The position numbers and the translations under genes were made by a program. From Roseomonas sp. KE0001 (GTDB lineage Bacteria; Pseudomonadota; Alphaproteobacteria; Acetobacterales; Acetobacteraceae), in NCBI RefSeq assembly GCF_016107285.1, contig NZ_RCVQ01000005.1, positions 186,001 to 250,000 of the forward strand: a DNA stretch of 64,000 bases, read 5' to 3'. Under the pieces are notes generated by a model. It was not told the DNA's origin and did not search any database. It saw nothing but the letters and a program-made list of their open reading frames with translations. Every line of letters begins with the position of its first letter. The first letter of the stretch is position 1. Shown in pieces: positions 1 to 64,000 of this stretch.

Positions 1-804
1 CCCATCCTGCTGCACGTCCATGAATCCCTGCCGGCCCGTCCGCTCTACGCGCTGGCGCTGCGCCAGGCGGTGCGTGACTACAGCCGCTACATCGCCGTCT
101 CCGGCGCCGGTACCGCGCTGCTGGCCAGCATCGGCGCCGATCTCGACCGCGGCAGCGTCATTCCGAACGGCATCGAGGCGCGCCTGCTGGACGGCCCGCC
201 GCCCGCTCCCGCCGCCGAGGTCACCGGCCCCGGCCCGCATATCGGCGTCTTCGGAGTCATCGAGCCGCGCAAGGGGCAGGACGTCTTCCTGCGCGCGGCG
301 GAGCTGCTGGCGCGGGACCATCCGCAGGCGCAGTTCTGGATCGTCGGCCCGCTGGCGCTGAAGGATAAGGCCGGCTTCCAGGCGCAGATCCGCGCCATGG
401 CCGAGAACCCCGTGCTGCGCGGCCGCGTGCATTTCACCGGTTTCCGCGCCGATGTCGGCGCCTGGATGCGGGCGATGGATGTCGTCGTGCAAGCCTCGGT
501 GAAGCATGAATCCCTTAGCATGGTGCTGCTGGAAGCCATGGCGCTCGGCCGACCGATCGTCGCCACGCGCGTCGGCGGCACGGAGGAGGGCATTCGGGAC
601 GACCATACCGGGCTGATCGTGGCGCCGGGCGACGCCCCTGCCCTGGCCGCCGCCATCGCGCGCGCGGCCGGGCCGGAGGGCGCGGCGCTCGGCGCCGCGG
701 CGGCCCGCTCGGCGCGCGAGGTCTTCGCGCCCGAGGTGTTCTGCCGGAAGGTCGCCGAGGTCTACGACCAGGTTGTCGCCACGCATGCGGAGAGCCGGGC
801 ATGA
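1..804 (+). CDS. Glycosyltransferase family 4 (5' end outside window)
   Basis: Partial gene: the frame is open from the first base of the window, so the N-terminal acceptor-binding domain begins upstream. The visible 267 residues hold the end of the N-terminal Rossmann fold and the whole C-terminal GT-B nucleotide-sugar domain. This includes the GVIEPRKGQD donor-domain start and the HESLSMVLLEAMALGRPIVA segment with the acidic ExnE-type motif that contacts the sugar nucleotide in GT4 enzymes. It should transfer a sugar from a nucleotide donor to a lipid-linked or polysaccharide acceptor in the cytoplasm. Its stop overlaps the next glycosyltransferase start (ATGA), so the two are translationally coupled in an exopolysaccharide operon. 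Donor and acceptor cannot be told from sequence. Confidence 0.9.
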   Translation, partial: PILLHVHESLPARPLYALALRQAVRDYSRYIAVSGAGTALLASIGADLDRGSVIPNGIEARLLDGPPPAPAAEVTGPGPHIGVFGVIEPRKGQDVFLRAAELLARDHPQAQFWIVGPLALKDKAGFQAQIRAMAENPVLRGRVHFTGFRADVGAWMRAMDVVVQASVKHESLSMVLLEAMALGRPIVATRVGGTEEGIRDDHTGLIVAPGDAPALAAAIARAAGPEGAALGAAAARSAREVFAPEVFCRKVAEVYDQVVATHAESRA

Positions 805-1952
805 AGGTCGCCATCGTCCACGACGTCATCAACCAGTATGGCGGCGCCGAGAAGGTGCTGGAGGAGCTGCGCGCGATCTATCCGGACGCCACCATCATGG
901 CGCCGAGCTATCATCCGGACCTGCTGCCGCCGCGCTTCCGTGACTGGGGCATCCGCACCAGCTGGCTCGACCGCCTGCCCGGCGCCAACCGCTTTCACCG
1001 CATCGTCTTCCCGCTCTACCCCTTCGCCATGCAGAGCCTGGTGACGGATGGCTACGACCTGGTGATCAGCAGCGCCTTCAACTTCGCGCACAATGTCACC
1101 ACCGGGCCGGACACCACGCATGTCTGCTACTGCCACTCGCCCTCGCGCTTCCTCTGGGACTTCGACGCCTATGCGCGGCGCGAGGGCTTCGGCAAGGTCA
1201 AGCGCGGACTGATCGCACCCTTCCTCCCGCCGCTGCGCGGACTCGACATCGCCTCGGCGCAGGGCGTGGATCACTGGATCGCCACCAGCGATCTGGTGCA
1301 GCGGCGCATCCGCAAGACCTATCGCCGCCGCAGCGCGCTGATCCCGCCGCCGATCGACATCAACGAGTTCCACGTCGCGCCGCGGCATGACGGCTACTAC
1401 CTGCTACTGATGCGCCTGGTGGGCTGGAAGCGCGCGGATGTCGCCATCGAGGCCTGCAACCGGCTCGGCCTGAAGCTGCTGGTCGCCGGCGACGGGCGCG
1501 ACACGGCGCGGCTGAAGCAGATGGCCGGCCCGACCATCGAGTTCGTCGGCCGTGTGGATGGCGCGCGCAAGGCGGATCTCTACGCGCGCTGCGCCGCCTT
1601 CATCCTGCCGGCGATCGAGGATTTCGGCATCACCCCCCTGGAGGCCATGGCGTCCGGCCGGCCGGTCATCGCGCTCGGCCAGGGCGGCGCGCTGGACACG
1701 GTGCGGCCCGGCGTCACCGGTGAGTTCTTCGCCGAGCAGGAGGCCGGCAGCCTGGCCGGCGTGCTGAGCGGCTTCGACCCCGATGCCTATGACCCCCAGG
1801 CCATCCGCCGGCATGCCGCGCAGTACGACCGCACGGTCTTCCAGCGCCGCATCCGCGAGGAGGTGGCGCGCGCCATGCGCCGCCAGGGCCGCGCCCCCGG
1901 CTCCGCCCCGGATCGTCCCGCCCGCCCGGCCGAGCCGCAGCTGGTGGCCTGA
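801..1952 (+). CDS. Glycosyltransferase family 4
   Basis: A 383-aa GT-B glycosyltransferase. The N-terminal acceptor domain starts MKVAIVHDVINQYGGAEKVL, with the Gly-Gly-Ala-Glu loop typical of GT4 enzymes resembling mannosyltransferases of the WbaZ type. The C-terminal donor domain carries an EDFGITPLE motif (Glu273-x7-Glu281) and a SGRPVIA segment. No signal peptide or membrane helix is visible, so it is a cytoplasmic or membrane-associated enzyme. Its ATG overlaps the stop of the upstream glycosyltransferase by four bases, and the beta-helix gene follows after 3 bp, so the three genes form one transcription unit for surface polysaccharide assembly. Sugar specificity is not assignable. Confidence 0.9.
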   Translation: MKVAIVHDVINQYGGAEKVLEELRAIYPDATIMAPSYHPDLLPPRFRDWGIRTSWLDRLPGANRFHRIVFPLYPFAMQSLVTDGYDLVISSAFNFAHNVTTGPDTTHVCYCHSPSRFLWDFDAYARREGFGKVKRGLIAPFLPPLRGLDIASAQGVDHWIATSDLVQRRIRKTYRRRSALIPPPIDINEFHVAPRHDGYYLLLMRLVGWKRADVAIEACNRLGLKLLVAGDGRDTARLKQMAGPTIEFVGRVDGARKADLYARCAAFILPAIEDFGITPLEAMASGRPVIALGQGGALDTVRPGVTGEFFAEQEAGSLAGVLSGFDPDAYDPQAIRRHAAQYDRTVFQRRIREEVARAMRRQGRAPGSAPDRPARPAEPQLVA

Positions 1953-1955
1953 TCC

Positions 1956-3596
1956 ATGGCGACCGATACGCCACCCGCCGGCCCTCTGGACCGCGAGGGG
2001 ATGGTGAATGCGCTGGGCCGGGACGGCGTCGCCCGGCCCCTCACCGTCGCCGGTCTGCGCGGCCAGGGCTTCGTCTCGGTGCGCGACCTCGGCGCCATCG
2101 GCGACGGGCGGAGCCATCCGCTGAAGCAGCGCTACCGCAGCCTCGCCGCCGCCAGGGCCGACTATCCGCACGCCACCAGCCTGGAGGACGAGATCGACTG
2201 GGCGGCCACGCAGGGCGCCATCAACATGGTTTCGGCGCGGGGCGGCGGCGTGGTCGTCTCCCCGGCCGGTCGCTATGTCTGCAACCGGACCCTCACCTTC
2301 CCGGAAAGCCGGGAATGGGGCGACCCCGGCACCACCGTCAACTGGCTGGGCGAAGGGCCGCTGGCCACGATCTACCGTTGGCCACAGGATCTCGGACCGG
2401 ACAGCTTCGCCGTGCTCTGCCCCAGGCGGCGCGAGGGCGACGGCATGTATGAAGGGCTGTGGCAGGACATCTGCCTGGAAGGTCCGGGCGACAAGCCGGT
2501 GCTGGGCAAGGCGCCGGCGCAGATGAGCGGCTGGGGATGGGGCTCGCGGCGGCGCATGACGCGCTGCTGGGCGCGGCGCTTCCGCACCGGCCTCGACATC
2601 GTCGGCGACCACAGCCGCTTCGAGGACGTGGTCTGCCGCGAGAACCACTACAATGTCTACTTCTCCAGCCCCAGCCGTTACCTCTGGGGTGACCTGCTGT
2701 TCGAGAAGTGCATGTTCAGCGGCTGCACGATGGCGGCCGTCGCGGTCCATCCGGCGACGCAGATGGGCGGCTGCACGATGATCTCCTGCTACATCGGCGG
2801 CGGTCCCTACGCCATCATGAAGGAAGCCGGCAACGGCATGGAGGTCATGGTCGGCAACTGTGTCTTCCTGAACTGCATGTTCGAGTATGTGGGAAACGCC
2901 TGGCTGCAGGACGAGAACACGCCGCGCCGCGCCGTGGTCCGCAACACGACCTTCGACACCTGCTACTTCCAATGGCAGGATTCCAACCGGCTGACGGCGG
3001 ATGGGCGCGGCCGACGCGCCATCTGGGATTTCCAGCGGGCGGAGCATGTGCGCTGGCTGCAGCTCAAGGAACCCTTCGCCCTGCTGCCCGGCGACGAGGC
3101 CCTGCTGCGCGTCGACTTCGCGCATGCCTGCGAGATCCAGGGCCATATCGGCCATCTCATCAACAACTGCCGCAAGAGCGGGAAGCCGCTGCTGCATCCC
3201 TCCGCCGCGACCATGCACGGGCACCGCTACTGGAAGCTGGAGGAACCCGGCGAGTGGCGGGGACAGTTCCTGCAGGTGGCCACAGGCGGCGGCGTGAAGC
3301 AGGGCGACGTGCTGGAGATGGCACCGGGAGGGCGGGTCCGGCGCGGCACGCGCTCCGATGCGCCGGTGGCCGGGATCTGCATGCTGGATGCGCGGGAGGG
3401 CGAACTGACCATCGTCGTCACGGCCGCGCCATCCCTGCCCGTGCGATGCCCGGCCGAAGTGAGGGATGGGCTGCTGGCGAAGGGGGAGGACGGGACCGCC
3501 GTGGCGGCGAAAGGCGCTGCGGACCCTGCCCTGCTCGGCTGGTCCAACGGCGCCGGCCAGGGCCGCGCCTTCGTGGCGCTGCGCGGCCTCGGCTGA
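1956..3596 (+). CDS. Right-handed beta-helix (pectate-lyase-like) protein
   Basis: A 546-aa protein. The segment SVRDLGAIGDG near residue 47 is the usual entry to a pectate-lyase/GH28-type parallel beta-helix, and the middle (about 90-350) is rich in short repeated Asn/Cys/Gly turns such as the NCVFLNCMFEY segment, as expected for helix coils. The C-terminal part (about 420-546) looks like a separate beta-rich domain. No signal peptide is visible, so export, if any, must be by a non-Sec route, or the protein works inside. Position directly behind two glycosyltransferases suggests a role in modifying, trimming or binding the exopolysaccharide. Catalytic residues cannot be fixed by eye, so lyase or hydrolase activity is unproven. 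Confidence 0.75.
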   Translation: MATDTPPAGPLDREGMVNALGRDGVARPLTVAGLRGQGFVSVRDLGAIGDGRSHPLKQRYRSLAAARADYPHATSLEDEIDWAATQGAINMVSARGGGVVVSPAGRYVCNRTLTFPESREWGDPGTTVNWLGEGPLATIYRWPQDLGPDSFAVLCPRRREGDGMYEGLWQDICLEGPGDKPVLGKAPAQMSGWGWGSRRRMTRCWARRFRTGLDIVGDHSRFEDVVCRENHYNVYFSSPSRYLWGDLLFEKCMFSGCTMAAVAVHPATQMGGCTMISCYIGGGPYAIMKEAGNGMEVMVGNCVFLNCMFEYVGNAWLQDENTPRRAVVRNTTFDTCYFQWQDSNRLTADGRGRRAIWDFQRAEHVRWLQLKEPFALLPGDEALLRVDFAHACEIQGHIGHLINNCRKSGKPLLHPSAATMHGHRYWKLEEPGEWRGQFLQVATGGGVKQGDVLEMAPGGRVRRGTRSDAPVAGICMLDAREGELTIVVTAAPSLPVRCPAEVRDGLLAKGEDGTAVAAKGAADPALLGWSNGAGQGRAFVALRGLG

Positions 3597-3612
3597 TCCT
3601 GCCGCGCGTGAC

Positions 3613-3634
3613 GGCCGGATGTCTTCATCCGGCC
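3613..3634. terminator. Bidirectional hairpin terminator
   Basis: A perfect 9-bp stem, GGCCGGATG and CATCCGGCC, closed by a TCTT tetraloop. It sits between the convergent stops of the beta-helix gene (3596) and the glycosidase gene (3645). There is no long T-run on either side, which is common in such G+C-rich genomes. Confidence 0.7.
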
Positions 3635-3644
3635 GCCGGTCGCG

Positions 3645-5849
3645 TCAGAGCACCGCGTCGGGGTGATAGGTGATCTTGGCCAGGGCGAAGTCCGAGCTGT
3701 CATTCACCCCGTTCGGCTTCGCATAGCCCGTCGCCGAGATCTCCAGGCTGGAGAAGCTGGCGGCGGGATCGATGGAGAAGCTGTAGGAGGAGTCGCCGAC
3801 CTTGGTGCCCTGCGTCGGGTCGAAGATCCCCTGCGCGACCATCACGCCGGCATCGTTGTAGGCCTTCCAGGCGCCACGCTCCGCGCCGGAGCCATGCTCG
3901 TTCGCCACCATGCGGCTGAGCTGGATCGTCGCCGAGTCCACGCCAGTATCGAAGTCCAGGGTGATGGCCTCGCTGCGGCCGGTGACGTGGTCATGGTCGA
4001 TCTGGTTGTTGAAGCGGCTGCCCTGCACGGCCAGGCCGTCCGCGGTCTTGTTCACCCTGGCCGCGCTGCCGGTGATCCCGAGCCCGGTGACGGAGACGCC
4101 GCCCCAGCTCTGGTTGCCCAGCGCGCCGGTCAGCGCGTCGCTGCCGTCGAGCACGATGGCGGCGGGCGCCGGCGCCGCGCTCGGCGCTTCGGAGGCACTG
4201 TCCGAGGCGGTGAAGGTGAAGGTCGCGCTGCCCGGCGACTTCAGGTCCTTGGCGGCGCCGGAGATGCTCGCGCCGTCGATCGTCGCGCTCTCGACATAGA
4301 GGTTGCGGTCGGTCGTGGGGGTGCCGCCCCAGGCGTCGTTCAGGAACCTGACTTCGGCGGTGTGCACGCCGCCGCCCCAGTCGCCCTTGACGGTCAGGGT
4401 GTCGGTCACACCGGAGTTGTGCAGCGAATGCGCGGTGAAGGTGCTGCCGACCTGCTTGCCGTCGATATACACCGCGTACTGCGCGTCGCCGTTCCAGGCA
4501 TCCTGGCTGATGCGGATCGACAGGCTGTCGGAGCCGGAGCCGATGGTCTGCGTCAGGCCGGCCTTGTCCGTGTCGATCGGCGCCGCGGCGGAGGCGTCGT
4601 TCACACCGATCACCTCGACGATCAGCGGATGATCCGAGACATTGACGGTGATCTTGCTGGTGTTGCTCGCCGTGGCGATGGGCGAGGTGCCGATCAGCGG
4701 GTCATAGACCTTGATGGTGCCGGCGACCTTGCCGAGATTGACGGTGACGGAGGAATTCGGCGCCGAGATCGCGGTCCGGCTGGCCTCATTCCAGATGTCC
4801 GGCTCGGCCCAGATGGCGATGTCGTAGTTGCCGTTCGATTCCTGCATCAGCATCGTGCGGCCGCTGGAAGGAAGGCCGCTGACCGAGAAGTCCAGGGGCT
4901 TGGTCGCGAAGCCGCCGGCATTGCCGCCGTCATCCTCGAGGATGGTGAGCAGGTTGTGGATGGCGGTCGCCGCCTTCTTGGGCGTGCCGTCGGAATGGAA
5001 CAGGCCGAGGCTGCCCTCGACGGTCGAGGTCGCGCCCGCCTTGGTGCTGTTGTCCATCAGCTCATAGAGATAGGTGCGCTCGACACCGGCCCGCTTGGCA
5101 TCGAGGAGGAGGTTGAGGTTGAGCTTCGCCTGCACTTCCTCGGTGACGCCGCCGCCGCCCCATTCCATGGCGTGAACCGCGGTGTAGTAGTTCGCCTCGG
5201 TGATCTGCACGGGATCGCCCGAGGAGAACTTCTTGGCGTTGGCCACGCCGGATTCGATGTTCTTGCCGGGCTGGTCGCCATTGCCGAAGTAGACATGCCA
5301 GTTGCCATAATCGGCCCAGGCCGTGAGATCGCCGAGCTTCGCGGCCTCCTGCGCCGTCAGGCCGCCGACCGACAGGTTCAGGATCGGGATGTCGTCCAGC
5401 AGGGCGCGGGCATTGACCTCGGCATGCAGCTTCGCCTGCAGCGCGCGGCCGATCGAGATGTCATGCGCCGTGTTGACGCCATTGTAGGTGACGCCGAACA
5501 TGTTGATCTCGTTCAGCCCCTCGATCGACACAACGGCGTCGGGATGGGTTTTCAGCAGGGTCTCGATACGCTGGAGATCCTTCGCGTAGCTGCCGTACTG
5601 CGTGACCTCCGGCCCGGTGACGACGATGTTGAACTGGATGCCCTTGTCGGCCAGCGTCCGGTACAGGGGCATGGTCCAGCCCTCGGTCGGCGAGCCGTCG
5701 CGGATGAACGAGACACCGAGATAGTCGATGGCTTCCAGAACCGCCGTCCGGTTGGCGTAGGCACTCGTCGATCCGCCCCAGGACAGATGCGTGTTGATGC
5801 CGACGCTGTCGATGAAGTCAGCGGCGCGGATGGGGGTCTGAGCGGCCAT
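3645..5849 (-). CDS. Clan GH-A-like glycosidase with CBM60-like xylan-binding module
   Basis: A 734-aa multidomain protein. Residues 10-300 form a TIM-barrel glycosidase of clan GH-A type, with the acid/base in GLNEIN (Asn113-Glu114) and the likely nucleophile in QITEANYY (Glu218). Residues about 310-415 form a beta-sandwich usual behind such barrels. Residues about 435-535 resemble a Ca-dependent CBM36/CBM60 xylan-binding module (SLSIRISQDAWNGDAQY, then GGGVHTAEVRFLNDAWGG). The last 170 residues are another beta-rich domain. There is no N-terminal signal peptide, which fits type I secretion with a C-terminal signal. In this locus it probably trims or releases the exopolysaccharide made by the neighbouring enzymes, as PslG- or BcsZ-type hydrolases do elsewhere. 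The exact GH family is uncertain. The ATG follows an AAGGGA ribosome site. Confidence 0.8.
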   Translation of the reverse strand: MAAQTPIRAADFIDSVGINTHLSWGGSTSAYANRTAVLEAIDYLGVSFIRDGSPTEGWTMPLYRTLADKGIQFNIVVTGPEVTQYGSYAKDLQRIETLLKTHPDAVVSIEGLNEINMFGVTYNGVNTAHDISIGRALQAKLHAEVNARALLDDIPILNLSVGGLTAQEAAKLGDLTAWADYGNWHVYFGNGDQPGKNIESGVANAKKFSSGDPVQITEANYYTAVHAMEWGGGGVTEEVQAKLNLNLLLDAKRAGVERTYLYELMDNSTKAGATSTVEGSLGLFHSDGTPKKAATAIHNLLTILEDDGGNAGGFATKPLDFSVSGLPSSGRTMLMQESNGNYDIAIWAEPDIWNEASRTAISAPNSSVTVNLGKVAGTIKVYDPLIGTSPIATASNTSKITVNVSDHPLIVEVIGVNDASAAAPIDTDKAGLTQTIGSGSDSLSIRISQDAWNGDAQYAVYIDGKQVGSTFTAHSLHNSGVTDTLTVKGDWGGGVHTAEVRFLNDAWGGTPTTDRNLYVESATIDGASISGAAKDLKSPGSATFTFTASDSASEAPSAAPAPAAIVLDGSDALTGALGNQSWGGVSVTGLGITGSAARVNKTADGLAVQGSRFNNQIDHDHVTGRSEAITLDFDTGVDSATIQLSRMVANEHGSGAERGAWKAYNDAGVMVAQGIFDPTQGTKVGDSSYSFSIDPAASFSSLEISATGYAKPNGVNDSSDFALAKITYHPDAVL

Positions 5850-6770
5850 GGAAAATCCCTTGCTGCTAGCTCGATCCGTTAAGGACTAAGCGACAGTGCG
5901 TTAAGAAATCGTTTAGCCAGCGGAATCTCCGCATGGCGCGCCGCGCCGCCCCTCACCGGGCGCCGGCAGCCGTCATGGCGTCACCCTGGAGGTGGACGCG
6001 CGCGGGGTCCTTCACGCCCGGCCATATCCGGCCAGGCCCGTGCGAAGGCGATGAAAGGAGGAGCGCCGGGCATGCGGCCGCCTCCGCTTGCGTACGCGGG
6101 TCGCGCACGCAGGCGACAACCGGAAGGTTGTCGACCATCGGATATTGCTGGCACCGTCCTGATCGGCGCCGATCCGGCGGGAGCCGGATCTGGCGATGCG
6201 CGGCGATCACCGCACTCGCAGCGATGGGCATCGCATCAGATGCCCGATGTCATCCCGGAAGATGACAGATCCCAGGACCAGTCGCGGTCGAAAGAAGTAG
6301 GTGTCAAGGCGAAGCGACGAGGAGCGTCGCGATCATCCTGCAGGTGAAATGGGATGGTGAGGGTGATCGAAGGGACCCGCACACCTTCCTGCACATGATC
6401 CTGTGGCGGCGGCGGTGTCCCTTTCCATCTCGTCAATGGTCGATGCCTCTGAACCGGAAGGCTTTTCCTCCGGTCCCGGCTCGCTCACATTTTTGTAAAT
6501 GTTAAGTTCAAGCCTCGCAACCCGATATTGCCCTGGTTGCGGCAGAAGTTGCCGCCTGTCGATGAGGTTTAAGTTTCATCATGCAATGCATCTGTCTCGG
6601 CGAGATGAATAATGGCTTTCAACCAAGGTCAATCTCTCATGATGAGATTGTCGCCTCACGATATTGTATCTTTACGGCTTCGAATCTATGCCGGGGACCA
6701 TCGTGACTGATCTTGTGGTAGCGGATTAGTCCGTGACCTTTACTCGTCCACGCTTCGAGTTTCTTGGCCT
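5850..6770. other. Gene-free 0.9-kb stretch with hairpins
   Basis: No convincing gene. Bases 5850-5930 hold the promoter region of the glycosidase, including a CtrA-like arrangement on the minus strand (TAAA, 7 bp, TTAAC; 5900-5915). Perfect or near-perfect hairpins lie at 6114-6133, 6171-6190, 6248-6267, 6453-6474 and 6630-6650, and a small CATTT/AAATG stem at 6488-6501. Bases about 6480-6770 are visibly richer in A+T than the rest of the window. Short open frames here (for example 6236-6436 on the minus strand) have no recognisable domain and I leave them out. Confidence 0.6.
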
Positions 6771-7784
6771 CTACGATCCGCTCCAGTCCTGGCCCGCCAT
6801 GTTCAGATCGTCCCGGATGCAGGCCTTGAAATGGCCCGGCGCCACCTCCCGCAGCGGCGGCCGCACCGCGGCGCAATCGGGCAGCGCATAGCGGCAACGG
6901 GTGCGGAACGAGCAGCCCGAGGGCGGATCGAGGGGGCTCGGCAGGTCGCCGCTGAGCATGATCCGCTCGCGCCGAAGCGTGGGGTCCGGGATGGGAACCG
7001 CGGAAAGCAGCGCCTCGGTATAGGGATGCCGGGGCGTGGTGAAGAGGCGTCGTGTCTCGGCGACCTCCACGAGCCGGCCGAGATACATCACGGCGATCCG
7101 GTCGGAGATATGCCCGACCACCGCCAGGTCGTGCGAGATGAAGAGGATGGCCAGGCCGAGCCGCCGCTGCAGCGACAGCAGAAGATTCACCACCTGGGCC
7201 TGAATCGAGACATCCAGGGCGGAGACCGGCTCGTCCGCCACCAGCAGGTCCGGTCCGGTGATCAGGGCGCGCGCGATGCCGATGCGCTGGCGCTGGCCGC
7301 CGGAGAACTCGTGCGGGTAGCGCGTGATCGACTGCGGCGGCAGCCCGACGAGCTGCAACGCCGCCTCCACCCTGGTGCGCCGCTCCGCCGCCGTTCCGGC
7401 GCCGCCGTGGATGTCGAGCGGCGCGGCAACCAGATCCTCCACGGTCATGCGGGGGTTGAGGGACGCGTACGGGTCCTGGAAGATGAGCTGCATCCGTTGC
7501 CGCAGCGGCCGCATCGCGGCCCGGCTCAGGCGGGTGACATCCTGGCCGGCGAAGCGGATGCTGCCCCCGCTCGGCGTCTCCAGCCGCAGGACGGTCCGGC
7601 CGACCGTGCTCTTTCCGGAGCCGGATTCCCCGACGAGGCTCAGCACCTCGCCCTTCCTGATCTCGAAGGAGACGCCGTCCACCGCCTTGACGTGATGGCG
7701 TGCCCGCGACAGCAGGCCGCCCTCGACCGGAAACCACTTCCGCAGATCCTCAACCTGCAGCAGGACATCCGCCGGCGCGCTCAT
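6771..7784 (-). CDS. Oligopeptide/dipeptide ABC transporter ATPase (DppF/OppF type)
   Basis: A 337-aa ATP-binding subunit energising peptide (or nickel/sugar-type family 5) uptake at the inner face of the membrane. Walker A is GESGSGKST, the Q-loop is [13 protein letters not shown], the ABC signature is FSGGQRQR, and Walker B is [12 protein letters not shown] followed by the switch SHDLAVV. The C-terminus carries the oligopeptide-transporter extension with the Cys pattern [15 protein letters not shown]. It is the last gene of a four-gene operon, overlapping the DppD-like gene by four bases. No binding protein is encoded in this operon. Substrate is not predictable from the ATPase. Confidence 0.92.
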
Positions 7785-8824
7785 GCCGCGTCCTCACGGG
7801 CCAGCTCGTTCCAGCGGGCGCAGCGGACGAAGTGCCCCGCCCCCGCCGCCTCCAGATCCGGCACGGCGACATCGCAGACGCCGGACAGCGCATAGTCGCA
7901 GCGGGGCGCGAAGGCGCAGCCCGGCGGCAGATGCAGCGCATCGGGCACATTGCCGGGAATGGCCGCCAGCTCGCCCGCGCGCCGCCCCGCCAGGTCCAGC
8001 CGCGGCACGGAGCGCAGCAGGCCGCGCGTATAGGGCATGCGCGGCGTCTTGAAGAGCGGCACCACATCCGCCTGCTCGACGACGCGCCCGGCATACATCA
8101 CCATGACGCGGTCGGCGATCTCCGCCACCACGCCGAGATTGTGCGTGATGAAGATCACCCCCATGCGGGTCTTCTCCTGCAGCCGGCGCAGCAGCTCCAG
8201 GATCTGCGCCTGGATGGTGACATCCAGGGCCGTGGTCGGCTCGTCGGCGATCAGCAGCGAGGGCTCGCAGGACAGCGCCATGGCGATCATCGCGCGCTGC
8301 CGCATGCCGCCCGACAACTGGTGCGGATAGGCCGAGAGACGTTGGCGCGGGGCGGGAATGCCCACCATGTCGAGCAGCTCCACCGCCCGCTCGAGGGCGA
8401 CGCGGCGGCCAAGGCCAAGGTGTTGCCGCACGGCCTCCGAAATCTGGTCGCCGATGCTGTGCACCGGGTTGAGCGAGGTCATGGGCTCCTGAAAGATCAT
8501 CGCCGCCACGCGCCCGCGCAGGCCGCGCATGCCGTCTTCGGACAGGGCGGTCAGGTCGTGCACCGAGCGGTTCCGGTCGCGCAGCAGCACCCGCCCCCCG
8601 ATACGGCAGAAGGGCGCCGGCGGTGTCAGGCGCAGGATGCCGAGGCTCGTGATGCTCTTCCCCGAGCCGGACTCCCCGACCAGCGCCAGCGTCTCGCCCT
8701 CGCCCAGCCGGAAGGAGAGATCGCGCACCGCCGGCAGGATGCCGCGACGGGTGTGGAAGCTGATGTCGAGGCCGCGGACATCGAGGACATCCGTGAGCGC
8801 CATCTCGTCCGGCATGGCCATCAC
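7781..8824 (-). CDS. Oligopeptide/dipeptide ABC transporter ATPase (DppD/OppD type)
   Basis: A 347-aa ATPase partner of the DppF-like subunit. It has Walker A (GESGSGKS), Q-loop ([16 protein letters not shown]), signature ([11 protein letters not shown]), Walker B ([12 protein letters not shown]) and switch His (THNLGVV). A C-terminal Cys-rich extension ([16 protein letters not shown]) is typical of oligopeptide ATPases. Its start overlaps the stop of the upstream permease (ATGA), and its own stop overlaps the start of the next ATPase. Together with two permeases it forms a complete membrane machine lacking only the periplasmic receptor. A second in-frame Met at position 2 and further Mets at 4 and 8 leave the exact start slightly open. 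Confidence 0.92.
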
Positions 8825-9711
8825 CGCCCCTCCATGCGCGGGTCCAGCGCATCCCGCAGGCCGTCGCCGATGAAGTTGAAGCAGGTCACGGCCAGGGCGA
8901 TGGCGGCGCCGGGCAGGATCGCGAGCCAGGGCGCGCTGGTCAGATAGCTCTGCGCATTGTCGAGCATGTTGCCCCAGCTCGGGGTGGGTGGCTGAATGCC
9001 GAAGCCCAGGAAGCTGATGTAGGACTCCGCCAGGATGGCGTGCGCCACATTGAGCGTCGCGGCGACGACGATCGGCGCCATGGCATTGGGCAGCAGCTCG
9101 CGGAACATCACACGCGAATCCCGCGCGCCCATGGCTTCCGCGGCCACCGCGAAGTCGCGCTCGCGCAACGCGCGGATCTGCCCCTCGACGATGCGCGCGA
9201 CCTCCATCCAGGAGGTGATGGCGATCAGCAGCACGATGGATTCCACCGAGGGCTCGATCAGCGCCGAGATCGCCAGCAGCAGGAAGATGCTGGGGAAGCA
9301 GAGCATGGCATCGACGAAACGCATCAGAACCATGCCGGGGATGCCCTGGTAGTATCCCGCGACCAGCCCGACGGTGACGCCGATCGCCATGCTGATGGCC
9401 ATTGCCGCGAAGCCGACGGCCAGCGAGATGCGCCCCGCCATCAGAAGCCGGGCCAGCATGTCGCGACCAAGCTGGTCGGTGCCCAGCACATGCGCGCCGG
9501 AGAGGGGCGGCGAGAAGCGCGCGCGGATGTCGATGAAGACATCCGTGAAGGGCAGCAGGGAAGGTCCGATCACGCAGCCGGCCAGCATCAGCACGATCAC
9601 GCCCGCCCCGAGCATGGCGAGCCTGTGCCGCAGGAATCGCCGCAGCGCCGGGAAGGCGACGGGGGGCGGCGCGGCGGAGGATGCCGTCGGCGCGGGGGCG
9701 GTGGTGGACAT
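8821..9711 (-). CDS. Peptide ABC transporter permease (DppC type)
   Basis: A 296-aa inner-membrane permease. The start is placed at the ATG giving MSTTAPAPTASS, preceded by GAAGGGG; the open frame continues upstream only as a shadow of the DppB gene. The N-terminal cytoplasmic tail is followed by a first helix (LAMLGAGVIVLMLAG) and the OppC N-terminal domain, then the BPD_transp_1 core. The GTDQLGRDMLARLL segment and the EAMGARDSRVMFRELLPN coupling (EAA) loop are diagnostic of DppC/OppC. It pairs with the DppB-type permease 11 bp upstream. Confidence 0.92.
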   Translation of the reverse strand: MSTTAPAPTASSAAPPPVAFPALRRFLRHRLAMLGAGVIVLMLAGCVIGPSLLPFTDVFIDIRARFSPPLSGAHVLGTDQLGRDMLARLLMAGRISLAVGFAAMAISMAIGVTVGLVAGYYQGIPGMVLMRFVDAMLCFPSIFLLLAISALIEPSVESIVLLIAITSWMEVARIVEGQIRALRERDFAVAAEAMGARDSRVMFRELLPNAMAPIVVAATLNVAHAILAESYISFLGFGIQPPTPSWGNMLDNAQSYLTSAPWLAILPGAAIALAVTCFNFIGDGLRDALDPRMEGR

Positions 9712-9722
9712 GGGGCGCCCCT

Positions 9723-10670
9723 TCAGGACAGGCGGATGCGGGGATCGGCGACGCCGTAGAGCAGATCGGCGATCAGGCTGCCGAGCAGCACCAGCACGGC
9801 GCTGAACATCAGGATGCCCATCACCGTCGGATAGTCGCGGTAGCTGATGGAATCGAGGAACAGGCGGCCCATTCCCGGCCAGGTGAAGATCGTCTCCGTC
9901 ACCAGCGCGCCGCTGAGCAGCGAGGGCAGTTGCAGACCGGCGATGGTGATCATCGGCAGCAACGCATTGCGGACGGTGTGGTGCAGCAGAATGCGCCGTT
10001 CCGGCAATCCCTTGGACCGTGCCGTGCGGATATAGTCCTGGTTGATCACGTCCAGCATGGAGGAGCGCATGTAGCGGCTCCAGATCGCGGTGCTGACCAG
10101 CGCCAGCACCATCGAGGGCGCGATCAGGTGGTGCAGCCGGTCGAGGAAGGTGCCGTCCCCCACGGTGTGGCGGTTGCCTGCCGGCAACCAGCCGAGCTCG
10201 ACCGAGAAGACATAGATGACGACAAGGCCGAACCAGAAGGTCGGGATGGACAGCGCGATCATCGAGCCGACGGTCGCCAGCATGTCGAAGATGGAGTAGC
10301 GGCGAATGGCGCCGAGGATGCCGATCCAGGCGCCAAGCAGCATGGCGATCAGCGTCGAGGTCAGCATCAGCTCCAGCGTGGGGCCGAGATGCGAGCCGAT
10401 GATCGACAGCACCGGCTGCTGATCGCGGAAGGAACGGCCCCAGTCGCCCTGCAACATGCGCCACAGCCAGTCAAGATACTGCACCGGCAGCGGACGATCG
10501 AGGCCGAGCTGCCGGGCGATGCGGTCCAGATCCTCCTGCGACATGTCGCTCGTGGCGAACTGCGAAAGCGGGCCGCCGGGCGCGAGATGCAGGATCGCGA
10601 AACCGATGACTGACACAAGCAACAACAGGCCCATGGACTGCAGCAGGCGGCGGAGCAGAAAGGTGGTCAT
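9723..10670 (-). CDS. Peptide ABC transporter permease (DppB type)
   Basis: A 315-aa inner-membrane permease, first gene of the four-gene transporter operon. The ATG at 10670 gives MTTFLLRRLLQSMGLLLLVS, the classical DppB N-terminus; the open frame extends 87 codons further up but without membrane-protein character. The large periplasmic loop (PLSQFATSDMSQEDLDR) and the coupling loop IRTARSKGLPERRILLHHTV are visible, and the C-terminus LLYGVADPRIRLS matches the family. The 251-bp gap to the divergent DMT transporter gene must hold the operon promoter. No solute-binding protein lies next to it, which is unusual. Confidence 0.93.
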   Translation of the reverse strand: MTTFLLRRLLQSMGLLLLVSVIGFAILHLAPGGPLSQFATSDMSQEDLDRIARQLGLDRPLPVQYLDWLWRMLQGDWGRSFRDQQPVLSIIGSHLGPTLELMLTSTLIAMLLGAWIGILGAIRRYSIFDMLATVGSMIALSIPTFWFGLVVIYVFSVELGWLPAGNRHTVGDGTFLDRLHHLIAPSMVLALVSTAIWSRYMRSSMLDVINQDYIRTARSKGLPERRILLHHTVRNALLPMITIAGLQLPSLLSGALVTETIFTWPGMGRLFLDSISYRDYPTVMGILMFSAVLVLLGSLIADLLYGVADPRIRLS

Positions 10671-10921
10671 GGCGAACGATCCCGCATCCCGGACCGTGGT
10701 GAAACCTGGCCCTCCGCGCGAAGCTTGGCAGCGCCATGGTGATGCGGCAAGGCGGCAAATCGGCTTGCGCGGCGCCGTTCCGGCCCGCCGCGACGATATT
10801 CGCGCCATCCTGCACAATCCTGTGCCACAGCCGCCGGCGCATCGGACTGCCGCGCCGGCGCGACCTGTGGCAACCTGCCTCGGGTGCCATCCAGGCGCTG
10901 CACCGAGAGGGGGCGTGACGC

Positions 10922-11821
10922 GTGACGGCATCGGTCTGGCTGCGGGTGGCGTTGCTCTCCCTTCTCTGGGGCTGCAGCTATCTGCTGATGAAGCTTTCGG
11001 TCGCCGCGCTGCCGCCCCTGACCGTCGTCCTGCTGCGCACGCTCATTGCCGCGGCCGTCCTCGCGGCGCTGCTGCCCCTTCTGCGTCAGCGCCTGCCGCT
11101 CCGGCGCGAGGTGTTGCTGGCCTGCCTGGGCATGGGCATTCTCAACAACCTTGTGCCCTTCACCATGATCATCTGGTCGCAGAAGACGATCGGTATCGGC
11201 CTCGGTTCGGTGCTGAACGCCTCCACGCCCTTCCTGACCGCCATCGCCGCGCATCTGCTGACACAGGACGAGCGGCTCACCGCCACGCGGCTGGCCGGCA
11301 CCGCCATCGGCGTGGCGGGGGTCGCGGTGCTGATGGCGCCGACGCTTGGCATCCCCGGTTCGGACGGTGTCCTGCTCGCCGCCGGCGCGGCGATGCTGGC
11401 CGCCCTCTCCCAGGCCCTGGCGGCGATCTTCGGCCGCCGGCTCCGTGGCCTGCGGGTCCGGCCGGTGGCCGCGGCGACCGGCCAGATCACCGCCGCCGCC
11501 CTGCTTTCGCTGCCGCTGGCGCTGCTGATCGACCGGCCCTGGACCCTGCCGCCGCCCTCTCCGGCCATCTGGCTCGTGATCCTGGCGCTCGGCGTGTTCT
11601 GCACCGCCCTCGCCTTCATCCTGTACTTCTCCATCCTGGCCAGCGCCGGCGCCAATGCGGCGCCCCTGGCCATGATGCTGGTGCCGGTCAACACCACGCT
11701 GATCGGCGGCCTGCTGCTGGGCGAGCGGCTGCTGCCGGTTCAATGGCTCGGCACCGCCATGGTGCTGCTCGGCCTGGTGGTCATCAGCGGCCGGCTGCGG
11801 CTTCCCCGGCTGCCGCGATAG
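10922..11821 (+). CDS. DMT-superfamily transporter (EamA family)
   Basis: A 299-aa integral membrane protein made of two EamA repeats of about five helices each. The first runs from residue 5 (RVALLSLLWGCSYLLMKLSV) to about 135, the second from about 145 to 290, ending in the usual GTAMVLLGLVVISGR. Such proteins export amino acids or other metabolites in exchange for protons; the substrate is unknown here. It starts with GTG after a GAGGGGG stretch. It is divergent from the peptide transporter operon and followed after 155 bp by the SLC13-type permease gene. Confidence 0.88.
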   Translation: MTASVWLRVALLSLLWGCSYLLMKLSVAALPPLTVVLLRTLIAAAVLAALLPLLRQRLPLRREVLLACLGMGILNNLVPFTMIIWSQKTIGIGLGSVLNASTPFLTAIAAHLLTQDERLTATRLAGTAIGVAGVAVLMAPTLGIPGSDGVLLAAGAAMLAALSQALAAIFGRRLRGLRVRPVAAATGQITAAALLSLPLALLIDRPWTLPPPSPAIWLVILALGVFCTALAFILYFSILASAGANAAPLAMMLVPVNTTLIGGLLLGERLLPVQWLGTAMVLLGLVVISGRLRLPRLPR

Positions 11822-11976
11822 TCGGGCACCACGGCGTCCCTGTCCCGGCGGGGTTGCGATGCGCGCCGCGCCGGGTCATCCCTGGGCCCATGCTGCCCCG
11901 GCCGTGCCGGGACCCTCCCGCCCAGGAGGAGGATCGCCCCTCCTCGTCGCCATTCGCCTCAAGGGGATCCGCGCGC

Positions 11977-13812
11977 ATGAATGCCGACCTTGTCCTGGTG
12001 CTGCTCCTGCTCGGGCTGGCGGTCGTGCTGTTCATCCGCAACCAGCCGCGCGTCGACGCCGTGGCGCTGATCATGCTCGTCGCCCTGCCGCTGACCGGCA
12101 TCCTGACCATCGGCGAGACCCTGGCCGGCTTCAGCGACCCCAGCGTGGTGCTGATCGCGGCGCTCTTCGTGCTGGGCGAGGGGCTGGTGCGGACCGGCAT
12201 CGCCCGCCGCCTGGGCGACTGGCTGGTGAGGCGGGCCGCCGGCAGCACGGTACGGCTGATCGTGCTGCTCATGCTCATCGTGGCCCTGCTCGGCTCGGTG
12301 ATGAGCTCGACCGGCGTGGTGGCGCTGTTCATCCCTGTCGTGCTGCGCGCCGCCGCGCGGCTCCAGGCGCCGCCGGGCCAGCTGATGATGCCGCTCAGCT
12401 TCGCCGCGCTGATCAGCGGCATGCTGACCCTGGTCGGCACGCCGCCGAACCTGGTGGTCAACAGCGAGTTGCAGCGGTGGGGGCATGAGGGCTTCGGCTT
12501 CTTCGGCTTCACGCCCTTCGGCCTGCCGGTGCTGCTGCTCGGCATCGGCTACATGCTGGTGGCGCGGCGCTGGCTCACCGGCGCGGCCGAGGCGGTGGCC
12601 GAGGCGCGCGGCACCGCCCCCACCCTCCAGGAACTGATCCGGGACTACAGCCTGGAGGGGCGGCTGCACCGGCTGCGCCTGGGCCATGGCTCGCCCCTGG
12701 CCGGGCACAGCCTGGGATCGCTGCGGCTGCGCGCCGGGCATGGGCTGAATGTCCTGGTGGTCGAGCGGCGGCGGCGCCTCGCGGCCGAGATGCTGGACGC
12801 CGCCGCGGAGGTGACGCTGCTGGGTGGCGACGTGCTGGTGGCGACGCTCCCCGCCAACCCGGAGCAGCTGGCCCTGCTCTGCGACCAGCTCAGCCTCCAC
12901 CCCCTGCCTCTGGAAGGCCTCGACCCCGCCGCCCAGCCGCATGCCGTGGGGCTGGCCGAGGTCATCATCGTCCCGGGCTCGGAACTGCGGGACAAGTCCG
13001 TGCTGGAGGCGGCCTTCCGCAGCCACTACGGCCTCACCGTCGCCGGGCTGCGCCGGGGGCTGAAGAGCTTCTCCGACGGTTTTCTGGAGGAGAAGCTGCA
13101 ATCGGGCGACACGCTCCTGCTGGTCGGCCCCTGGAAGGCGCTGCGCCGCTCGCAGCTCGGCCGCCGCGATTTCGTGCTGCTGAACCAGCCGCGCGAGCTG
13201 GAGGAGCCCTCGCCCGCTGTCACGCGCGCGCCGCAGGCCCTGCTCAGCCTGGCCGTGGTGGTCGGGCTGATGGTCAGCGGCCTGGTGCCGCACGTGCATG
13301 CGGCGCTGATCGGGTGCCTGATGATGCTGGGCTTCCGCTGCATCGACCTCGACAGCGCCTACAAGGCCATCCACTGGCAGAGCATCGTGCTGATCGTCGG
13401 CATGCTGCCCTTCTCCCTGGCGCTGCAGCGCACAGGCGGCATCGCCCTGGCGGCGGAGGGGCTGATCGGGCTGGTCGGACAGGCCGGCCCCCAGGCGCTG
13501 CTGGCCAGCCTCTTCGCGGCGACCGCCCTCATCGGCCTCTTCATTTCGAACACCGCGACGGCGGTGCTGATGGCGCCGGTCGCGATCGCCACGGCGCGGG
13601 AGTTGGAGCTCTCGCCCTACCCCTTCGCCATGATCGTGGCGCTGGCCGCCTCCGCCGCCTTCATAACGCCGGTCTCCTCGCCGGTGAACACCTTGGTGAT
13701 GGGCCCCGGCCGCTACCGCTTCGGCGACTTCGTGCGGGTGGGCGTGCCCTTCACCCTGATCGTCATGGCGGTCAGCGTGGCGCTGGTGCCCTGGCTGCTG
13801 CCGCTGCGCTGA
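11977..13812 (+). CDS. SLC13-family permease with RCK_C (TrkA-C) domains
   Basis: A 611-aa membrane protein of the ion-transporter superfamily. The N-terminal helices (residues 3-205) include the SSTGVVALFIPVVL and GTPPNLVVNS motifs of the first half. Two soluble TrkA-C domains follow (about 215-390; note PLAGHSLGSLRLRAGHGLNV and SELRDKSVLEAAFRSHYGL). The second membrane half (about 405-611) has the repeated motifs SNTATAVLMAP and TPVSSPVNTLVMGP. Family members carry sulfate, dicarboxylates or related anions with sodium. The ATG at 11977 starts the first helix; the same frame is open much further upstream but that stretch encodes nothing recognisable. Its 3' end overlaps the convergent NTPase gene by 41 bp. 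Confidence 0.9.
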   Translation: MNADLVLVLLLLGLAVVLFIRNQPRVDAVALIMLVALPLTGILTIGETLAGFSDPSVVLIAALFVLGEGLVRTGIARRLGDWLVRRAAGSTVRLIVLLMLIVALLGSVMSSTGVVALFIPVVLRAAARLQAPPGQLMMPLSFAALISGMLTLVGTPPNLVVNSELQRWGHEGFGFFGFTPFGLPVLLLGIGYMLVARRWLTGAAEAVAEARGTAPTLQELIRDYSLEGRLHRLRLGHGSPLAGHSLGSLRLRAGHGLNVLVVERRRRLAAEMLDAAAEVTLLGGDVLVATLPANPEQLALLCDQLSLHPLPLEGLDPAAQPHAVGLAEVIIVPGSELRDKSVLEAAFRSHYGLTVAGLRRGLKSFSDGFLEEKLQSGDTLLLVGPWKALRRSQLGRRDFVLLNQPRELEEPSPAVTRAPQALLSLAVVVGLMVSGLVPHVHAALIGCLMMLGFRCIDLDSAYKAIHWQSIVLIVGMLPFSLALQRTGGIALAAEGLIGLVGQAGPQALLASLFAATALIGLFISNTATAVLMAPVAIATARELELSPYPFAMIVALAASAAFITPVSSPVNTLVMGPGRYRFGDFVRVGVPFTLIVMAVSVALVPWLLPLR

Positions 13813-14362
13813 GTGGAGCGCCGATCCGGGCCAGGACGAAGCGCAGCCGCTCCGCGACCGGCGCGAGGGGCAGCGGCACCAGCTCGTAACCATAGTCCGC
13901 ATAGGTTTCGGCCATCATCCCGCAGGTGCGCGCGGCCTCGGCCGCGTCCTGCCGCCGCTCGGCGTCGCCGTGGAAGATCGCCGGCCAGTGCGGCGCCAGG
14001 AAGACCTGGCGATGGTAGCGGAAGCGGCGGGCGGCGCGGTCGAGATGCGCCGGGACCGGCAGGCCGCAAAGGCGCAGATAGCCGATGACATCGGGCAGGC
14101 CGCGATCGAACACCACCGGCCCCGCCCGCTCCGCCGCCTCCCGGTGCGAACGCATGTCCCAGAGCGCCATCGCCTCGGCGAAGGCGGCGCGGTCGCGCCA
14201 GGGCAGAGCCGGGCCATCGATCTCCCGCTGGTCCCGGATGATGGCCCGGCCAGCCTCGGGCCGTGTCGCCACGCCCGCGGCCGCCAGGGCGGCGATCAGG
14301 GTGCTCTTCCCCGCGCCGGGCCCGCCGGTGACGATGTGAAAGCGCTCAGTCTCCATGGTCAT
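13772..14362 (-). CDS. P-loop NTPase/kinase-like protein (AAA_28 type)
   Basis: A 196-aa single-domain P-loop protein. Walker A is GGPGAGKSTL near residue 13, followed by VATRPEAGRAIIRDQ and a VVFDRGLPDVIGYL strand, the layout of the small AAA_28 ATPase/kinase family. Function unknown. Three in-frame ATGs (14371, 14362, 14356) are possible starts; 14362 has a GGGGA box about nine bases upstream and is preferred. The C-terminus (SAAAAARAPAPR) is read across the end of the convergent SLC13-type gene. It lies 56 bp downstream of the redox triad on the same strand and may be cotranscribed with it. Confidence 0.75.
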   Translation of the reverse strand: MTMETERFHIVTGGPGAGKSTLIAALAAAGVATRPEAGRAIIRDQREIDGPALPWRDRAAFAEAMALWDMRSHREAAERAGPVVFDRGLPDVIGYLRLCGLPVPAHLDRAARRFRYHRQVFLAPHWPAIFHGDAERRQDAAEAARTCGMMAETYADYGYELVPLPLAPVAERLRFVLARIGAPLSAAAAARAPAPR

Positions 14363-14418
14363 GATTGGCATTCCCCCGAAGCCCTGGTGGAGATGCGGCA
14401 CACGGCGTGCCCCCGCGA

Positions 14419-15654
14419 CTAGCCGCGCGGCAGGGCGGCCTCGTATTCGGCGCGGAAGGTCGCGAGCGAGCTGGCCAGCACCGTCGCCGCCCCGTCCACC
14501 AGCCCGCAGCGGCCGCTGCCCGGCAGCAGACGCGCCAGGTTCTCCAGCGCCGCCAGGTCGCCGGCGCGGCCGGCTCCGGTGTCCAGCCGCTCCAGGATGC
14601 GCGAGACCTGATGCGTGCCGATCTTGCAGGGCGGGCACTGGCCGCAGGAATTGTTGGCGAAGAAGGCGACATACTCCGCCGTCTTGCGAAGGATGCTGGT
14701 GCCCTCGCCGACCACGATCATCGCCCCGGTGCCCAGGCGCGAGCCGCGCGCCCGCAGGCTCTCGAAATCCAGCGCCACGTCGAGATCGCCGGCCGTCAGC
14801 AGGGTGTTGGAGGGGCCGCCGGTGAAGACCGCCTTGAAGCCGCGCCCCGCCAGCATGCCGCCGCCCTGGGTGAAGACCAGCTCGCGCAGACTGGTGCCCA
14901 TCGGCAGCTCGTGCAGGCCGGGACGCAGCACGTCGCCCGAGAGGGAGTAGAGCTTGGTGCCCGCCGCCCCGCCCAGGCCGAGGGCCTGGTACCACGCGGC
15001 GCCGTGCCGCAGGATATGCGGCACATGGGCCAGGGTCTCGACATTGTTCACCAGTGTCGGCGCCCCGTGCACGCCCTGCTGGAAGGGAAAGGGCGGCTTC
15101 AGCCGGGGAAAGGGAAAGCCCCCCTCGACGCTGGAGATCGCGCCGGTCTCCTCGCCGCCGATGTAATGGCCGGAGCTCTCCCGCACTTGCAGCGTCAGCG
15201 CCTGCCCGATCGCCGCCGAGACGGAAGCGGCCAGCGGATGCGCCATCCAGGCGGCGACGGCTGCGCGGCAGGTGAGCACCGCCTCCCTCTCGCGCGGGTT
15301 GATGTAGAGCACCACCTGGGTCGCCTTCACCGCCAGGGCGGCGATCAGCGCCCCCTCGATCACCTGATGCGGCGTCGCGGCCAGCAGGAAGCGATCCTTG
15401 AAGGTGCCGGGTTCGTCCTCGTTGCCGTTGCAGATGATCCACCGCTCCGGCCCGGGCTGCGCCGCGACGCCAGCCCATTTGCGGTGCGTCGGGAAGCCTG
15501 CGCCGCCCAGGCCGCGCAGGCCGGACTGCTCCAGCACGGGGAGGATGGCGCCCGGGTCGGCCAGGGCCCGGGCCAGGCCCTGGCCGCCGCCCCCGGCCAG
15601 CCAGGCCCCGAGGTCGGCGCCGACACAGGCGGCCGGATCGGTGAGCACCTTCAT
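14419..15654 (-). CDS. NuoF-like NADH-binding flavoprotein with [4Fe-4S] site
   Basis: A 411-aa relative of the complex I 51-kDa subunit and of NAD-linked hydrogenase/formate dehydrogenase diaphorases. The FMN/NADH site is visible as LRGLGGAGFPTHRKW (47-60), CNGNEDEPGTFKDR (75-88) and GHYIGGEETGAISSVEG (162-178). An SLBB-type domain follows near 240-330, and the N3-type cluster ligands are CGQCPPC (Cys337, 340, 343) plus Cys383 in GRCG. It should oxidise NADH (or reduce NAD+) through FMN and pass electrons to iron-sulfur centres. The NuoE partner that normally accompanies it is absent. Its start overlaps the stop of the flavoprotein gene by four bases, so it belongs to the three-gene redox unit rather than to a respiratory complex I operon. 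Confidence 0.88.
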   Translation of the reverse strand: MKVLTDPAACVGADLGAWLAGGGGQGLARALADPGAILPVLEQSGLRGLGGAGFPTHRKWAGVAAQPGPERWIICNGNEDEPGTFKDRFLLAATPHQVIEGALIAALAVKATQVVLYINPREREAVLTCRAAVAAWMAHPLAASVSAAIGQALTLQVRESSGHYIGGEETGAISSVEGGFPFPRLKPPFPFQQGVHGAPTLVNNVETLAHVPHILRHGAAWYQALGLGGAAGTKLYSLSGDVLRPGLHELPMGTSLRELVFTQGGGMLAGRGFKAVFTGGPSNTLLTAGDLDVALDFESLRARGSRLGTGAMIVVGEGTSILRKTAEYVAFFANNSCGQCPPCKIGTHQVSRILERLDTGAGRAGDLAALENLARLLPGSGRCGLVDGAATVLASSLATFRAEYEAALPRG

Positions 15655-17270
15655 GCGGCGCGCCCCAGCAGGCCCTCGGCGGTGACGTTGCCATAGGGCG
15701 GAAAGAGCAGCGGCGCCTTGCGGCCGAGATCCAGCCCGGCGGCCAGCAGGCCGCGCCGCCAGCCGGCGAGGTGGTTGAGGCCGAGGTTGCGCGGCCGCTC
15801 GGCCCGCGCCCCGGCGGCGGCCGCCGCCCCGGCGCGGCGCCCGAAGGCGACCAGCTCCAGCAGCGCATTGCCCATCATGCGGTTGCGGCCATGCAGCCCG
15901 CCCGTCACCTCGCCCGCCGCCAGCAGGCCCGGCAGGGCGGTCCGGCCGGCGCTGTCGATCGCCACGCCACCATTCTGGTAGTGCAGCGTCGGCCGCACCA
16001 GGAACGGCTCTCGCGCCGGATCGAAGCCGGCGCGACGCGCGAGGTGCGACAGGGTCAGCAGGCGCTGGCTTAGGATGCCCGGCTGCTCCCGCTCCAGGCT
16101 GGGCGTATCGAGGAAGAGGCCGTGCCGGCCGTCGCGCACGACGCCGCGCCCCTCGGCCAGTTCGCGCAGCATGGCGGAAGCCACCACGTCGCGCGGCGCC
16201 AGCTCGGCGACGAAACGCTCGCCCCGCGCATTCACCAGCCGCGCCCCCGCCGAGCGCGCCGCCTCGCTGACCAGGGCGCCCTCCATGTGCGGCGGCCAGG
16301 CGATGCCGGTCGGGTGGAACTGGAAGCTGTCCGCCTCGCGCAGGCGCGCCCCGGCGCGATAGGCGAGCACCAGCCCGTCCGCCGTGGCGCCATAGTGGTT
16401 GGAGGTCGGGAAGCCGGCGAGATGCAGCCGGCCGGCGCCGCCCGTGGCCAGGATGGTGGCGCCGGCGCGGGCCAGCACCAGCCGCCCCTGCTCCAGGTCC
16501 TGCAGGGCGGCGCCGCCGCAGCGGCCCCGGTCGTCGGTCAGCAGCTCCAGCGCCGGATGGCGGTCCAGCAGGGCGATGCCGGGGGTCAGCAGCACCGCCT
16601 CGCGCAGCGCCCGCATCATCTCGAGCCCGGTGAAGTCGCGGTAGGAGAGCAGCCGCGCCGCCGTGGCGCCGCCGGGCTTCCGGCGCAGCAGCGTGCCGCC
16701 CATGCGCTGCCGCTCGTCGGTCAGGTCGAAGCCCATGCCCTGGCGGATCAGCCAGCGGATGCAATCCGGCCCGTCGCCCACCAGGGCCGCGACCAGCGCC
16801 CGGTCGGCGGCGAAATGGCCGGCGCGCAGCGTATCCTCGAAATGCCGCTGCAGACTGTCCTCGGCGCCCACGGCCGCCTGGATGCCGCCCTCGGCCATCA
16901 CCGTGTTGCCATCGCCCATGCGGAGCTTGGTGGCCAGCAGCACCCGCGCGCCGGCCCGCGCCGCCGTCAGCGCGGCGACGCATCCGGCCCCGCCGCCGCC
17001 GAGCACCAGCACGTCGGCATCGAGGATCGGCGCCCCGGCGATGTCGATGTCCTCCAGCAGGGAATCCGCCTCGAGCAGCGCGGCCAGCTCGGGCGGCACG
17101 GTCGCCCCGGCATCCGGACCGGCGCGCAGCGGCACCAGCCCGCCGGGGCGATGATCGGGATGGAAGCCCTTCAGCAGTTCCGGCACGGCGAGGGGGCAGG
17201 CCCGCTCCGGCGCCGGGGCCGCGGCGGCCCAGGCCCGCATCGCCTCGTCATAGGGCAGGCCGCCGCTCAT
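15651..17270 (-). CDS. Fumarate reductase/succinate dehydrogenase-type flavoprotein
   Basis: A 539-aa FAD protein of the SdhA/FrdA/NadB family. After an unusual 85-residue N-terminal extension comes the FAD-binding GGGGAG (91-96), then AEGGIQAAVG, the substrate-site FQFHPTG (316-322), an Arg at 339 in the position of the catalytic Arg loop, HYQNGG with His430, and HGRNRMMGN (Arg464). Dicarboxylate-binding residues are therefore kept. The His that binds FAD covalently in membrane Sdh/Frd is replaced by Asn122 (GDGNTVMAEGG), as in NadB and soluble enzymes. It probably interconverts fumarate and succinate, or oxidises a related dicarboxylate, with electrons from the adjacent Fe-S and NuoF-like subunits. 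ATGA overlaps tie it to both neighbours. No membrane anchor genes are nearby. Confidence 0.87.
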   Translation of the reverse strand: MSGGLPYDEAMRAWAAAAPAPERACPLAVPELLKGFHPDHRPGGLVPLRAGPDAGATVPPELAALLEADSLLEDIDIAGAPILDADVLVLGGGGAGCVAALTAARAGARVLLATKLRMGDGNTVMAEGGIQAAVGAEDSLQRHFEDTLRAGHFAADRALVAALVGDGPDCIRWLIRQGMGFDLTDERQRMGGTLLRRKPGGATAARLLSYRDFTGLEMMRALREAVLLTPGIALLDRHPALELLTDDRGRCGGAALQDLEQGRLVLARAGATILATGGAGRLHLAGFPTSNHYGATADGLVLAYRAGARLREADSFQFHPTGIAWPPHMEGALVSEAARSAGARLVNARGERFVAELAPRDVVASAMLRELAEGRGVVRDGRHGLFLDTPSLEREQPGILSQRLLTLSHLARRAGFDPAREPFLVRPTLHYQNGGVAIDSAGRTALPGLLAAGEVTGGLHGRNRMMGNALLELVAFGRRAGAAAAAGARAERPRNLGLNHLAGWRRGLLAAGLDLGRKAPLLFPPYGNVTAEGLLGRAA

Positions 17271-17950
17271 GCCGGCGGGGCTGCGGGTGGCTGGGCCCCG
17301 GGCGCGTCCGGGTCGATCCGCTGGCCGCCGCCCTCGATCTCGTGCAGCCGCTGCATCAGGTCGGCCGGGCGCAGGGTCAGGGCGGCGCTCATCCGGCGGG
17401 CGAACTGGCCGAGATGCGCGGGGTCGATATGCTCCGGGCAGGCGGCGACGCAGAGGTTGCACATGACGCAGTGGTCGAAGAGCCCGGCCGCCGCGAAGAC
17501 CTGGCCCTCGGCGGCCAGGTTGACCATCCGCTGCACCTCGATCCCCTTGGGGCAGGCGCGGTCGCAGCCGCTGCAATGGCGGCAGTGCCGCGCCTCGGGA
17601 AAGACGCGATCGATCTGCTCGGGGATGGACCAGCTGTCGCCCAGCGCCTCGAGGTCGTAGGCATGCGGCCGCCGGGCCGGGAAATGATCGATGAAGGCGA
17701 CCTGCATCCCCTCCTCGGCCACCACCTCGCAGGCCAGGGCGGTGCCGGCGATGCGCTCGCCCGTCCGCCGCACCAGCACCCGGCACGCGCCGCAGACGCC
17801 CTGGCCGAGGCAGCCGACATTCTCCGTCAGGGGCAGCCCGGCGCCGATCCAGGCCTGCAGCAGGGAAAGGCCCGGCCGTGCCTCGATGGCGTGCCCGTCG
17901 AAGACGAGGCGGACCCCCTTCTCCTCGCCTCCGATCTCGCTGCCCGGCAT
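17267..17950 (-). CDS. Iron-sulfur subunit, [2Fe-2S] plus two [4Fe-4S] (FrdB/SdhB-like)
   Basis: A 227-aa electron-transfer protein. The N-terminal ferredoxin fold has [2Fe-2S] ligands Cys47, 53, 56 and 74 (GCLGQGVCGAC ... ALAC). The C-terminal dicluster domain has CRHCSGCDRACPKG (Cys123, 126, 129, 133) and CVMCNLCVAACPEH (Cys161, 164, 167, 171). In ordinary SdhB/FrdB the second group supplies a [3Fe-4S] centre, with the middle Cys of its CxxCxxC replaced; here both groups keep four Cys, suggesting two full [4Fe-4S] clusters, as in soluble thiol- or NADH-linked fumarate reductases. First gene of the triad, overlapping the flavoprotein gene by ATGA. It would wire the NuoF-like diaphorase to the flavoprotein. 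The Pro/Ala-rich C-terminal 15 residues look disordered. Confidence 0.88.
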   Translation of the reverse strand: MPGSEIGGEEKGVRLVFDGHAIEARPGLSLLQAWIGAGLPLTENVGCLGQGVCGACRVLVRRTGERIAGTALACEVVAEEGMQVAFIDHFPARRPHAYDLEALGDSWSIPEQIDRVFPEARHCRHCSGCDRACPKGIEVQRMVNLAAEGQVFAAAGLFDHCVMCNLCVAACPEHIDPAHLGQFARRMSAALTLRPADLMQRLHEIEGGGQRIDPDAPGAQPPAAPPA

Positions 17951-17966
17951 CGGCGCGCTCCCTGAT

Positions 17967-18977
17967 CTAGACGTGGCGATGCAGGGCGGCGCCCAGCAAC
18001 CCGGTATGCGGGCGCAACACCTGCCCGATCGGGATGGTTTCCAGATAGCCCGAGAAACGACCCTTCGCGGTGAAGCCGCGGATCAGCTCCTCCCTGTCGA
18101 GCAGGGGGCCGAGGTTGCGGCAGAGCCCGCCCGTGACATGCACGCCGCCCTCGGTCAGCAGGGTCAGGGCGTAGTTGCCGGCCACCGAGCCCAGCAGGAA
18201 GCAGAACAGCCGCACCGCCTCGGCCGAGGTCGGACAGTCGCCGGCGGCGGCGCGGTCCGAGACATCGCGCGGCGTCTCGTAGCGGATGGCGGTGCCGCGG
18301 ATCTCCGCCAATGACCGCGCCGTCTGCAACAGGCCGGGCCCGGAGACCAGCCGCTCGGCCGAGACATGGCCGCCATGGATCTCCCGCAGCCGCCGCAGCA
18401 GCTCGGCCTGCAGCGCGTCCTGCGGCGCGAAGGAGGCGTGGCCCGCCTCGCTCGGCGCCACGCGCCATCCCTGGCCACCGGAGGCGGGGCCGTCGGGCAG
18501 CAGGAAGGCGACGCCGAGGCCGGTGCCGGGGCCGATCACCAGCCTCGGCCGCCCGGCCTTCGCCTCGCCCGGCTTCAGCGCGCGGAGATCCTCGCCGCCG
18601 AGCGCCGGGATGGCGGTGGCCTGGGCGACGAAGTCGTTGATGACGGCGAGGTCGCGCAGGCCGAGCCGCTCCCGCGCCGCGCGGATCGAGAAACGCCAGG
18701 CGCTGTTGGTGAAGGCGACGGTATCGCCCAGCACCGGCGTCGCCACGGCGAAGACGGCATCCCGCACCTCGCGCCCCGCCAGATAGGCCTCGGCCGCCTC
18801 GATCAGCCCGGGATGGTCGGCGACCGGCAGCTTGCGCTCCTCCCGCACCTGTCCATCCGGGCCGCAGAGCGCGAAGCGGGCATTGGTGCCGCCGATGTCG
18901 CCGACCAGCCGCGGCATCGCATCCGCCGGCGCGCGGGGCTCGGGGGAAGGGCGTCCGGTCGGGGTCGGGCTGTTCAT
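17967..18977 (-). CDS. glk: Glucokinase
   Basis: A 336-aa glucokinase of the bacterial Glk family (ATP:glucose 6-phosphotransferase, cytoplasmic), a little longer than the usual 320. Visible motifs are the phosphate-1 loop VGDIGGTNARFAL, NDFVAQATAIPAL, the adenosine-site GPGTGLGVAFL, and the substrate loop EAGHASFAP. The start is set at MNSPTPTGRP because AGGAG lies eight bases upstream; the first 20 residues are Pro-rich and not part of the fold, so a later Met (MPRLVGDIGG) is the alternative. It is read in the same direction as the redox triad, 16 bp upstream of its first gene. Confidence 0.92.
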   Translation of the reverse strand: MNSPTPTGRPSPEPRAPADAMPRLVGDIGGTNARFALCGPDGQVREERKLPVADHPGLIEAAEAYLAGREVRDAVFAVATPVLGDTVAFTNSAWRFSIRAARERLGLRDLAVINDFVAQATAIPALGGEDLRALKPGEAKAGRPRLVIGPGTGLGVAFLLPDGPASGGQGWRVAPSEAGHASFAPQDALQAELLRRLREIHGGHVSAERLVSGPGLLQTARSLAEIRGTAIRYETPRDVSDRAAAGDCPTSAEAVRLFCFLLGSVAGNYALTLLTEGGVHVTGGLCRNLGPLLDREELIRGFTAKGRFSGYLETIPIGQVLRPHTGLLGAALHRHV

Positions 18978-19071
18978 CGGTTCCGCTCCTGGCCGAGGCT
19001 TCGGGGAAGGCTTTCCAGCGTTTCCAGCACGTTCGGCGCCGCGGCACAAGGAACCGGCAGGCCCCTCCCCC

Positions 19072-19089
19072 GCCGGACGCTCATCCGGC
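19072..19089 (-). terminator. Possible terminator of the amidase gene
   Basis: A 6-bp GCCGGA/TCCGGC stem with a six-base loop, overlapping the amidase stop codon. Short and without a T-run, so only a weak call. Confidence 0.35.
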
Positions 19090-20547
19090 GATCATCGGCG
19101 GCAGGCGGGTCAGCTCGGGGCAGAGCGTCTCATAGGCCGCCGCCATCCGCAGCACGCCGAGATCGTCGCGCGGCCGGCCGATGATCTGCAGGCCCATCGG
19201 CAGGCCCTCGGGCGAGAAGCCGGCAGGCACGCTGATCGCGGGGCAGCCGGCCATGGTGGCGCCGACCACCACCTCCATCCAGCGGTGATAGCTGTCCATG
19301 GCGCGGCCCGCGATGGCCTTCGGCCAGTGCTCCCCGGCATCGAAGGGCCAGACCTGGGCCGTCGGCAGCAGCAGGAAATCATGGTGGCGGAACAGGGCCT
19401 GCAGCGCCTGGTACCAGGCGCCGCGCGCCACGCCGGCGTCGTAGACGTCGTTCGCGGACAGGCGCAGGCTTCCCTCGATCTCCCAGCGTGCCTCCGGCTT
19501 CACCAGGTCGCGCGTCGCCGGGTCCTCGATCAGGCCGCGCTGCTTGCCGCCGATGCTGTGCTGGCGCAGCACCACCCAGGCGCGCCACAGCCGCTCCGGG
19601 TCGAAGTCGGGCCGGGCCGCCTCGACCCTGGCGCCGAGCGCCGTGAAGCGCGCGCAGGCCCGCTCGCAGAGCTCGAGGATGCCCGCCTCGAACGGCAGGT
19701 GGCCGCCGAGATCGCCCAGCCAGGCGAGGCGGCGGCCGGCGGGGTCGAAGTCCAGCCGGTCCTCGAAGCGGAAGCCGGGATCCTCCAGCGAGAGCGGCAC
19801 GCGCTCGTCGCGCCCCGCCTGCACCGAGAGCAGCATGGCGAGATCCGCGATGCTGCGCGCCATCGGCCCGTCGGTGGACATCTGGGTGTAGAACGGGTCG
19901 GCATTCTCGGCCGGCACGCGGCCCTGCGAGGGACGGAAGCCGAAGACGTTGTTGTAGGCGGCCGGGTTGCGGAGGGAGCCGCCCATGTCGCTGCCATCGG
20001 CCACCGGGAGCATGCGCAGGGCCAGGGCCACCGCGGCGCCGCCGCTCGAGCCGCCGGCGATGCGCGAGGGGTCGTAGGCGTTGCGCGTCACGCCGAAGAC
20101 CGGATTGTAGGTGTTGGAGCCGTAGCCGAACTCCGGCACGTTGGTCTTGCCGATGAGGATCGCGCCGGCGGCCCGCATGCGCGCGACGAAGATGGCGTCC
20201 TGCTGGGGCACCTGGTCGCGGTAGAGCGGCGAGCCCAGGGTGGTCCGCAGCCCGCGGGTGGCCGCCAGGTCCTTGATCGCCTGCGGCAGGCCGTGCAGCG
20301 GCCCCACCGCCGTCCCCGCCGCCACGGCACGGTCGGCCGCCTCGGCCTCGGCCAGCAGCTCCTCTTCCGGGCGCAGCGAGACGATGGCGTTGCAGACCGG
20401 GTTCACCGCCGCGACATGGCCGAGGCAGGCGCGCATCAGCTCGACCGCGGAGATCTCGCGCGCGCGGATCATCCGTGCCAGGGGCACGGCACCCAGCCGC
20501 AGCAGTTCAGGCAGGGCGACCGGGGCAGGGGAAGCGGGAGCGGTCAT
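19081..20547 (-). CDS. Amidase (amidase-signature family)
   Basis: A 488-aa serine hydrolase of the amidase-signature family, which hydrolyses carboxylic amides to acid and ammonia in the cytoplasm. The Ser-cisSer-Lys triad is visible: Lys in QAIKDLAATRG, cis-Ser in AGGSSGGAAVALA, and the nucleophile in DGSDMGGSLRNPA. The start at MTAPASPAPV is preferred; an upstream in-frame ATG at 20568 would add seven residues. It resembles stand-alone amidases rather than GatA, since no gatB or gatC is nearby. It lies in the same direction as, and downstream of, the lactonase, FucU and SDR genes, but a role in that pathway is not evident. Confidence 0.9.
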   Translation of the reverse strand: MTAPASPAPVALPELLRLGAVPLARMIRAREISAVELMRACLGHVAAVNPVCNAIVSLRPEEELLAEAEAADRAVAAGTAVGPLHGLPQAIKDLAATRGLRTTLGSPLYRDQVPQQDAIFVARMRAAGAILIGKTNVPEFGYGSNTYNPVFGVTRNAYDPSRIAGGSSGGAAVALALRMLPVADGSDMGGSLRNPAAYNNVFGFRPSQGRVPAENADPFYTQMSTDGPMARSIADLAMLLSVQAGRDERVPLSLEDPGFRFEDRLDFDPAGRRLAWLGDLGGHLPFEAGILELCERACARFTALGARVEAARPDFDPERLWRAWVVLRQHSIGGKQRGLIEDPATRDLVKPEARWEIEGSLRLSANDVYDAGVARGAWYQALQALFRHHDFLLLPTAQVWPFDAGEHWPKAIAGRAMDSYHRWMEVVVGATMAGCPAISVPAGFSPEGLPMGLQIIGRPRDDLGVLRMAAAYETLCPELTRLPPMIAG

Positions 20548-20652
20548 GGCGCGGCGCGGGGCCTCCATCGGCGGGGCGGGAGCGCGCAGGGTGGGCCGGA
20601 TCGGGCCGGCTGGCCAGAGGGGGGACCTCGCCGGCCACACGGCCCGGCCGTG

Positions 20653-21480
20653 TCAGCCCAGGCCGTAGAAGCGGCGCGCGTTGCCGCCCAGCACGGCGGC
20701 GCGCTCGGCCCCGGTGCATCGCGCCAGCAGCCTGGAGGTGACGTCCTGCCAGGCCGGATAGCTCCCCGCCAGCTCCAGCACCGGCCAGTCGCTGCCCCAG
20801 ATCATCCGCTCCGGCCCGAAGCAGGCCAGCATATGCCCGGCCCAGGGCTCCAGCTCCTGCTCCGTCCAGGCCGGCGCGGCCTCGGTCACCAGCCCGGAGA
20901 GCTTGCAATGGACCGAGGGCATGGCGGCGGCGGCGGCCAGCCGGCTGGCCCAGGGATGCCAGCGTCCCTCGCGGATCGGTGGCTTGGCGCCATGGTCGAT
21001 CACCATCGGCAGATCCGGGTGGCGCCGTGCCAGGACCGGCACGAGGCCGAGCTGGTCGGCGCGCAGCAGCAGGTCCAGGCGCAGCCCGTGCCGCGCCATC
21101 GCCTCCAGCCCGGGCCGCACCTCCGGCCGCAGGATCCAGTCGGCCTCGGGGAGGTCCTGCAGCATCGGCCGCAGCCCTTTCAGCCACGGATCGGCGGCCA
21201 GGGCGGCGATGCGCGCCGGCGCCCCGGGCGCGGCGAGGTCGGTCCAGCCCACCACGCCGCGCACCAGCCCGCCGGAGCCGCGCGCCACCTCCAGCAGGAA
21301 GGCGGTCTCGGCCTCGGTGGCATCGGCCTGGACCAGCACGGTGGTGTCGACGGGGCCGAGCTGAGGCCGCAGATCCTCCAGCCCGTAGTCGCGATGGATC
21401 GGCAGCTCGGGCCGCAGCCAGCCATAGCCGCCGCGCGACAGGCGCCAGACATGGTGGTGGGCATCGACCCAGCCGCTCAT
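20653..21480 (-). CDS. Amidohydrolase 2 family lactonase (L-fuconolactonase-like)
   Basis: A 275-aa TIM-barrel metal-dependent hydrolase. The metal site starts with VDAHHHVW at the N-terminus; further markers are VIDHGAKPPI and WGSDWPV with the catalytic Asp near the C-terminus. This is the COG3618 group, which includes L-fucono- and L-rhamnono-lactonases that open sugar-acid lactones. The assignment to deoxysugar metabolism is supported by the adjacent FucU gene, whose stop overlaps its own start (ATGA), and the SDR just upstream. Substrate within the lactones remains open. Confidence 0.85.
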   Translation of the reverse strand: MSGWVDAHHHVWRLSRGGYGWLRPELPIHRDYGLEDLRPQLGPVDTTVLVQADATEAETAFLLEVARGSGGLVRGVVGWTDLAAPGAPARIAALAADPWLKGLRPMLQDLPEADWILRPEVRPGLEAMARHGLRLDLLLRADQLGLVPVLARRHPDLPMVIDHGAKPPIREGRWHPWASRLAAAAAMPSVHCKLSGLVTEAAPAWTEQELEPWAGHMLACFGPERMIWGSDWPVLELAGSYPAWQDVTSRLLARCTGAERAAVLGGNARRFYGLG

Positions 21481-21902
21481 GGCGCGATGACGCCCTTGGT
21501 CAGCAGGATGTTGCCGTAGAGCCGCCGCTCGCCGGTCTGCAGGATGGCGAAGGCCGCGCCCGCCTGCTCGTAGAAGGCGAAGCGCTCGATGGCCACGGGC
21601 GGCGGCGCGCCGGCCTCGGCCAGGACGGCGGCGAAGGCCTGGACCGCCTCGGGCCGCGCCGCCGGATCGCCCACCACGGCCATGACCCGCACCGGGTCGT
21701 CGATGAAGTCGTCGATCGGCAGGACGGTCAGGATGGCGCGCAGCACGGCATCGGCCTCGAGGCCGGGGAAGCGCAGCAGGCGGCGCGCCCGGGCGGCGGC
21801 GGGGAAGTTGGCGTCGGCCAGGACCAGCGTGTCGCCATGGCCCATGGCGGCCAGGACCCGCAGCAGCTCCGGCGTCAGATAGGGGTGAAGCCCCTTGAGC
21901 AT
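21477..21902 (-). CDS. fucU: RbsD/FucU family mutarotase (L-fucose mutarotase-like)
   Basis: A 141-aa protein of the RbsD/FucU family, matching the usual FucU length. The start MLKGLHPYLTPELLRVLAAM and the GHGDTLVLADANFPA segment are the hallmark, with the catalytic His in GHGD; the C-terminal RLYGNILLTKGVI is also conserved. The enzyme interconverts alpha and beta anomers of L-fucose (or ribose). It overlaps the lactonase gene by four bases and follows the SDR by 24 bp, forming the core of a deoxysugar oxidation set. Confidence 0.9.
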   Translation of the reverse strand: MLKGLHPYLTPELLRVLAAMGHGDTLVLADANFPAAARARRLLRFPGLEADAVLRAILTVLPIDDFIDDPVRVMAVVGDPAARPEAVQAFAAVLAEAGAPPPVAIERFAFYEQAGAAFAILQTGERRLYGNILLTKGVIAP

Positions 21903-21926
21903 GCGCGACCTTCCGCCCTGCGTGGC

Positions 21927-22667
21927 TCAGACGTGCTGGCCGCCGTTGATGTGGATCTCCGCCCCGTTCACGTAGGAGGAGGCGGCGGAGCAGAGGAAGA
22001 GGATGGTCTCGGCCACCTCCTCCGCCCGGCCGAGGCGGCGCATCGGGATCTGCCGCTCGACGATCTCCTCGGTGCCCGGGGAAAGGATCGCGGTGTCGAT
22101 CTCGCCGGGCGCGATGGCGTTCACCCGGATGCCATGGGCGCCGAATTCATGCGCCATCTCCCGCGTCAGCGCCGCCAGCGCCGCCTTCGAGCAGGCATAG
22201 GCCGCGCCGGCGAAGGGATGCACGCGGGAGCCGACGATGGAGGTGACGTTGACGATGCTGCCGCCGGCCGCCTTCAGCTCCGGGAAGAGCCCGCGGGCCA
22301 GGGCGGCGGTGGAGAAGAGGTTGACGTTGAAGACCGAGGTCCAGACGGCATGGTCGCTGTCCAGCGCGCCGAGCCGCGCGCCGCCCGGCCCCTTGGGGGA
22401 AATGCCGGCATTGTTGACCAGGGCATGCAGCCGGCCGCCCGGCAGGCGCTCGCGCACCTCGGCGATCAGCGCCTGCACCTGGTCGGGGTTGGACAGGTCG
22501 GCCTGGATATGGCCCCAGCGCGCGCCCGGCCAGCGACATTCCTCCGAGAAGGGCTGCCGCGAGACGCTGAGGATGCGCCAGCCCTCGCTCTGGAACCGCT
22601 TGACCGTGGCATGGCCGATGCCGCGGCTGGCGCCGGTCAGCAGCATGATCCTGGGGGTATCGCCCAT
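21927..22667 (-). CDS. Short-chain dehydrogenase/reductase
   Basis: A 246-aa classical SDR. The NAD(P)-binding motif is TGASRGIGH near residue 11, then NNAGIS, the catalytic Ser in VTSIVGSR, and YxxxK as YACSK; the C-terminus is NGAEIHINGGQHV. It oxidises or reduces an alcohol. In this context it may be the sugar 1-dehydrogenase feeding the downstream lactonase, giving an L-fucose (or similar) to lactone to acid route, but that is inference. ATG at 22667 is chosen because the Rossmann strand begins just after it. First gene of the run toward the amidase. Confidence 0.87.
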   Translation of the reverse strand: MGDTPRIMLLTGASRGIGHATVKRFQSEGWRILSVSRQPFSEECRWPGARWGHIQADLSNPDQVQALIAEVRERLPGGRLHALVNNAGISPKGPGGARLGALDSDHAVWTSVFNVNLFSTAALARGLFPELKAAGGSIVNVTSIVGSRVHPFAGAAYACSKAALAALTREMAHEFGAHGIRVNAIAPGEIDTAILSPGTEEIVERQIPMRRLGRAEEVAETILFLCSAASSYVNGAEIHINGGQHV

Positions 22668-22843
22668 CGCGCGCAATCCTTGGGGGGCCGCGCCGTCGCG
22701 GCCGGGTGTGGCAGTCGTGCCGGTCCCGTGGGCCAGGCCCGCCGGGCGGACGACGCCGCCGCCATGCTGACGCGGATCGCGCCCGCGGGAAAGGGCGCCC
22801 GGAAGCCGGGGCCCCGCTACCGGGCTCTCGCTACCGGGCCCCG

Positions 22844-24046
22844 CTACCGGGGCCGCCGCTCCGTGGCGAAGATCAGCAGCGCCATCACGGCAAGGCCGGC
22901 ACCGGTCAGCACGGTCGCCCACCAGCCGCCATGGGTGAAGGTGAAGGCGCCGAGCCAGGAGCCCGCCGCGCCGCAAAGGAACACCACCGTCATGTAGCCG
23001 GCGTTCAGCCGGCTCCGCGCCTCGGCGGCCAGGCTGTAGATCACCCGCTGGCCGGCCACCTGATTGGTCTGGGTCGCGGCATCGAGCAGCACGGCGACGA
23101 CGGCCAGGCCCAGCAGCCAGCCGGCCGCCGCCATCCAGCCGGCGGCCAGGAAGCCCAGCAGCAGCCCCAGCAGGGCGAGGCCGGTGGCCTGCCAGACCAG
23201 GCCCCGGTCGGCCAGCCGCCCGGCCAGTGGCGCGGCGAGCGCGCCCCCCGCCCCGGCCAAGGCGAAGAGGGCGATGCCGCGCTGGTCCAGGCCGAAGCGC
23301 CCGGCCAGGAGCAGCGGCACGGCCGTCCAGAACAGGTTGAACATGGCGAAGACCAGGCCCTGATAGGCGGCCCGGCGCTGCAGCACCCGCTGCCGGGCCA
23401 GCAGATGCAGCGTCGAGACCAGGATCTGGCCATAGTGCAGGCCGCTGCGCGGAGACCGACGCGGCAGGATGCGCCAGAGCATCGCCAGGATCACCAGCAT
23501 CAGTCCGGCCGAGAACCAGAAGATGGCGCGCCAGCCGAAGCCGGCCGCCGCCATATTGGCCGCCGGCCGGGCCAGCATGATGCCGCCGATCAGCCCGCCC
23601 ATGATATTGCCGATGACCCGGCCCCGGTTCCGCTCCTCGGCGAGGTGCGCGGCGAGCGGGATCAGCACCTGCGCGCCCACGGCGCAGAAGCCCACCACGA
23701 AGGAGGCGGCGAGGAAACCGGCGGCCGAGCCCGATACGGCGATGCCCGCCAGCCCCAGGCCGGTGCCGCCCACGGTGAGCAGGATCAGCCGGCGATTCTC
23801 CACCAGGTCGCCGAGCGAGGCCAGCAGGAGCAGCCCGGCGCCATAGCCCAGCTGCGTCACGGTGACGGTGAGGCCGGCGAGGCTGTCGGGCAGCCTCAGG
23901 GCCGGGCCGATCAGCCCGATCAGCGCCTGGGCGTAGTAGAGGTTGGCCACCATGGCGCCGCAGGCCAGGGCGAAGACCAGGACCATGGCGCCGTCCATCC
24001 CCTGGCCGAGGCGCGCCTCGGCCCTCTCCTGACCGCTCGCCGTCAC
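22844..24046 (-). CDS. MFS transporter
   Basis: A 400-aa major-facilitator protein with twelve predicted helices in two halves. The first helix is MVLVFALACGAMVANLYYAQ, and the loop 2/3 region carries GDLVENRRLILL, the usual charged motif A variant. The pattern resembles the YnfM/sugar-efflux group. The substrate is unknown. The start is uncertain: a GTG at 24046 gives a 16-residue cytoplasmic lead, while the ATG at 23998 begins right at the first helix. The frame is open further upstream, but that sequence is Arg/Pro-rich and not membrane-like. Confidence 0.85.
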   Translation of the reverse strand: MTASGQERAEARLGQGMDGAMVLVFALACGAMVANLYYAQALIGLIGPALRLPDSLAGLTVTVTQLGYGAGLLLLASLGDLVENRRLILLTVGGTGLGLAGIAVSGSAAGFLAASFVVGFCAVGAQVLIPLAAHLAEERNRGRVIGNIMGGLIGGIMLARPAANMAAAGFGWRAIFWFSAGLMLVILAMLWRILPRRSPRSGLHYGQILVSTLHLLARQRVLQRRAAYQGLVFAMFNLFWTAVPLLLAGRFGLDQRGIALFALAGAGGALAAPLAGRLADRGLVWQATGLALLGLLLGFLAAGWMAAAGWLLGLAVVAVLLDAATQTNQVAGQRVIYSLAAEARSRLNAGYMTVVFLCGAAGSWLGAFTFTHGGWWATVLTGAGLAVMALLIFATERRPR

Positions 24047-24227
24047 GTCGGCCGCCGCGCGGCGCGGTCCGTCGGGAAGGCGTGCCGCCGCGCCGGTCGC
24101 GGCAGGTGTGGCGATGGACAGGGCATGAGCGTCTCTGAGCCGGGAGCGGGGAGCAGGGGCATTGTGCGACGCGATATAGGGGCGGCCGGTGGCCGGCAAA
24201 CCGTCCCTCCCCCGCTGCCGCCGCGGC

Positions 24228-25025
24228 TCAGCCCCGCGTCCAGGCGGGCGGGCGCTTCTCGCGGAAGGCGGCGATGCCCTCCTCGGCCTCCCCGGCCGCG
24301 GCGCGGGCGAAGGCCTGCGCCGCGGTCTCCGCATAGGCCGGGGGGGAGACCGGGCCCAGGGCGGCGATCAGCCGCTTGGTCTCCGCCAGCGCCCCGGGCG
24401 CGCCCTGCAGCAGCTCCGCGATCACCTCGGCCACGCGCCGGTCGAGCGCGGCGGCGTCCTCCGCCGCCTCATGCACCAGCCCCGCCCGCGCCGCGGCGCC
24501 GGCATCGAGGACGCCCGCCTGCAGCACCAGGCGCGTGGCGGCGCTCCGGCCCATGCGGCGCACCAGCCAGGGCAGGATCTGTCCCGGCACCAGGCCACGC
24601 CGCACCTCGGGCGCGGCGAAGCGGGCGGAGGCGTCGGCCAGGGCGATATCGGCGGCGCAGACGAAGCCCAGGCCTCCCGCATAGACCGAGCCTTCCACCT
24701 GGGCGATGACCACCTGCGGCAGGGCGGCGAGCGCCTCGAAGCAGGCGCCGATGCTGCGGTTGCGTTCGAGCTGCGCCGCCAGCTTGGCGTCGGTGGCCTC
24801 CGCCGCCCCCACCTCGCCCAGATCCAGCCCGGCGCAGAAATGGCCACCCGCGCCGCTGACCACGACGATGCGCGCGCCCGCATCCCGCCGCAGCGACTCC
24901 AGCGCCTCGCGCAGCCGGGCGATGAGGTCCGCGCTCAGCGCGTTGCGCCGCGCCGGACGATTCAGCACCAGCCGTACGACGGCGCCCTGGCGCCGGACCA
25001 GCAATGGCGTGTCCTGCTCCTGCAT
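24228..25025 (-). CDS. Enoyl-CoA hydratase/isomerase family protein
   Basis: A 265-aa crotonase-fold protein. Recognisable parts are VRLVLNRPARRNALS, the oxyanion-hole loop GAGGHFCAGLDLGEV, and the second oxyanion strand GSVYAGGLGFVCAADIALA. The usual hydratase Glu pair is not clearly present around GSVYAGGLGF, so isomerase or another crotonase activity is as likely as hydration. It acts on an acyl-CoA in the cytoplasm. The ATG at 25025 follows AAGGGAGAGAG. It is 181 bp upstream of the MFS gene; no acyl-CoA pathway genes are nearby. Confidence 0.87.
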   Translation of the reverse strand: MQEQDTPLLVRRQGAVVRLVLNRPARRNALSADLIARLREALESLRRDAGARIVVVSGAGGHFCAGLDLGEVGAAEATDAKLAAQLERNRSIGACFEALAALPQVVIAQVEGSVYAGGLGFVCAADIALADASARFAAPEVRRGLVPGQILPWLVRRMGRSAATRLVLQAGVLDAGAAARAGLVHEAAEDAAALDRRVAEVIAELLQGAPGALAETKRLIAALGPVSPPAYAETAAQAFARAAAGEAEEGIAAFREKRPPAWTRG

Positions 25026-25676
25026 CCTCTCTCCCTTCCTCCCGTTCGATTGTGCGTTTCCGGGATGATGTCCCGGCTTTCTGCCACGACGATGTAACAT
25101 CTGTCGCGCCCATGGGAATCTCATGGCACGCTTTCCGCCGATGGCGTCCCGTGCGGGACCGGCGATCCCGCCGAACCGCCGGATGCCTCTCGAGTGATGC
25201 GATTGAAGGCTTCATGCGGCACGGACATCCCATTCCGCGAGCACCCCGCCAGGGGTGAGGATGGCGGCCGGCCGGCCAGCCCAAGAGGCCGTATTGGCTG
25301 GTCAGGAGCGCCGCGCGCTTGCGGCATTCCATTTCCGACCCAGATTCTTTTCCAGGGTTCGGTGCGCCGCCCGGCCGGCGTGGTGCCGAAGGCACAGGTT
25401 GAACGAATTTTGCCGAATTACACCTTTTCGTGTGCAGCATGACAGATTTGCGGATTACGCTGCACTGCGGAAGCCGGCCCGGGTCTTCTCCTCCCGGCGG
25501 GAAGGCGTCGCCGGCGGAGACGGGACGCGAGGGCCATGCCAGGGCCGGAGGCCGGGGGAATCGGAGGCGAGGCGGCGTCGCCGCCCGGCCCCCGGAAACG
25601 CTGAACGAGCACGCTGACGGGCGGCGCGATCAAGACCACCGCCGCCCGGACCACCGCGAAGGTAGGAGCGAGACAA
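25026..25676. other. Regulatory region before the prkA operon
   Basis: About 650 bp without a convincing gene. It must hold the start of the prkA-yeaH-spoVR operon and, on the other strand, of the crotonase-family gene. A locally A+T-rich island lies at about 25400-25450, with a TTGAAC box at 25399 that could be a -35 element. A small GTCCC/GGGAC stem is at 25146-25159. I could not place a sigma-54 or EcfG-type promoter with confidence. Confidence 0.5.
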
Positions 25677-27623
25677 ATGGGACATGCTGACGACCTCTTC
25701 CGCCTCCACGCCTCCCTGCAAGCGGACCGCCGCGAGCAGGACATGTCCCTGGCGGAGTGGCTGAAAGCGTGCCGTGACGACCCCAGCCTCTATGCCTCGG
25801 CGCCCGAGCGGATGCTGAAGGCCATCGGCGAGCCGCAGCTCGTCGACACCGCGCGCGACGCGCGGCTCGGCCGCATCTTCATGAACCGGACCATGCGGCT
25901 CTACCCGGCCTTCAGCGAGTTCCACGGCATGGAGGACACGATCGAGCGTATCGTGGCCTATTTCCGCCATGCCGCGCAGGGGCTGGAGGAGCGCAAGCAG
26001 ATCCTCTACCTGCTCGGCCCCGTCGGCGGCGGCAAGTCCTCGCTGGGCGAGCGGCTGAAGGCGCTGATGGAGGAGCAGCCGATCTATGTGCTGAAGGCCG
26101 GCCACGCGCTCAGCCCGGTCTTCGAGAGCCCGCTCGGCCTCTTCGACCCCGAGCGCATGGGCGCCATGCTGGAGGGCGATTACGGCATCCCGCGCCGCCG
26201 CCTCTCGGGCATCGCCTCGCCCTGGGCGATCAAGCGGCTCGACGAGTTCGACGGCGACATCTCGCGTTTCCGCGTGGTCAAGCTCTACCCCTCCCGCCTG
26301 CGGCAGATCGCCATAGCCAAGGTCGAGCCCGGTGACGAGAACAACCAGGACATCTCCTCCCTCGTCGGCAAGGTCGATATCCGCAAGCTGGAGCAGTTCA
26401 GCCAGAACGACTCGGACGCCTATGCCTATTCCGGCGGCCTGAACCGGGCGAATCAGGGGCTCCTCGAATTCGTCGAGATGTTCAAGGCGCCGATCAAGAT
26501 GCTGCACCCGCTGCTGACGGCGACGCAGGAGAACAACTACGTCGGCACGGAAAGCATCGGCTCCATTCCCTTCACCGGCATCGTGCTCGCCCATTCCAAC
26601 GAGGCCGAGTGGCAGAGCTTCAAGAACAACCGCACCAACGAGGCCTTCATCGACCGCGTCTGCGTCGTCAAGGTGCCGTACTGCCTGCGCGCGACCGAGG
26701 AGGCGCGGATCTACGACAAGCTGATCCGCGGCTCCGAGCTGGCCCGCGCGCCCTGCGCCCCGCACACGCTGGAGATGCTGTCCCGCTTCTCCGTCCTCTC
26801 GCGCCTGAAGCCGCACGAGAACAGCACCATCTTCGCCAAGCTGCGTGTCTATGACGGCGAGAACATCAAGGAGACCGACCCCAAGGCGCGTACCATGCAG
26901 GAGTACCGCGACGCCGCGGGCGTGGACGAGGGCATGGAGGGCATCTCCACCCGCTTCGCCTTCAAGGTGCTCTCGGCCGCCTTCAACCACGATCCCTCCG
27001 AGGTCTCGGCCGATCCGGTGCACCTGATGTATGTGCTGGAGCAGGCGGTGAAGCGCGAGCAGTTCCCCGATGATGTGGAGCGGCAGTACCTCGCCTTCAT
27101 CAAGGGCGAGCTGGCGCCGCGCTACGCCGAGTTCATCGGTCACGAGATCCAGAAGGCCTATCTGGAAAGCTACCACGACTACGGCCAGAACCTCTTCGAC
27201 CGCTACGTGGATTACGCGGATGCCTGGATCGAGGACCAGGACTTCAAGGACCCCGACACCGGCCAGCTGATGAGCCGCGACCTGCTGAACCAGGAGCTGA
27301 CCAAGATCGAGAAGCCCGCCGGGATCGCCAATCCGAAGGACTTCCGCAACGAGGTGGTCAAGTTCGCGCTGCGCGCCCGCGCCAACCATGGCGGCCGCAA
27401 CCCGTCCTGGACCTCCTATGAGAAGCTGCGGGAGGTGATCGAGAAGCGCATGTTCAGCCAGGTGGAGGATCTGCTGCCGGTGATCTCCTTCGGCTCCAAG
27501 AAGGATGGGGACACCGAGCGGAAGCATGACGAATTCGTCAGCCGGATGGTCGCGCGCGGCTATACCGAGCGCCAGGTCCGCCGCCTGGTCGAATGGTACA
27601 TGCGCGTGAAGCAGTCGGCCTGA
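25677..27623 (+). CDS. prkA: PrkA serine protein kinase (AAA domain)
   Basis: A 648-aa PrkA, of the usual length for the family. Residues about 20-390 form an AAA+ domain with Walker A GPVGGGKSS (114-122); the C-terminal part is the PrkA kinase-like domain. The hallmark segments FHGMEDTIERIVAYFRHAA and SGGLNRANQGLLEFVEMFKAPI are present. In enterobacteria the protein (YeaG) is a stress- and starvation-linked kinase; PrkA of Bacillus has been reported to have protease-like activity. It heads the conserved prkA-yeaH-spoVR operon. The ATG follows GTAGGAG at ten bases. Cytoplasmic. Confidence 0.96.
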   Translation: MGHADDLFRLHASLQADRREQDMSLAEWLKACRDDPSLYASAPERMLKAIGEPQLVDTARDARLGRIFMNRTMRLYPAFSEFHGMEDTIERIVAYFRHAAQGLEERKQILYLLGPVGGGKSSLGERLKALMEEQPIYVLKAGHALSPVFESPLGLFDPERMGAMLEGDYGIPRRRLSGIASPWAIKRLDEFDGDISRFRVVKLYPSRLRQIAIAKVEPGDENNQDISSLVGKVDIRKLEQFSQNDSDAYAYSGGLNRANQGLLEFVEMFKAPIKMLHPLLTATQENNYVGTESIGSIPFTGIVLAHSNEAEWQSFKNNRTNEAFIDRVCVVKVPYCLRATEEARIYDKLIRGSELARAPCAPHTLEMLSRFSVLSRLKPHENSTIFAKLRVYDGENIKETDPKARTMQEYRDAAGVDEGMEGISTRFAFKVLSAAFNHDPSEVSADPVHLMYVLEQAVKREQFPDDVERQYLAFIKGELAPRYAEFIGHEIQKAYLESYHDYGQNLFDRYVDYADAWIEDQDFKDPDTGQLMSRDLLNQELTKIEKPAGIANPKDFRNEVVKFALRARANHGGRNPSWTSYEKLREVIEKRMFSQVEDLLPVISFGSKKDGDTERKHDEFVSRMVARGYTERQVRRLVEWYMRVKQSA

Positions 27624-27647
27624 GGCCACCAGAGGGAGGCGTCCGAC

Positions 27648-28964
27648 TTGGACATCATCGACCGACGGCCCAACCCCCACGGCAAGAGCCTCGAGAACCG
27701 GGTCCGCGTGCTCAACCGGGCCAAGGCGGCCGTGACCCGCGCGGCCCAGGCGGCTATCGCCGCGCGCTCGCTGCGGGATGCGGGCAAGGGCGAGGACGGG
27801 CGCGGCGAGGCGGTGACCGTTCCGGCCAGGACGCTGGCCGAGCCAGGCTTCCACACGGTCTTCAGCGGCGGCGCGCGCGAGCATGTCCTGCCCGGCAACA
27901 AGAGTTTTTCCACCGGCGACCGCATCCCCCGCCCGCCGGGCGGCGGCGGCGGGGGTGGTGGCAGCGGTCCCGGCGCCGGCCAGGGCGATGGCGAGGACAG
28001 CTTCCGCTTCCTGCTGACCCGTGATGAGTTCCTCGACCTGTTCTTCGACGATCTCGAACTGCCCGATCTGGTGAAGCGCCAGATCAAGGACATGGAGAAG
28101 CCCGCCCCGTCCCGCGCCGGCTTCACCGTCTCCGGCAATCCGGCCCAGCTCGACCTCGGCCGCACCATGCGCCAGTCGCTCGCCCGCCGCATCGGGCTGC
28201 GCCGCCCGAAGCCGGCTGAGGCGGAGGCGTTGGAGGCGGAGATCGAGACCCTGGAGGCGAGCGGCACCGATCCCGCCCGGCTGGAAGCGGCCAGGCTGGA
28301 GCTGGAGGAGGTGATGCGGCGGCGTGGCCGGGTGCCCTTCATCGACCCGATCGACATCCGCTACCGCAATTTCGAGCAGGTGCCCCGCCCCTCCTCCAAG
28401 GCGGTGATGTTCTGCCTGATGGACGTGTCCGGCTCGATGACCGAGCCGATGAAGGAGATGGCCAAGCGCTTCTTCCTGCTGCTGAACGTCTTCCTGGAGC
28501 GGCGCTACAAGCGCGTCGACCTGGTCTTCATCCGCCATACCGAGACGGCGCAGGAGGTGGACGAGGATGCCTTCTTCCACGATCCGCGCACCGGCGGTAC
28601 GGTGGTCTCCTCGGCGCTGACGGAGATGATCCGTATCCAGCGCGAGCGCTACCCGGCCACGGAATGGAATATCTACGGCGCCCAGGCCTCGGACGGCGAC
28701 AACCATCCGAGCGACACGGGCCACGCCGTCGCCCTGCTGGAGGCCGAGATCCTGCCGGCCGTGCAGCACTACGCCTATATCGAGATCGGCACGCCCGAGG
28801 CGCTGCTGCACCGCACCAGCGACCTCTGGCGCGGCTATGCCGGGCTGGCGGCGCGGGCCGAGCGGCTGGCGCTGCGCCGCGTCTCGGAACAGCGCGACAT
28901 CTTCCCGGTCTTCCGCAGCCTCTTCTCGCGCGGCGAGGCCCGGGCGAGGGAGCGCGCGCCATGA
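27648..28964 (+). CDS. yeaH: YeaH/YhbH family (UPF0229) VWA-like protein
   Basis: A 438-aa member of UPF0229. The N-terminus MDIIDRRPNPHGKSLENRVR is conserved. A Gly-rich linker lies near residues 98-115 (GGGGGGGGSGPGAG), and the C-terminal half is a von Willebrand A-like domain with the MIDAS motif DVSGSMTEPM. The start is TTG with GGGAGG eight bases upstream; no ATG fits the conserved N-terminus. It always travels with PrkA and SpoVR in proteobacteria and probably acts as their partner in a stress or stationary-phase response; the molecular role is unknown. The spoVR gene overlaps its stop by four bases. Confidence 0.94.
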   Translation: MDIIDRRPNPHGKSLENRVRVLNRAKAAVTRAAQAAIAARSLRDAGKGEDGRGEAVTVPARTLAEPGFHTVFSGGAREHVLPGNKSFSTGDRIPRPPGGGGGGGGSGPGAGQGDGEDSFRFLLTRDEFLDLFFDDLELPDLVKRQIKDMEKPAPSRAGFTVSGNPAQLDLGRTMRQSLARRIGLRRPKPAEAEALEAEIETLEASGTDPARLEAARLELEEVMRRRGRVPFIDPIDIRYRNFEQVPRPSSKAVMFCLMDVSGSMTEPMKEMAKRFFLLLNVFLERRYKRVDLVFIRHTETAQEVDEDAFFHDPRTGGTVVSSALTEMIRIQRERYPATEWNIYGAQASDGDNHPSDTGHAVALLEAEILPAVQHYAYIEIGTPEALLHRTSDLWRGYAGLAARAERLALRRVSEQRDIFPVFRSLFSRGEARARERAP

Positions 28965-30487
28965 GCGGGGATGGGCTGCTGTTCGAGGGCGCGGACTGGG
29001 ATTTCGGCACGCTGCGCCGCATTCATGACGCCGCCGAGGAGATCGCCGAGAAGGAGCTTGGCCTCTCGGTCCATCCGAACCGGATCGAGGTCATCACCGC
29101 CGAGCAGATGCTCGATGCCTATGCCTCGAACGGCATGCCGCTGATGTACCAGCACTGGTCCTTCGGCAAGCGTTTCATGCAGCACGAGGGCCTGTACCGG
29201 AAGGGCCTGCAGGGCCTGGCCTATGAGATCGTCATCAACAGCAGGCCCTGCATCAGCTATCTGATGGAGGAGAACAGCGCCACGATGCAGGCGCTGGTCA
29301 TCTCCCACGCCGCCTTCGGCCACAACCACTTCTTCCGGAACAACCGGCTGTTCCAGGAATGGACCGATCCCTCCGGCATCCTGGACTATCTGGAATTCGC
29401 CCGCGGCTTCATCGCCCGCTGCGAGGAACGCCACGGCCGCGCCGCGGTGGAGCGGATCCTGGATGCCGCCCATGCCCTCTCGGCGCAGGGCGTGCATCAC
29501 CCGACCGCCGGCAAGCCGCTCGACCTCAAGGCGGAGGAGAAGCGCGAGCGCGAGCGCCGGGAGCATGACGAGCGGGTCTTCAACGATCTCTGGCGCACCC
29601 TGCCGCAGACCGGCGCCGCCCCCGCCGCGGCCGACCCGGTCGCCGAGCGGCAGCGGCGGCTGCGCCTGCCGGAGGAGAGCCTGCTCTACTTCCTGGAGAA
29701 GTTCGGCCCCCGCCTGGCGCCCTGGCAGCGGGAGATCCTGCGCATCGTCCGGCTGATCTCGCAGTACTTCCACCCGCAGCGCCAGACCAAGGTGATGAAC
29801 GAGGGCTGCGCCACCTGGACGCACTACTACATCATGAACCGGTTCCATCAGCAGGGCCGGATCCATGACGGGCATTTCCTGGAGTTCCTGTCCTCCCACG
29901 CCAATGTGCTGACGCAGCCGGATTTCGACGATCCGCGCTTCGGCGGCTTCAATCCCTATGCGCTGGGCTTCGCGGTGATGCGCGACATCGAGCGCATCTG
30001 CACCGAGCCGACGGCGGAGGACCGGCGCTGGTTCCCCGACTTCGCCGGCAACCGGGACCCCTTCGGCACCCTGCGCCACGCCTGGTCCGAATACCGGGAC
30101 GAGAGCTTCCTGCTGCAGTACCTCTCGCCCAAGGTCATCCGCGACTTCCGGCTGTTCCGCCTGCGTGACGAGCATGCCCGCCCGCATCTGACGGTCGATG
30201 CCATCCATGACGAGGAGGGCTATCGCCAGATCCGCCGCTCCCTCGCCGGCACCTACGAGATCGGCCGCATGGCGCCCGAGATCCTGGTCGTGGATGTCGA
30301 CCTCGGCGGCGACCGGCGGCTGATGCTGGAGCACCGCACCCAGTCGGGCCATCTGCTGGTGGAGAACGACGCACGGGTGACGCTGGAGCTGCTGGCCTCG
30401 CTCTGGGGCTATGAGGTCAGCCTGGCGGAGGTGGACGCGGCGACCGGCCGCATCCTGCGCCAGCACCGGGTGGGACCTTCCGCCTGA
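28961..30487 (+). CDS. spoVR: SpoVR family protein
   Basis: A 508-aa SpoVR-family protein, of typical length. Conserved blocks include YEIVINSRPCISYLMEENS, the His-rich SHAAFGHNHFFRNN, and NEGCATWTHYYIMNR. The His/Glu pattern suggests a zincin-like metal site, which is inference. The ATG at 28961 overlaps the yeaH stop (ATGA). In Bacillus SpoVR is linked to cortex formation, but proteobacterial members (YcgB) work in general stress, not sporulation. Third gene of the operon; a convergent gene ends 39 bp downstream with no strong hairpin between. Confidence 0.95.
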   Translation: MSGDGLLFEGADWDFGTLRRIHDAAEEIAEKELGLSVHPNRIEVITAEQMLDAYASNGMPLMYQHWSFGKRFMQHEGLYRKGLQGLAYEIVINSRPCISYLMEENSATMQALVISHAAFGHNHFFRNNRLFQEWTDPSGILDYLEFARGFIARCEERHGRAAVERILDAAHALSAQGVHHPTAGKPLDLKAEEKRERERREHDERVFNDLWRTLPQTGAAPAAADPVAERQRRLRLPEESLLYFLEKFGPRLAPWQREILRIVRLISQYFHPQRQTKVMNEGCATWTHYYIMNRFHQQGRIHDGHFLEFLSSHANVLTQPDFDDPRFGGFNPYALGFAVMRDIERICTEPTAEDRRWFPDFAGNRDPFGTLRHAWSEYRDESFLLQYLSPKVIRDFRLFRLRDEHARPHLTVDAIHDEEGYRQIRRSLAGTYEIGRMAPEILVVDVDLGGDRRLMLEHRTQSGHLLVENDARVTLELLASLWGYEVSLAEVDAATGRILRQHRVGPSA

Positions 30488-30526
30488 GGGGGTCCGCTCG
30501 GCCAAAGGTGCCTGCCCCGGCGGGTG

Positions 30527-31474
30527 TCAGCTCCGGCCGAACAGTGCCGCGCCCATGCGGCGCAGCCCCACGGCCTGTTGCCGCAGCCATCCGCCCGTCG
30601 CCATCTCCTCCGGCAGATCCGGGTCCCCGGTGCGCGGGAAGACATCGCGCCGGAAGTCGGCGGTGCCGAAGATCCAGTCCCAGACCGGCAGCAGCACGGC
30701 GAAGTTCCTGCCCGACTCGCCCGAGCCCAGCACGCCGTGATGCAGCCGATGGAAGCGCGGCGACACCAGCAGACGCTCACCGACCCGGCCGAAGGAGAGG
30801 CGGACATTGGCGTGGCTCATCGCCTCCGCCAGGCGCAGCACCACGACGACGATGGGAAACTGCCCCGGCGGCACGCCGATCAGCAGGGCGATGCCGCCGA
30901 ACCAGACGGCGCCGATCACGTCGTCCAGGATATGGTTGCGATCATCCGTCCAGAAGGTCATCTGCCGCTGCGCGTGATGGATGGCATGCAGCGCCCACCA
31001 CCAGCCGAACATGTGCTGGAAGCGGTGCCGCCAGTACTCCCCGAAGTCCAACACGACGATGTAGACGCCGAGCGCCAGCAGCGGCCATTCGCGCAGGATG
31101 GGGAACAGCGTCTCCAGCGTCGGCGGCACCCAGCCGCTCTCGGCCACCAGGCCGGACAGCCGGGCGCCGAGCGACGAGAAGGCGACGAAGGCGATCAGCG
31201 GCAGCAGGCCCAGCCGCGTCAGCAGGGTGTAGAGGATATCGGTGCGGATGCTGCGGCGGTCGGCGCGTGGCTCCACGGGTTGCCAGGCCTCCAGCGGGCG
31301 ACAGACCGCGTAGATGATCACCACCTGGAGCAGGCCGAAGAGGGCGAAGTTGATCCAGTCGAAGGCGTCCTCGGCCCATTCCATCAGGCCCGCGGCATAG
31401 AGCGCGGGCTGCACGAGGGTCTCGAAGATCCAGCCGTTCAGGCCATCCCAGGCATCCCGCAGCGCATCCAGCAT
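30527..31474 (-). CDS. Sterol desaturase/fatty acid hydroxylase family protein
   Basis: A 315-aa integral membrane di-iron enzyme. The histidine boxes are visible as HRFQH, HAIHH and HRLHH, with hydrophobic segments before them (FALFGLLQVVIIYAV and WPLLALGVYIVVLDFGEY). The family uses O2 to hydroxylate or desaturate lipids in the inner membrane. Substrate unknown; bacterial members act on fatty acids, hopanoids, carotenoids or ornithine lipids. It lies 31 bp downstream of the polysaccharide deacetylase gene on the same strand. Confidence 0.88.
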   Translation of the reverse strand: MLDALRDAWDGLNGWIFETLVQPALYAAGLMEWAEDAFDWINFALFGLLQVVIIYAVCRPLEAWQPVEPRADRRSIRTDILYTLLTRLGLLPLIAFVAFSSLGARLSGLVAESGWVPPTLETLFPILREWPLLALGVYIVVLDFGEYWRHRFQHMFGWWWALHAIHHAQRQMTFWTDDRNHILDDVIGAVWFGGIALLIGVPPGQFPIVVVVLRLAEAMSHANVRLSFGRVGERLLVSPRFHRLHHGVLGSGESGRNFAVLLPVWDWIFGTADFRRDVFPRTGDPDLPEEMATGGWLRQQAVGLRRMGAALFGRS

Positions 31475-31505
31475 GCCCCGCCCTCCCCTCGCTCCGGTGA
31501 CGCTG

Positions 31506-32285
31506 TCATATACCCTGCGGCGGCAGCGGCGCGAAGCAGAAGCCCCGGGCCAGCAGCCCCGTCAGCAGATCCTCGAAGACCAGGCCGAAGGGCTCCCGCC
31601 GGCTGCGGACCCCCCAATGCATCAGCAGGACCTCGCCGTCGCGGATCTGCCTCAGGGCCTGGGCCAGCAGCGTGGCATTCGGGCTGCGGGCGCTGTCCAG
31701 CTCGTCGCCGAGGAAGCCCCGCGCCGTCCACCCCTGGTGCCGCAGTCCGCAGGCGGCCGCGAGGCGGAGCGCGTTGGGGGAGGTGCGGCCGCCGGGGGCG
31801 CGCCAGAGCGGCAGGATGCGCGCCTCGGGCGCGATGGCGCGCAGCGCATCCATCGGCCGCGCCAGCTCGGCGCAGAACCCGGCCTGATCCAGCGTCTCGC
31901 TGCCCTCGCCCCGGCGCGACGCGTAACGCACCAGGCCGGGCCCGGGGTCGGTGCCGAGATACCAGTGGCGCCAGGTATGGCTGGCGAAGGCATGGCCCTC
32001 GGCGACCCGCGCCCGCCAGAATCCGGCCCAGCCCGGCCCCAGCGTCCGATCGCCGCGAAAATCCGGCTCATGGGCCAGGAAGAGGGTGGCACGGACCTCG
32101 TGGCGGCGCATCGCCGCGGCGATCATCTCGGCCTCGCGCCCCCATCCCGTGTCGATCGTCAGGTAGAGGGTGCCGGCGCGGCACTGCGGCAGGGCGGGCC
32201 GCGCCAGGGACTGTCCGGCGGCGGGGCGGGCGGCGGGGCCGGCGGCCAGTCCCAGCGCCGCCAGCAGCGACCGGCGGCCGGGCAT
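31506..32285 (-). CDS. Polysaccharide deacetylase family protein
   Basis: A 259-aa exported protein with a NodB-like barrel. The N-terminus MPGRRSLLAALGLAAGPAAR has twin Arg and a hydrophobic core, fitting a Tat or Sec signal. Motif 1 is LYLTIDTGWG, where a single Asp replaces the usual paired T(F/Y)DDG; motif 2 is SHTWRH with the metal histidines; the end strand is VLLMHWG. It should remove N-acetyl or similar groups from a polysaccharide in the periplasm; the weakened motif 1 makes activity less certain. A GTG at 32300 overlapping the upstream stop is an alternative start and would couple it to the beta-propeller gene. Confidence 0.8.
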   Translation of the reverse strand: MPGRRSLLAALGLAAGPAARPAAGQSLARPALPQCRAGTLYLTIDTGWGREAEMIAAAMRRHEVRATLFLAHEPDFRGDRTLGPGWAGFWRARVAEGHAFASHTWRHWYLGTDPGPGLVRYASRRGEGSETLDQAGFCAELARPMDALRAIAPEARILPLWRAPGGRTSPNALRLAAACGLRHQGWTARGFLGDELDSARSPNATLLAQALRQIRDGEVLLMHWGVRSRREPFGLVFEDLLTGLLARGFCFAPLPPQGI

Positions 32286-32296
32286 GACGGGCGGGG

Positions 32297-33310
32297 TCAC
32301 GGGGCGGGGGCGGCCGGCCTGTCGCCCGCCGCGCCGCCGCTGCCCGCATAGAGGATGCCATGCGGCGAGCGGCCCACGCGCTGCGTCTCCATCCGGCCGG
32401 TTTCCGGGTCGACGATGCCGATGCGGCCCTGCCAGCGCAGCGTCACCCAGAGCCGCCCCTGCGGATCGATGCTGATGCAGTCCGGCCCACCCGGGATCTT
32501 CCAGCTCCGCGTCACCGCCAGCGTCTGCGGATCGAGGAGGGTGATGCGGCTGTCCACCCGGCTGGTGACGTAGATCGGGCCGCCATTCGGCGCCGGGAAC
32601 AGCGCATGGGCACCCCGCGCAATGGTGATGGTGCGCTCGACGCTCCGTGTCTCGGGATCGATCACGGCGATGTGGTCGCTGCCCATGATGCCGACCAGCA
32701 GCCGGCCGTTGTGCCAGATGATGCCGGCGGGCTCCGGCCCGACATCCAGGCTCCAGAGCGGCTCCAGCGTCTCCAGGCTGACCGCGGCGATATTGCCGGT
32801 GCCCTGGAGCGTCACATAGACCACCTTGCCGTCCGGGCTGTAGGCGAGGTGGCTCGGCATGTCGGGCATGTTCAGCCGCTTCACCAGCTCCAGCGCCTCG
32901 CCGGTCCAGCGGTAGATGTCCACCTGATCGCGGCGCAGGCTGGTGATGGTCAGGATCTGCCCGTCCGGGCTGAAGCCCAGATGATAGGGATTGGACAGGG
33001 CCTCGCGGCGCAGCACCTCGCCGGTGCCCGGATCGATGAACAGCATCTCGTTCGCGCCGGAGTCGCCCACCATCAGCAACCGGCCGTCCGGCGTCAGGGA
33101 AAGATGGTGCACCTCCCGCAGGACGGGGATACGGCGCCGCTCCGCCCGCGTCTCGGCATCCAGCACCTGGATGGTGGCGTCCCCGGAGTTCAGCACATAG
33201 ACCAGCCCGGCGGCGCGGACGGGATGCGCCGCGGCCGATAGGGCCAGCAGCAGCGCCAGCGCCCAGGAGCGCGAAGGGCGGAAAGGGCGGAAGGGGCGCA
33301 TCGGGCTCAC
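32297..33310 (-). CDS. Exported YVTN/YncE-type beta-propeller protein
   Basis: A 337-aa periplasmic protein. The N-terminus has an Arg/Pro-rich head then a signal core (WALALLLALSAAAHPVRAAG). The rest is a seven-bladed propeller of about 42-residue repeats with GLVYVLNSGDATIQVLDAET-type blades and SPDGQ/SPDGK turns. Such proteins bind ligands or partners; some accompany PQQ-dependent dehydrogenases, none of which is in the window. Two further in-frame Mets sit just after the first, so the start may be 33301. It heads the unit with the deacetylase and the fatty-acid hydroxylase-family genes. Confidence 0.87.
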   Translation of the reverse strand: MSPMRPFRPFRPSRSWALALLLALSAAAHPVRAAGLVYVLNSGDATIQVLDAETRAERRRIPVLREVHHLSLTPDGRLLMVGDSGANEMLFIDPGTGEVLRREALSNPYHLGFSPDGQILTITSLRRDQVDIYRWTGEALELVKRLNMPDMPSHLAYSPDGKVVYVTLQGTGNIAAVSLETLEPLWSLDVGPEPAGIIWHNGRLLVGIMGSDHIAVIDPETRSVERTITIARGAHALFPAPNGGPIYVTSRVDSRITLLDPQTLAVTRSWKIPGGPDCISIDPQGRLWVTLRWQGRIGIVDPETGRMETQRVGRSPHGILYAGSGGAAGDRPAAPAP

Positions 33311-33389
33311 TCGCGTCGGGGCGGCCGGGCCGGGCCGGCGCGGCCACGGCCTTGTACCATCCCTGCCGCGCCCCGAGCCAGCCCGGGGC

Positions 33390-33953
33390 TTAGCGGCCGC
33401 CGAACCGGTCGACGAAGCCCGCGAAGGCGGCGAGCTGCGCCTTGACGAAATCCCGCGTCGCCGCGTCGGTCAGCTCTCCCTCGGCGGAGAACTTCGCCTG
33501 GGCCGAGGCCACCATGATCTCGGGCTTGTTGAGCACCAGCGCGTCCAGGAAGACCAGGACCTGGCGCAGATGATACTGCGCCCGCACCCCGCCGAGCACG
33601 CTCATCGAGGCGGACTGAATGGCCACGGGCTTGCCCGCGAAGGGCGCGGGCTGCAGGCGGGAGAGCCAGTCTATGGCGTTCTTCAGCACGCCGGGCACCG
33701 AGTAGTTGTATTCCGGCGTCACGAAGATCACGCCATCGGCCTGGCGCACCGCCTCGCCCAGGGCGGTGACCGGAGCCGGAAAGCCCGCCCCCTGGACATC
33801 CGCATTGTAGGACGGGATCTCGTCCAGGCCGGGCGAGGCGACGATCCGCAGGCCCTCCGGCGCCAGGGCCGGCAGGGCACGCGCCAGCGCGGCGTTGTAG
33901 GACCCGCTCCGCAGGCTGCCGCAGATCGTGAGGATGGTCCTGGACTGGGGCAT
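33390..33953 (-). CDS. NADPH-dependent FMN reductase
   Basis: A 187-aa flavodoxin-fold protein. The FMN phosphate loop is CGSLRSGSYNAALARAL and the conserved PEYNYSVPGVLKNAIDW segment is the family signature (ChrR/ArsH/YieF-like). It reduces FMN, quinones or metal ions with NADPH in the cytoplasm and is likely protective. The ATG at 33953 is preceded by a strong AGGAGG at six bases, which settles the start over the longer frame. It is divergent from the esterase gene, and the 185 bp between contain two TGC/GCA-type palindromes. Confidence 0.92.
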   Translation of the reverse strand: MPQSRTILTICGSLRSGSYNAALARALPALAPEGLRIVASPGLDEIPSYNADVQGAGFPAPVTALGEAVRQADGVIFVTPEYNYSVPGVLKNAIDWLSRLQPAPFAGKPVAIQSASMSVLGGVRAQYHLRQVLVFLDALVLNKPEIMVASAQAKFSAEGELTDAATRDFVKAQLAAFAGFVDRFGGR

Positions 33954-33970
33954 GGAAGCCTCCTGACTGT

Positions 33971-33983
33971 GCTGCGTCGCAGC
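33971..33983. promoter_or_regulatory. PhaR-like inverted repeat
   Basis: GCTGC-GTC-GCAGC, a perfect 5-3-5 inverted repeat containing CTGC-N3-GCAG. That is the consensus reported for the polyhydroxyalkanoate regulator PhaR in Rhodobacter. It lies 18 bp upstream of the FMN reductase start. A short motif such as this can occur by chance in G+C-rich DNA. Confidence 0.4.
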
Positions 33984-34073
33984 TAACCGGCGCTGGTCCG
34001 CGGCTGTCAACCTCGGCTCAAAGAGCCTTGTTGCAGAAGTTTAATACCAAGGCATCGGTTTCAGCGTGGAGTA

Positions 34074-34088
34074 TGCTGCATTGCAACA
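34074..34088. promoter_or_regulatory. Imperfect TGCA palindrome upstream of esterase
   Basis: TGCTGCATTGCAACA, a 15-bp near-palindrome (13 of 15 symmetric), inside the only A+T-rich part of the intergenic region and 50 bp upstream of the PHB-depolymerase-type gene. It is TGC-rich like the site at 33971, so both could bind the same regulator. Confidence 0.4.
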
Positions 34089-34138
34089 TGATGCGCGCCC
34101 CCCACATGTAACCCGCCACCACCCGCACGGGAGCGACG

Positions 34139-35254
34139 ATGCCGGACGTCCTGCATGGCCTGGATGAAATGATACGGCTGCGGCAACGCTGGACCCGGCT
34201 GATGACAGGAAACTCGGAGGCGCCGCTCCGGGACCCGGCCGGCACCGAAGCCACGGCCGATCGTCTCACCGAGGTCACGGCCTTCGGCGGCAATCCCGGC
34301 GCCTTGCGGATGCTGCGCTTCCTGCCGCCGGACCTGCCCCGCGGCGCGCCCCTGGTCGTGGCCCTGCACGGATGCACCCAGAGCGCGGCCGGCTTCGACC
34401 ACGGCTGCGGCTGGTCCGACCTTGCCGGCCAGGTCGGCTTCGGCCTGCTGATGCCGGAGCAGCGGCGGGAGAACAACGGCAATCTCTGCTTCAACTGGTT
34501 CGAGCCCGAGGACACCCGGCGCGATTCGGGGGAGGCCCTCTCCATCCGACAGATGATCGGCTGGATGCTGGAGCATGACGGGCTGGATCCGCGGCGGGTC
34601 TTCATCGCGGGACTTTCCGCGGGCGGCGCGATGACCTCGGTCATGCTGGCCACCTACCCGGAGGTCTTCTCGGGCGGGGCGATCCTCGCCGGCCTGCCCT
34701 ATGGTGCGGCCAGCACGGTGCCCCAGGCTTTCGAGGCCATGTTCCAGGCACCGCAGCGCAGTGCCGGCGAGCGGGGCGACGCGGTGCGCGCCGCCTCGCG
34801 GCACCAGGGCCCCTGGCCCCGTGTCTCGGTCTGGCAGGGCGAGGCCGATGCCACGGTCCGCCCGGGCAATGCGGAGGAGGTGCTGAAGCAGTGGCTCGAT
34901 CTGCACGGGCTGGAGATCGGGCACCCCACCCTCCAGGAGGCGCGACCGGGCGAGACCTACCGCGCCTGGGGCAGGGGGGAGGACCGCCCGCTGGTGGAGA
35001 TCCACAGCATCCCCGCCATGGAGCATGGGGTGCCGCTGCATGCCGGGACGGGCGAGAGGCGCGCCGGCAGCGCCGGGCCCTTCCTGCTGGATGTCGGGCT
35101 CTCCTCGCCCCACGCCATCCTGGACTTCTGGGGGCTGGGAGAACCGCCGCAGCGGCGCTTCGCCGTCGATCGCAACGGCGAGGCGTGGGAGGTGCACGGC
35201 TTCAGCCCCGCCAGCCTGCTCGACAAGGCGCTCCGGATCGTCGGGCTGCGCTGA
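34139..35254 (+). CDS. PHB depolymerase family esterase
   Basis: A 371-aa alpha/beta hydrolase of the esterase PHB-depolymerase (LpqC) family. The oxyanion region is VVALHGCTQSAAGFDHG, the nucleophile elbow is GLSAGGAMTSVM, and the acid/His region includes WQGEADATV and PAMEHGVPLH. Family members cleave short polyhydroxyalkanoates, feruloyl or acetyl esters. There is no clear signal peptide (MPDVLHGLDEMIRLRQRW), suggesting an intracellular enzyme; export by another route cannot be excluded. The two palindromes upstream resemble PhaR sites, which supports, but does not prove, a link to polyester storage. Confidence 0.9.
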   Translation: MPDVLHGLDEMIRLRQRWTRLMTGNSEAPLRDPAGTEATADRLTEVTAFGGNPGALRMLRFLPPDLPRGAPLVVALHGCTQSAAGFDHGCGWSDLAGQVGFGLLMPEQRRENNGNLCFNWFEPEDTRRDSGEALSIRQMIGWMLEHDGLDPRRVFIAGLSAGGAMTSVMLATYPEVFSGGAILAGLPYGAASTVPQAFEAMFQAPQRSAGERGDAVRAASRHQGPWPRVSVWQGEADATVRPGNAEEVLKQWLDLHGLEIGHPTLQEARPGETYRAWGRGEDRPLVEIHSIPAMEHGVPLHAGTGERRAGSAGPFLLDVGLSSPHAILDFWGLGEPPQRRFAVDRNGEAWEVHGFSPASLLDKALRIVGLR

Positions 35255-35300
35255 GGCGGAACCCGATCCGATGGAAGGCCCGGCGCGGGCTCCGCCTCAG
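35251..35300. terminator. Bidirectional terminator with stops in its arms
   Basis: Perfect 10-bp arms CTGAGGCGGA and TCCGCCTCAG enclose an inner GCCCG-GCG-CGGGC stem (35278-35290). The left arm includes the TGA of the esterase and the right arm the TGA (minus strand) of the amidohydrolase. Confidence 0.65.
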
Positions 35301-36457
35301 CCGCGCAGGCTGCGCTCGACGATCCGTGCATAGAGCGAGGCGCCGTAGGGGATCGCCTCGTCGTTGAAGTTGTAGTGCGGATTGTGCGCCGCCGCCCCCG
35401 GGCCGTTGCCGACATGAATATAGGCGCCCGGCGCCTTCTCCAGCATGAAGCTGAAATCCTCCGAACCCATCACCGGGTCGCGGTCGCGCTTGACAGCCTC
35501 CTCGCCCACCAGCTCCGCGGCCGCATCGGCCAGCGCCGTCGTCGCCTCCGGGTCGTTGTTGAGGGGCGCGAAGATCAGCCGGAAGTCGAGCTCCGCCCGG
35601 GCGCCGAAGCCGGTCGCGACACCTTCCGCCACGCGGCGCATCGCGGCCTGGATCTGCTCGGCCACCTCCTGCCGGAAGAAGCGGGCGGTGCCGGAAAGCA
35701 CGGCGCTCTGCGGGATCACGTTGTAGGCATCGCCACCCGTCACCCGGGTGACGCTCACCACCGCCGTGTCGCGCGGGGAGAGGTTGCGCGCGACGATGGA
35801 TTGCAGCGCCGTCGCGATATGGCAGGCGGTCAGCACGGGATCGATGCTGGCTTCGGGACGCGCGCCGTGCGAGCCCTTGCCGTGCACGGTGATGTCGAAG
35901 AAGGCGCCGCCCGCCATGAAGGGGCCGGAACCGATCGCGTAGCGGCCGACATCCAGGCCGGTCGCGTTGTGCATGCCGTAGAGGGTGTCGCAGGGGAAGC
36001 GGTCCAGCAGCCCGTCCTGCAGCATCGCCAGAGCGCCGCCGCAGCCCTCCTCGCCCGGCTGGAAGATCAGGTTGACCGTGCCGTGGAAGTCGCGCGTCTC
36101 GGCCAGGTACTTCGCGGCACCCAGCAGCATGGCGGTGTGGCCGTCATGGCCGCAGGCATGCATGCGGCCCGGCGCCTCGCTGGCATAGGGCAGGCCGGTC
36201 AGTTCCTGCATCGGCAGGGCGTCCATGTCGGCGCGCAGCCCCACCGCCCGGTTCCCCTGCCCCGCCCGCAGCACGCCGACCACGCCGGTGCCGCCGACAC
36301 CGCGATGCACCTCGTCGACGCCATACTCCTCCAGCTTGCGCGCCACGATCTCCGCCGTGCGCCGCTCCTCCATACCCAGCTCCGGATGCCGGTGCAGATC
36401 CTGGCGGATGGCGGTCAACTCATCCTGATAGCGGCGGATATGGTCGAGTACGGGCAT
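35297..36457 (-). CDS. M20 family amidohydrolase (hippurate hydrolase-like)
   Basis: A 386-aa M20D metallo-amidohydrolase. The metal and catalytic residues are in LHRHPELGMEE, HACGHDGHTAMLLGAA and FQPGEEGCGGA, with the dimerisation-domain segment VHGKGSHGARPEASIDPV and the C-terminal GSEDFSFM. It hydrolyses N-acyl amino acids or small peptides in the cytoplasm. It lies 23 bp downstream of a peptide-type solute-binding protein gene in the same direction, so imported acyl-amino acids or peptides are a reasonable substrate guess. Length is normal for the family. Confidence 0.92.
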   Translation of the reverse strand: MPVLDHIRRYQDELTAIRQDLHRHPELGMEERRTAEIVARKLEEYGVDEVHRGVGGTGVVGVLRAGQGNRAVGLRADMDALPMQELTGLPYASEAPGRMHACGHDGHTAMLLGAAKYLAETRDFHGTVNLIFQPGEEGCGGALAMLQDGLLDRFPCDTLYGMHNATGLDVGRYAIGSGPFMAGGAFFDITVHGKGSHGARPEASIDPVLTACHIATALQSIVARNLSPRDTAVVSVTRVTGGDAYNVIPQSAVLSGTARFFRQEVAEQIQAAMRRVAEGVATGFGARAELDFRLIFAPLNNDPEATTALADAAAELVGEEAVKRDRDPVMGSEDFSFMLEKAPGAYIHVGNGPGAAAHNPHYNFNDEAIPYGASLYARIVERSLRG

Positions 36458-36480
36458 GGCGGGATTCCTGTGGCGCGAGG

Positions 36481-38073
36481 TCAGGCGCGCCGGATGTTCC
36501 AGAAGACGAAAAGGCCTTCGACCAGGTCGGTCAGATGACTGCGATAGGCCGTCTTGTAGAAGTACTGGCCGAGCGGCAGGAAGGGAACCTCACGCATCGT
36601 CACGGCCTGGATCTCCCTGGCGATGCCCTGCTGCGCGGCGAGGTCGGGCGCCTCCAGCCACGCTTCGCGCAGCTCCTCCAGGCGCGGGATGTCGGGCCAG
36701 CCGAAATAGCCGCGCGCGCCCCCGGCGCGCAGCACTTGCGTCACGACCGGATTGATCATGTCGAGCCCGGACCAGGTGGTGTTGAACATCGACCATCCGC
36801 CCTGGCCCGGCGGCGCCTTGCTGGCCCGGCGCTGCACCAGGGTGCCCCAGTCCATCACCTCGAACTGCACGTTCATGCCGAGGCGCTTCAGCAGGTCGTT
36901 GCAGACCTCGCCCAGCGCGGCCAGCACCGGCTGGTCCGACGGCGCCATCAGCACCACGCGCTCGCCGTTGTAGCCTCCCTCGGCCAGGGCCTTGCGGGAG
37001 CGCTCCAGCCCCGGCGGCGTACCGAAGACATCGAGCGAAGCGCGCGTCGCCATCGGCGTCTCGGGCGTGAAGACACCGACCGGCGCGCGCCACAGCGCCG
37101 GGTCGGTCCCGGCGGCGGCGATCATGAAGTCCTGCTGGTTGATGGCGCCCAGCACGGCGCGGCGCACCGCCGGCTTGTCGAAGGGCGGATGCAAATGGTT
37201 GAAGATGCCGGTGCCAAGCGTGCCGAGCGGTGTCGAGACCTGGGTGCGGATGTTGCGGTTGCGCTCCAGGATCGGCAGCAGGTCGTTGGTCGGGTTCTCC
37301 CACCAGTCCACCTCGCCATTCGTCAGGGCGGAGGTGGCGGTGCCGGGATCGGGCATGACGTGCCATTCCACCCGGTCGAAATGCACCCGCTTCGGCCCCG
37401 CCGCCCAGGACGGGGTGCCCGCCTCGCGCGGGCGGTATCGATCGAACCGCTCATAGACCACACGGGCGCCGACGACGCGCTCATCCGCCTTCCATCGGAA
37501 GGGCCCGGAGCCGACGATCTCGGTGACGGCGGTGCTGGCATCGGCGCTGGCCAGCCGCTCCGGCATGATCAGCGGGGCCGGCGGGCCGACCTTGGCCAGG
37601 GTGTCGAGCATGGCGCCATAGGGGCGCTTGAGCCGGATGACGAAGCTGCGGTCGTCGGGCGCCGACATCTCGTCGGTGCGCGCCATCAGCGCCTGGCCGA
37701 GCGAATCCCGCTGCGCCCAGCGCCGGATCGAGGCGATGCAGTCGCGGCCGCGCACCGGCTCGCCATCGTGGAACAGCAGCCCCTCGCGCAGGCGGAAGGT
37801 CCAGCGGCGCCCGTCCTCCTCGACGCTGTGCCCCTCGACCATCTGCGGCTGCGGGCGCAGCTGCGCGTCGAGCCCGTAGAGCTGGTCGTAGATCATCAGC
37901 CCGTGCGTGCGGGTGATATAGGCGGTGGTCAGCACCGGATCGGTGACCGTCAGGTCGGCCTGGGGAACATATCTCAGCAACCGCGCCGAGGCGGGCTGGC
38001 TCAAGGCCGGGCGCGGCAGGGAGGCCGCGACGGCGGTGGCTGCGGCACCGGCGAGAAGGCTGCGACGGTCCAT
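36481..38073 (-). CDS. Family 5 (peptide-type) ABC solute-binding protein, orphan
   Basis: A 530-aa periplasmic receptor. The N-terminus MDRRSLLAGAAATAVAASLP is a Tat-type signal ending near PALSQ. The SBP_bac_5 fold is recognised by WTFRLREGLLFHDGEPVRG, GSGPFRWKA, and RRAVLGAINQQDFM. It captures oligopeptides, opines or similar compounds for an ABC permease. No permease or ATPase gene adjoins it; the nearest sets lacking parts are at 6771-10670 and 50589-54009. The start at 38073 is fixed by the signal peptide. An M20 amidohydrolase follows in the same direction. Confidence 0.92.
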   Translation of the reverse strand: MDRRSLLAGAAATAVAASLPRPALSQPASARLLRYVPQADLTVTDPVLTTAYITRTHGLMIYDQLYGLDAQLRPQPQMVEGHSVEEDGRRWTFRLREGLLFHDGEPVRGRDCIASIRRWAQRDSLGQALMARTDEMSAPDDRSFVIRLKRPYGAMLDTLAKVGPPAPLIMPERLASADASTAVTEIVGSGPFRWKADERVVGARVVYERFDRYRPREAGTPSWAAGPKRVHFDRVEWHVMPDPGTATSALTNGEVDWWENPTNDLLPILERNRNIRTQVSTPLGTLGTGIFNHLHPPFDKPAVRRAVLGAINQQDFMIAAAGTDPALWRAPVGVFTPETPMATRASLDVFGTPPGLERSRKALAEGGYNGERVVLMAPSDQPVLAALGEVCNDLLKRLGMNVQFEVMDWGTLVQRRASKAPPGQGGWSMFNTTWSGLDMINPVVTQVLRAGGARGYFGWPDIPRLEELREAWLEAPDLAAQQGIAREIQAVTMREVPFLPLGQYFYKTAYRSHLTDLVEGLFVFWNIRRA

Positions 38074-38225
38074 GAAGGCTCCTGTCTCCGGGGGCGGTCG
38101 GCCCGAGGGGCCGGGGCCGCCAGGAAACACCCTGCCGGCCCGCCCGACAAGGCGGAGGTCCTCGACAGGCCGCCGATCCCCTGGCTTGCTGCGCCCGGAC
38201 GACCCCGCCGGAAGGAGCCGATGCC

Positions 38226-38840
38226 ATGGACGACACCTACTTCTACGACCCGCGCCAGGGCCACGGCCTGCCGCACGACCCATTCAAGGCGATCCTGGCG
38301 CCGCGGCCGATCGGCTGGATCAGCACGGTCGATGCCGAGGGCCGGGTCAATCTCGCCCCCTACAGCTTCTTCAACGGCTTCCACACCAATCCGCCGGTGG
38401 TGGCCTTCGGTAGCGAGGGCCGCAAGGACAGCCTCCGCAATGTCGAGGCCACCGGCGAGTTCGTCTGCAACTTCGCCAGCCGTGCCCTGGCCGGGGCGAT
38501 GAACGAGACCTGCGCCCCCCTGCCGCCCGGCGAGAACGAGATGATCCGCGCCGGGCTGGAGGCCGCGCCCTCGAGCCAGGTGGCCCCGCCACGCGTCGCC
38601 CTCGCCCCGGCGGCGCTGGAATGCAAGCTGCTGCAGGTGCTGCAGCTGCGGGATGTCGAGGGCCGCCTGCTCGACGGCTTCATGGCGATCGGTCAGGTGG
38701 TGGGCGTGCATATCCGCCGGGAGTACCTCCGGGACGGCCGGTTCGACACGGCCGCCGCGCAGCCGGTCGCCCGTTGCGGCTATCGCGGCGACTATGCCGA
38801 GGTCACGCATCTCTTCGAGATGCTGCGACCGACCGCCTGA
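38226..38840 (+). CDS. Flavin reductase-like (FMN-binding split barrel) protein
   Basis: A 204-aa FMN-binding split-barrel protein of the flavin-reductase-like group. Landmarks are LAPRPIGWISTVDAEGRVNLAPYSFFN, which forms the flavin site, and ATGEFVCNFAS. Relatives either reduce free flavin for a monooxygenase or carry out unknown flavin-dependent steps. AAGGAG lies eight bases before the ATG. It stands alone, divergent from the peptide-binding protein and convergent with the alpha-glucosidase, with no monooxygenase nearby. Confidence 0.87.
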   Translation: MDDTYFYDPRQGHGLPHDPFKAILAPRPIGWISTVDAEGRVNLAPYSFFNGFHTNPPVVAFGSEGRKDSLRNVEATGEFVCNFASRALAGAMNETCAPLPPGENEMIRAGLEAAPSSQVAPPRVALAPAALECKLLQVLQLRDVEGRLLDGFMAIGQVVGVHIRREYLRDGRFDTAAAQPVARCGYRGDYAEVTHLFEMLRPTA

Positions 38841-38863
38841 GCCGACGCGGGCTGAGCCGACCT

Positions 38864-40537
38864 TCAGGCGCGGATCAGGCGCGCCGCCCGCCGCGGCACG
38901 GTCCGGTCGCTGGTCTCCAGCTCCGCCAGCACCACGCCGAAGGGCGCCAGCAGGGCGGTATCGCCCTGGATGCGGCCACCGAGGCCCGCCGCCTCCGGCA
39001 GCATCCTCGCCCCGCCCGGCATCGGCAGCACCGTCAAGGCGGCTTCGCCGGAGAGGTTGAACAGGGCCAGGATGCGCTGCCCGGCATAGTCCCGCACCAG
39101 CCCCGCCAGGGGCCGCGGCAGGTCGAGCGGCCGCAGGCTGCCGCGCACCAGCGCCGGATGCGCGCGGCGCAGGCGCAGCAGGCGCCGCCAGACCCGCAGA
39201 AGGCTGCCCTCCTCGGCCTCCTGCCGGTCGACCGCCAGGGCATGGTGCCCGGCCGGCACCGGCAGCCAGGGCTGGCCGGTGGTGAAGCCGGCCTGCGGCG
39301 CCGCCGCCCGCCAGGGCATGGGCGTGCGGCTGCCGTCGCGGCCACGGAATTCCGGCCAGTAGCACAGTCCGAAGGGGTCGCGGAGCTGCTCCAGGGTCAG
39401 CTCCGCCTCGGTCAGGCCCAGCTCCTCGCCCTGGTAGAGGCAGACACTGCCGCGCAGGGACAGCAGCAGCGCGGCGAGCAGCCGGGCGAAGCGCGGATCG
39501 GGTGCCGCCGGCCGGTCGGGATTCCAGCGGCTGACGGCGCGCTCGACATCGTGGTTGGAGAAGGACCAGCAGGGCCAGCCCTCCTCACCTTCCCCCGCCG
39601 ATTCGCGCAGCAGGTCGCGCACCGTCGCGTGGTCGAAGCCGCCGCGCAGCGGGCGCAGCGTATAGGCCATGTGGAGATGGTCCTCGCCCGCGCTGTAGCG
39701 GCGGACGCGGGCGAAGGCGCCGTCCTGGCTGGAGACCTCGCCCAGCGTCGTGGTGCCGGGATAGCGGTCGGTCAGGGCGCGGATGCGGCGCAGGATCGGC
39801 ATGATGGATGCATCCATCATGTCGTGCCGGTGCTCCTGCAGGCCGAAGAGCTTGGCGGGCACCTGTCCGTCGGCGGGGGGCCGGGCGGGGTTGCCGCGCA
39901 GCGCCGGGTCGTGCGCCAGGAAGTCGATGGCATCGAGACGGAAGCCGTCCACCCCGCGCCGGAGCCAGAACTCACCCACCGCCAGCACCGCCTCGAGCGC
40001 CGCCGGATTGGCCAGATTGAGGGCGGGCTGGGAGGAGAGGAAGTGATGCAGGTAGTACTGCCGTCGCCGCGGTTCCCAGCTCCAGGCGGCGCCGCCGAAC
40101 ACGCTCAGCCAGTTGTTGGGCGGGGTGCCGTCGGGGCTCGGATCGGCCCAGACATACCAGTCCGCCTCCGGCGCGTCGCGGCGCGCGCGGCTGCGCTGGA
40201 ACCAGGGATGCTGGTCCGAGGTATGGCCGCCCACCAGATCCAGCAGCACCTTCAGCCCGCGCGCATGGGCCTGGCGCAGCAGCTCGTCGAAATCCGCCAG
40301 CGTGCCGAACTGCGGATCGACGGCCAGATGGTCGGCGATGTCATAGCCGAAATCCCGCCCCGGCGAGGCGTAGAAGGGGCAGATCCAGACCGCGTCCACA
40401 CCCAGGCGGGCGATATGGTCCAGCCGGGCGGTGATGCCCGGCAGGTCGCCCACCCCGTCGCCGTTGCTGTCGGCGAAGCTGCGCGGATAGACCTGATAGA
40501 GAACCGCGCCACGCCACCAGTCCGCGCCTGCGACCAT
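38864..40537 (-). CDS. GH13 alpha-glucosidase
   Basis: A 557-aa alpha-amylase-family enzyme. The barrel starts with WWRGAVLYQVYPRSFADSNG, the calcium/substrate loop is GDGVGDLPGI, the nucleophile is Asp202 in GFRLDAIDF, the acid/base Glu267 is in TLGEVSS, and the transition-state Asp330 is in SNHDVERA. The pattern is that of oligo-1,6-glucosidase/alpha-glucosidase, which releases glucose from maltose, sucrose-like or isomalto-oligosaccharides. There is no signal peptide, so it acts in the cytoplasm. ATG 40537 (with GGAG seven bases upstream) is preferred over an in-frame GTG at 40549. A glucokinase is encoded elsewhere in the window, but no sugar transporter is adjacent. Confidence 0.92.
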   Translation of the reverse strand: MVAGADWWRGAVLYQVYPRSFADSNGDGVGDLPGITARLDHIARLGVDAVWICPFYASPGRDFGYDIADHLAVDPQFGTLADFDELLRQAHARGLKVLLDLVGGHTSDQHPWFQRSRARRDAPEADWYVWADPSPDGTPPNNWLSVFGGAAWSWEPRRRQYYLHHFLSSQPALNLANPAALEAVLAVGEFWLRRGVDGFRLDAIDFLAHDPALRGNPARPPADGQVPAKLFGLQEHRHDMMDASIMPILRRIRALTDRYPGTTTLGEVSSQDGAFARVRRYSAGEDHLHMAYTLRPLRGGFDHATVRDLLRESAGEGEEGWPCWSFSNHDVERAVSRWNPDRPAAPDPRFARLLAALLLSLRGSVCLYQGEELGLTEAELTLEQLRDPFGLCYWPEFRGRDGSRTPMPWRAAAPQAGFTTGQPWLPVPAGHHALAVDRQEAEEGSLLRVWRRLLRLRRAHPALVRGSLRPLDLPRPLAGLVRDYAGQRILALFNLSGEAALTVLPMPGGARMLPEAAGLGGRIQGDTALLAPFGVVLAELETSDRTVPRRAARLIRA

Positions 40538-40694
40538 TGCCTGCTCCACTTCCTGTCCGGCGGCGCCCTGGCTCGCCCAGCATCACTCGCGATTTCGTGA
40601 TGACAGGCGTAACACAGGATCAACCGACGTGCAGAAGGGATCAGCGCCTCGCGGCAGAGATGTGCCCGGACTGTGGCTTGGCTGTGACAGGCGC

Positions 40695-40717
40695 GGGGGC
40701 ACGGTGTCCGCGCCCCC
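40695..40717 (-). terminator. Possible terminator of the DapA-family gene
   Basis: A GGGGGC/GCCCCC stem with an 11-base loop just behind the stop of the gene that ends at 40726. No T-run follows. Confidence 0.35.
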
Positions 40718-40725
40718 CTTTGGGC

Positions 40726-41667
40726 TCAGACCGGGACCAGCTTGCCGGCGCGCGCATCCGTCCGGGCGAGGCGGGCCAGGAGATACTCGACCTCGGCCTT
40801 CGCCTTCGGGCTGATCGGCGCGCCGGGCTTGCGCTGCGCGTCGGAGGCGATGATGCCGCGCCGCGCCATCAGATACTTGCGGATGCCGAGGCCGACGCCG
40901 GGCTGCTGCTCGTAGCGCAGCAGCGGCAGGTGGGCGTCGAACAGGTCATGCGCCGCGTCGCGCTGGCCCTCGGCCTGCAGCCGCACCAGATCGACCAGCA
41001 TGTCGGGGAAGGCGTAGCCGGTCATGGCGCCGTCGGCGCCGCGCTCCACCTCGAAGTCGAGGAACATCCCGCCATTGCCGCAGAGGATCGAGACCGGACG
41101 CATCGAGCCGTCCGCCTGGAAGCCCCGCAGCGTCGAGATCTTCTCGAGGCCCGGCCAGTCCTCGTGCTTCAGCATGACGCAGGAGGGATTGTCCTGCACG
41201 ATGCGGCGGATCACGCCGGGCGTCATCACCACCGAGAAGGTCAGGGGGAAGTCCTGGATGACGAAGGGGACGTCCTCGCCGATCGCCTCCACCGCCTGGC
41301 GGTAGTAGGTGACGATCTGGTCGTCGGTCCGCAGCGTGTTGGGAGGCGCGATCATCACCCCGGCGGCGCCGGCATCCATCGCGCCGCGCGCCAGGCCCCG
41401 CATCGCCGCGAAGCCGGGCGCGGAGACGCCGACGATCACCGGCAGGCCCTCGGCGCGCCGCACGAAGCGGGTGGCCAGTTCCAGCCCCTCGGCGCCGTCC
41501 AGCTTCGGCGCCTCGCCCATCACGCCGAGCACCGTCATGCCGGTGCTGCCGACCTCGCGATAGAAGTCGGTCATGCGGTCCACGGAGGCATAGTCGATGC
41601 GGCCCCCGGCATCGAAGGGCGTGGGCGCGATGGGATAGACGCCCCGTGCGGTGTGATCGAGCGGCAT
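40726..41667 (-). CDS. DapA-family (dihydrodipicolinate synthase-like) aldolase
   Basis: A 313-aa class I aldolase-fold protein. The Schiff-base lysine is present (VMLKHED, Lys167). Two features of true DHDPS are missing: the paired Thr motif GTTGE reads LGVMGE here, and the catalytic Tyr133 position is Gln138 (FVIQDFP). So it is not the lysine-pathway enzyme but one of the many DapA-like aldolases or dehydratases acting on sugar acids or other 2-oxo acids. It is divergent from the P1 peptidase gene. The start at 41667 fits the conserved GVYPIAPTPF. Confidence 0.85.
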   Translation of the reverse strand: MPLDHTARGVYPIAPTPFDAGGRIDYASVDRMTDFYREVGSTGMTVLGVMGEAPKLDGAEGLELATRFVRRAEGLPVIVGVSAPGFAAMRGLARGAMDAGAAGVMIAPPNTLRTDDQIVTYYRQAVEAIGEDVPFVIQDFPLTFSVVMTPGVIRRIVQDNPSCVMLKHEDWPGLEKISTLRGFQADGSMRPVSILCGNGGMFLDFEVERGADGAMTGYAFPDMLVDLVRLQAEGQRDAAHDLFDAHLPLLRYEQQPGVGLGIRKYLMARRGIIASDAQRKPGAPISPKAKAEVEYLLARLARTDARAGKLVPV

Positions 41668-41797
41668 GATGAATCCTCCGGCCTATGCTCGCCCTGCTTT
41701 AGCGAAGAAGCCGCGCGCCGCAAACCGCTCAAGCCAGGGTTCCGGCAGGCCTGCGCGCCGGCTTGGCGAGGCGGGTGGCCTCGGGCATCCTCGCCGC

Positions 41798-42793
41798 ATG
41801 TGCGCCCTGAACCTGCTGACCGACATCCCGGGCGTGAGCGTCGGCCATGCCACCGACCTGCGCCTCGGCTCCGGCGTCACCGCCATCCTGTTCGACGAGC
41901 CGGCGGTCGCCGCGGCCCGCGTCTCCGGCGGCGCGCCCGGCTCGCGCGACGTGGCGCTGCTGAGCACGGAGGCCTCGATGGAGCGGGTGGACGGCTTCGT
42001 CCTCTCCGGCGGCTCGACCTTCGGGCTGGACGCGGCGGGCGGCGTGCAGGCGGCGCTGCGCGAGGCCGGGCGTGGCCAGCGCTTCGCCGGCGCCCTCATC
42101 CCGCTGGCGCCGCAGGCCATCCTCTTCGACCTCGTCAATGGCGGCGACAAGGACTGGGGCCGGCTCAGCCCCTATCTGGAGATGGGCTACCAGGCGGCGC
42201 GCGCGGCGCGGCCCGGCGCCTTCGCGCTGGGCACGGTGGGAGCCGGCACCGGCGCGACCACGGCCACCGTCAAGGGCGGGCTCGGCTCGGCCAGCGCCCT
42301 CGCGCCCGACGGCACACGGGTCGGCGCCATCGTCGCGGTGAACGCAGTGGGCAATCCGCTGGTGGGCGACGGCCCCTGGTTCTGGGCCGCGCCCTTCGAG
42401 CAGGGTGACGAGTTCGGCGGGCTGGGCCTGCCGCCGCGCCTCTCCCCGGGCCAGCTGGCGCCACGGCTGAAGGGCGGCACCGGCACGGCCACGACCATCG
42501 GCGCCATCGTCACCGATGCCACGCTCACCAAGGCGCAGCTGCACCGGCTGGCCGTCATGGCGGATGACGGGCTGGCGCGCGCCCTGCTGCCGGCCCATGG
42601 GCCGAATGACGGCGACACGGTCTTCGCGGCCGCCACGGGGGCGCGCCCGGCGGGCAATCTCACCGTGCTGGGCCAGGTGGCGACGGCGGTGATGGCCCGC
42701 GCCATCGCCCGCGGCGTCCATGCCGCCGCCGCCCTGCCCTATCCCGGCGCCCTGCCGGCCTGGGCGGACAGGTTCGCCGGGCATGGGCGCTGA
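41798..42793 (+). CDS. P1 family peptidase (DmpA/beta-aminopeptidase type)
   Basis: A 331-aa Ntn-like hydrolase precursor. Recognised by LTDIPGVSVGHATD at the N-terminus, VLSGGSTFGLDAAGGV, and the C-terminal NDGDTVFAAATG, a segment conserved in P1 peptidases and possibly holding the self-cleavage nucleophile. Family members cleave their own chain into two subunits and then remove D-, L- or beta-amino acids from peptides. The ATG at 41798 sits just ahead of the conserved start; the frame is open for 44 codons more without similarity. No signal peptide. Confidence 0.9.
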   Translation: MCALNLLTDIPGVSVGHATDLRLGSGVTAILFDEPAVAAARVSGGAPGSRDVALLSTEASMERVDGFVLSGGSTFGLDAAGGVQAALREAGRGQRFAGALIPLAPQAILFDLVNGGDKDWGRLSPYLEMGYQAARAARPGAFALGTVGAGTGATTATVKGGLGSASALAPDGTRVGAIVAVNAVGNPLVGDGPWFWAAPFEQGDEFGGLGLPPRLSPGQLAPRLKGGTGTATTIGAIVTDATLTKAQLHRLAVMADDGLARALLPAHGPNDGDTVFAAATGARPAGNLTVLGQVATAVMARAIARGVHAAAALPYPGALPAWADRFAGHGR

Positions 42794-42801
42794 GGGCCGG
42801 C

Positions 42802-43464
42802 TCAGCCGGCGGTGAGCGTCGCGAGCAGGGTCCGGGCCAGCGCCGCCTCCTCCTGGTTCACCCCGTGGAAGCCGCCGGGATAGAGGCGCGTGGTCACGGC
42901 GGCGCCCAGGCCCCGCAGATGCGCCTCCGTCTCCAGCACCCGGCGCTCCGGGATATGCGGATCGAGCCGGCTGCAGCCGAGCAGGACCGGCATTCCGGCC
43001 AGCACCTCCTCGCTCGGCACCGGGCCGAGCCGGTCGCCGATCAGCCCGCCGCTGAAGCCGATGGCGGCGCCGAGCGGGGCCCGGCGGCGGGCGAGGAATT
43101 CCAGCGCCAGGCAGGCTCCCTGGGAGAAGCCCAGGACCGCCACCTTCTCCGGTGGCAGGCCCGTCCGCGGCAGCACGTCCGCCAGGACCGAGAGCGCCGA
43201 GGAGAGCCAGGGCTCGTTGCGCGCCGTGGGCTCGATGAAGCGGTGGGGATACCAGCTGTGGCCCGCCGCCTCCGGCGCCAGCAGCGCCATGCCCGGCGGC
43301 GCCAGCTCCCGCCCCAATGCCAGCATGTCCTCCGGCCCGCCGCCGCGCCCGTGCACCAGGATCAGCGCCGCGGCGGCGCTGGCCAGGGGAGCTCCGGCCA
43401 GAGCCACCGGCCGGTTGGCATGCGGCCCCGTGCCGCCGGCCAGCAGCCCCGTCCCGCCGCTCAT
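42802..43464 (-). CDS. Phospholipase/carboxylesterase-type hydrolase (MhqD-like)
   Basis: A 220-aa alpha/beta hydrolase. The oxyanion segment is [15 protein letters not shown], the nucleophile is Ser in [13 protein letters not shown], and the Asp/His are in CSRLDPHIP and GGFHGVNQ. It belongs to the same family as MhqD of Bacillus, a hydrolase induced by quinones. Its start overlaps the stop of the ring-cleaving dioxygenase gene by ATGA, and WrbA lies upstream of that, so the set resembles a quinone detoxification module. The Gly-rich first 20 residues may not be part of the fold. Confidence 0.87.
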
Positions 43465-44405
43465 AGCGGCTTCAGCCCCCGCTCGATGGCGGCGCGCTGC
43501 GGCTCCAGGAAGGGCGGCAGGGAGAGGGTCTCGCCCAGCCGGTCCATCGGCTCGTCGGTCGCGAAGCCCGGACCGTCCGTCGCCAGCTCATAGAGAATGC
43601 CCGAGGGCTCCCGCACGTAGAGGCTGCGGAACCAGAAGCGGTCCACCGGCCCCGAGGAGCGCAGGCCGAGCTTGGTGTAGCGATCGACCCAGTAGCCATA
43701 TTCCTCGTCACGCACCCGGAAGGCGACGTGATGCACCCCGCCGGCTCCCGGCGTCGCGCGCGGCAGGTGCGGCTCGACGCGGACGTGAAGCTCCGCCGCG
43801 GGGCCGCCCTCGCCCATCTCGAAGACCTGCACCTCCACCGGCTGGGTGTCCCCGGTCCGGTAGGCGCGGCCGCGCCGCATCTGCAGCACCTCCGTCAGGA
43901 AGGGCTCGGAGCGCCGCAGGTCCGGCACGCTGATGGTGATCGGGCCGAGGCCACGGATCTGCTCCGCCGCCGGCACCGGGCTCTTCGCCCAGGGGTGGGC
44001 CTCCCCGGCGCCGCCATCGTCCAGCAGGGTGAGCCGTTGGCCCTCCGGGTCCTCGAACTCGATCCGCAGCCGGCCGTCGAACTCGCCCAGCGGCCCGGCG
44101 CGCACGCCCGCCGCCTCGAGCCGCTTCGCCCAGGCCCGCAGGGCCGCCTCGCCGGAGACGCGCAGCGCGGTCCGGACGATGCTGCCGGTGCCGCGCCGCT
44201 CGGGCGGGGCCGGCCAGTCGAAGAAGGTGAGGTCGCTGCCGGGCGAGGCGATGCCATCGGCGTAGAAGAGATGATAGGCGCTGGTGTCGTCCTGGTTCAC
44301 CGTCTTCTTCACCAGGCGCATGCCCAGCACGCGGGTGTAGAAGTCGTGGTTGCCCGGCGCATCGGCCGAGACGGCGGTCAGGTGATGGATCCCGTGGAGC
44401 TGCAT
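43461..44405 (-). CDS. Ring-cleaving dioxygenase, VOC superfamily (MhqO-like)
   Basis: A 314-aa protein with two vicinal-oxygen-chelate halves. The first starts [23 protein letters not shown] and ends near residue 130; the second begins around [16 protein letters not shown] and has the metal His in [10 protein letters not shown] and a Glu in ILYELATD. It matches MhqO-type extradiol-like dioxygenases implicated in breaking down hydroquinones. Coupled by ATGA to the hydrolase behind it and 56 bp downstream of wrbA, all in one direction. The start is fixed by the conserved HHLTA. Confidence 0.9.
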
Positions 44406-44427
44406 GGCAGTCCTCCTGTCCTGAGGT

Positions 44428-44453
44428 TCCGGGGACGCGGCTGCGCCCCCGGA
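44428..44453 (-). terminator. Hairpin between wrbA and dioxygenase genes
   Basis: TCCGGGG and CCCCGGA arms with an inner CGC/GCG step and a four-base loop, lying between the wrbA stop (44462) and the dioxygenase start (44405). It may terminate or attenuate transcription, giving more wrbA message than downstream message. No T-run. Confidence 0.45.
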
Positions 44454-44461
44454 CGGGTCGG

Positions 44462-45076
44462 CTATCCGGCGCGGCCCTTCACCAGCGCGTTGGTCACCTC
44501 GGCGACATGGCGGCCCTGGAACTTCGCCATCTCCAGCTCGGCCTCGCTCGGCTGGCGCGAGCCGTCGCCATTGGCGATGGTGGTGGCGCCGTAGGGCGTG
44601 CCGCCGTTCACCGCGGTGATGTCGGTCAGCCGCTTCTCGCTGTAGGGCAGCCCGACCACGACCATGCCGTAGTGCAGCAGGTTGACCATGTTGGAGACCA
44701 GCGTGGTCTCCTGCCCGCCATGCTGGCTGGCGGTGGAGGTGAAGACCGAGCCGACCTTGCCCACCAGCTTGTCCTGGAACCACAGCCCGCCGGTCTGGTC
44801 GAGGAAGCTCGCCATCTGCGAGGCCATGCGGCCGAAGCGGGTGGGCGTGCCGAGGATGATGGCGTCATAGTCTGGCAGCTCGGCCACGGTCGCGATCGGC
44901 GCCGCCTGGTCGAGCTTGAAGTGGGCCGCCTTCGCGACCTCCTCCGGCGCCGTCTCCGGCACGCGCTTGATCACCACCTCGGTCCCCGCCACCTGGCGGG
45001 CACCCTCGGCCACGGCCTGCGCCATGGTCTCGATATGGCCGTATGAGGAGTAGTAAAGGACCAGGATCTTGCTCAT
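44462..45076 (-). CDS. wrbA: NAD(P)H:quinone oxidoreductase WrbA
   Basis: A 204-aa WrbA (type IV NQO). The FMN loop is [15 protein letters not shown], followed by the family marks [25 protein letters not shown] and [19 protein letters not shown]. It performs two-electron reduction of quinones with NAD(P)H in the cytoplasm, avoiding semiquinone radicals. The ATG at 45076 begins the flavodoxin strand. It is divergent from a LysR-type regulator, with an 88-bp shared promoter region carrying a perfect inverted repeat, so it is probably controlled by that regulator. Confidence 0.96.
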
Positions 45077-45140
45077 GCGGGAGAACCCTTTCTCGCTGTG
45101 GTCCCAAGGTGCGTTCGCGCGGCGTCGCACTCAAGCGGTT

Positions 45141-45155
45141 GATGGGAAACCCATC
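45141..45155. promoter_or_regulatory. Inverted repeat, probable LysR operator
   Basis: GATGGG-AAA-CCCATC, a perfect 6-3-6 inverted repeat ten bases before the lysR start and 65 bases before wrbA. A further GATGG half copy lies at 45164. The position fits an autoregulatory site for a divergently encoded LysR protein. Confidence 0.55.
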
Positions 45156-45164
45156 GTTCGTTAG

Positions 45165-46145
45165 ATGGAAACGATGCGGCCGGATATCGAAGCCCTGGCA
45201 ACCTTCCTGCAGGTGGTGGACAGCGGCACCGTCACCGCCGCCGCCGCCCGTCTCGGCCTCGCCAAATCCGTGGTGAGCAAACGCATCGCGCAGCTCGAGT
45301 TGCAGCTCTCGACCAAGTTGCTGAACCGGGCGCCGCGCCAGATGACGCCCACCGAGACCGGCGCCCTGCTGGCGGAACGGGCGCGCGCGGTGCTGGCGCA
45401 GCTCGACACCGTCGCCGACGACGTGATGGCGCAGTCGGGCGCCCTGCGCGGGCTGATCCGTCTGGCCGCCCCGCTCAGCTTCGGCGGCGGCGCCCTGAGC
45501 CTCGGCCCCGTGATCGCCGGCTTCATGCGGCAATGGCCGCATGTCGAGGTCGCCCTCGATCTCGACGACCGGCATGTCGATCTTCTGGGCGGCGGCCACG
45601 ACCTGGCGCTCCGCACCGGCAGGCTGGTGGATTCCGCGCTGCGCAGCCGCCGCCTCGGCCGCAGCCACCGGGCGCTCTGCTGCAGTCCCGATTACGCGGC
45701 GCAGCACGGCCTGCCGGACCGGCTGGAGGCGCTCGCCCAGCACTCCTGCCTGGGCTACGCCAATATCGCCGCCGGCCACCTCTGGCGCTTCGCCCGCAGC
45801 GCGGCGCCAGAGGGCGAGGAGCGCTCCCTGGTGCTGCGCGGCCGGCTCACGGCCAATACGGGCGAGGCGCTGATGGACGCGGCCTGCGCCGGCCTCGGGC
45901 TGATCGTCCTGCCCACGTTCCTGGTCGCCGACCGGGTGCGGCAGGGGCGGCTCATCCCGGTCCATATCCCCGGCTGGACGCCGGTGTCGGACGACATCCA
46001 GCTGGTCTGGCCACCCACCCCCGCCCTGCCGCTCAAGGTGCGGCGGCTGATCGACCATCTCGCCGAGGCCATCCGCGAGCCTTTCGCCTGGGACGAACCC
46101 TTCCGCGCGCCGCCCCTCCTGGGCAGCGCCGAAGGCGCGGTGTAA
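45165..46145 (+). CDS. LysR-family transcriptional regulator
   Basis: A 326-aa LTTR. The N-terminal winged helix-turn-helix (residues 7-65) reads FLQVVDSGTVTAAAARLGLA then KSVVSKRIAQLE; the effector-binding periplasmic-binding-protein-like domain covers about 95-300. A second ATG three codons in is an alternative start. It is transcribed away from wrbA and so is the best candidate regulator of the wrbA-mhqO-mhqD-like genes, perhaps sensing quinones or electrophiles; Bacillus uses the MarR-type MhqR for the same gene set. Confidence 0.93.
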   Translation: METMRPDIEALATFLQVVDSGTVTAAAARLGLAKSVVSKRIAQLELQLSTKLLNRAPRQMTPTETGALLAERARAVLAQLDTVADDVMAQSGALRGLIRLAAPLSFGGGALSLGPVIAGFMRQWPHVEVALDLDDRHVDLLGGGHDLALRTGRLVDSALRSRRLGRSHRALCCSPDYAAQHGLPDRLEALAQHSCLGYANIAAGHLWRFARSAAPEGEERSLVLRGRLTANTGEALMDAACAGLGLIVLPTFLVADRVRQGRLIPVHIPGWTPVSDDIQLVWPPTPALPLKVRRLIDHLAEAIREPFAWDEPFRAPPLLGSAEGAV

Positions 46146-46185
46146 GCCGGATTCCCTCACGCGGCGCAGATCCAGGGAGATGCCG

Positions 46186-47142
46186 ATGATCGCACCCGTC
46201 CTGAAGCCCGATGCGGAGCTGGCCGTCGCCCAGGGCCGCCTGAAGGAGGCCGGCGTCAGCAACGGCGACGTGCTGACCCAGCCGATCGCGGAGGCGCGCG
46301 CGGCGACGCGGGCCTACCAGCGGTTCCTGAACCAGGGCGGGCCGGCCGTGGAGACCGTCGAGCACCGGCTGGACGGCACCAGCCCGCCCTTGCGACTGCG
46401 CCTCTACCGCCCGCGCCAGGACGGGCCGCTGCCGGCCTATCTGCACATCCATGGCGGCGGTTTCGCGGTGGGCGATCTCGACAGCCTCGACCGCTGGAAG
46501 CGCGAGATCGCCGACGAGGCGGGCGTCGTCGTCGTCGGTCTCGAATACGCGCTGGCGCCGGAGCATCCCTATCCCACCGCCATCGGGCAGGTGCTGGCGG
46601 CGCTGCGCTGGCTGCGCGACGCGGCCGGCGGTTTCGGCATCGACGGCAGCCGGCTCGCCGTCGGAGGCGATTCCGCCGGCGGCAACCTGGCGCTCAACGC
46701 TCTGCTGCGGCTGCGCGACACCGGCGAGGCCGGGCCGAGGCTCGGCATCCTCGTCTATGGCATGCTCTCGGCGGAGCACGACACGCCCTCGCACCGGGAG
46801 CGTGGCGACGGCCGCTTCGGCCTGTCCACCGCCAAGCTGAACTGGTTCTGGTCGCAATACCTCCCCGATCCGGCGCTGCGGCGGGATGCCGGCGCCGCGC
46901 CGCTGCACGCGCGGCTCGCCGGACTGCCGCCGCTGCTGCTGCAGGCCGCCGCGCTCGATCCCCTGCTGGACGACAGCCTGAATCTCGCCAACCGCCTGCA
47001 GGAGGCGGGCGTCGAGCACAGACTCACCGTCTATGAGGGCATGCCGCACGGCTTCATCGGGCAGACGGCGCTGCTGACCCAGGCGAACGCGGCGCGGCGC
47101 GAGGTGGTGGCGGCGCTGAAGGAGAGGCTGCGGGCCGGGTGA
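46186..47142 (+). CDS. Alpha/beta hydrolase (HSL/esterase family)
   Basis: A 318-aa hormone-sensitive-lipase-type esterase. The oxyanion motif is YLHIHGGGFAVGDLD, the nucleophile is in GGDSAGGNLAL, and the Asp and His are in ALDPLLDDS and MPHGFI. It hydrolyses short acyl esters; the true substrate is unknown. The second ATG (46186) is chosen because AGGGAG lies six bases before it, while the ATG at 46180 sits too close to that box. It follows the LysR gene by 40 bp and may be cotranscribed with it. Confidence 0.9.
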   Translation: MIAPVLKPDAELAVAQGRLKEAGVSNGDVLTQPIAEARAATRAYQRFLNQGGPAVETVEHRLDGTSPPLRLRLYRPRQDGPLPAYLHIHGGGFAVGDLDSLDRWKREIADEAGVVVVGLEYALAPEHPYPTAIGQVLAALRWLRDAAGGFGIDGSRLAVGGDSAGGNLALNALLRLRDTGEAGPRLGILVYGMLSAEHDTPSHRERGDGRFGLSTAKLNWFWSQYLPDPALRRDAGAAPLHARLAGLPPLLLQAAALDPLLDDSLNLANRLQEAGVEHRLTVYEGMPHGFIGQTALLTQANAARREVVAALKERLRAG

Positions 47143-47170
47143 AAGGGTCGGGCGCCGCGGCCTCGCTTCC

Positions 47171-48361
47171 TTACCCTTCCAGCGCCCGCGCCAGGTCCTC
47201 GATCAGATCCGCGGAATCCTCGAGTCCCACCGAGAGGCGGAAGGTGCCGCTTCCCGTCCAGGCGCGGTAGGCCTCGGCCCGCGCGCCCTCCAGCCGGAAG
47301 GAGGAGCGCAGGATGTCCTCGCTGGGAATATGGAAGAGCAGGCTCTGCGTCTTGCCGAGCGAGACCGCGTAGGTGACGACGCGCAGCCGTTCCGCGAAGC
47401 GCCGCGCCAGGGCCTTGTCCTGCGGCGCGGTGAAGCTGACCATGCCTGAGAAATTGCGCATCTGCCGCCGCGCCAGCGCGTGCTGCGGATGGCTCCCCAG
47501 CCCGGGCCAGTAGACCTTGCCGATACGGGGATGCCCCTCCAGGAACTGCGCGACCGCGCGGGCATTGCTCTCATGCAGCGCCATGCGGGCCGGCAGCGTC
47601 TCCAGCCCGCGCAGGATCAGCCAGGCGGCGAAGGGGCTGATGGCGCCGCCGTAATGGATCAGGGCGTCCTTGCGGAGCGCATCGACCGGCGCGGCGCGGC
47701 CGATCACCGCGCCGCCCAGCGCGTCGCCATGGCCGCAGGCATACTTGGTCAGGGAATGGATCACCCAGTCGGCGCCGAGGGCGAGGGGCCGCGTGGCGAT
47801 CGGGGTCGCCATGGTGGAATCGACCGACAGCTCGGCGCCGCCGCGATGCGCGATCTCCGCCAGCGCCGCGATGTCGGCCAGGCGCAGGATCGGGTTGGCC
47901 GGCACCTCGGCATGCAGCAGCCGGGTCTGCGGCCGCATCGCCGCCGCCACGGCGTCGAGGTCCGACATGTCTACGCTGCTGACCGCCACGCCGTAGCGCG
48001 CCAGCGTATCGAGCGCGAATTCGGCGACGCCGGCGTAGCAGACATCGCTGAGCAGCAGATGCGCGCCCGGCTGCAGCCGGTGCAGGAACAGGCCGGTCGC
48101 GGCCGCCATGCCGCTGGCGAAGGCGAGCCCCGCCTCCCCGCCTTCCAGCGCGGCCAGGCGCTGTTCCAGCAGCGCCACGGTCGGATTGCCCCAGCGCGTG
48201 TAGAAATGCGGCGCGGATTCACCGAGATCCTGGGCGGAGAAGCCCACCGCGTCAGGATCGGTGTGGAAGCTGGTGGCGGCGACCAGCGGCGGCGTGACCG
48301 GCGATCCCGCCGCGCGCGGCGGCGCGGCGGCGTGGATGGCCAGAGTGGCGGGGCGCGTCAT
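47171..48361 (-). CDS. Cys/Met-metabolism PLP enzyme (cystathionine gamma-synthase/lyase family)
   Basis: A 396-aa fold-type I PLP enzyme. Key segments are YTRWGNPTVALLEQRLAALE, GLAFASGMAAATGLF, the PLP Asp in VDSTMATP, the Schiff-base Lys in HSLTKYACGH, and the end pattern GTFRLSVGLEDSADLIEDL. It catalyses a gamma- or beta-elimination/replacement step on homoserine- or cysteine-type substrates. Which one cannot be settled by eye. It is 24 bp downstream of a SnoaL-like gene, an unusual partner. Confidence 0.92.
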   Translation of the reverse strand: MTRPATLAIHAAAPPRAAGSPVTPPLVAATSFHTDPDAVGFSAQDLGESAPHFYTRWGNPTVALLEQRLAALEGGEAGLAFASGMAAATGLFLHRLQPGAHLLLSDVCYAGVAEFALDTLARYGVAVSSVDMSDLDAVAAAMRPQTRLLHAEVPANPILRLADIAALAEIAHRGGAELSVDSTMATPIATRPLALGADWVIHSLTKYACGHGDALGGAVIGRAAPVDALRKDALIHYGGAISPFAAWLILRGLETLPARMALHESNARAVAQFLEGHPRIGKVYWPGLGSHPQHALARRQMRNFSGMVSFTAPQDKALARRFAERLRVVTYAVSLGKTQSLLFHIPSEDILRSSFRLEGARAEAYRAWTGSGTFRLSVGLEDSADLIEDLARALEG

Positions 48362-48385
48362 GCGGGCCTCCCTGCCGGATGCGCC

Positions 48386-48853
48386 TCAGCTCTTCGCCGG
48401 CCTGTCGCCATGCGATACATCGGGCGTGCCGCGGAAGAGCGACATATGGGTATGCGTCGCCACCCAGGGCGCGTCCACCGTCTCCCGCGCCAGGGAGACG
48501 GTGGTGCGGCCCGGCCGGTCGAACGGCGTGCCGTCGGGGTGGTATCCGGTGGAATCCCAGATGCCCAGGCCGATGGCGAAGAGACGGTCCGGCGAGACGA
48601 TCGACCGCACCCCGTCGAGCCGGTAGGTGAAGCCGTCGATCGTGCCCCACACCCTGCGCCACTGGTTCGCCTCGGTTTCCGCCTGGCCGCTGACGAAATC
48701 GGTGAAGGTGCCGAAGGCGAGGAAGTCCTCGGCGAAGAGGTGGCGCGCCGCGGCGAAGTCCACCGCGCGCACATGCTCGGACAGTTCACGGAACCAGTCG
48801 CGGACCTTCTCATGGTCGGCGGGGTCGACGGCGGCGGTGGCCTGAACGGGCAT
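48386..48853 (-). CDS. SnoaL-like/NTF2-fold protein
   Basis: A 155-aa cone-shaped alpha+beta barrel protein of the nuclear-transport-factor-2-like superfamily. The N-terminal helices (HEKVRDWFRELSEHVRAVDF) are followed by FAEDFLAFGT and strands such as TTVSLARETVDAPWVATHTH, the usual layout of SnoaL/DUF4440 proteins. Some members are isomerases or dehydratases, many are binding proteins. It sits between a Bug-type receptor and the PLP enzyme, all in one direction. Confidence 0.8.
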   Translation of the reverse strand: MPVQATAAVDPADHEKVRDWFRELSEHVRAVDFAAARHLFAEDFLAFGTFTDFVSGQAETEANQWRRVWGTIDGFTYRLDGVRSIVSPDRLFAIGLGIWDSTGYHPDGTPFDRPGRTTVSLARETVDAPWVATHTHMSLFRGTPDVSHGDRPAKS

Positions 48854-48900
48854 GCGAAGGTTCCTGAAGGGGAGGGCCGGGAAGCAGGGTCCGCAGAGGA

Positions 48901-49878
48901 CTACACAGGCTCGAAATTGGCAATCCGCAGCAGCTCGGCGCTGCGCGCCACATCGGCCGCGATGAAGCGCTCCACCTCGTCGATGGATTCCCGCACCGGC
49001 TCGAACCCCTGGCCGGCGAGGCGCCGGACCGTCTCCGGCTCATGCATGCCATCGAGGATGGCGGCGTTGAGCTGCAGGGCGATCTCGCGCGGGACGCCAC
49101 GCGGCGCCCAGACCCCGTACCAGGAATAGAAGGTGAAGCCGGGCAGCCCCGATTCCGCCAGGGTCGGCAATTCGGGCGCCAGCTCGGTGCGCGCCGGCGT
49201 CGCGATGCCAAGGCCGCGCACCTGCCCGTCGCGGATCAGCGGCAGCGTGGCCAGGGCCGGGTCGAACATCAGCTGGACATTGCCGGCGGCGACATCGGTC
49301 AGCGCCGGCGCCGAACCGCGATAGGGCACGATCTCGATGCTGGTGCCCGCGAGGCGGTTGAACTCGATCGAGGCGAGATGCCCGGCGGCGCCGAGGGAGG
49401 AGGTGGCGAAGCTCCACCGCGCCGGCTCGGCCCGGGCGGCGGCGATGGTCTCGGCCAGGGTCTGCTGCGGCAACCGCCTGTCCTGCACCAGCACGCAGGG
49501 TCCGCGCGCCGTGCGGGCGATCGGCTGGAAATCGGCGACCGGATCGTAGGGCACCGCCTTCATCACCTGCCGCGCCACGGGATGGATCGAGGCCGATCCC
49601 ATGATGGTATAGCCATCGGCCGGGGCCTGCAGGACCAGCCCGGCCCCCAGCGTGCCGCTGCCGCCCGAGCGGTTCTCCACCACGACGCCGACCCCCAGGC
49701 GTTCCTGCAGCTTCTGGGCGGCGAGCCGCGCCATGGCGTCGGTGGCCGCGCCGGGGGTGTAGGGCACGATCATGCGGAGCGGCCGGTTGGGCCAGCGCCC
49801 CTCGGCATGGAGGGCGGGCGCGGAAAGGCCGGCCAGGGCCACCCCTCCCGCGGTCTGCAGCAGGGTACGTCGTTTCAT
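48901..49878 (-). CDS. Bug-family (TctC-like) tripartite tricarboxylate receptor
   Basis: A 325-aa periplasmic receptor. The signal MKRRTLLQTAGGVALAGLSA has a twin-Arg motif. The mature protein shows the Bug pattern: WPNRPLRMIVPYTPGAATD, VVENRSGGSGTLGA, PADGYTIMGSA, and LPTLAESGLPGFTFYSWYG. Such proteins bind carboxylates or other small acids; most are orphans without the TctAB membrane pair, as here. It precedes the SnoaL-like and PLP-enzyme genes in the same direction. Confidence 0.93.
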   Translation of the reverse strand: MKRRTLLQTAGGVALAGLSAPALHAEGRWPNRPLRMIVPYTPGAATDAMARLAAQKLQERLGVGVVVENRSGGSGTLGAGLVLQAPADGYTIMGSASIHPVARQVMKAVPYDPVADFQPIARTARGPCVLVQDRRLPQQTLAETIAAARAEPARWSFATSSLGAAGHLASIEFNRLAGTSIEIVPYRGSAPALTDVAAGNVQLMFDPALATLPLIRDGQVRGLGIATPARTELAPELPTLAESGLPGFTFYSWYGVWAPRGVPREIALQLNAAILDGMHEPETVRRLAGQGFEPVRESIDEVERFIAADVARSAELLRIANFEPV

Positions 49879-49990
49879 GTCATCTCCTCGGCGGAAAGCG
49901 CGGCGAGGACTGGCGTGCCGATATCCTGCACGCGCCGCCCCCGCCGGGAAAAGAGCCTTTCGCCAAGGGCCCTTCGTCGAAGCGAGGCCG

Positions 49991-50212
49991 TCAGGCGGCG
50001 TGGCGAGCCGGCAGGGCCCGGACCAGACGGGCCCTCTGCTGGCGCTCGATCACCAGCCGGGCCACCCGGCCCGCCTCGGCGGGGCTGGCGAAGCGGCCAC
50101 CATCGAGATCGTCGACGATCGGATCGATGGCCTTGAAGAACCAGGCGTCATGGGACGCGACGACGACGCCGACGAAGCGGCCGCCGACATCGACGGGACG
50201 GGAAGCGATCAT
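49991..50212 (-). CDS. Small hypothetical protein (73 aa)
   Basis: A 73-aa protein of unknown function. The first half (MIASRPVDVGGRFVGVVVAS) looks like strands, the second (SPAEAGRVARLVIERQQRAR) like one amphipathic helix. GGAG lies eight bases before the ATG and codon composition matches neighbouring genes, so it is probably expressed. It stands alone upstream (on the minus strand) of the Bug receptor gene. No domain recognised. Confidence 0.6.
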   Translation of the reverse strand: MIASRPVDVGGRFVGVVVASHDAWFFKAIDPIVDDLDGGRFASPAEAGRVARLVIERQQRARLVRALPARHAA

Positions 50213-50588
50213 GGGATATCTCCGGCCGCCGGTCGTGGCGGCTCCTGCGATGGGGAGGGGGATGCGGCGGCGCTCAGCGCCGACAACGCATTCGGCAGGT
50301 CTGCTGCCGTCCCGTCCCGCCGCAGGCGGAGCATGGAAGGCGCTTTAGCGTTTGGTGACGCGGTGCAAGCTGCATGGGTCAAATCCCCGCGGGGCGGCGT
50401 GACCCGCCCGGTGAACACGGGGCATATTCAACACAATCGAATAGGGTTTGCAAACCCTATTACCATTTTCACTCGCTAATTATCGGTGCAGGTGCCGCTT
50501 CGGCGTCCAGACATGCGCGTTTCGCGGTTTGACGACCGGATTCCGTTGAATATAGTCCGCCCCCCTCGCCGCTCGCGGAGCAGAAGCC
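50213..50588. other. Regulatory region before the SBP-permease operon
   Basis: 376 bp without a convincing gene. It contains a GGGTCA/TGACCC inverted repeat (50376-50381 and 50400-50405) around a CCCCGCGGGG palindrome, an A+T-rich island from about 50420 to 50490, and a 22-bp perfect palindrome at 50440-50461. It should hold the promoter for the operon starting at 50589 and for the small gene at 50212. Confidence 0.6.
50440..50461. promoter_or_regulatory. 22-bp perfect palindrome, probable operator
   Basis: Left half AATAGGGTTTG, followed without spacer by its exact reverse complement. It lies 127 bp upstream of the binding-protein gene at 50589, in the A+T-richest part of the region. Uninterrupted symmetry of this length suggests a dimeric repressor site; a terminator is less likely because no gene ends here. 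Confidence 0.6.
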
Positions 50589-52199
50589 ATGATCCCTCCC
50601 GCCATGTCCCGCCGCCTCCTGCTCGCCGGCCTGGGCGCCGCCACCCTTGGAATTCCCTCCCGTATGGCGCTCGCCCAGCCCGCCGCCACGCCGCGCCGCG
50701 GTGGCACGCTGACCGCCATCGTGCAGCCCGAGCCGCCGATCCTGGTCTCGGCGCTGAACGCGGGCGCGCCGACCGGCGTGGTCTCGACCAATATCTTCGA
50801 CGGCCTCTTCACCTACGACTGGGACATGTCGCTGAAGCCCTGCCTGGCGCAGAGCTGGACGCTGGCGGCGGACGGTCTCTCGCTCACCTTCCGCCTGCGG
50901 CCGGGCGTGAAGTGGCATGACGGCCAGGACTTCACCGCGGAGGACGTCAAGTTCTCGCTGGAGGAGATCTGGCGGAAGATCCATCCGCGCGGTCGCGCCA
51001 CCTTCGCCGCCGTCGAGGCCGTCGAGACGCCGGACCCGCTGACCGTCACGCTGCGCCTGCGGCAACCCTCGCCGGTGATCCTGAGCGCGCTCAACGCCTA
51101 TGAGGCGCAGATCCTGCCCAGGCACATCTATGCGGGCGGCGATGCCCTGGCCAACCCGGCCAACCTGAAGCCGGTCGGCACCGGCCCCTTCCGCTTCCGG
51201 GAATGGGTGCGCGGCGAGCACATCATCCTGGAGCGCAACCCGGACTACTGGGATGAGGGCAAGCCCTATCTCGACCGCATCGTCTTCCGCATCGTCCCCG
51301 ACGCGGCGGCGCGCGCGGCCCTGCTGGAGACCGGGCAGGCGCAGTACGCCCCCTACAGCCCGGTGCCGCTGAGCGACGTGGCGCGGCTGCGCGCCCTGCC
51401 CGGCCTCGCCGTCGAGACACGGGGCTACGAATGGATCTCGCCCTGGCTGTTCCTCGAGTTCAACCTGCGCAAGCCGGAGCTCAAGGACCGCCGGGTGCGG
51501 CAGGCGATCGCCCATGCCATCAATCGCGACATCATCGCCAAGACCGTCTGGCACGGCTTCGGCAAGCCGGCGGTCTCGACGGTGCCGTCCAGCCTGACGC
51601 GGTTCCACAATCCGGACGTGCCGAAGTATCCCTTCGACGTGAAGAAGGCCGAGGCGCTGCTGGACGAGGCCGGCTTCCGTCGTGGCGCGGACGGCATGCG
51701 CTTCGCCCTTAGCCACGACTACCTGCCCTATGGCGATGACTACCGCCGCACGGGCGAGTATGTGCGGCAGGCGCTGCGCCGCGTCGGTATCGACCTGACA
51801 CTGCGCAGCCAGGACACGCCGAGCTACCTGCGCCGTGTCTTCACGGACTACGAGTTCGACATCTCCAGCTCCTGGGCCTCGTCCTTCTCCGATCCTCAGA
51901 TCGGCGTGCAGCGGCTGTTCTGGTCGAAGGCGATCAACAAGGGCACGCCCTGGACCAATGCCTCGGGCTACAGCAATCCGGAGATGGACCAGGTGATCGA
52001 GGCGGCGCAGCGCGCCGTGGACCCGGCCGAGCGCGCCCGCCTGTTCCGCGAGATGCAGGCGCTGGCGGCGACCGACCTGCCCAACCTGCCGCTGATCGAG
52101 CTGCACTTCTTCACCGTGCACGCCAAGACCCTGCGCGACGTGGCCACGGGGCCGGACGCCGCCTACTCCTCCCTCAAGCACGCCTGGCTGGAGGGCTGA
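50589..52199 (+). CDS. Family 5 (peptide-type) ABC solute-binding protein
   Basis: A 536-aa periplasmic receptor. The signal MSRRLLLAGLGAATLGIPSR is Tat-like, with cleavage near ALAQ. The SBP_bac_5 fold shows GGTLTAIVQPEPPILVSALN, LTFRLRPGVKWHDGQDFTAE, GTGPFRFREWVRGEHIILER and VRQAIAHAINRDIIAKTVW. It captures a peptide-like or other hydrophilic ligand. Two permease genes follow at 5 bp and with an ATGA overlap; no ATPase is present. GGAG nine bases upstream supports the ATG at 50589, with MSRR five codons later as an alternative. Confidence 0.94.
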   Translation: MIPPAMSRRLLLAGLGAATLGIPSRMALAQPAATPRRGGTLTAIVQPEPPILVSALNAGAPTGVVSTNIFDGLFTYDWDMSLKPCLAQSWTLAADGLSLTFRLRPGVKWHDGQDFTAEDVKFSLEEIWRKIHPRGRATFAAVEAVETPDPLTVTLRLRQPSPVILSALNAYEAQILPRHIYAGGDALANPANLKPVGTGPFRFREWVRGEHIILERNPDYWDEGKPYLDRIVFRIVPDAAARAALLETGQAQYAPYSPVPLSDVARLRALPGLAVETRGYEWISPWLFLEFNLRKPELKDRRVRQAIAHAINRDIIAKTVWHGFGKPAVSTVPSSLTRFHNPDVPKYPFDVKKAEALLDEAGFRRGADGMRFALSHDYLPYGDDYRRTGEYVRQALRRVGIDLTLRSQDTPSYLRRVFTDYEFDISSSWASSFSDPQIGVQRLFWSKAINKGTPWTNASGYSNPEMDQVIEAAQRAVDPAERARLFREMQALAATDLPNLPLIELHFFTVHAKTLRDVATGPDAAYSSLKHAWLEG

Positions 52200-52204
52200 G
52201 CGGC

Positions 52205-53185
52205 ATGGCGGGCGGCGTGGCCTGGCTGGCCGCACGGCGGCTGGTGCAGGCGGTGCCGGTGCTGTTCGGGGTGGTGCTGGTGAACTTCCTGCTGATGCAG
52301 GCGGCGCCCGGCGATCTGGCCGATGTGCTGGCCGGCGAACAGGGCGCGGCGACGCCGGAGATGATGGCGGAGCTGCGCGCCCGCTTCGGCCTCGACCAGC
52401 CCGTCTGGATGCAGTTCCTGCACTATCTCGGCAATGTCGTCACCGGCGATCTCGGCCATTCCCACCGCCTTGGCCTGCCGGTGCTGACGCTGATCCTGGA
52501 GCGCCTGCCGGCGACGCTGCTGCTGATGGTGCCCGCCATCCTGCTCGCCTCCGGCAGCGGCATGCTGCTCGGCGGCCTCGCCGCGCGGCGCGCGGGAAGC
52601 TGGCTCGACGGGATCATCTCGGCCGGCGTGCTGCTGGCCTATGCGACGCCGCTCTTCTGGGTCGGGCTGATGGGCATCGTGCTGTTCGGCGTCCGGCTGC
52701 AGTGGCTGCCGGTGGGCGGCATGCGCGACCCCGGCGCCGATCTGTCCGGCCTCGCCCTGGCGCTGGACACGGCGCGGCACATGGTGCTGCCGGTCTGCAC
52801 CCTCTCGCTCTTCTACGCCGCGCTCTATGCCCGGCTGATGCGCGCCTCGATGCTCACGGCGCTGAAGCAGGACTATGTCCGCACCGCCCGCGCCAAGGGC
52901 CTCTCGCCCTGGCAGGTCGATGCGGTGCATGCCGGCCGCAACGCCCTGCTGCCGGTGCTGACCATGGTGGGACTGCAGGCCGGCGCGCTGATCGGCGGCG
53001 GCGTGCTGGTGGAGACGGTCTTCTCCTGGCCTGGCCTCGGGCGCCTCGCCTTCGACGCCATCCTGCGGCGCGACCTCAACCTGCTGCTCGGCATCGTGCT
53101 GGCCAGCTCGGTCACGGTGGTGCTGGTGAACTTCCTGGTCGATCTGCTCTATGGCCTGGCCGACCCGCGGGTGCGCGCGGCATGA
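52205..53185 (+). CDS. Peptide ABC transporter permease (DppB type)
   Basis: A 326-aa inner-membrane permease. It has the DppB N-terminal helix (RRLVQAVPVLFGVVLVNFLL), the periplasmic loop with MMAELRARFGLDQPVWMQFL, the coupling loop VRTARAKGLSPWQVDAVHAG and the C-terminal LLYGLADPRVRAA. It follows the binding-protein gene by 5 bp and overlaps the DppC-type gene by ATGA, so all three are one operon. ATPases must come from elsewhere. Confidence 0.94.
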   Translation: MAGGVAWLAARRLVQAVPVLFGVVLVNFLLMQAAPGDLADVLAGEQGAATPEMMAELRARFGLDQPVWMQFLHYLGNVVTGDLGHSHRLGLPVLTLILERLPATLLLMVPAILLASGSGMLLGGLAARRAGSWLDGIISAGVLLAYATPLFWVGLMGIVLFGVRLQWLPVGGMRDPGADLSGLALALDTARHMVLPVCTLSLFYAALYARLMRASMLTALKQDYVRTARAKGLSPWQVDAVHAGRNALLPVLTMVGLQAGALIGGGVLVETVFSWPGLGRLAFDAILRRDLNLLLGIVLASSVTVVLVNFLVDLLYGLADPRVRAA

Positions 53186-54009
53186 GCCGGGGGTGGAGGC
53201 TGCTGCTCACCCCGCGCGGGCTGATCGGCCTGCTGCTGGTGCTGGGGCTCGGCGCCATGGCGCTGGCCGCGCCCTGGCTCTACCCCGACGACCCGCTGGA
53301 CATGGTCGCCACGCCCAGCCTCTGGCCCGGCCAGGACCCGGACTACTGGCTCGGCACCGACCTGATGGGGCGCGACCTGGCGAGCGGCATCTTCCACGGC
53401 GCCCGCGTCTCGCTGCTGGTGGGGCTCTCGGCGGCGGCGGTGTCGCTCACCATCGGCACGGCAGTCGGTGCGCTCGCCGGCTTCCTCGGCGGCCGGGCGG
53501 AGATGCTGCTGATGCGGCTGACCGAGGTGTTCCAGACCATGCCGCCCTTCCTCTTCGCCATCGCCGTGGTGGCGGTGCTGGGACCGTCCATCGGTCATGT
53601 CATCCTGGCGATCGGCCTCACCTCCTGGCCGGGCATCGCCCGGCTGGCGCGGGCCGAGGTCATGGCGGTGCGGGCGCGCGACTTCGTCGATGCCGCGCTC
53701 TGCTGCGGCGCCTCCAGCAGCCGCCTGCTGCTGGCCCATGTGCTGCCGAACGCCCTGTCGCCGATCCTGGTCACCGCCTCGGTGCTGATGGCCACCGCCA
53801 TGCTAACCGAGGCGGGGCTCTCCTTCCTCGGCCTCTCCGATCCCAACCTGGTGAGCTGGGGCTCGATGATCGGCGCTGGGCGCGAGGCGCTCCGCACCCA
53901 CTGGTACATGGCCGCGGTGCCGGGCGTGGCCCTGGCCCTGGCGGTGCTGGGGCTGAACCTGCTGGGCGACGTGGTGGACGACATCCTGGACCCTCGCCGG
54001 GAGGGCTGA
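53182..54009 (+). CDS. Peptide ABC transporter permease (DppC type)
   Basis: A 275-aa inner-membrane permease. The ATG overlapping the DppB stop gives MSRGWRLLLTPRGLIGLLLV; the longer open frame upstream is only the DppB gene read in another frame. It shows GTDLMGRDLASGIFHGARVS, the coupling loop ALCCGASSSRLLLAHVLPN and the end LGDVVDDILDPRREG. The short N-terminus lacks the extended OppC tail. Last gene of an operon without ATPase genes; the next gene is a small unrelated one after 59 bp. Confidence 0.93.
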   Translation: MSRGWRLLLTPRGLIGLLLVLGLGAMALAAPWLYPDDPLDMVATPSLWPGQDPDYWLGTDLMGRDLASGIFHGARVSLLVGLSAAAVSLTIGTAVGALAGFLGGRAEMLLMRLTEVFQTMPPFLFAIAVVAVLGPSIGHVILAIGLTSWPGIARLARAEVMAVRARDFVDAALCCGASSSRLLLAHVLPNALSPILVTASVLMATAMLTEAGLSFLGLSDPNLVSWGSMIGAGREALRTHWYMAAVPGVALALAVLGLNLLGDVVDDILDPRREG

Positions 54010-54068
54010 GGCAACCCTGCCTGTGCCGCGCCGGTTGATCCCCGGTCACCGCAGAAAGGAGCACCGGC

Positions 54069-54236
54069 ATGGCCGACGATCCGAAGACACCGCCCAAGGA
54101 TGCGCCGAAGCTCGGCAAGTTGACCGGGATGATGACCGGTCACAGCACCAAGGACGCGGAGACCACGCGCCCGGGCGACAAGACGACGGGTCCGGGGGAG
54201 CAGGGCAACCTGCTGAAGAACCAGAAGGGGAAGTGA
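54069..54236 (+). CDS. Small disordered hypothetical protein (55 aa)
   Basis: A 55-aa, Lys/Thr/Gly/Pro-rich protein (starts MADDPKTPPKDAPKLGKLTG, ends NLLKNQKGK) that must be largely unfolded. AAAGGAG lies seven bases before the ATG, an excellent ribosome site, and a strong hairpin follows the stop, so this is very likely a real gene. Function unknown; small hydrophilic proteins such as this are sometimes stress-related. It lies 59 bp behind the peptide permease operon on the same strand. Confidence 0.65.
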   Translation: MADDPKTPPKDAPKLGKLTGMMTGHSTKDAETTRPGDKTTGPGEQGNLLKNQKGK

Positions 54237-54242
54237 GCGGGC

Positions 54243-54263
54243 GGGGGCGGGCGATCCGCCCCC
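54243..54263. terminator. Bidirectional hairpin terminator
   Basis: A perfect 8-bp stem GGGGGCGG/CCGCCCCC with loop GCGAT, between the convergent stops at 54236 and 54268. Confidence 0.65.
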
Positions 54264-54267
54264 CCCC

Positions 54268-55476
54268 TCAGCCGGCCGCCACGGCTCCGGCCGGAATTTC
54301 CTCGCGGGTCTCGGGCATGGCGAGCCAGGCGAGGAGGGTGCAGAGCAGGCCGATCACCGCCAGCAGAGCGAAAGCCGCGCCCGACCCGATCCAGACCGCC
54401 ACCAGGCCGGCCATCGTCGTGCTCAGCGTCCCGCCGACCCCGACGGCCAGGCCGAAGATGCCCATGCAGAGATTGAAATGGTTGGTGCCGCGCGTCAGGT
54501 CGGAGGCGATCAGCGGCAGCATGACGCCGAGCGCGGCGGCGCTGATGCCGTCCAGCGCCTGGATGAAGACCAGCCCGGCCGGCTGATCGACCAGCGCCAG
54601 CAGGAGGCCGCGCAGGGGCAGCATGGCGAAGCCGATGATCAGCACGATCCGCCGGCCCCGCAGCTCCGCCACCCGGCCGACCCAGGGCGAGATCGCGGCC
54701 ACCACGAGCTGCGGCACCACGATGCTCGCCGCGATGATCAGGTTGGCCTCGTCGCCGGCGTGCCGGGTGGCCATGCTGCCGGCGAGCGGCAGCATGGCGG
54801 CGTTGGAGAGCGTGAAGAGCATGGCGCAGGCGGCGAAGATGAAGACGCCGCGCTGCTGCAGCAGGGGCCAGATCCGCGAGCGCTCGCCGCTGCTGGACTG
54901 CGCGGCGGCGATGGCGGCCGCCATGTCCCGCTCCCGGATGAAGGCGAGGGAGATCAGGCTGGGCACGGTCAGCGCCGCGGTCATCCAGAAGACCGCGGCG
55001 CTGGAGAGATAGGTGCCGATCAGCCCCATGCCGCCCGCCGCGACGGCGCCGCCGAGCGAGGCGAAGCGGGCATTGCGCCCGAGCCGCTCGCCCAGCGCCT
55101 GTCGGCCGACCAATGCGAGGCTGATGGCGGCGATCGCCGGCGTCAGCACGCAACTTGCCACCCCGTGCAGGATCTCGGACAGCAGCACCGGCAGCGTGGC
55201 CGGCCAGGCGGCGAGCAGCACCGCGGAGGCGGCGATGCCCAGCAGCGCCAGCGCCGCCGCGCGCCGCTTGTGCCGGGTGGCATCGACCAGGGCCCCGGCG
55301 GGGACCTGGCTGAGCATGGTGGTCAGCGTGCCGAGGCTGAGCGCGAAGCCGATCTCGACCTCGGTCCAGGCCTGCGTGGTGAGATAGACGGCGACGAAGG
55401 GGCCGAAGCCGGTCTGAACATTCGCCATGAAGAAGTTCAGACCGTCGAGACCCCGCAGGCTGGCTTTGCTCGCCAT
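54268..55476 (-). CDS. MFS transporter
   Basis: A 402-aa major-facilitator protein with twelve helices. The start MASKASLRGLDGLNFFMANV and GALVDATRHKRRAAALALLG (loop 2/3 motif) are clear, as is the second half beginning at FIFAACAMLFTLSNAAMLPL. It resembles drug- or metabolite-efflux carriers; the substrate is unknown. It lies 6 bp downstream of the PRC-barrel gene, so the two, and probably the dihydroxyacetone kinase gene before them, share a transcript. Confidence 0.88.
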   Translation of the reverse strand: MASKASLRGLDGLNFFMANVQTGFGPFVAVYLTTQAWTEVEIGFALSLGTLTTMLSQVPAGALVDATRHKRRAAALALLGIAASAVLLAAWPATLPVLLSEILHGVASCVLTPAIAAISLALVGRQALGERLGRNARFASLGGAVAAGGMGLIGTYLSSAAVFWMTAALTVPSLISLAFIRERDMAAAIAAAQSSSGERSRIWPLLQQRGVFIFAACAMLFTLSNAAMLPLAGSMATRHAGDEANLIIAASIVVPQLVVAAISPWVGRVAELRGRRIVLIIGFAMLPLRGLLLALVDQPAGLVFIQALDGISAAALGVMLPLIASDLTRGTNHFNLCMGIFGLAVGVGGTLSTTMAGLVAVWIGSGAAFALLAVIGLLCTLLAWLAMPETREEIPAGAVAAG

Positions 55477-55482
55477 GGCGCG

Positions 55483-56217
55483 TCAGCCCGGCCTGCCACC
55501 GGGCTCCGCTGGACTGGTCTGTGGTGGCGGCGTGGCGGCCGGCGGCGCTGCGGGAGGGGCCGCGTCCTGCGAGGGCGTGGCGCCAGTGGGAGCGTTACCC
55601 GGCGGCGCCGCGCCGCCCGGCGCGGGGGGCGGCGGAGCGGTGGCGATGGCCACGTCCTCGCCATCGCGGAAATCGGGGAAGCCGCGCAGCTGGTCGCGGC
55701 TGAGGGTGAACTGGATGCCCTTCTCGGTGAAGCGGAGGGTCGACCAGGCGACGGCGATGCGCCGCCGCCCGACCCCCAGGAAGCCGCCATAGTCCAGCAC
55801 GGCGGCGCGGGGCTGCCCCTCCGGCGTGACGAGGACATTGACCAGCTGGCCGACCACGATGCCGCTGACGCCCTTCACATCCTGCCCGAGGATGCGCAGC
55901 ATCTCCCCCTTCCCCACCATCTCCCGCCCCGCCAGAGGCAGCGCCTCCCCCTCAGCGGGCGGCGCGCCCGGCTGGCTGGATTGCGGCTGCGGCTGCGGCT
56001 GCGGCTGCGGCTGGGCGGGCGGCGTGGCGGGGGCCTCCTCCGGCGCCGTGGGCTGGGCCTGTCCCTCTGCCGGGGCCCGCTCCCGGGATTGCTCCTGCCC
56101 CTGAGGCTGCGCCGGTGCCGCGACCTGGGCCTGTACCGGCAGGGCCGCCAGCAGCAGCAGGGCGGGCAGCGAGGCCGCCGCGAGAGGCCGGGCCAGGGTG
56201 GGGGAGAGGTCGTGCAT
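55483..56217 (-). CDS. Exported PRC-barrel domain protein with PQ repeat
   Basis: A 244-aa periplasmic or surface protein. A signal peptide (LAAASLPALLLLAALPVQAQ) is followed by a Gln/Pro/Glu-rich low-complexity stretch including a run of Pro-Gln repeats (about residues 68-78), then a PRC-barrel (about 105-190; GQLVNVLVTPEGQPRAAVLD) and a Pro/Ala-rich tail. PRC-barrels mediate protein or surface contacts; function unknown. ATG 56217 is chosen for the signal peptide; an in-frame ATG at 56361 overlaps the stop of the upstream kinase gene but would bury the signal. Confidence 0.8.
   Translation of the reverse strand: MHDLSPTLARPLAAASLPALLLLAALPVQAQVAAPAQPQGQEQSRERAPAEGQAQPTAPEEAPATPPAQPQPQPQPQPQSSQPGAPPAEGEALPLAGREMVGKGEMLRILGQDVKGVSGIVVGQLVNVLVTPEGQPRAAVLDYGGFLGVGRRRIAVAWSTLRFTEKGIQFTLSRDQLRGFPDFRDGEDVAIATAPPPPAPGGAAPPGNAPTGATPSQDAAPPAAPPAATPPPQTSPAEPGGRPG
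55984..56013. repeat. Hexanucleotide repeat (CGGCTG)x5
   Basis: Five exact tandem copies of CGGCTG on the plus strand, coding for alternating Pro-Gln in the PRC-barrel protein. Copy-number changes would keep the frame and only alter repeat length. Confidence 0.85.
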
Positions 56218-56357
56218 CAGGGAGCTTCCCGGGGCGAGGCGGTTTCGCCCGGCCGCCGCCGCCCGATGGGGCTGCGGCGGCACGGGCCGTACCGATAACG
56301 GCGGCACCTCTCCCCGGTTGAACAGGCTCCAGCGGGAAATCGCCCCGGGCCTGCCGC

Positions 56358-58040
56358 TCATCGCGCCAGGGCCCGCATCCAGACCAGCACCCCGGCCGCT
56401 CCGGCATCCGGCTGGCCCCGGGCGCGATCGCCCAGATAGGCGGCGCGGCCCAGCCGCGGCTGCATGGTGGCGGTGGCCTGCAGGCCGGCCTCGGCGGCGG
56501 CCACCGCCTCGCCCCAGGCATCCCGCAGGCCGGAGCCGCGCGCCGTCGCGTCGGAGAAGGCCTCGGCGGCCGGGTGCAGGGCATCCAGCATGGTCCGGTC
56601 CCCCGGCCGGGCGCCTCCCAGCGCGGCGATGGCCTCGACCGCCTCCCGGAAGGCCGCGGCCCAGTCCGCGGCATCCGGCGCCTCGCGGCCCTCCAGCCGC
56701 CGCGCGGCGCGCAGCAGGGCCACGGCGTAGAAGGGGCCGGAACTGCCGGCGATGGCCCGGCGCAGCGCCTCCCCCATATGGGCCAGGCCGGTGGCCGGGG
56801 TGGCGAAGGCCGTCTCCGGCAGGGCGCGCAGCGCGGCGGCCCCCCGCGCCATGCTGAGGCCGAGATCGCCGTCGCCCGCGGCGCTGTCGAGCGCGGTCAA
56901 CTCAGCCTCGGCCTTCTCCAGCGCGGCGGCGACGCGCTCCATCCCGCCCCGCAGCGCGGGCGCGAGCGATCCGGGCGCCGTGGCCTCGCGCGGCGCTGGC
57001 GAGGGCAGCGCGGGCAGGATACGCGGTTCCGCGACGCGGCCATCGGCCAGCCAGGCCGGGGCGTGCCCCGGCGCATCCAGCAGCGCCAGGCGATCGGCAT
57101 CCAGCCGCAGCAGGCTCAGCGAGCAGCCCGGCATCTCGATCGCGGTGAGATAGTTGCCGCACCAGGCCCGCGGCACCTCGATCCCCTCCCGCCGCAACCG
57201 GGCCAGGGCATGGCGCGCCACGATCGCCAGTTCCATCGGCGGCGTGCCGCCCAGGCCGTTGACCAGCAGCGCCGCGGACTCGCCGGCGCGCAGCCCGAGA
57301 TCGGTCAGGATGCTGTCCAGCAGGGTGTCGACCAGGGTATCGGCCGGCTGCAACGGCGCCCGGCAGACGCCCTGCTCGCCATGGATGCCAAGGCCGAGCT
57401 CGACCGCGTCCTCCTCCAGCGTGAAGCCTGGCCGGCCGGCCGCGGGAACGGTGCAGGCCCCGAGCGCCACGCCCATGCTGCCGAGATTCTCCGCCGCCGC
57501 CCGCGCCATGCCGGCCACCTCGCCGAGCGGCAGGCCGCGCGCCGCGGCGGCGCCGGCGATCTTGTGGATCAGCACCGTGCCGGCGATGCCGCGCCGCCGC
57601 TCCGGCGGCACGGTGTCGCGCAGCGCGACATCGTCGGCCACGACGACGATCTCGCAGGGAATGCCCTCCGCCCGCGCCAGCTCGGCGGCCAGGCCGAAGT
57701 TCAACCGGTCCCCGGTGTAGTTCTTGACGACCAGCACGGCGCCCGCCGGGCCGGCGACGGCACGGATGCCGCTCAGCACCGCATCGGTGCTGGGGGAGGT
57801 GAAGACGTCCCCGGCGATGGCGGCATCCAGCAACCCCTCGCCGACATAGCCCGCATGGGCCGGCTCGTGCCCGGCGCCGCCGCCGGACAGCACGGCGACG
57901 CGCCGCGCGGCGGGCGGCGGGATCTCGGCGCGCAGAACCACATCCTCCCCGGCCAGCAGGGCCTGACCGGGATGCAGGGCGACCTGCCCTTCCAGCATCT
58001 GCCGTACCACACGGCGCGGATCGTTGATCAGCTTCTTCAC
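56358..58040 (-). CDS. Dihydroxyacetone kinase, DhaK-DhaL fusion
   Basis: A 560-aa single-chain ATP-dependent dihydroxyacetone kinase. The DhaK half (1-330) has SGGGAGHEPAHAGYVG and the substrate-binding His220 (GIHGEQG). The DhaL half (from about 360) has the Mg-ATP Asp motif AAGDGDLGLSM. It phosphorylates dihydroxyacetone to DHAP in the cytoplasm, using ATP rather than the PTS, since the DhaM partner is missing. The GTG start at 58040 follows AAGGGAG and gives the conserved KKLINDP. The DhaL C-terminus appears complete. Confidence 0.93.
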   Translation of the reverse strand: MKKLINDPRRVVRQMLEGQVALHPGQALLAGEDVVLRAEIPPPAARRVAVLSGGGAGHEPAHAGYVGEGLLDAAIAGDVFTSPSTDAVLSGIRAVAGPAGAVLVVKNYTGDRLNFGLAAELARAEGIPCEIVVVADDVALRDTVPPERRRGIAGTVLIHKIAGAAAARGLPLGEVAGMARAAAENLGSMGVALGACTVPAAGRPGFTLEEDAVELGLGIHGEQGVCRAPLQPADTLVDTLLDSILTDLGLRAGESAALLVNGLGGTPPMELAIVARHALARLRREGIEVPRAWCGNYLTAIEMPGCSLSLLRLDADRLALLDAPGHAPAWLADGRVAEPRILPALPSPAPREATAPGSLAPALRGGMERVAAALEKAEAELTALDSAAGDGDLGLSMARGAAALRALPETAFATPATGLAHMGEALRRAIAGSSGPFYAVALLRAARRLEGREAPDAADWAAAFREAVEAIAALGGARPGDRTMLDALHPAAEAFSDATARGSGLRDAWGEAVAAAEAGLQATATMQPRLGRAAYLGDRARGQPDAGAAGVLVWMRALAR

Positions 58041-58193
58041 GGCCTGGGCTCCCTTCCCGTCGCGGCTGACCGCCAGGGTGGGCGGGCGCCGGGGCCACAT
58101 CAAGCCGGTTTCAGTGCAGCAAAGGCGAATCTGGGACTTCACGGCGGACGCGGCCTGTGCTTTGGCTATCCGCATCCTCTGAAAGGCAAGAGC

Positions 58194-58505
58194 ATGTCGA
58201 AGAAGTTCCTGGCCGATACCATCCAGAAGTCCATCGAGATCACCGGGATCGGCGCCAATGCCCTGGCCGGCGACATCATCGAGGCGATCAAGTCCGAGAT
58301 CGTCCAGACCGGGCGCTTCACCATCCCCGATTTCGGCGCCTTCATCGTGCGCGAGACCCCGAAGCGCACGGCGCTGAATCCCCGCACCGGCGAGAAGGTT
58401 CCCGTGAAGGCCGGCGCGACCGTGCGCTTCAAGCCCTCGCCGTCGCTGAAGGATGCCGCGCACACGGCGCTGAAGAAGAACAAGCGCAAGGCCGCCAAGG
58501 CCTGA
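58194..58505 (+). CDS. HU/IHF-family DNA-binding protein
   Basis: A 103-aa histone-like protein. The dimerisation helices are in the first 45 residues; the beta-arm region reads GAFIVRETPKRTALNPRTGE followed by KVPVKAGATVRFKPSPSLKD. The C-terminal Lys/Ala tail (KKNKRKAAKA) adds basic charge. It compacts or bends DNA. It is slightly longer than standard HU (90 aa) and probably an accessory paralogue. GAAAGG precedes the ATG. It is divergent from the dihydroxyacetone kinase gene. Confidence 0.92.
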   Translation: MSKKFLADTIQKSIEITGIGANALAGDIIEAIKSEIVQTGRFTIPDFGAFIVRETPKRTALNPRTGEKVPVKAGATVRFKPSPSLKDAAHTALKKNKRKAAKA

Positions 58506-58516
58506 GGACGACGCCC

Positions 58517-58549
58517 GAGGCGGGCCGGGACAGGATCCTGGCCCGCCTC
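58517..58549. terminator. Bidirectional hairpin terminator
   Basis: Perfect 10-bp arms GAGGCGGGCC and GGCCCGCCTC around a loop that contains the palindrome CAGGATCCTG. It lies between the HU-like gene and the convergent GntR gene and overlaps the GntR stop codon. Confidence 0.7.
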
Positions 58550-59246
58550 AGGCCAGGATGTCGAGCAGCGGCCGGCCGCCCTCCTCGATATCGCGGATCA
58601 CGGCGGCCCGCGCGCCGGCCGCATCGCCGCGCCGCAGGGCATCCAGCACCGACAGATGGCCGTGACGGGGCCAGAGCAGCGGCCCCCGGTCATACAGGTG
58701 ACTGAGCAAAGGCCCGCACTGCATCCAGAGAATCTCGACCAGCCCGAGGAGCACCGGCATCCCGCCCAGGCGGCAGAGACCGGAATGGAAGGCCTCGTTG
58801 GACTGGATGGCCGTGCCAAAATCCCGCTCCGCCTCGGCGGCGGCAAGCCGTTCATGGATGGCGGCCAGACGGTCGATCTGCTCCGCCCCCGCCCGTGAGG
58901 CCGCGGCCGCGGCGGCCTGGCCTTCCAGGTTGCAGCGCAGCGAACGGATCTCCAGGAATCGCGCGCGGTCGATGACGGGGACGAAGACGGTGCCGCGTTC
59001 GTCAAGTTGCAAGGCCTGCTCGGAAACCAGGCGCAACAGGGCTTCCCGCACCGGGGTGGCGCTGATGCCGAGTTGTTCCGCGAGCGGCCGCAGCAACAGC
59101 CTCTCGCCCGGCCGCAGGCGGCTGAGCATCAGCGCCGAACGGATGGCCTGATAGGCCTGCCCGCTCACACTGTCGCGGGAGATCCGGGTGAAGCCGGGAT
59201 CCGCCTCCCGCCGGGGAGCGGCAGGCGGGACGGACCGCGTGTTCAT
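58548..59246 (-). CDS. GntR-family regulator (FadR/FCD type)
   Basis: A 232-aa regulator. The winged helix-turn-helix covers about 25-90 (AYQAIRSALMLSRLRPGERL, then LAEQLGISATPVREALLRL), and the C-terminal FCD helical domain (about 100-225) keeps the His/Asp metal-type pattern around FHSGLCRLGGMP and GHLSVLDALRRGD. It is divergent from the dehydrogenase and Liv-type transporter genes and very probably controls them, with a carboxylate or sugar-acid effector typical of FCD proteins. ATG 59246 is preferred; an in-frame ATG at 59300 would run across the probable operator. Confidence 0.9.
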   Translation of the reverse strand: MNTRSVPPAAPRREADPGFTRISRDSVSGQAYQAIRSALMLSRLRPGERLLLRPLAEQLGISATPVREALLRLVSEQALQLDERGTVFVPVIDRARFLEIRSLRCNLEGQAAAAAASRAGAEQIDRLAAIHERLAAAEAERDFGTAIQSNEAFHSGLCRLGGMPVLLGLVEILWMQCGPLLSHLYDRGPLLWPRHGHLSVLDALRRGDAAGARAAVIRDIEEGGRPLLDILA

Positions 59247-59275
59247 GATTGACAGGCCCCGTGCGACATCCTCAC

Positions 59276-59285
59276 TGTTATAACA
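59276..59285. promoter_or_regulatory. Probable GntR operator
   Basis: TGTTATAACA, a perfect 10-bp palindrome in a small A+T-rich island, 30 bases before the gntR start and about 110 before the dehydrogenase gene. A related half (ATAACA) follows at 59295. The TTGTTATAAC-type core resembles FadR-subfamily sites. Confidence 0.5.
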
Positions 59286-59392
59286 AATGACGCATAACAA
59301 GTGTCATGACCAGGGAAGGACGTTGCCGATGACCAGGACGGGACGGGCCGGCACGGGCCCGCGCCATCCGCAGGCTCCGCGGACATAGGCGC

Positions 59393-60436
59393 GTGCTGTC
59401 CCTGCGCAAGCTGGCCGCCGGGCCAGGACTGGAACTGCGGGACGTGGCGCCGCCCCCGCCGCCGGGACCGGGCGAGGTCGGCATTCGCGTCGCCGCCGCC
59501 GGAATCTGCGGCAGCGACATCCATGCCTATGAATGGACGCCGGGCTACGAATTCATGGTGCCGCACCTGCCGCTGACCATGGGGCACGAGTTCGCCGGCC
59601 ATGTCACGGCGGTGGGCGAGGGCGTCCAGGGCCTCACCATCGGCGATGCCGTCACCGCCTGGCCGACCATCGGCTGCCGCCAGTGCCGCGCCTGCCGTGA
59701 GGACCGGATGCAGGATTGCCAGGCGCGGCGCATCCTGGGCCTGCATTGCGATGGCGGCTTCGCGCCCCATCTCGTCGCCCCCGCCTTCAACTGCTTCCGC
59801 CTGCCCGCGGGTGTCGATGTCGCGCTGGGCGCGCTGAGCGAGCCGCTCTCGATCGCCGACAACGCGCTGCGCGTCGCCGAGATCGCGCCTGGCGACGCGG
59901 TTCTCGTGCTGGGGCCGGGGCCGATCGGACTGGGCATCGCCTGGATGGCGCAGCTTCGCGGCGCGCGCGTGCTGCTGGCCGGCTTCGACGACGCGCTCCG
60001 TCTCGCCTGCGCCGAACGCATGGGCATCCGGCACCGGGTCGATCTGCGCGACACGCCGATGGCCGAGGCGGTGCGGCAGGTCTTCGGCGAGGCGGTCGAC
60101 CGGGTGATCGAGGCGACCGGCGTCACCACCTCCATCACCGAGGGGCTGTCGGTGCTGCGCTCCAGCGGCATCCTGGTGATCGCCGGCATCCATTCGCGGC
60201 CGCTGGAAGTTCCGGTCACGACGCTGGTGCGCAACAAGCACCAGCTCCGCGCGGCGCATGACACGACCCGCGACGCCTGGCCGCGCGTCCTGGCGCTGCT
60301 GGCCGATCCCGCCAACCGCGCGGCGCTGGAGGCGATGGTCACGCACCGCCTGCCGCTGCGCGAGGCGGCGCGTGGCTTCGAGATGGCGCGGCGGAAGGAT
60401 GCGGTGAAGATCCTGCTGCGGCCGGACGAGGATTGA
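59393..60436 (+). CDS. Zinc-dependent alcohol/polyol dehydrogenase (MDR family)
   Basis: A 347-aa medium-chain dehydrogenase. Catalytic zinc ligands are in ICGSDIHAYE and GHEFAGHV; the structural zinc lobe is CRQCRACREDRMQDC (CxxCxxCx7C); the nucleotide-binding turn is LGPGPIGLGIAW. It resembles sorbitol, L-idonate or threonine dehydrogenases and should oxidise a secondary alcohol with NAD(P). It starts with GTG. It is the first gene of the operon with a Liv-type ABC transporter and opposite a GntR regulator, so its substrate is probably the imported compound or a derivative. Confidence 0.9.
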   Translation: MLSLRKLAAGPGLELRDVAPPPPPGPGEVGIRVAAAGICGSDIHAYEWTPGYEFMVPHLPLTMGHEFAGHVTAVGEGVQGLTIGDAVTAWPTIGCRQCRACREDRMQDCQARRILGLHCDGGFAPHLVAPAFNCFRLPAGVDVALGALSEPLSIADNALRVAEIAPGDAVLVLGPGPIGLGIAWMAQLRGARVLLAGFDDALRLACAERMGIRHRVDLRDTPMAEAVRQVFGEAVDRVIEATGVTTSITEGLSVLRSSGILVIAGIHSRPLEVPVTTLVRNKHQLRAAHDTTRDAWPRVLALLADPANRAALEAMVTHRLPLREAARGFEMARRKDAVKILLRPDED

Positions 60437-60476
60437 ACAGCCGCGAAGAACGGCGGAACGGGGAGGAATCACGGGT

Positions 60477-61697
60477 ATGAACGGAATGACGACACGCCGG
60501 TGGGCGCTGGGGCTGCTGTCCGGCGTCGCGATGATCGCGATGGGCAGCGCCCGGGCCGCAGCCGAGGTTCGCTTCGGTGCCCTCTATCCCTTCAGCGGCG
60601 AGCTGGCCGTGCTGGGTGACGAAAGCTGGCGCGGGCTGGAGCTGGCGGTCGAGGAGCGCAACGCCGCGGGCGGCGTGCAGGGCGAGAGGATCGTCCTGGT
60701 GCGCGGCGACGCGGTGGACAACAACCAGGCAGTGGCCGAGGCGCGGCGGCTGATCTCGGTCTCCGGCGTCAAGGCGATCTTCGGCACCTATTCCTCGGCC
60801 CGCGCGCAGGTGGCGAGCCAGGTGGCCGAGCTGGCGCGCATCCCCTACCTGGAGATGGGCGCGGTCTCGGACTCCATCACCGACCGCAAGTTCCGCTATC
60901 TGTTCCGCACCAACCCGACGGCCAGGGACATGGCCGAGCGCTCGATCGAGATGGTGATCAACGCCGTGGCGCCGGCCCATTCGGTGCAGCCCAGGGACCT
61001 GCGCGTCGCCATCATCCATGAGGACAGCCTCTACGGCACCACGGTCGGGCGCTTCCAGGCGGGCTTCGCCAAGGAGCAGGGCCTCAACATCGTCGAGACG
61101 CTGCCCTATCCGGCCAATGTCGTGGACATGTCCGCGCTGATCCTGCGGCTGCAATCGGCCAAGGCCGATGTGGTGCTGCAGACCTCCTACCAGAACGACA
61201 CGGTGCTGTTCTTCCGCCAGGCGCGCGAGGCCGGCTTCAGGCCGCGCGCCATCATCGGCGGCGGCGGCGGCTACTCGCTGCGCGAGACCATGCAGGCGGT
61301 CGGCCAGGACGTCATGGACGGCGTGCTGAACATCGACTTCACGCAGATCGCCACCAACCCCAAGGCGGCGCCGGGCATCCCGCACTTCCTCGAGGCCTAC
61401 CGCGCCAAGTACGGCATGGAGCCGCGCTCCGGCCACAGCCTCGGCAATTACGCCGGCGCCAAGATCTATCTTGAGGCCATCGACAAGGCGAAGTCCTTCT
61501 CGGCCGACGACATCGCCGCGGCGCTGCGCGCGCTCGACATCCCGGAAGGCCAGACCGCGGCGGGGTGGGGCGTGCGGTTCGGCGAGAACGGCCAGAACCA
61601 GCGGTCCAAGATGATGGGCCTGCAATGGCAGGACGGCAAGCTCGTCACCGTCTTCCCGTCCGAGGCGGCGGTCTCCGACCTGCGCCTGCGCCGCTGA
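60477..61697 (+). CDS. Liv-type ABC solute-binding protein
   Basis: A 406-aa periplasmic receptor of the Leu/Ile/Val-binding superfamily. The signal peptide MTTRRWALGLLSGVAMIAMG is followed by EVRFGALYPFSGELAVLGDE, the conserved Peripla_BP_6 beginning, then NNQAVAEARRLISVSGVKAI and GTYSSARAQVASQVAE. Ligands in this family range from branched amino acids to amides, aromatics and urea, so the substrate is open. The following genes encode the matching LivH permease and a LivM-LivG fusion. Confidence 0.93.
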   Translation: MNGMTTRRWALGLLSGVAMIAMGSARAAAEVRFGALYPFSGELAVLGDESWRGLELAVEERNAAGGVQGERIVLVRGDAVDNNQAVAEARRLISVSGVKAIFGTYSSARAQVASQVAELARIPYLEMGAVSDSITDRKFRYLFRTNPTARDMAERSIEMVINAVAPAHSVQPRDLRVAIIHEDSLYGTTVGRFQAGFAKEQGLNIVETLPYPANVVDMSALILRLQSAKADVVLQTSYQNDTVLFFRQAREAGFRPRAIIGGGGGYSLRETMQAVGQDVMDGVLNIDFTQIATNPKAAPGIPHFLEAYRAKYGMEPRSGHSLGNYAGAKIYLEAIDKAKSFSADDIAAALRALDIPEGQTAAGWGVRFGENGQNQRSKMMGLQWQDGKLVTVFPSEAAVSDLRLRR

Positions 61698-61756
61698 CAG
61701 CCCGCGCGCCTGGCAGCGCCCGGCCACGCCCAGCCAGGTCCCTTGGGGGAGACGTC

Positions 61757-62632
61757 ATGCAAACCTTCCTGCAGCTCGTCATCAATGGCCTCATGCTGGG
61801 CGGCCTCTTCGCCATCATCAGCATCGGGCTGACGCTGATCTTCGGCATCATCCGGCTCGTGAACTTCGCCCATGGCGAGTTGCTGATGGTTGGCATGTAC
61901 CTGACCTGGATCGGCACCAGCCAGCTCGGCCTGCACCCCTATGTGCTGGCGCCGCCGGTGGTGCTGGTGCTGTTCGTCATCGGCGTGCTGATCCAGCGTT
62001 TCATCCTGCAGCCGCTGCTCGACGCGCGCGACGCGCATGTGCAGATCTTCGCGACGGTCGGGCTGTCCACGGCCCTGATCAACCTGGCGCTGCTGGTCTT
62101 CGGCGCCGACCTCTACGCCACGCCCGCCCCCGGGGTGCGGGAGGCGATCCATTTCGGCCCCTTCCGCGTGCTGATCGGCCAGCTGGTCATGTTCGGCTGC
62201 GGCATCGCCGTCGTCGTCGCGCTGCACCTGTTTCTGGAGCGCAGCTATCTCGGCCGCGCCATCCGCGCGACCGCGCAGCATCGCGCGGCGGCGCAGCTCA
62301 TGGGCGTCGACGTGCGCCGCATCTACATCGTCACCTTCGGCATCGGCGCCGCCTGCGTCGGGCTGGCCGCGGTGCTGGTGGCGCCGCTCTATCCGACATC
62401 GCCCACGGTCGGTACCTATTTCGTGCTGACCGCCTTCGTCGTCGTGGTGCTGGGCGGCATGGGCAGCCTGCACGGCGCCTTCGTCGGCGCGCTGCTGATC
62501 GGGCTGGTGGACAGCCTCAGTGCCTACTACATCGCGCCCGACCTCAAGGAGGTGGTGATCTTCGGCCTCTTCCTCCTGGTCCTGCTGGTGCGCCCGACGG
62601 GGCTCTTCGGCCTCGGGCGCGGCTCGGAGTGA
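61757..62632 (+). CDS. livH: Liv-type ABC transporter permease LivH
   Basis: A 291-aa inner-membrane permease. The start MQTFLQLVINGLMLGGLFAI and the segment GIIRLVNFAHGELLMVG are diagnostic of LivH; the coupling region is RAIRATAQHRAAAQLMGVDV, and the glycine-rich VVVLGGMGSLHGAFVGALLI lies near the C-terminus. ATG 61757 has GGGGGAGACG just ahead. It forms a heterodimer with the LivM part of the next gene product. The next gene begins 5 bp later. Confidence 0.94.
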   Translation: MQTFLQLVINGLMLGGLFAIISIGLTLIFGIIRLVNFAHGELLMVGMYLTWIGTSQLGLHPYVLAPPVVLVLFVIGVLIQRFILQPLLDARDAHVQIFATVGLSTALINLALLVFGADLYATPAPGVREAIHFGPFRVLIGQLVMFGCGIAVVVALHLFLERSYLGRAIRATAQHRAAAQLMGVDVRRIYIVTFGIGAACVGLAAVLVAPLYPTSPTVGTYFVLTAFVVVVLGGMGSLHGAFVGALLIGLVDSLSAYYIAPDLKEVVIFGLFLLVLLVRPTGLFGLGRGSE

Positions 62633-62637
62633 ACGGC

Positions 62638-64000
62638 ATGGGCAGGCTCCTCGATCCCCGCACCGCCGCGGCCGCGCTCCTCCTCCTGCTGCTGCTGGCA
62701 GTGCCGCTTCTGGTGCAGGACGACTTCGTCTTCCACGTCTTCATCACCATCTGCCTCTATGGCGCGCTGGCGACGGCGTGGAACATCGTCGGCGGCTTCG
62801 CCGGACAGCTTTCCCTGGGACACGCCATCTTCTACGGCATCGGCGCCTATACGGCGGGTCTGCTGGTGCCGCTCGGCGTCTCGCCCTGGATCGGCATGCT
62901 CGCGGGCGCGGCCCTCTCGGCCCTGGTGGGCGTCGGCATCGGCCTGCCCTGCTTCCGCCTGCGCGGACCGTTCTTCGCGCTGGCCACCATCGCCTTCCTG
63001 CAGGTGATCCGGCTGCTGGCGCTGCATTTCACCGACCTGACCGGAGGCGCCGTCGGGCTGATGGTGCCGTTGCAGACCGGCTGGGCCTGGATGATCTTCT
63101 TCGAGCGCTGGCCCTCCATGCTGATCGCCTTCGGCCTGCTGGCGCTGACCCTGGCCGTCGCCGCCTGGGTCCGCCATGCCCGCTTCGGCTACTACCTGGT
63201 GGCGACGCGGGAGCGTGAGCCGGCCGCCGCGGCGGCGGGTGTCGACACGCTCCGGGTGCGGCTACACGCCGTCGCGCTCTCCGCCGCGCTGACCTCGATG
63301 GTCGGCACCTTCCATGGCATGTACCTGACCTTCATCGAGCCGGAGGCGATGTTCTCCCTCGCCTTCTCGGTGCAGATCGCGATGTTCGCGCTGATCGGCG
63401 GCATCGGCACGGTGATGGGGCCGCTGCTGGGCACGCTGCTGGTCGTGCCGCTGACCGAGCTGGCGCGCGGCTGGCTCGGCGCCTCGGCGCTCGGCCTGCA
63501 CGGCTTCGTCTACGGCACGGTTCTGGTGCTGATCGTGCTGTTCGTCCCCGATGGCCTGGCCGGCCTGATCCGCCGCAGGCCGAAGGCGCGCGAAGTGGAG
63601 GTGGCGGCGCCGGCCACCGTCCCGGCCGAGGCGGCTGCGCCCGTCCGGCGTGCCATCGGTGAGCCGATCCTGGTGGCCGAGCATCTCCATAAGCGCTTCG
63701 GCGGGCTCACCGTCACCGACGATGTCAGTCTCACGCTGCGCCAGGGCGAGGTTCTCGGCATCATCGGGCCGAACGGCGCCGGCAAGACCACGCTGTTCAA
63801 CCAGCTTTCCGGCTTCCTCGCGCCGCAGAGCGGCATCGTGCGCGTCCGCGCCGAGGAGGGGGGCTACATCACCCCCCGCACGCCGCACGGCTTCGCGCGG
63901 GCGGGCGTGGGGCGCACCTTCCAGATCGTCCAGCCCTTCGCCGCCATGACGGTGCTGGAGAACATCATGATCGGCGCCTTCCACAACCATCCCACCCATG
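62638..64000 (+). CDS. LivM-LivG fusion: Liv-type permease plus ATPase (3' end outside window)
   Basis: The frame runs without a stop from the ATG at 62638 to the window edge (454 codons). Residues 1-320 are a LivM permease (GGFAGQLSLGHAIFYGIGAY near residue 50; end of the last helix at VLIVLFVPDGLAGLIRR). A 20-residue Ala/Pro-rich linker leads into a LivG ATPase from residue 342 (EPILVAEHLHKRFGGLTVTD), with Walker A GPNGAGKTT at 377-385 and GVGRTFQIVQPFAAMTVLEN after it. The signature and Walker B lie beyond the window. LivM and LivG are usually separate genes; the fusion fixes their 1:1 ratio. It continues the operon of the binding protein and LivH. Confidence 0.9.
   Translation, partial: MGRLLDPRTAAAALLLLLLLAVPLLVQDDFVFHVFITICLYGALATAWNIVGGFAGQLSLGHAIFYGIGAYTAGLLVPLGVSPWIGMLAGAALSALVGVGIGLPCFRLRGPFFALATIAFLQVIRLLALHFTDLTGGAVGLMVPLQTGWAWMIFFERWPSMLIAFGLLALTLAVAAWVRHARFGYYLVATREREPAAAAAGVDTLRVRLHAVALSAALTSMVGTFHGMYLTFIEPEAMFSLAFSVQIAMFALIGGIGTVMGPLLGTLLVVPLTELARGWLGASALGLHGFVYGTVLVLIVLFVPDGLAGLIRRRPKAREVEVAAPATVPAEAAAPVRRAIGEPILVAEHLHKRFGGLTVTDDVSLTLRQGEVLGIIGPNGAGKTTLFNQLSGFLAPQSGIVRVRAEEGGYITPRTPHGFARAGVGRTFQIVQPFAAMTVLENIMIGAFHNHPTH

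What the first reader, a model, noticed from the sequence alone, without database searches (positions are those of the whole stretch)
14419..17950. Compact three-gene redox complex: NuoF-like + FrdA-like + Fe-S protein
Three genes joined by ATGA overlaps encode an NADH/FMN diaphorase of the complex I 51-kDa type, a fumarate reductase/NadB-type flavoprotein and a [2Fe-2S]/2x[4Fe-4S] protein. Seen: all FMN, NADH, FAD, dicarboxylate and cluster motifs are intact, and no membrane anchor or NuoE gene is nearby. Known: a soluble multi-subunit NADH-dependent fumarate reductase exists in Hydrogenobacter. Inferred: this is a minimal three-subunit NAD(H)-linked fumarate reductase or succinate (or other dicarboxylate) oxidoreductase in a presumably aerobic acetic-acid-type bacterium, where its role (redox balancing, NAD recycling, catabolism of an unusual acid) is not obvious.
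Basis: partly seen in the sequence, partly recalled or inferred. Interest (0 to 1): 0.72.

Follow-up and report, generated by a model that had tools for sequence, protein, structure and literature searches.

The report
Minimal soluble NADH-linked fumarate reductase
Three overlapping genes in an acetic-acid-type bacterium most likely make a small water-soluble enzyme that passes electrons from NADH straight to fumarate (making succinate) without the membrane; the trio stays together in distantly related bacteria, and its activity has not been tested.

Summary
Confirmed: window 14419-17950(-) holds FeS (227 aa), FAD (539 aa) and NuoF-like (411 aa) genes joined by two ATGA overlaps. All three sit together in 78 of the 80 relatives kept (Roseomonas kin, Cupriavidus, Paraburkholderia, Pseudomonas, Neisseriaceae, Xanthobacter, Myxococcales MAGs). 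Fumarate-reductase catalytic residues and Fe-S cysteines are kept; the covalent-FAD His is Asn in 81/81, the NadB-type Glu is absent. The FAD subunit lacks the C-terminal FrdA domain and has an N-terminal extension. Main clue: a sister clade (43-52% identical, no NuoF found in its flanks) lies beside succinyl-CoA ligase and 2-oxoacid oxidoreductase genes in 12 of 14 loci, the succinate/fumarate slot of a probably reductive TCA cycle (TfrAB in the literature). The window's clade has NuoF as NADH input. DASS dicarboxylate-type transporters lie nearby in 46 of 80 loci (about 0.4 expected), class I fumarase in 8. Best reading: a compact, soluble, non-bifurcating NADH:fumarate reductase for redox balance and C4-acid exchange; a new variant of a known kind (Hydrogenobacter NADH-dependent Frd; TfrAB). 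Substrate, direction and complex formation are inferred, not shown; structure prediction was never available.

The parts
17267..17950 (-). FeS subunit (227 aa): N-terminal plant-type [2Fe-2S] domain plus C-terminal 2x[4Fe-4S] dicluster domain; FrdB-like core without a CCG (thiol) domain
17729..17812 (-). Cys 47, 53, 56, 74: putative [2Fe-2S] ligands
   Evidence: Cys in 78 of 79 rows, gap in one
17438..17584 (-). Cys 123/126/129/133 and 161/164/167/171: two [4Fe-4S] motifs (no 3Fe-4S variant)
   Evidence: Cys in 79 of 79 rows
15651..17270 (-). FAD catalytic subunit (539 aa), FrdA/TfrA/NadB superfamily, with ~80-aa N-terminal extension and without the C-terminal FrdA domain
16905..16907 (-). Asn122 in place of the FAD-anchoring His of FrdA/SdhA
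   Evidence: Asn in 81 of 81 rows and 15 of 15 further rows
15879..16316 (-). fumarate-reductase active-site residues His319, Glu336, Arg339, Arg360, His430, Arg464
   Evidence: kept in 81 of 81 rows (Arg464: 80 and one gap) and in 15 of 15 further rows
14419..15654 (-). NuoF-like NADH/FMN diaphorase subunit (411 aa) with N3 [4Fe-4S]; no NuoE-like or ferredoxin-like extra domain
14506..14646 (-). Cys 337/340/343/383: N3-type [4Fe-4S] ligands
   Evidence: 80 of 80 rows

Best explanation
The operon encodes a soluble heterotrimer that oxidises NADH and reduces fumarate to succinate in the cytosol. Proposed path: NADH -> FMN -> N3 [4Fe-4S] (NuoF-like) -> [4Fe-4S] -> [4Fe-4S] -> [2Fe-2S] (FeS protein) -> non-covalent FAD -> fumarate. 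The cluster order in the FeS protein is by analogy with FrdB, with NuoF docking where FrdB meets its quinone anchor. It arose when a two-subunit TfrAB-type fumarate reductase, found beside SucCD and 2-oxoacid oxidoreductase genes in related lineages, was joined to a NuoF-type NADH module. In heterotrophs it serves as a membrane-independent NADH sink coupled to C4-dicarboxylate uptake or exchange (malate/fumarate in, succinate out). Shown: gene content, conservation, linkage, neighbours, phylogeny. Inferred: complex formation, electron path, substrate, direction, evolutionary step, role.
For: Triad kept in 78 of 80 loci, one strand and order; pairwise distances of the subunits correlate (r 0.94-0.96 over 78 rows; no species-tree control). 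Catalytic residues kept. Sister clade: SucC, SucD and KorA beside FAD in 12 of 14 loci, KorB in 11 of those 12 (the twelfth contig ends), pyruvate:ferredoxin oxidoreductase genes in 8-9, MDH-FumAB in one; in 29 of the 30 distant phylum matches with short flanks, SucC in 27, FeS in 26, NuoF in none. NuoF-bearing rows form one side of a branch (93/89, not starred; 92% of bootstraps). DASS transporter in 46 of 80 loci, 41 within 1 kb, about 0.4 expected; class I fumarase in 8 of 80, malic enzyme in 3, Asp/Ala-type antiporter in 2. Asn for the FAD-linking His fits fumarate reduction rather than succinate oxidation (mutant result recalled, not looked up); the known soluble NADH-dependent enzyme is called practically irreversible (PMC10521678, passage). 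The genome has its own SdhA (986 bits) and NuoE/second NuoF.
Against: The SucCD/Kor evidence comes from relatives only 43-52% identical, and none of the 80 NuoF-type loci has SucC, SucD, KorA or KorB nearby. That the sister clusters run reductively is inferred: ATP-citrate lyase was not searched for. The tree program warns that long branches meet (no-NuoF rows with the E. coli references), so the sister relation is less sure than its support. Ser replaces Thr at 335, and Pro/Ala/Val/Cys replaces the relatives' Gly at 199, so specificity could have shifted. 24 of 80 loci, including both Roseicella loci (closest relatives), have none of the C4-linked genes sought; at the window only a distant SLC13-type permease is near (below the DASS cut-off). 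A NuoF-type subunit without NuoE is unusual (recalled). No structure or assay.
Confidence: 0.72

Rival explanations
1. Same architecture but another unsaturated carboxylate (mesaconate, aconitate, itaconate-type or similar) is reduced, or its saturated form is oxidised with NAD+, in catabolism of an unusual acid.
For: Triad-specific changes near the substrate pocket (Ser335 in 80 of 81, Pro199 in 62 of 81, Arg462 in 74 of 81); neighbours include tripartite tricarboxylate transporter genes and, on one plasmid, PTS plus E1/E2 genes; DASS carriers also take tricarboxylates (recalled).
Against: The dicarboxylate-binding and catalytic residues checked are those of fumarate reductase; Arg462 is variable in the distant relatives, so it is probably not a specificity residue; fumarase and malic enzyme point to C4 acids; Tct genes are common in these genera (recalled) and only 1 of 13 loci has TctC within 1 kb.
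Confidence: 0.15
2. Succinate:NAD+ oxidoreductase running in the oxidative direction.
For: The reaction is formally reversible; carriers of a family that takes succinate (recalled) lie nearby.
Against: Succinate/fumarate (+30 mV, passage) is far above NAD (-320 mV, recalled); loss of the covalent-FAD His (81 of 81) abolishes succinate oxidation in E. coli FrdA (recalled); an SdhA over its cut-off exists in the genome.
Confidence: 0.05
3. Flavin-based electron bifurcation: NADH reduces fumarate and a ferredoxin together.
For: Best PDB match of NuoF is a bifurcating HydB (300 bits), narrowly ahead of a NADH-quinone oxidoreductase NuoF (297 bits); a GGPS motif is present (GGPSN; GGPSG marks bifurcating subunits); 16 of 80 rows carry the bifurcating-type Phe at 236; relatives L094 and L144 lie beside Hdr/Flx-type genes (annotated in L094; my reading of ORFs in L144).
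Against: By the criteria of PMC7311640 (passages): Thr84 and Lys86 in 80 of 80 and Tyr236 in 64 of 80 are the non-bifurcating states, the last motif residue is Asn not Gly in 80 of 80, and the extra Fe-S domains are missing (sampled lengths 407-418).
Confidence: 0.04
4. An NAD-linked L-aspartate oxidase (NadB-like) for NAD synthesis.
For: NadB models score about as high as FrdA models on the FAD subunit.
Against: The NadB Glu is absent in 81 of 81; no NadA match in this genome, while 12 of 14 control genomes ring.
Confidence: 0.02

Closest known systems
TfrAB-type 'putative thiol:fumarate reductase' of reductive-TCA clusters (PMC6315080, passages read)
   Same: By name and neighbourhood the kind to which the FAD + FeS core belongs (TfrA is also the best NCBIfam model); the sister clade lies beside SucCD/Kor or Hdr/Flx-type genes. 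The paper's own sequences were not compared.
   Different: No NuoF found in the sister clade's flanks; here NuoF is the third gene and no SucCD/Kor neighbourhood was seen; methanogen TfrB has a thiol-oxidising CCG domain (recalled) that is absent here
Soluble NADH-dependent fumarate reductase of Hydrogenobacter thermophilus (Miura 2008; paper not held; title seen in reference lists and one citing passage)
   Same: NADH-linked, soluble, fumarate reduction (as titled)
   Different: That enzyme has five subunits (recalled); this one has three genes and no NuoE; its sequence was not compared here
E. coli FrdABCD / SdhABCD (complex II)
   Same: FAD fold, catalytic residues, FeS protein with an N-terminal [2Fe-2S]
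   Different: No membrane anchor gene beside it, four Cys in both dicluster motifs (no 3Fe-4S variant), no covalent-FAD His, no C-terminal FrdA domain; NADH module instead
NuoF/HydB/FdsB-type diaphorase subunits
   Same: FMN, NADH and N3 motifs
   Different: No NuoE partner or fused equivalent nearby; adjoins an FrdB-like protein
L-aspartate oxidase NadB
   Same: FAD_binding_2 fold; no FAD-linking His
   Different: Lacks the Glu that marks NadB; lies in an operon with redox subunits

Membership tests
NADH-linked soluble fumarate reductase (functional class) | FrdA-type catalytic residues | tested here: met
NADH-linked soluble fumarate reductase (functional class) | NADH/FMN diaphorase subunit in the same operon, conserved | tested here: met
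   78 of 80 loci
NADH-linked soluble fumarate reductase (functional class) | soluble, no membrane segment | tested here: inconclusive
   KD maxima 1.54-1.80, between the usual limit and the permease control
NADH-linked soluble fumarate reductase (functional class) | NADH-dependent fumarate reduction by the purified complex | not testable with these tools
   needs an assay
Hydrogenobacter five-subunit Frd | five subunits including a NuoE-like one (recalled) | tested here: not met
   three genes; the genome's single NuoE match lies elsewhere
Hydrogenobacter five-subunit Frd | sequence homology of the catalytic subunit | not tested
   no Aquificota sequence was fetched
TfrAB (CoM/CoB thiol:fumarate reductase) | TfrA curated model cut-off | tested here: not met
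   best NCBIfam match, 323 bits against cut-off 718
TfrAB (CoM/CoB thiol:fumarate reductase) | CCG (thiol) domain in TfrB (recalled) | tested here: not met
   no CCG pattern; no such Pfam hit
Complex II (Sdh/Frd) | covalent FAD His | tested here: not met
   Asn in 81 of 81
Complex II (Sdh/Frd) | membrane anchor subunits in the operon | tested here: not met
   adjacent reading frames are a glucokinase and an ATPase, by my reading
NadB | substrate-amino-binding Glu (E121, recalled) | tested here: not met
   0 of 81
Bifurcating NuoF/HydB | Ala/Glu and Met near NADH, Phe near FMN, GGPSG, extra Fe-S centres (PMC7311640) | tested here: not met
   window has Tyr, but Phe in 16 of 80 rows

The most novel reading that the evidence does not exclude
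One soluble fumarate-reductase core (FAD + FeS) is a plug-in device: in lineages with SucCD/Kor clusters it takes electrons from a still unknown donor or an Hdr-Flx complex, and in the window's clade a NuoF subunit without NuoE docks directly on the FeS protein. This gives the smallest NADH:fumarate reductase of the multi-subunit type and a membrane-free NADH sink in heterotrophic proteobacteria, spread by horizontal transfer.
Probability: 0.55. Interest if true: 0.62.

Novelty: new variant of a known kind. Interest (0 to 1): 0.5.

Why it matters
If the reading is right, bacteria regarded as respiratory heterotrophs (recalled for these genera) carry a cytosolic route for re-oxidising NADH with fumarate, independent of quinones and oxygen. 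That would bear on survival at low oxygen, succinate excretion and C4-acid exchange, and would give a compact three-gene tool for succinate production. It also suggests exchange of electron-input modules on one catalytic core, testable by comparing the NuoF-type, Hdr/Flx-type and SucCD/Kor-type forms.

Tried and rejected
Structure prediction of the FAD subunit was asked for 11 times; the machine was busy every time, so no fold search was made and nothing about contacts or cluster distances is claimed.

FNR-box scan upstream of FeS: of 77 upstream regions none had a perfect site; two had one mismatch and ten had two, with uncorrected shuffle fractions from 0.03 up; inconclusive, not used. Glucokinase, 16 bp upstream in the window, is not a conserved neighbour (1 of 80 loci, about 6 kb away). 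Tct and Dct transporter genes were counted but not weighed, since they are abundant in these genera (recalled). An extra Arg at position 462 first suggested a tricarboxylate substrate; dropped because the residue is variable in the distant relatives. Tricarballylate literature (listing only) gave nothing bearing on this family.

A first neighbour clustering held spurious high-GC ORFs and mixed families; it was replaced by direct tblastn with named queries, the queries themselves being taken from these loci. The 80 loci are the best 80 of 236 relatives found by a pattern scan; the other 156 were not seen.

Literature searches, listings seen: 0 papers; 6 of 6; 8 of 22; 30 of 160; 10 of 48; 12 of 327; 7 of 8; 5 of 5,931. 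No listed title describes this three-gene form; most lists were capped and the library holds open-licence papers only, so this is weak evidence of absence.

Full report
What is there. Three genes on the minus strand, FeS (17267-17950), FAD (15651-17270) and NuoF-like (14419-15654), are joined by two ATGA overlaps. NCBIfam and Pfam identify a complex-I 51-kDa-type subunit below the NuoF equivalog cut-off (372 of 559 bits), an FAD_binding_2 protein whose best NCBIfam model is TfrA (323 of 718 bits), and a [2Fe-2S] plus 4Fe-4S dicluster protein. The genome has a second NuoF (639 bits) and its single NuoE match on contig C1, and an SdhA over its cut-off on C34 (986 bits).

Linkage. A pattern scan of genome contigs with the FAD protein found 236 relatives, of which the best 80 were returned. 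All three genes lie together in 78 of the 80, in the order FeS-FAD-NuoF on one strand in 78 of 78. The two exceptions are L065, whose contig starts inside FAD, and L078, whose contig ends inside FAD. In the window's own family, 9 of 150 sampled genomes match at E<=1e-100 (own included); 8 of these carry NuoF beside FAD and one (G143, 44% identical) does not. In a phylum sample, 31 of 398 match at E<=1e-75; apart from the own genome these are 46-52% identical, and no NuoF relative was found in the short flanks of 29 of these 30 (the thirtieth was not fetched). The NuoF form is therefore patchy. On a tree of 60 chosen rows (41 of the 80 loci among them), copies from Comamonas and Chitinasiproducens (Betaproteobacteria) nest inside Roseomonas kin, which points to horizontal transfer.

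Active site. Against E. coli FrdA, SdhA and NadB (fetched), His319, Glu336, Arg339, Arg360, His430 and Arg464 are kept (81 of 81 rows; Arg464 80 plus one gap). The His that carries covalent FAD is Asn in 81 of 81. The position of the NadB Glu is Pro (62), Ala (15), Val (3) or Cys (1), never Glu. That these positions are the catalytic, FAD-linking and aspartate-binding residues is recalled knowledge of the structures. The C-terminal domain of FrdA/SdhA is missing and an N-terminal extension of about 80 residues with a conserved HPD motif is present.

The sister clade. Longer flanks were fetched for 13 of the 30 distant phylum matches plus G143. In these 14 loci no NuoF relative is found (tblastn E<=1e-6) and an FeS gene is found beside FAD in 13 (in L143 the contig ends). 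SucC, SucD and KorA lie immediately downstream of FAD in 12 of 14, KorB in 11 of those 12 (the contig of L131 ends). Of the two others, L133 is a 4.5-kb contig, and L144 lies beside HdrA/Flx-like ORFs (by my reading) and a weak KorB match (36%). Genes like pyruvate:ferredoxin oxidoreductase occur in 8-9 of 14, and one locus (L136) adds malate dehydrogenase and fumarase directly upstream. Names were checked with NCBIfam on L139 and L136 only; succinyl-CoA ligase, 2-oxoacid:acceptor oxidoreductase, malate dehydrogenase and fumarase pass their cut-offs, the pyruvate enzyme does not. With short flanks, SucC is seen in 27, SucD in 21 and FeS in 26 of 29 distant matches. FAD and FeS thus fill the fumarate/succinate slot of a TCA cycle that uses 2-oxoacid:acceptor oxidoreductase, probably the reductive one; ATP-citrate lyase was not searched for. 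Rubin-Blum et al. (PMC6315080, passages read) describe tfrAB genes among korABCD and flx-hdr genes in sulfur oxidisers, and the Ilyobacter plasmid locus L094 has FeS and FAD beside Hdr-type genes. In 15 further rows (13 distant, L093, L094) the catalytic residues and the Asn are kept in 15 of 15. With the E. coli proteins as outgroup, NuoF rows (43) and no-NuoF rows (14) fall on two sides (93/89 and 100/99*), but the program warns of long branches meeting.

Neighbours of the NuoF form. DASS-family transporters lie in 46 of 80 loci, 41 within 1 kb, in several orientations and from several DASS subgroups. The count includes one weak 28% match (L018). Control: 22 DASS genes over the cut-off in 12 genomes of 70.5 Mb, genomes chosen because they carry a DASS beside the module, hence an overestimate; this predicts 0.4 in the 1.25 Mb of loci. 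The loci are not phylogenetically independent. Class I fumarase lies near the module in 8 of 80 (seven Neisseria and Alysiella); malic enzyme in 3; an aspartate-alanine-type antiporter in 2. SucC, SucD, KorA and KorB are near none of the 80. 24 of 80 have none of the C4-linked genes sought, including both Roseicella loci closest to the window. At the window itself the only candidate seen is a convergent SLC13-like permease, below the DASS cut-off.

Mechanism. NADH reduces FMN in the NuoF-like subunit; electrons pass through N3 and the clusters of the FeS protein to FAD, where fumarate is reduced with Arg360 as proton donor by analogy with FrdA (recalled). The cluster order follows FrdB and is inferred. 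The reaction is strongly downhill and, being soluble, conserves no energy: a redox valve. A passage in PMC10521678 calls the known soluble NADH-dependent reaction practically irreversible. Bifurcation is unlikely by the criteria of PMC7311640 (passages read): Thr84 and Lys86 in 80 of 80, Tyr236 in 64 of 80 (Phe, the bifurcating state, in 16), GGPSN in place of GGPSG in 80 of 80, no extra Fe-S domains. An aspartate oxidase role is made very unlikely by the missing Glu and by the absence of a NadA match.

Novelty. Soluble NADH-dependent fumarate reductase (Hydrogenobacter; paper not held, known to me by title and recall) and TfrAB are known kinds. A three-gene, NuoE-less form in proteobacteria was not seen in the listings of the searches made (most lists capped). 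I rate it a new variant of a known kind.

Noticed in passing
window 11971-13812 (+): SLC13/DASS-like permease (146 bits to TIGR00785, cut-off 198.6) convergent with the module, one small ATPase gene between; a 71% homologue lies beside the module in L026.
   Followed up: partly
window 17967-19049 (-): Glucokinase-like gene (by my reading) ends 16 bp upstream of the FeS gene; not a conserved neighbour.
   Followed up: yes
window 13772-14419 (-): Reading frame with a P-loop (ATPase-like) directly downstream of NuoF; only weak helicase-model hits.
   Followed up: no
L093 (Pseudoroseomonas cervicalis plasmid pL11-C) 1-10783: The triad follows PTS IIC/IIA/IIB, 2-oxoacid dehydrogenase E1/E2 and homoserine dehydrogenase genes (as annotated): perhaps a branch with another role.
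   Followed up: no
L066 (Propionibacteriaceae MAG): An actinobacterial MAG copy nests inside Roseomonas copies: binning error or recent transfer.
   Followed up: no
L139 6276-7178, L140 10462-11349, L142 12774-13607: A similar-looking small gene of unknown function recurs between the pyruvate-oxidoreductase-like genes and FeS in the sister clade (by eye).
   Followed up: no
L069, L081, L082 (Azorhizobium, Azospirillum, Xanthobacter): Module beside an NtrC-type regulator and histidine kinase, an LldD-like gene and, in two of the three, malic enzyme and an AspT-type antiporter.
   Followed up: partly
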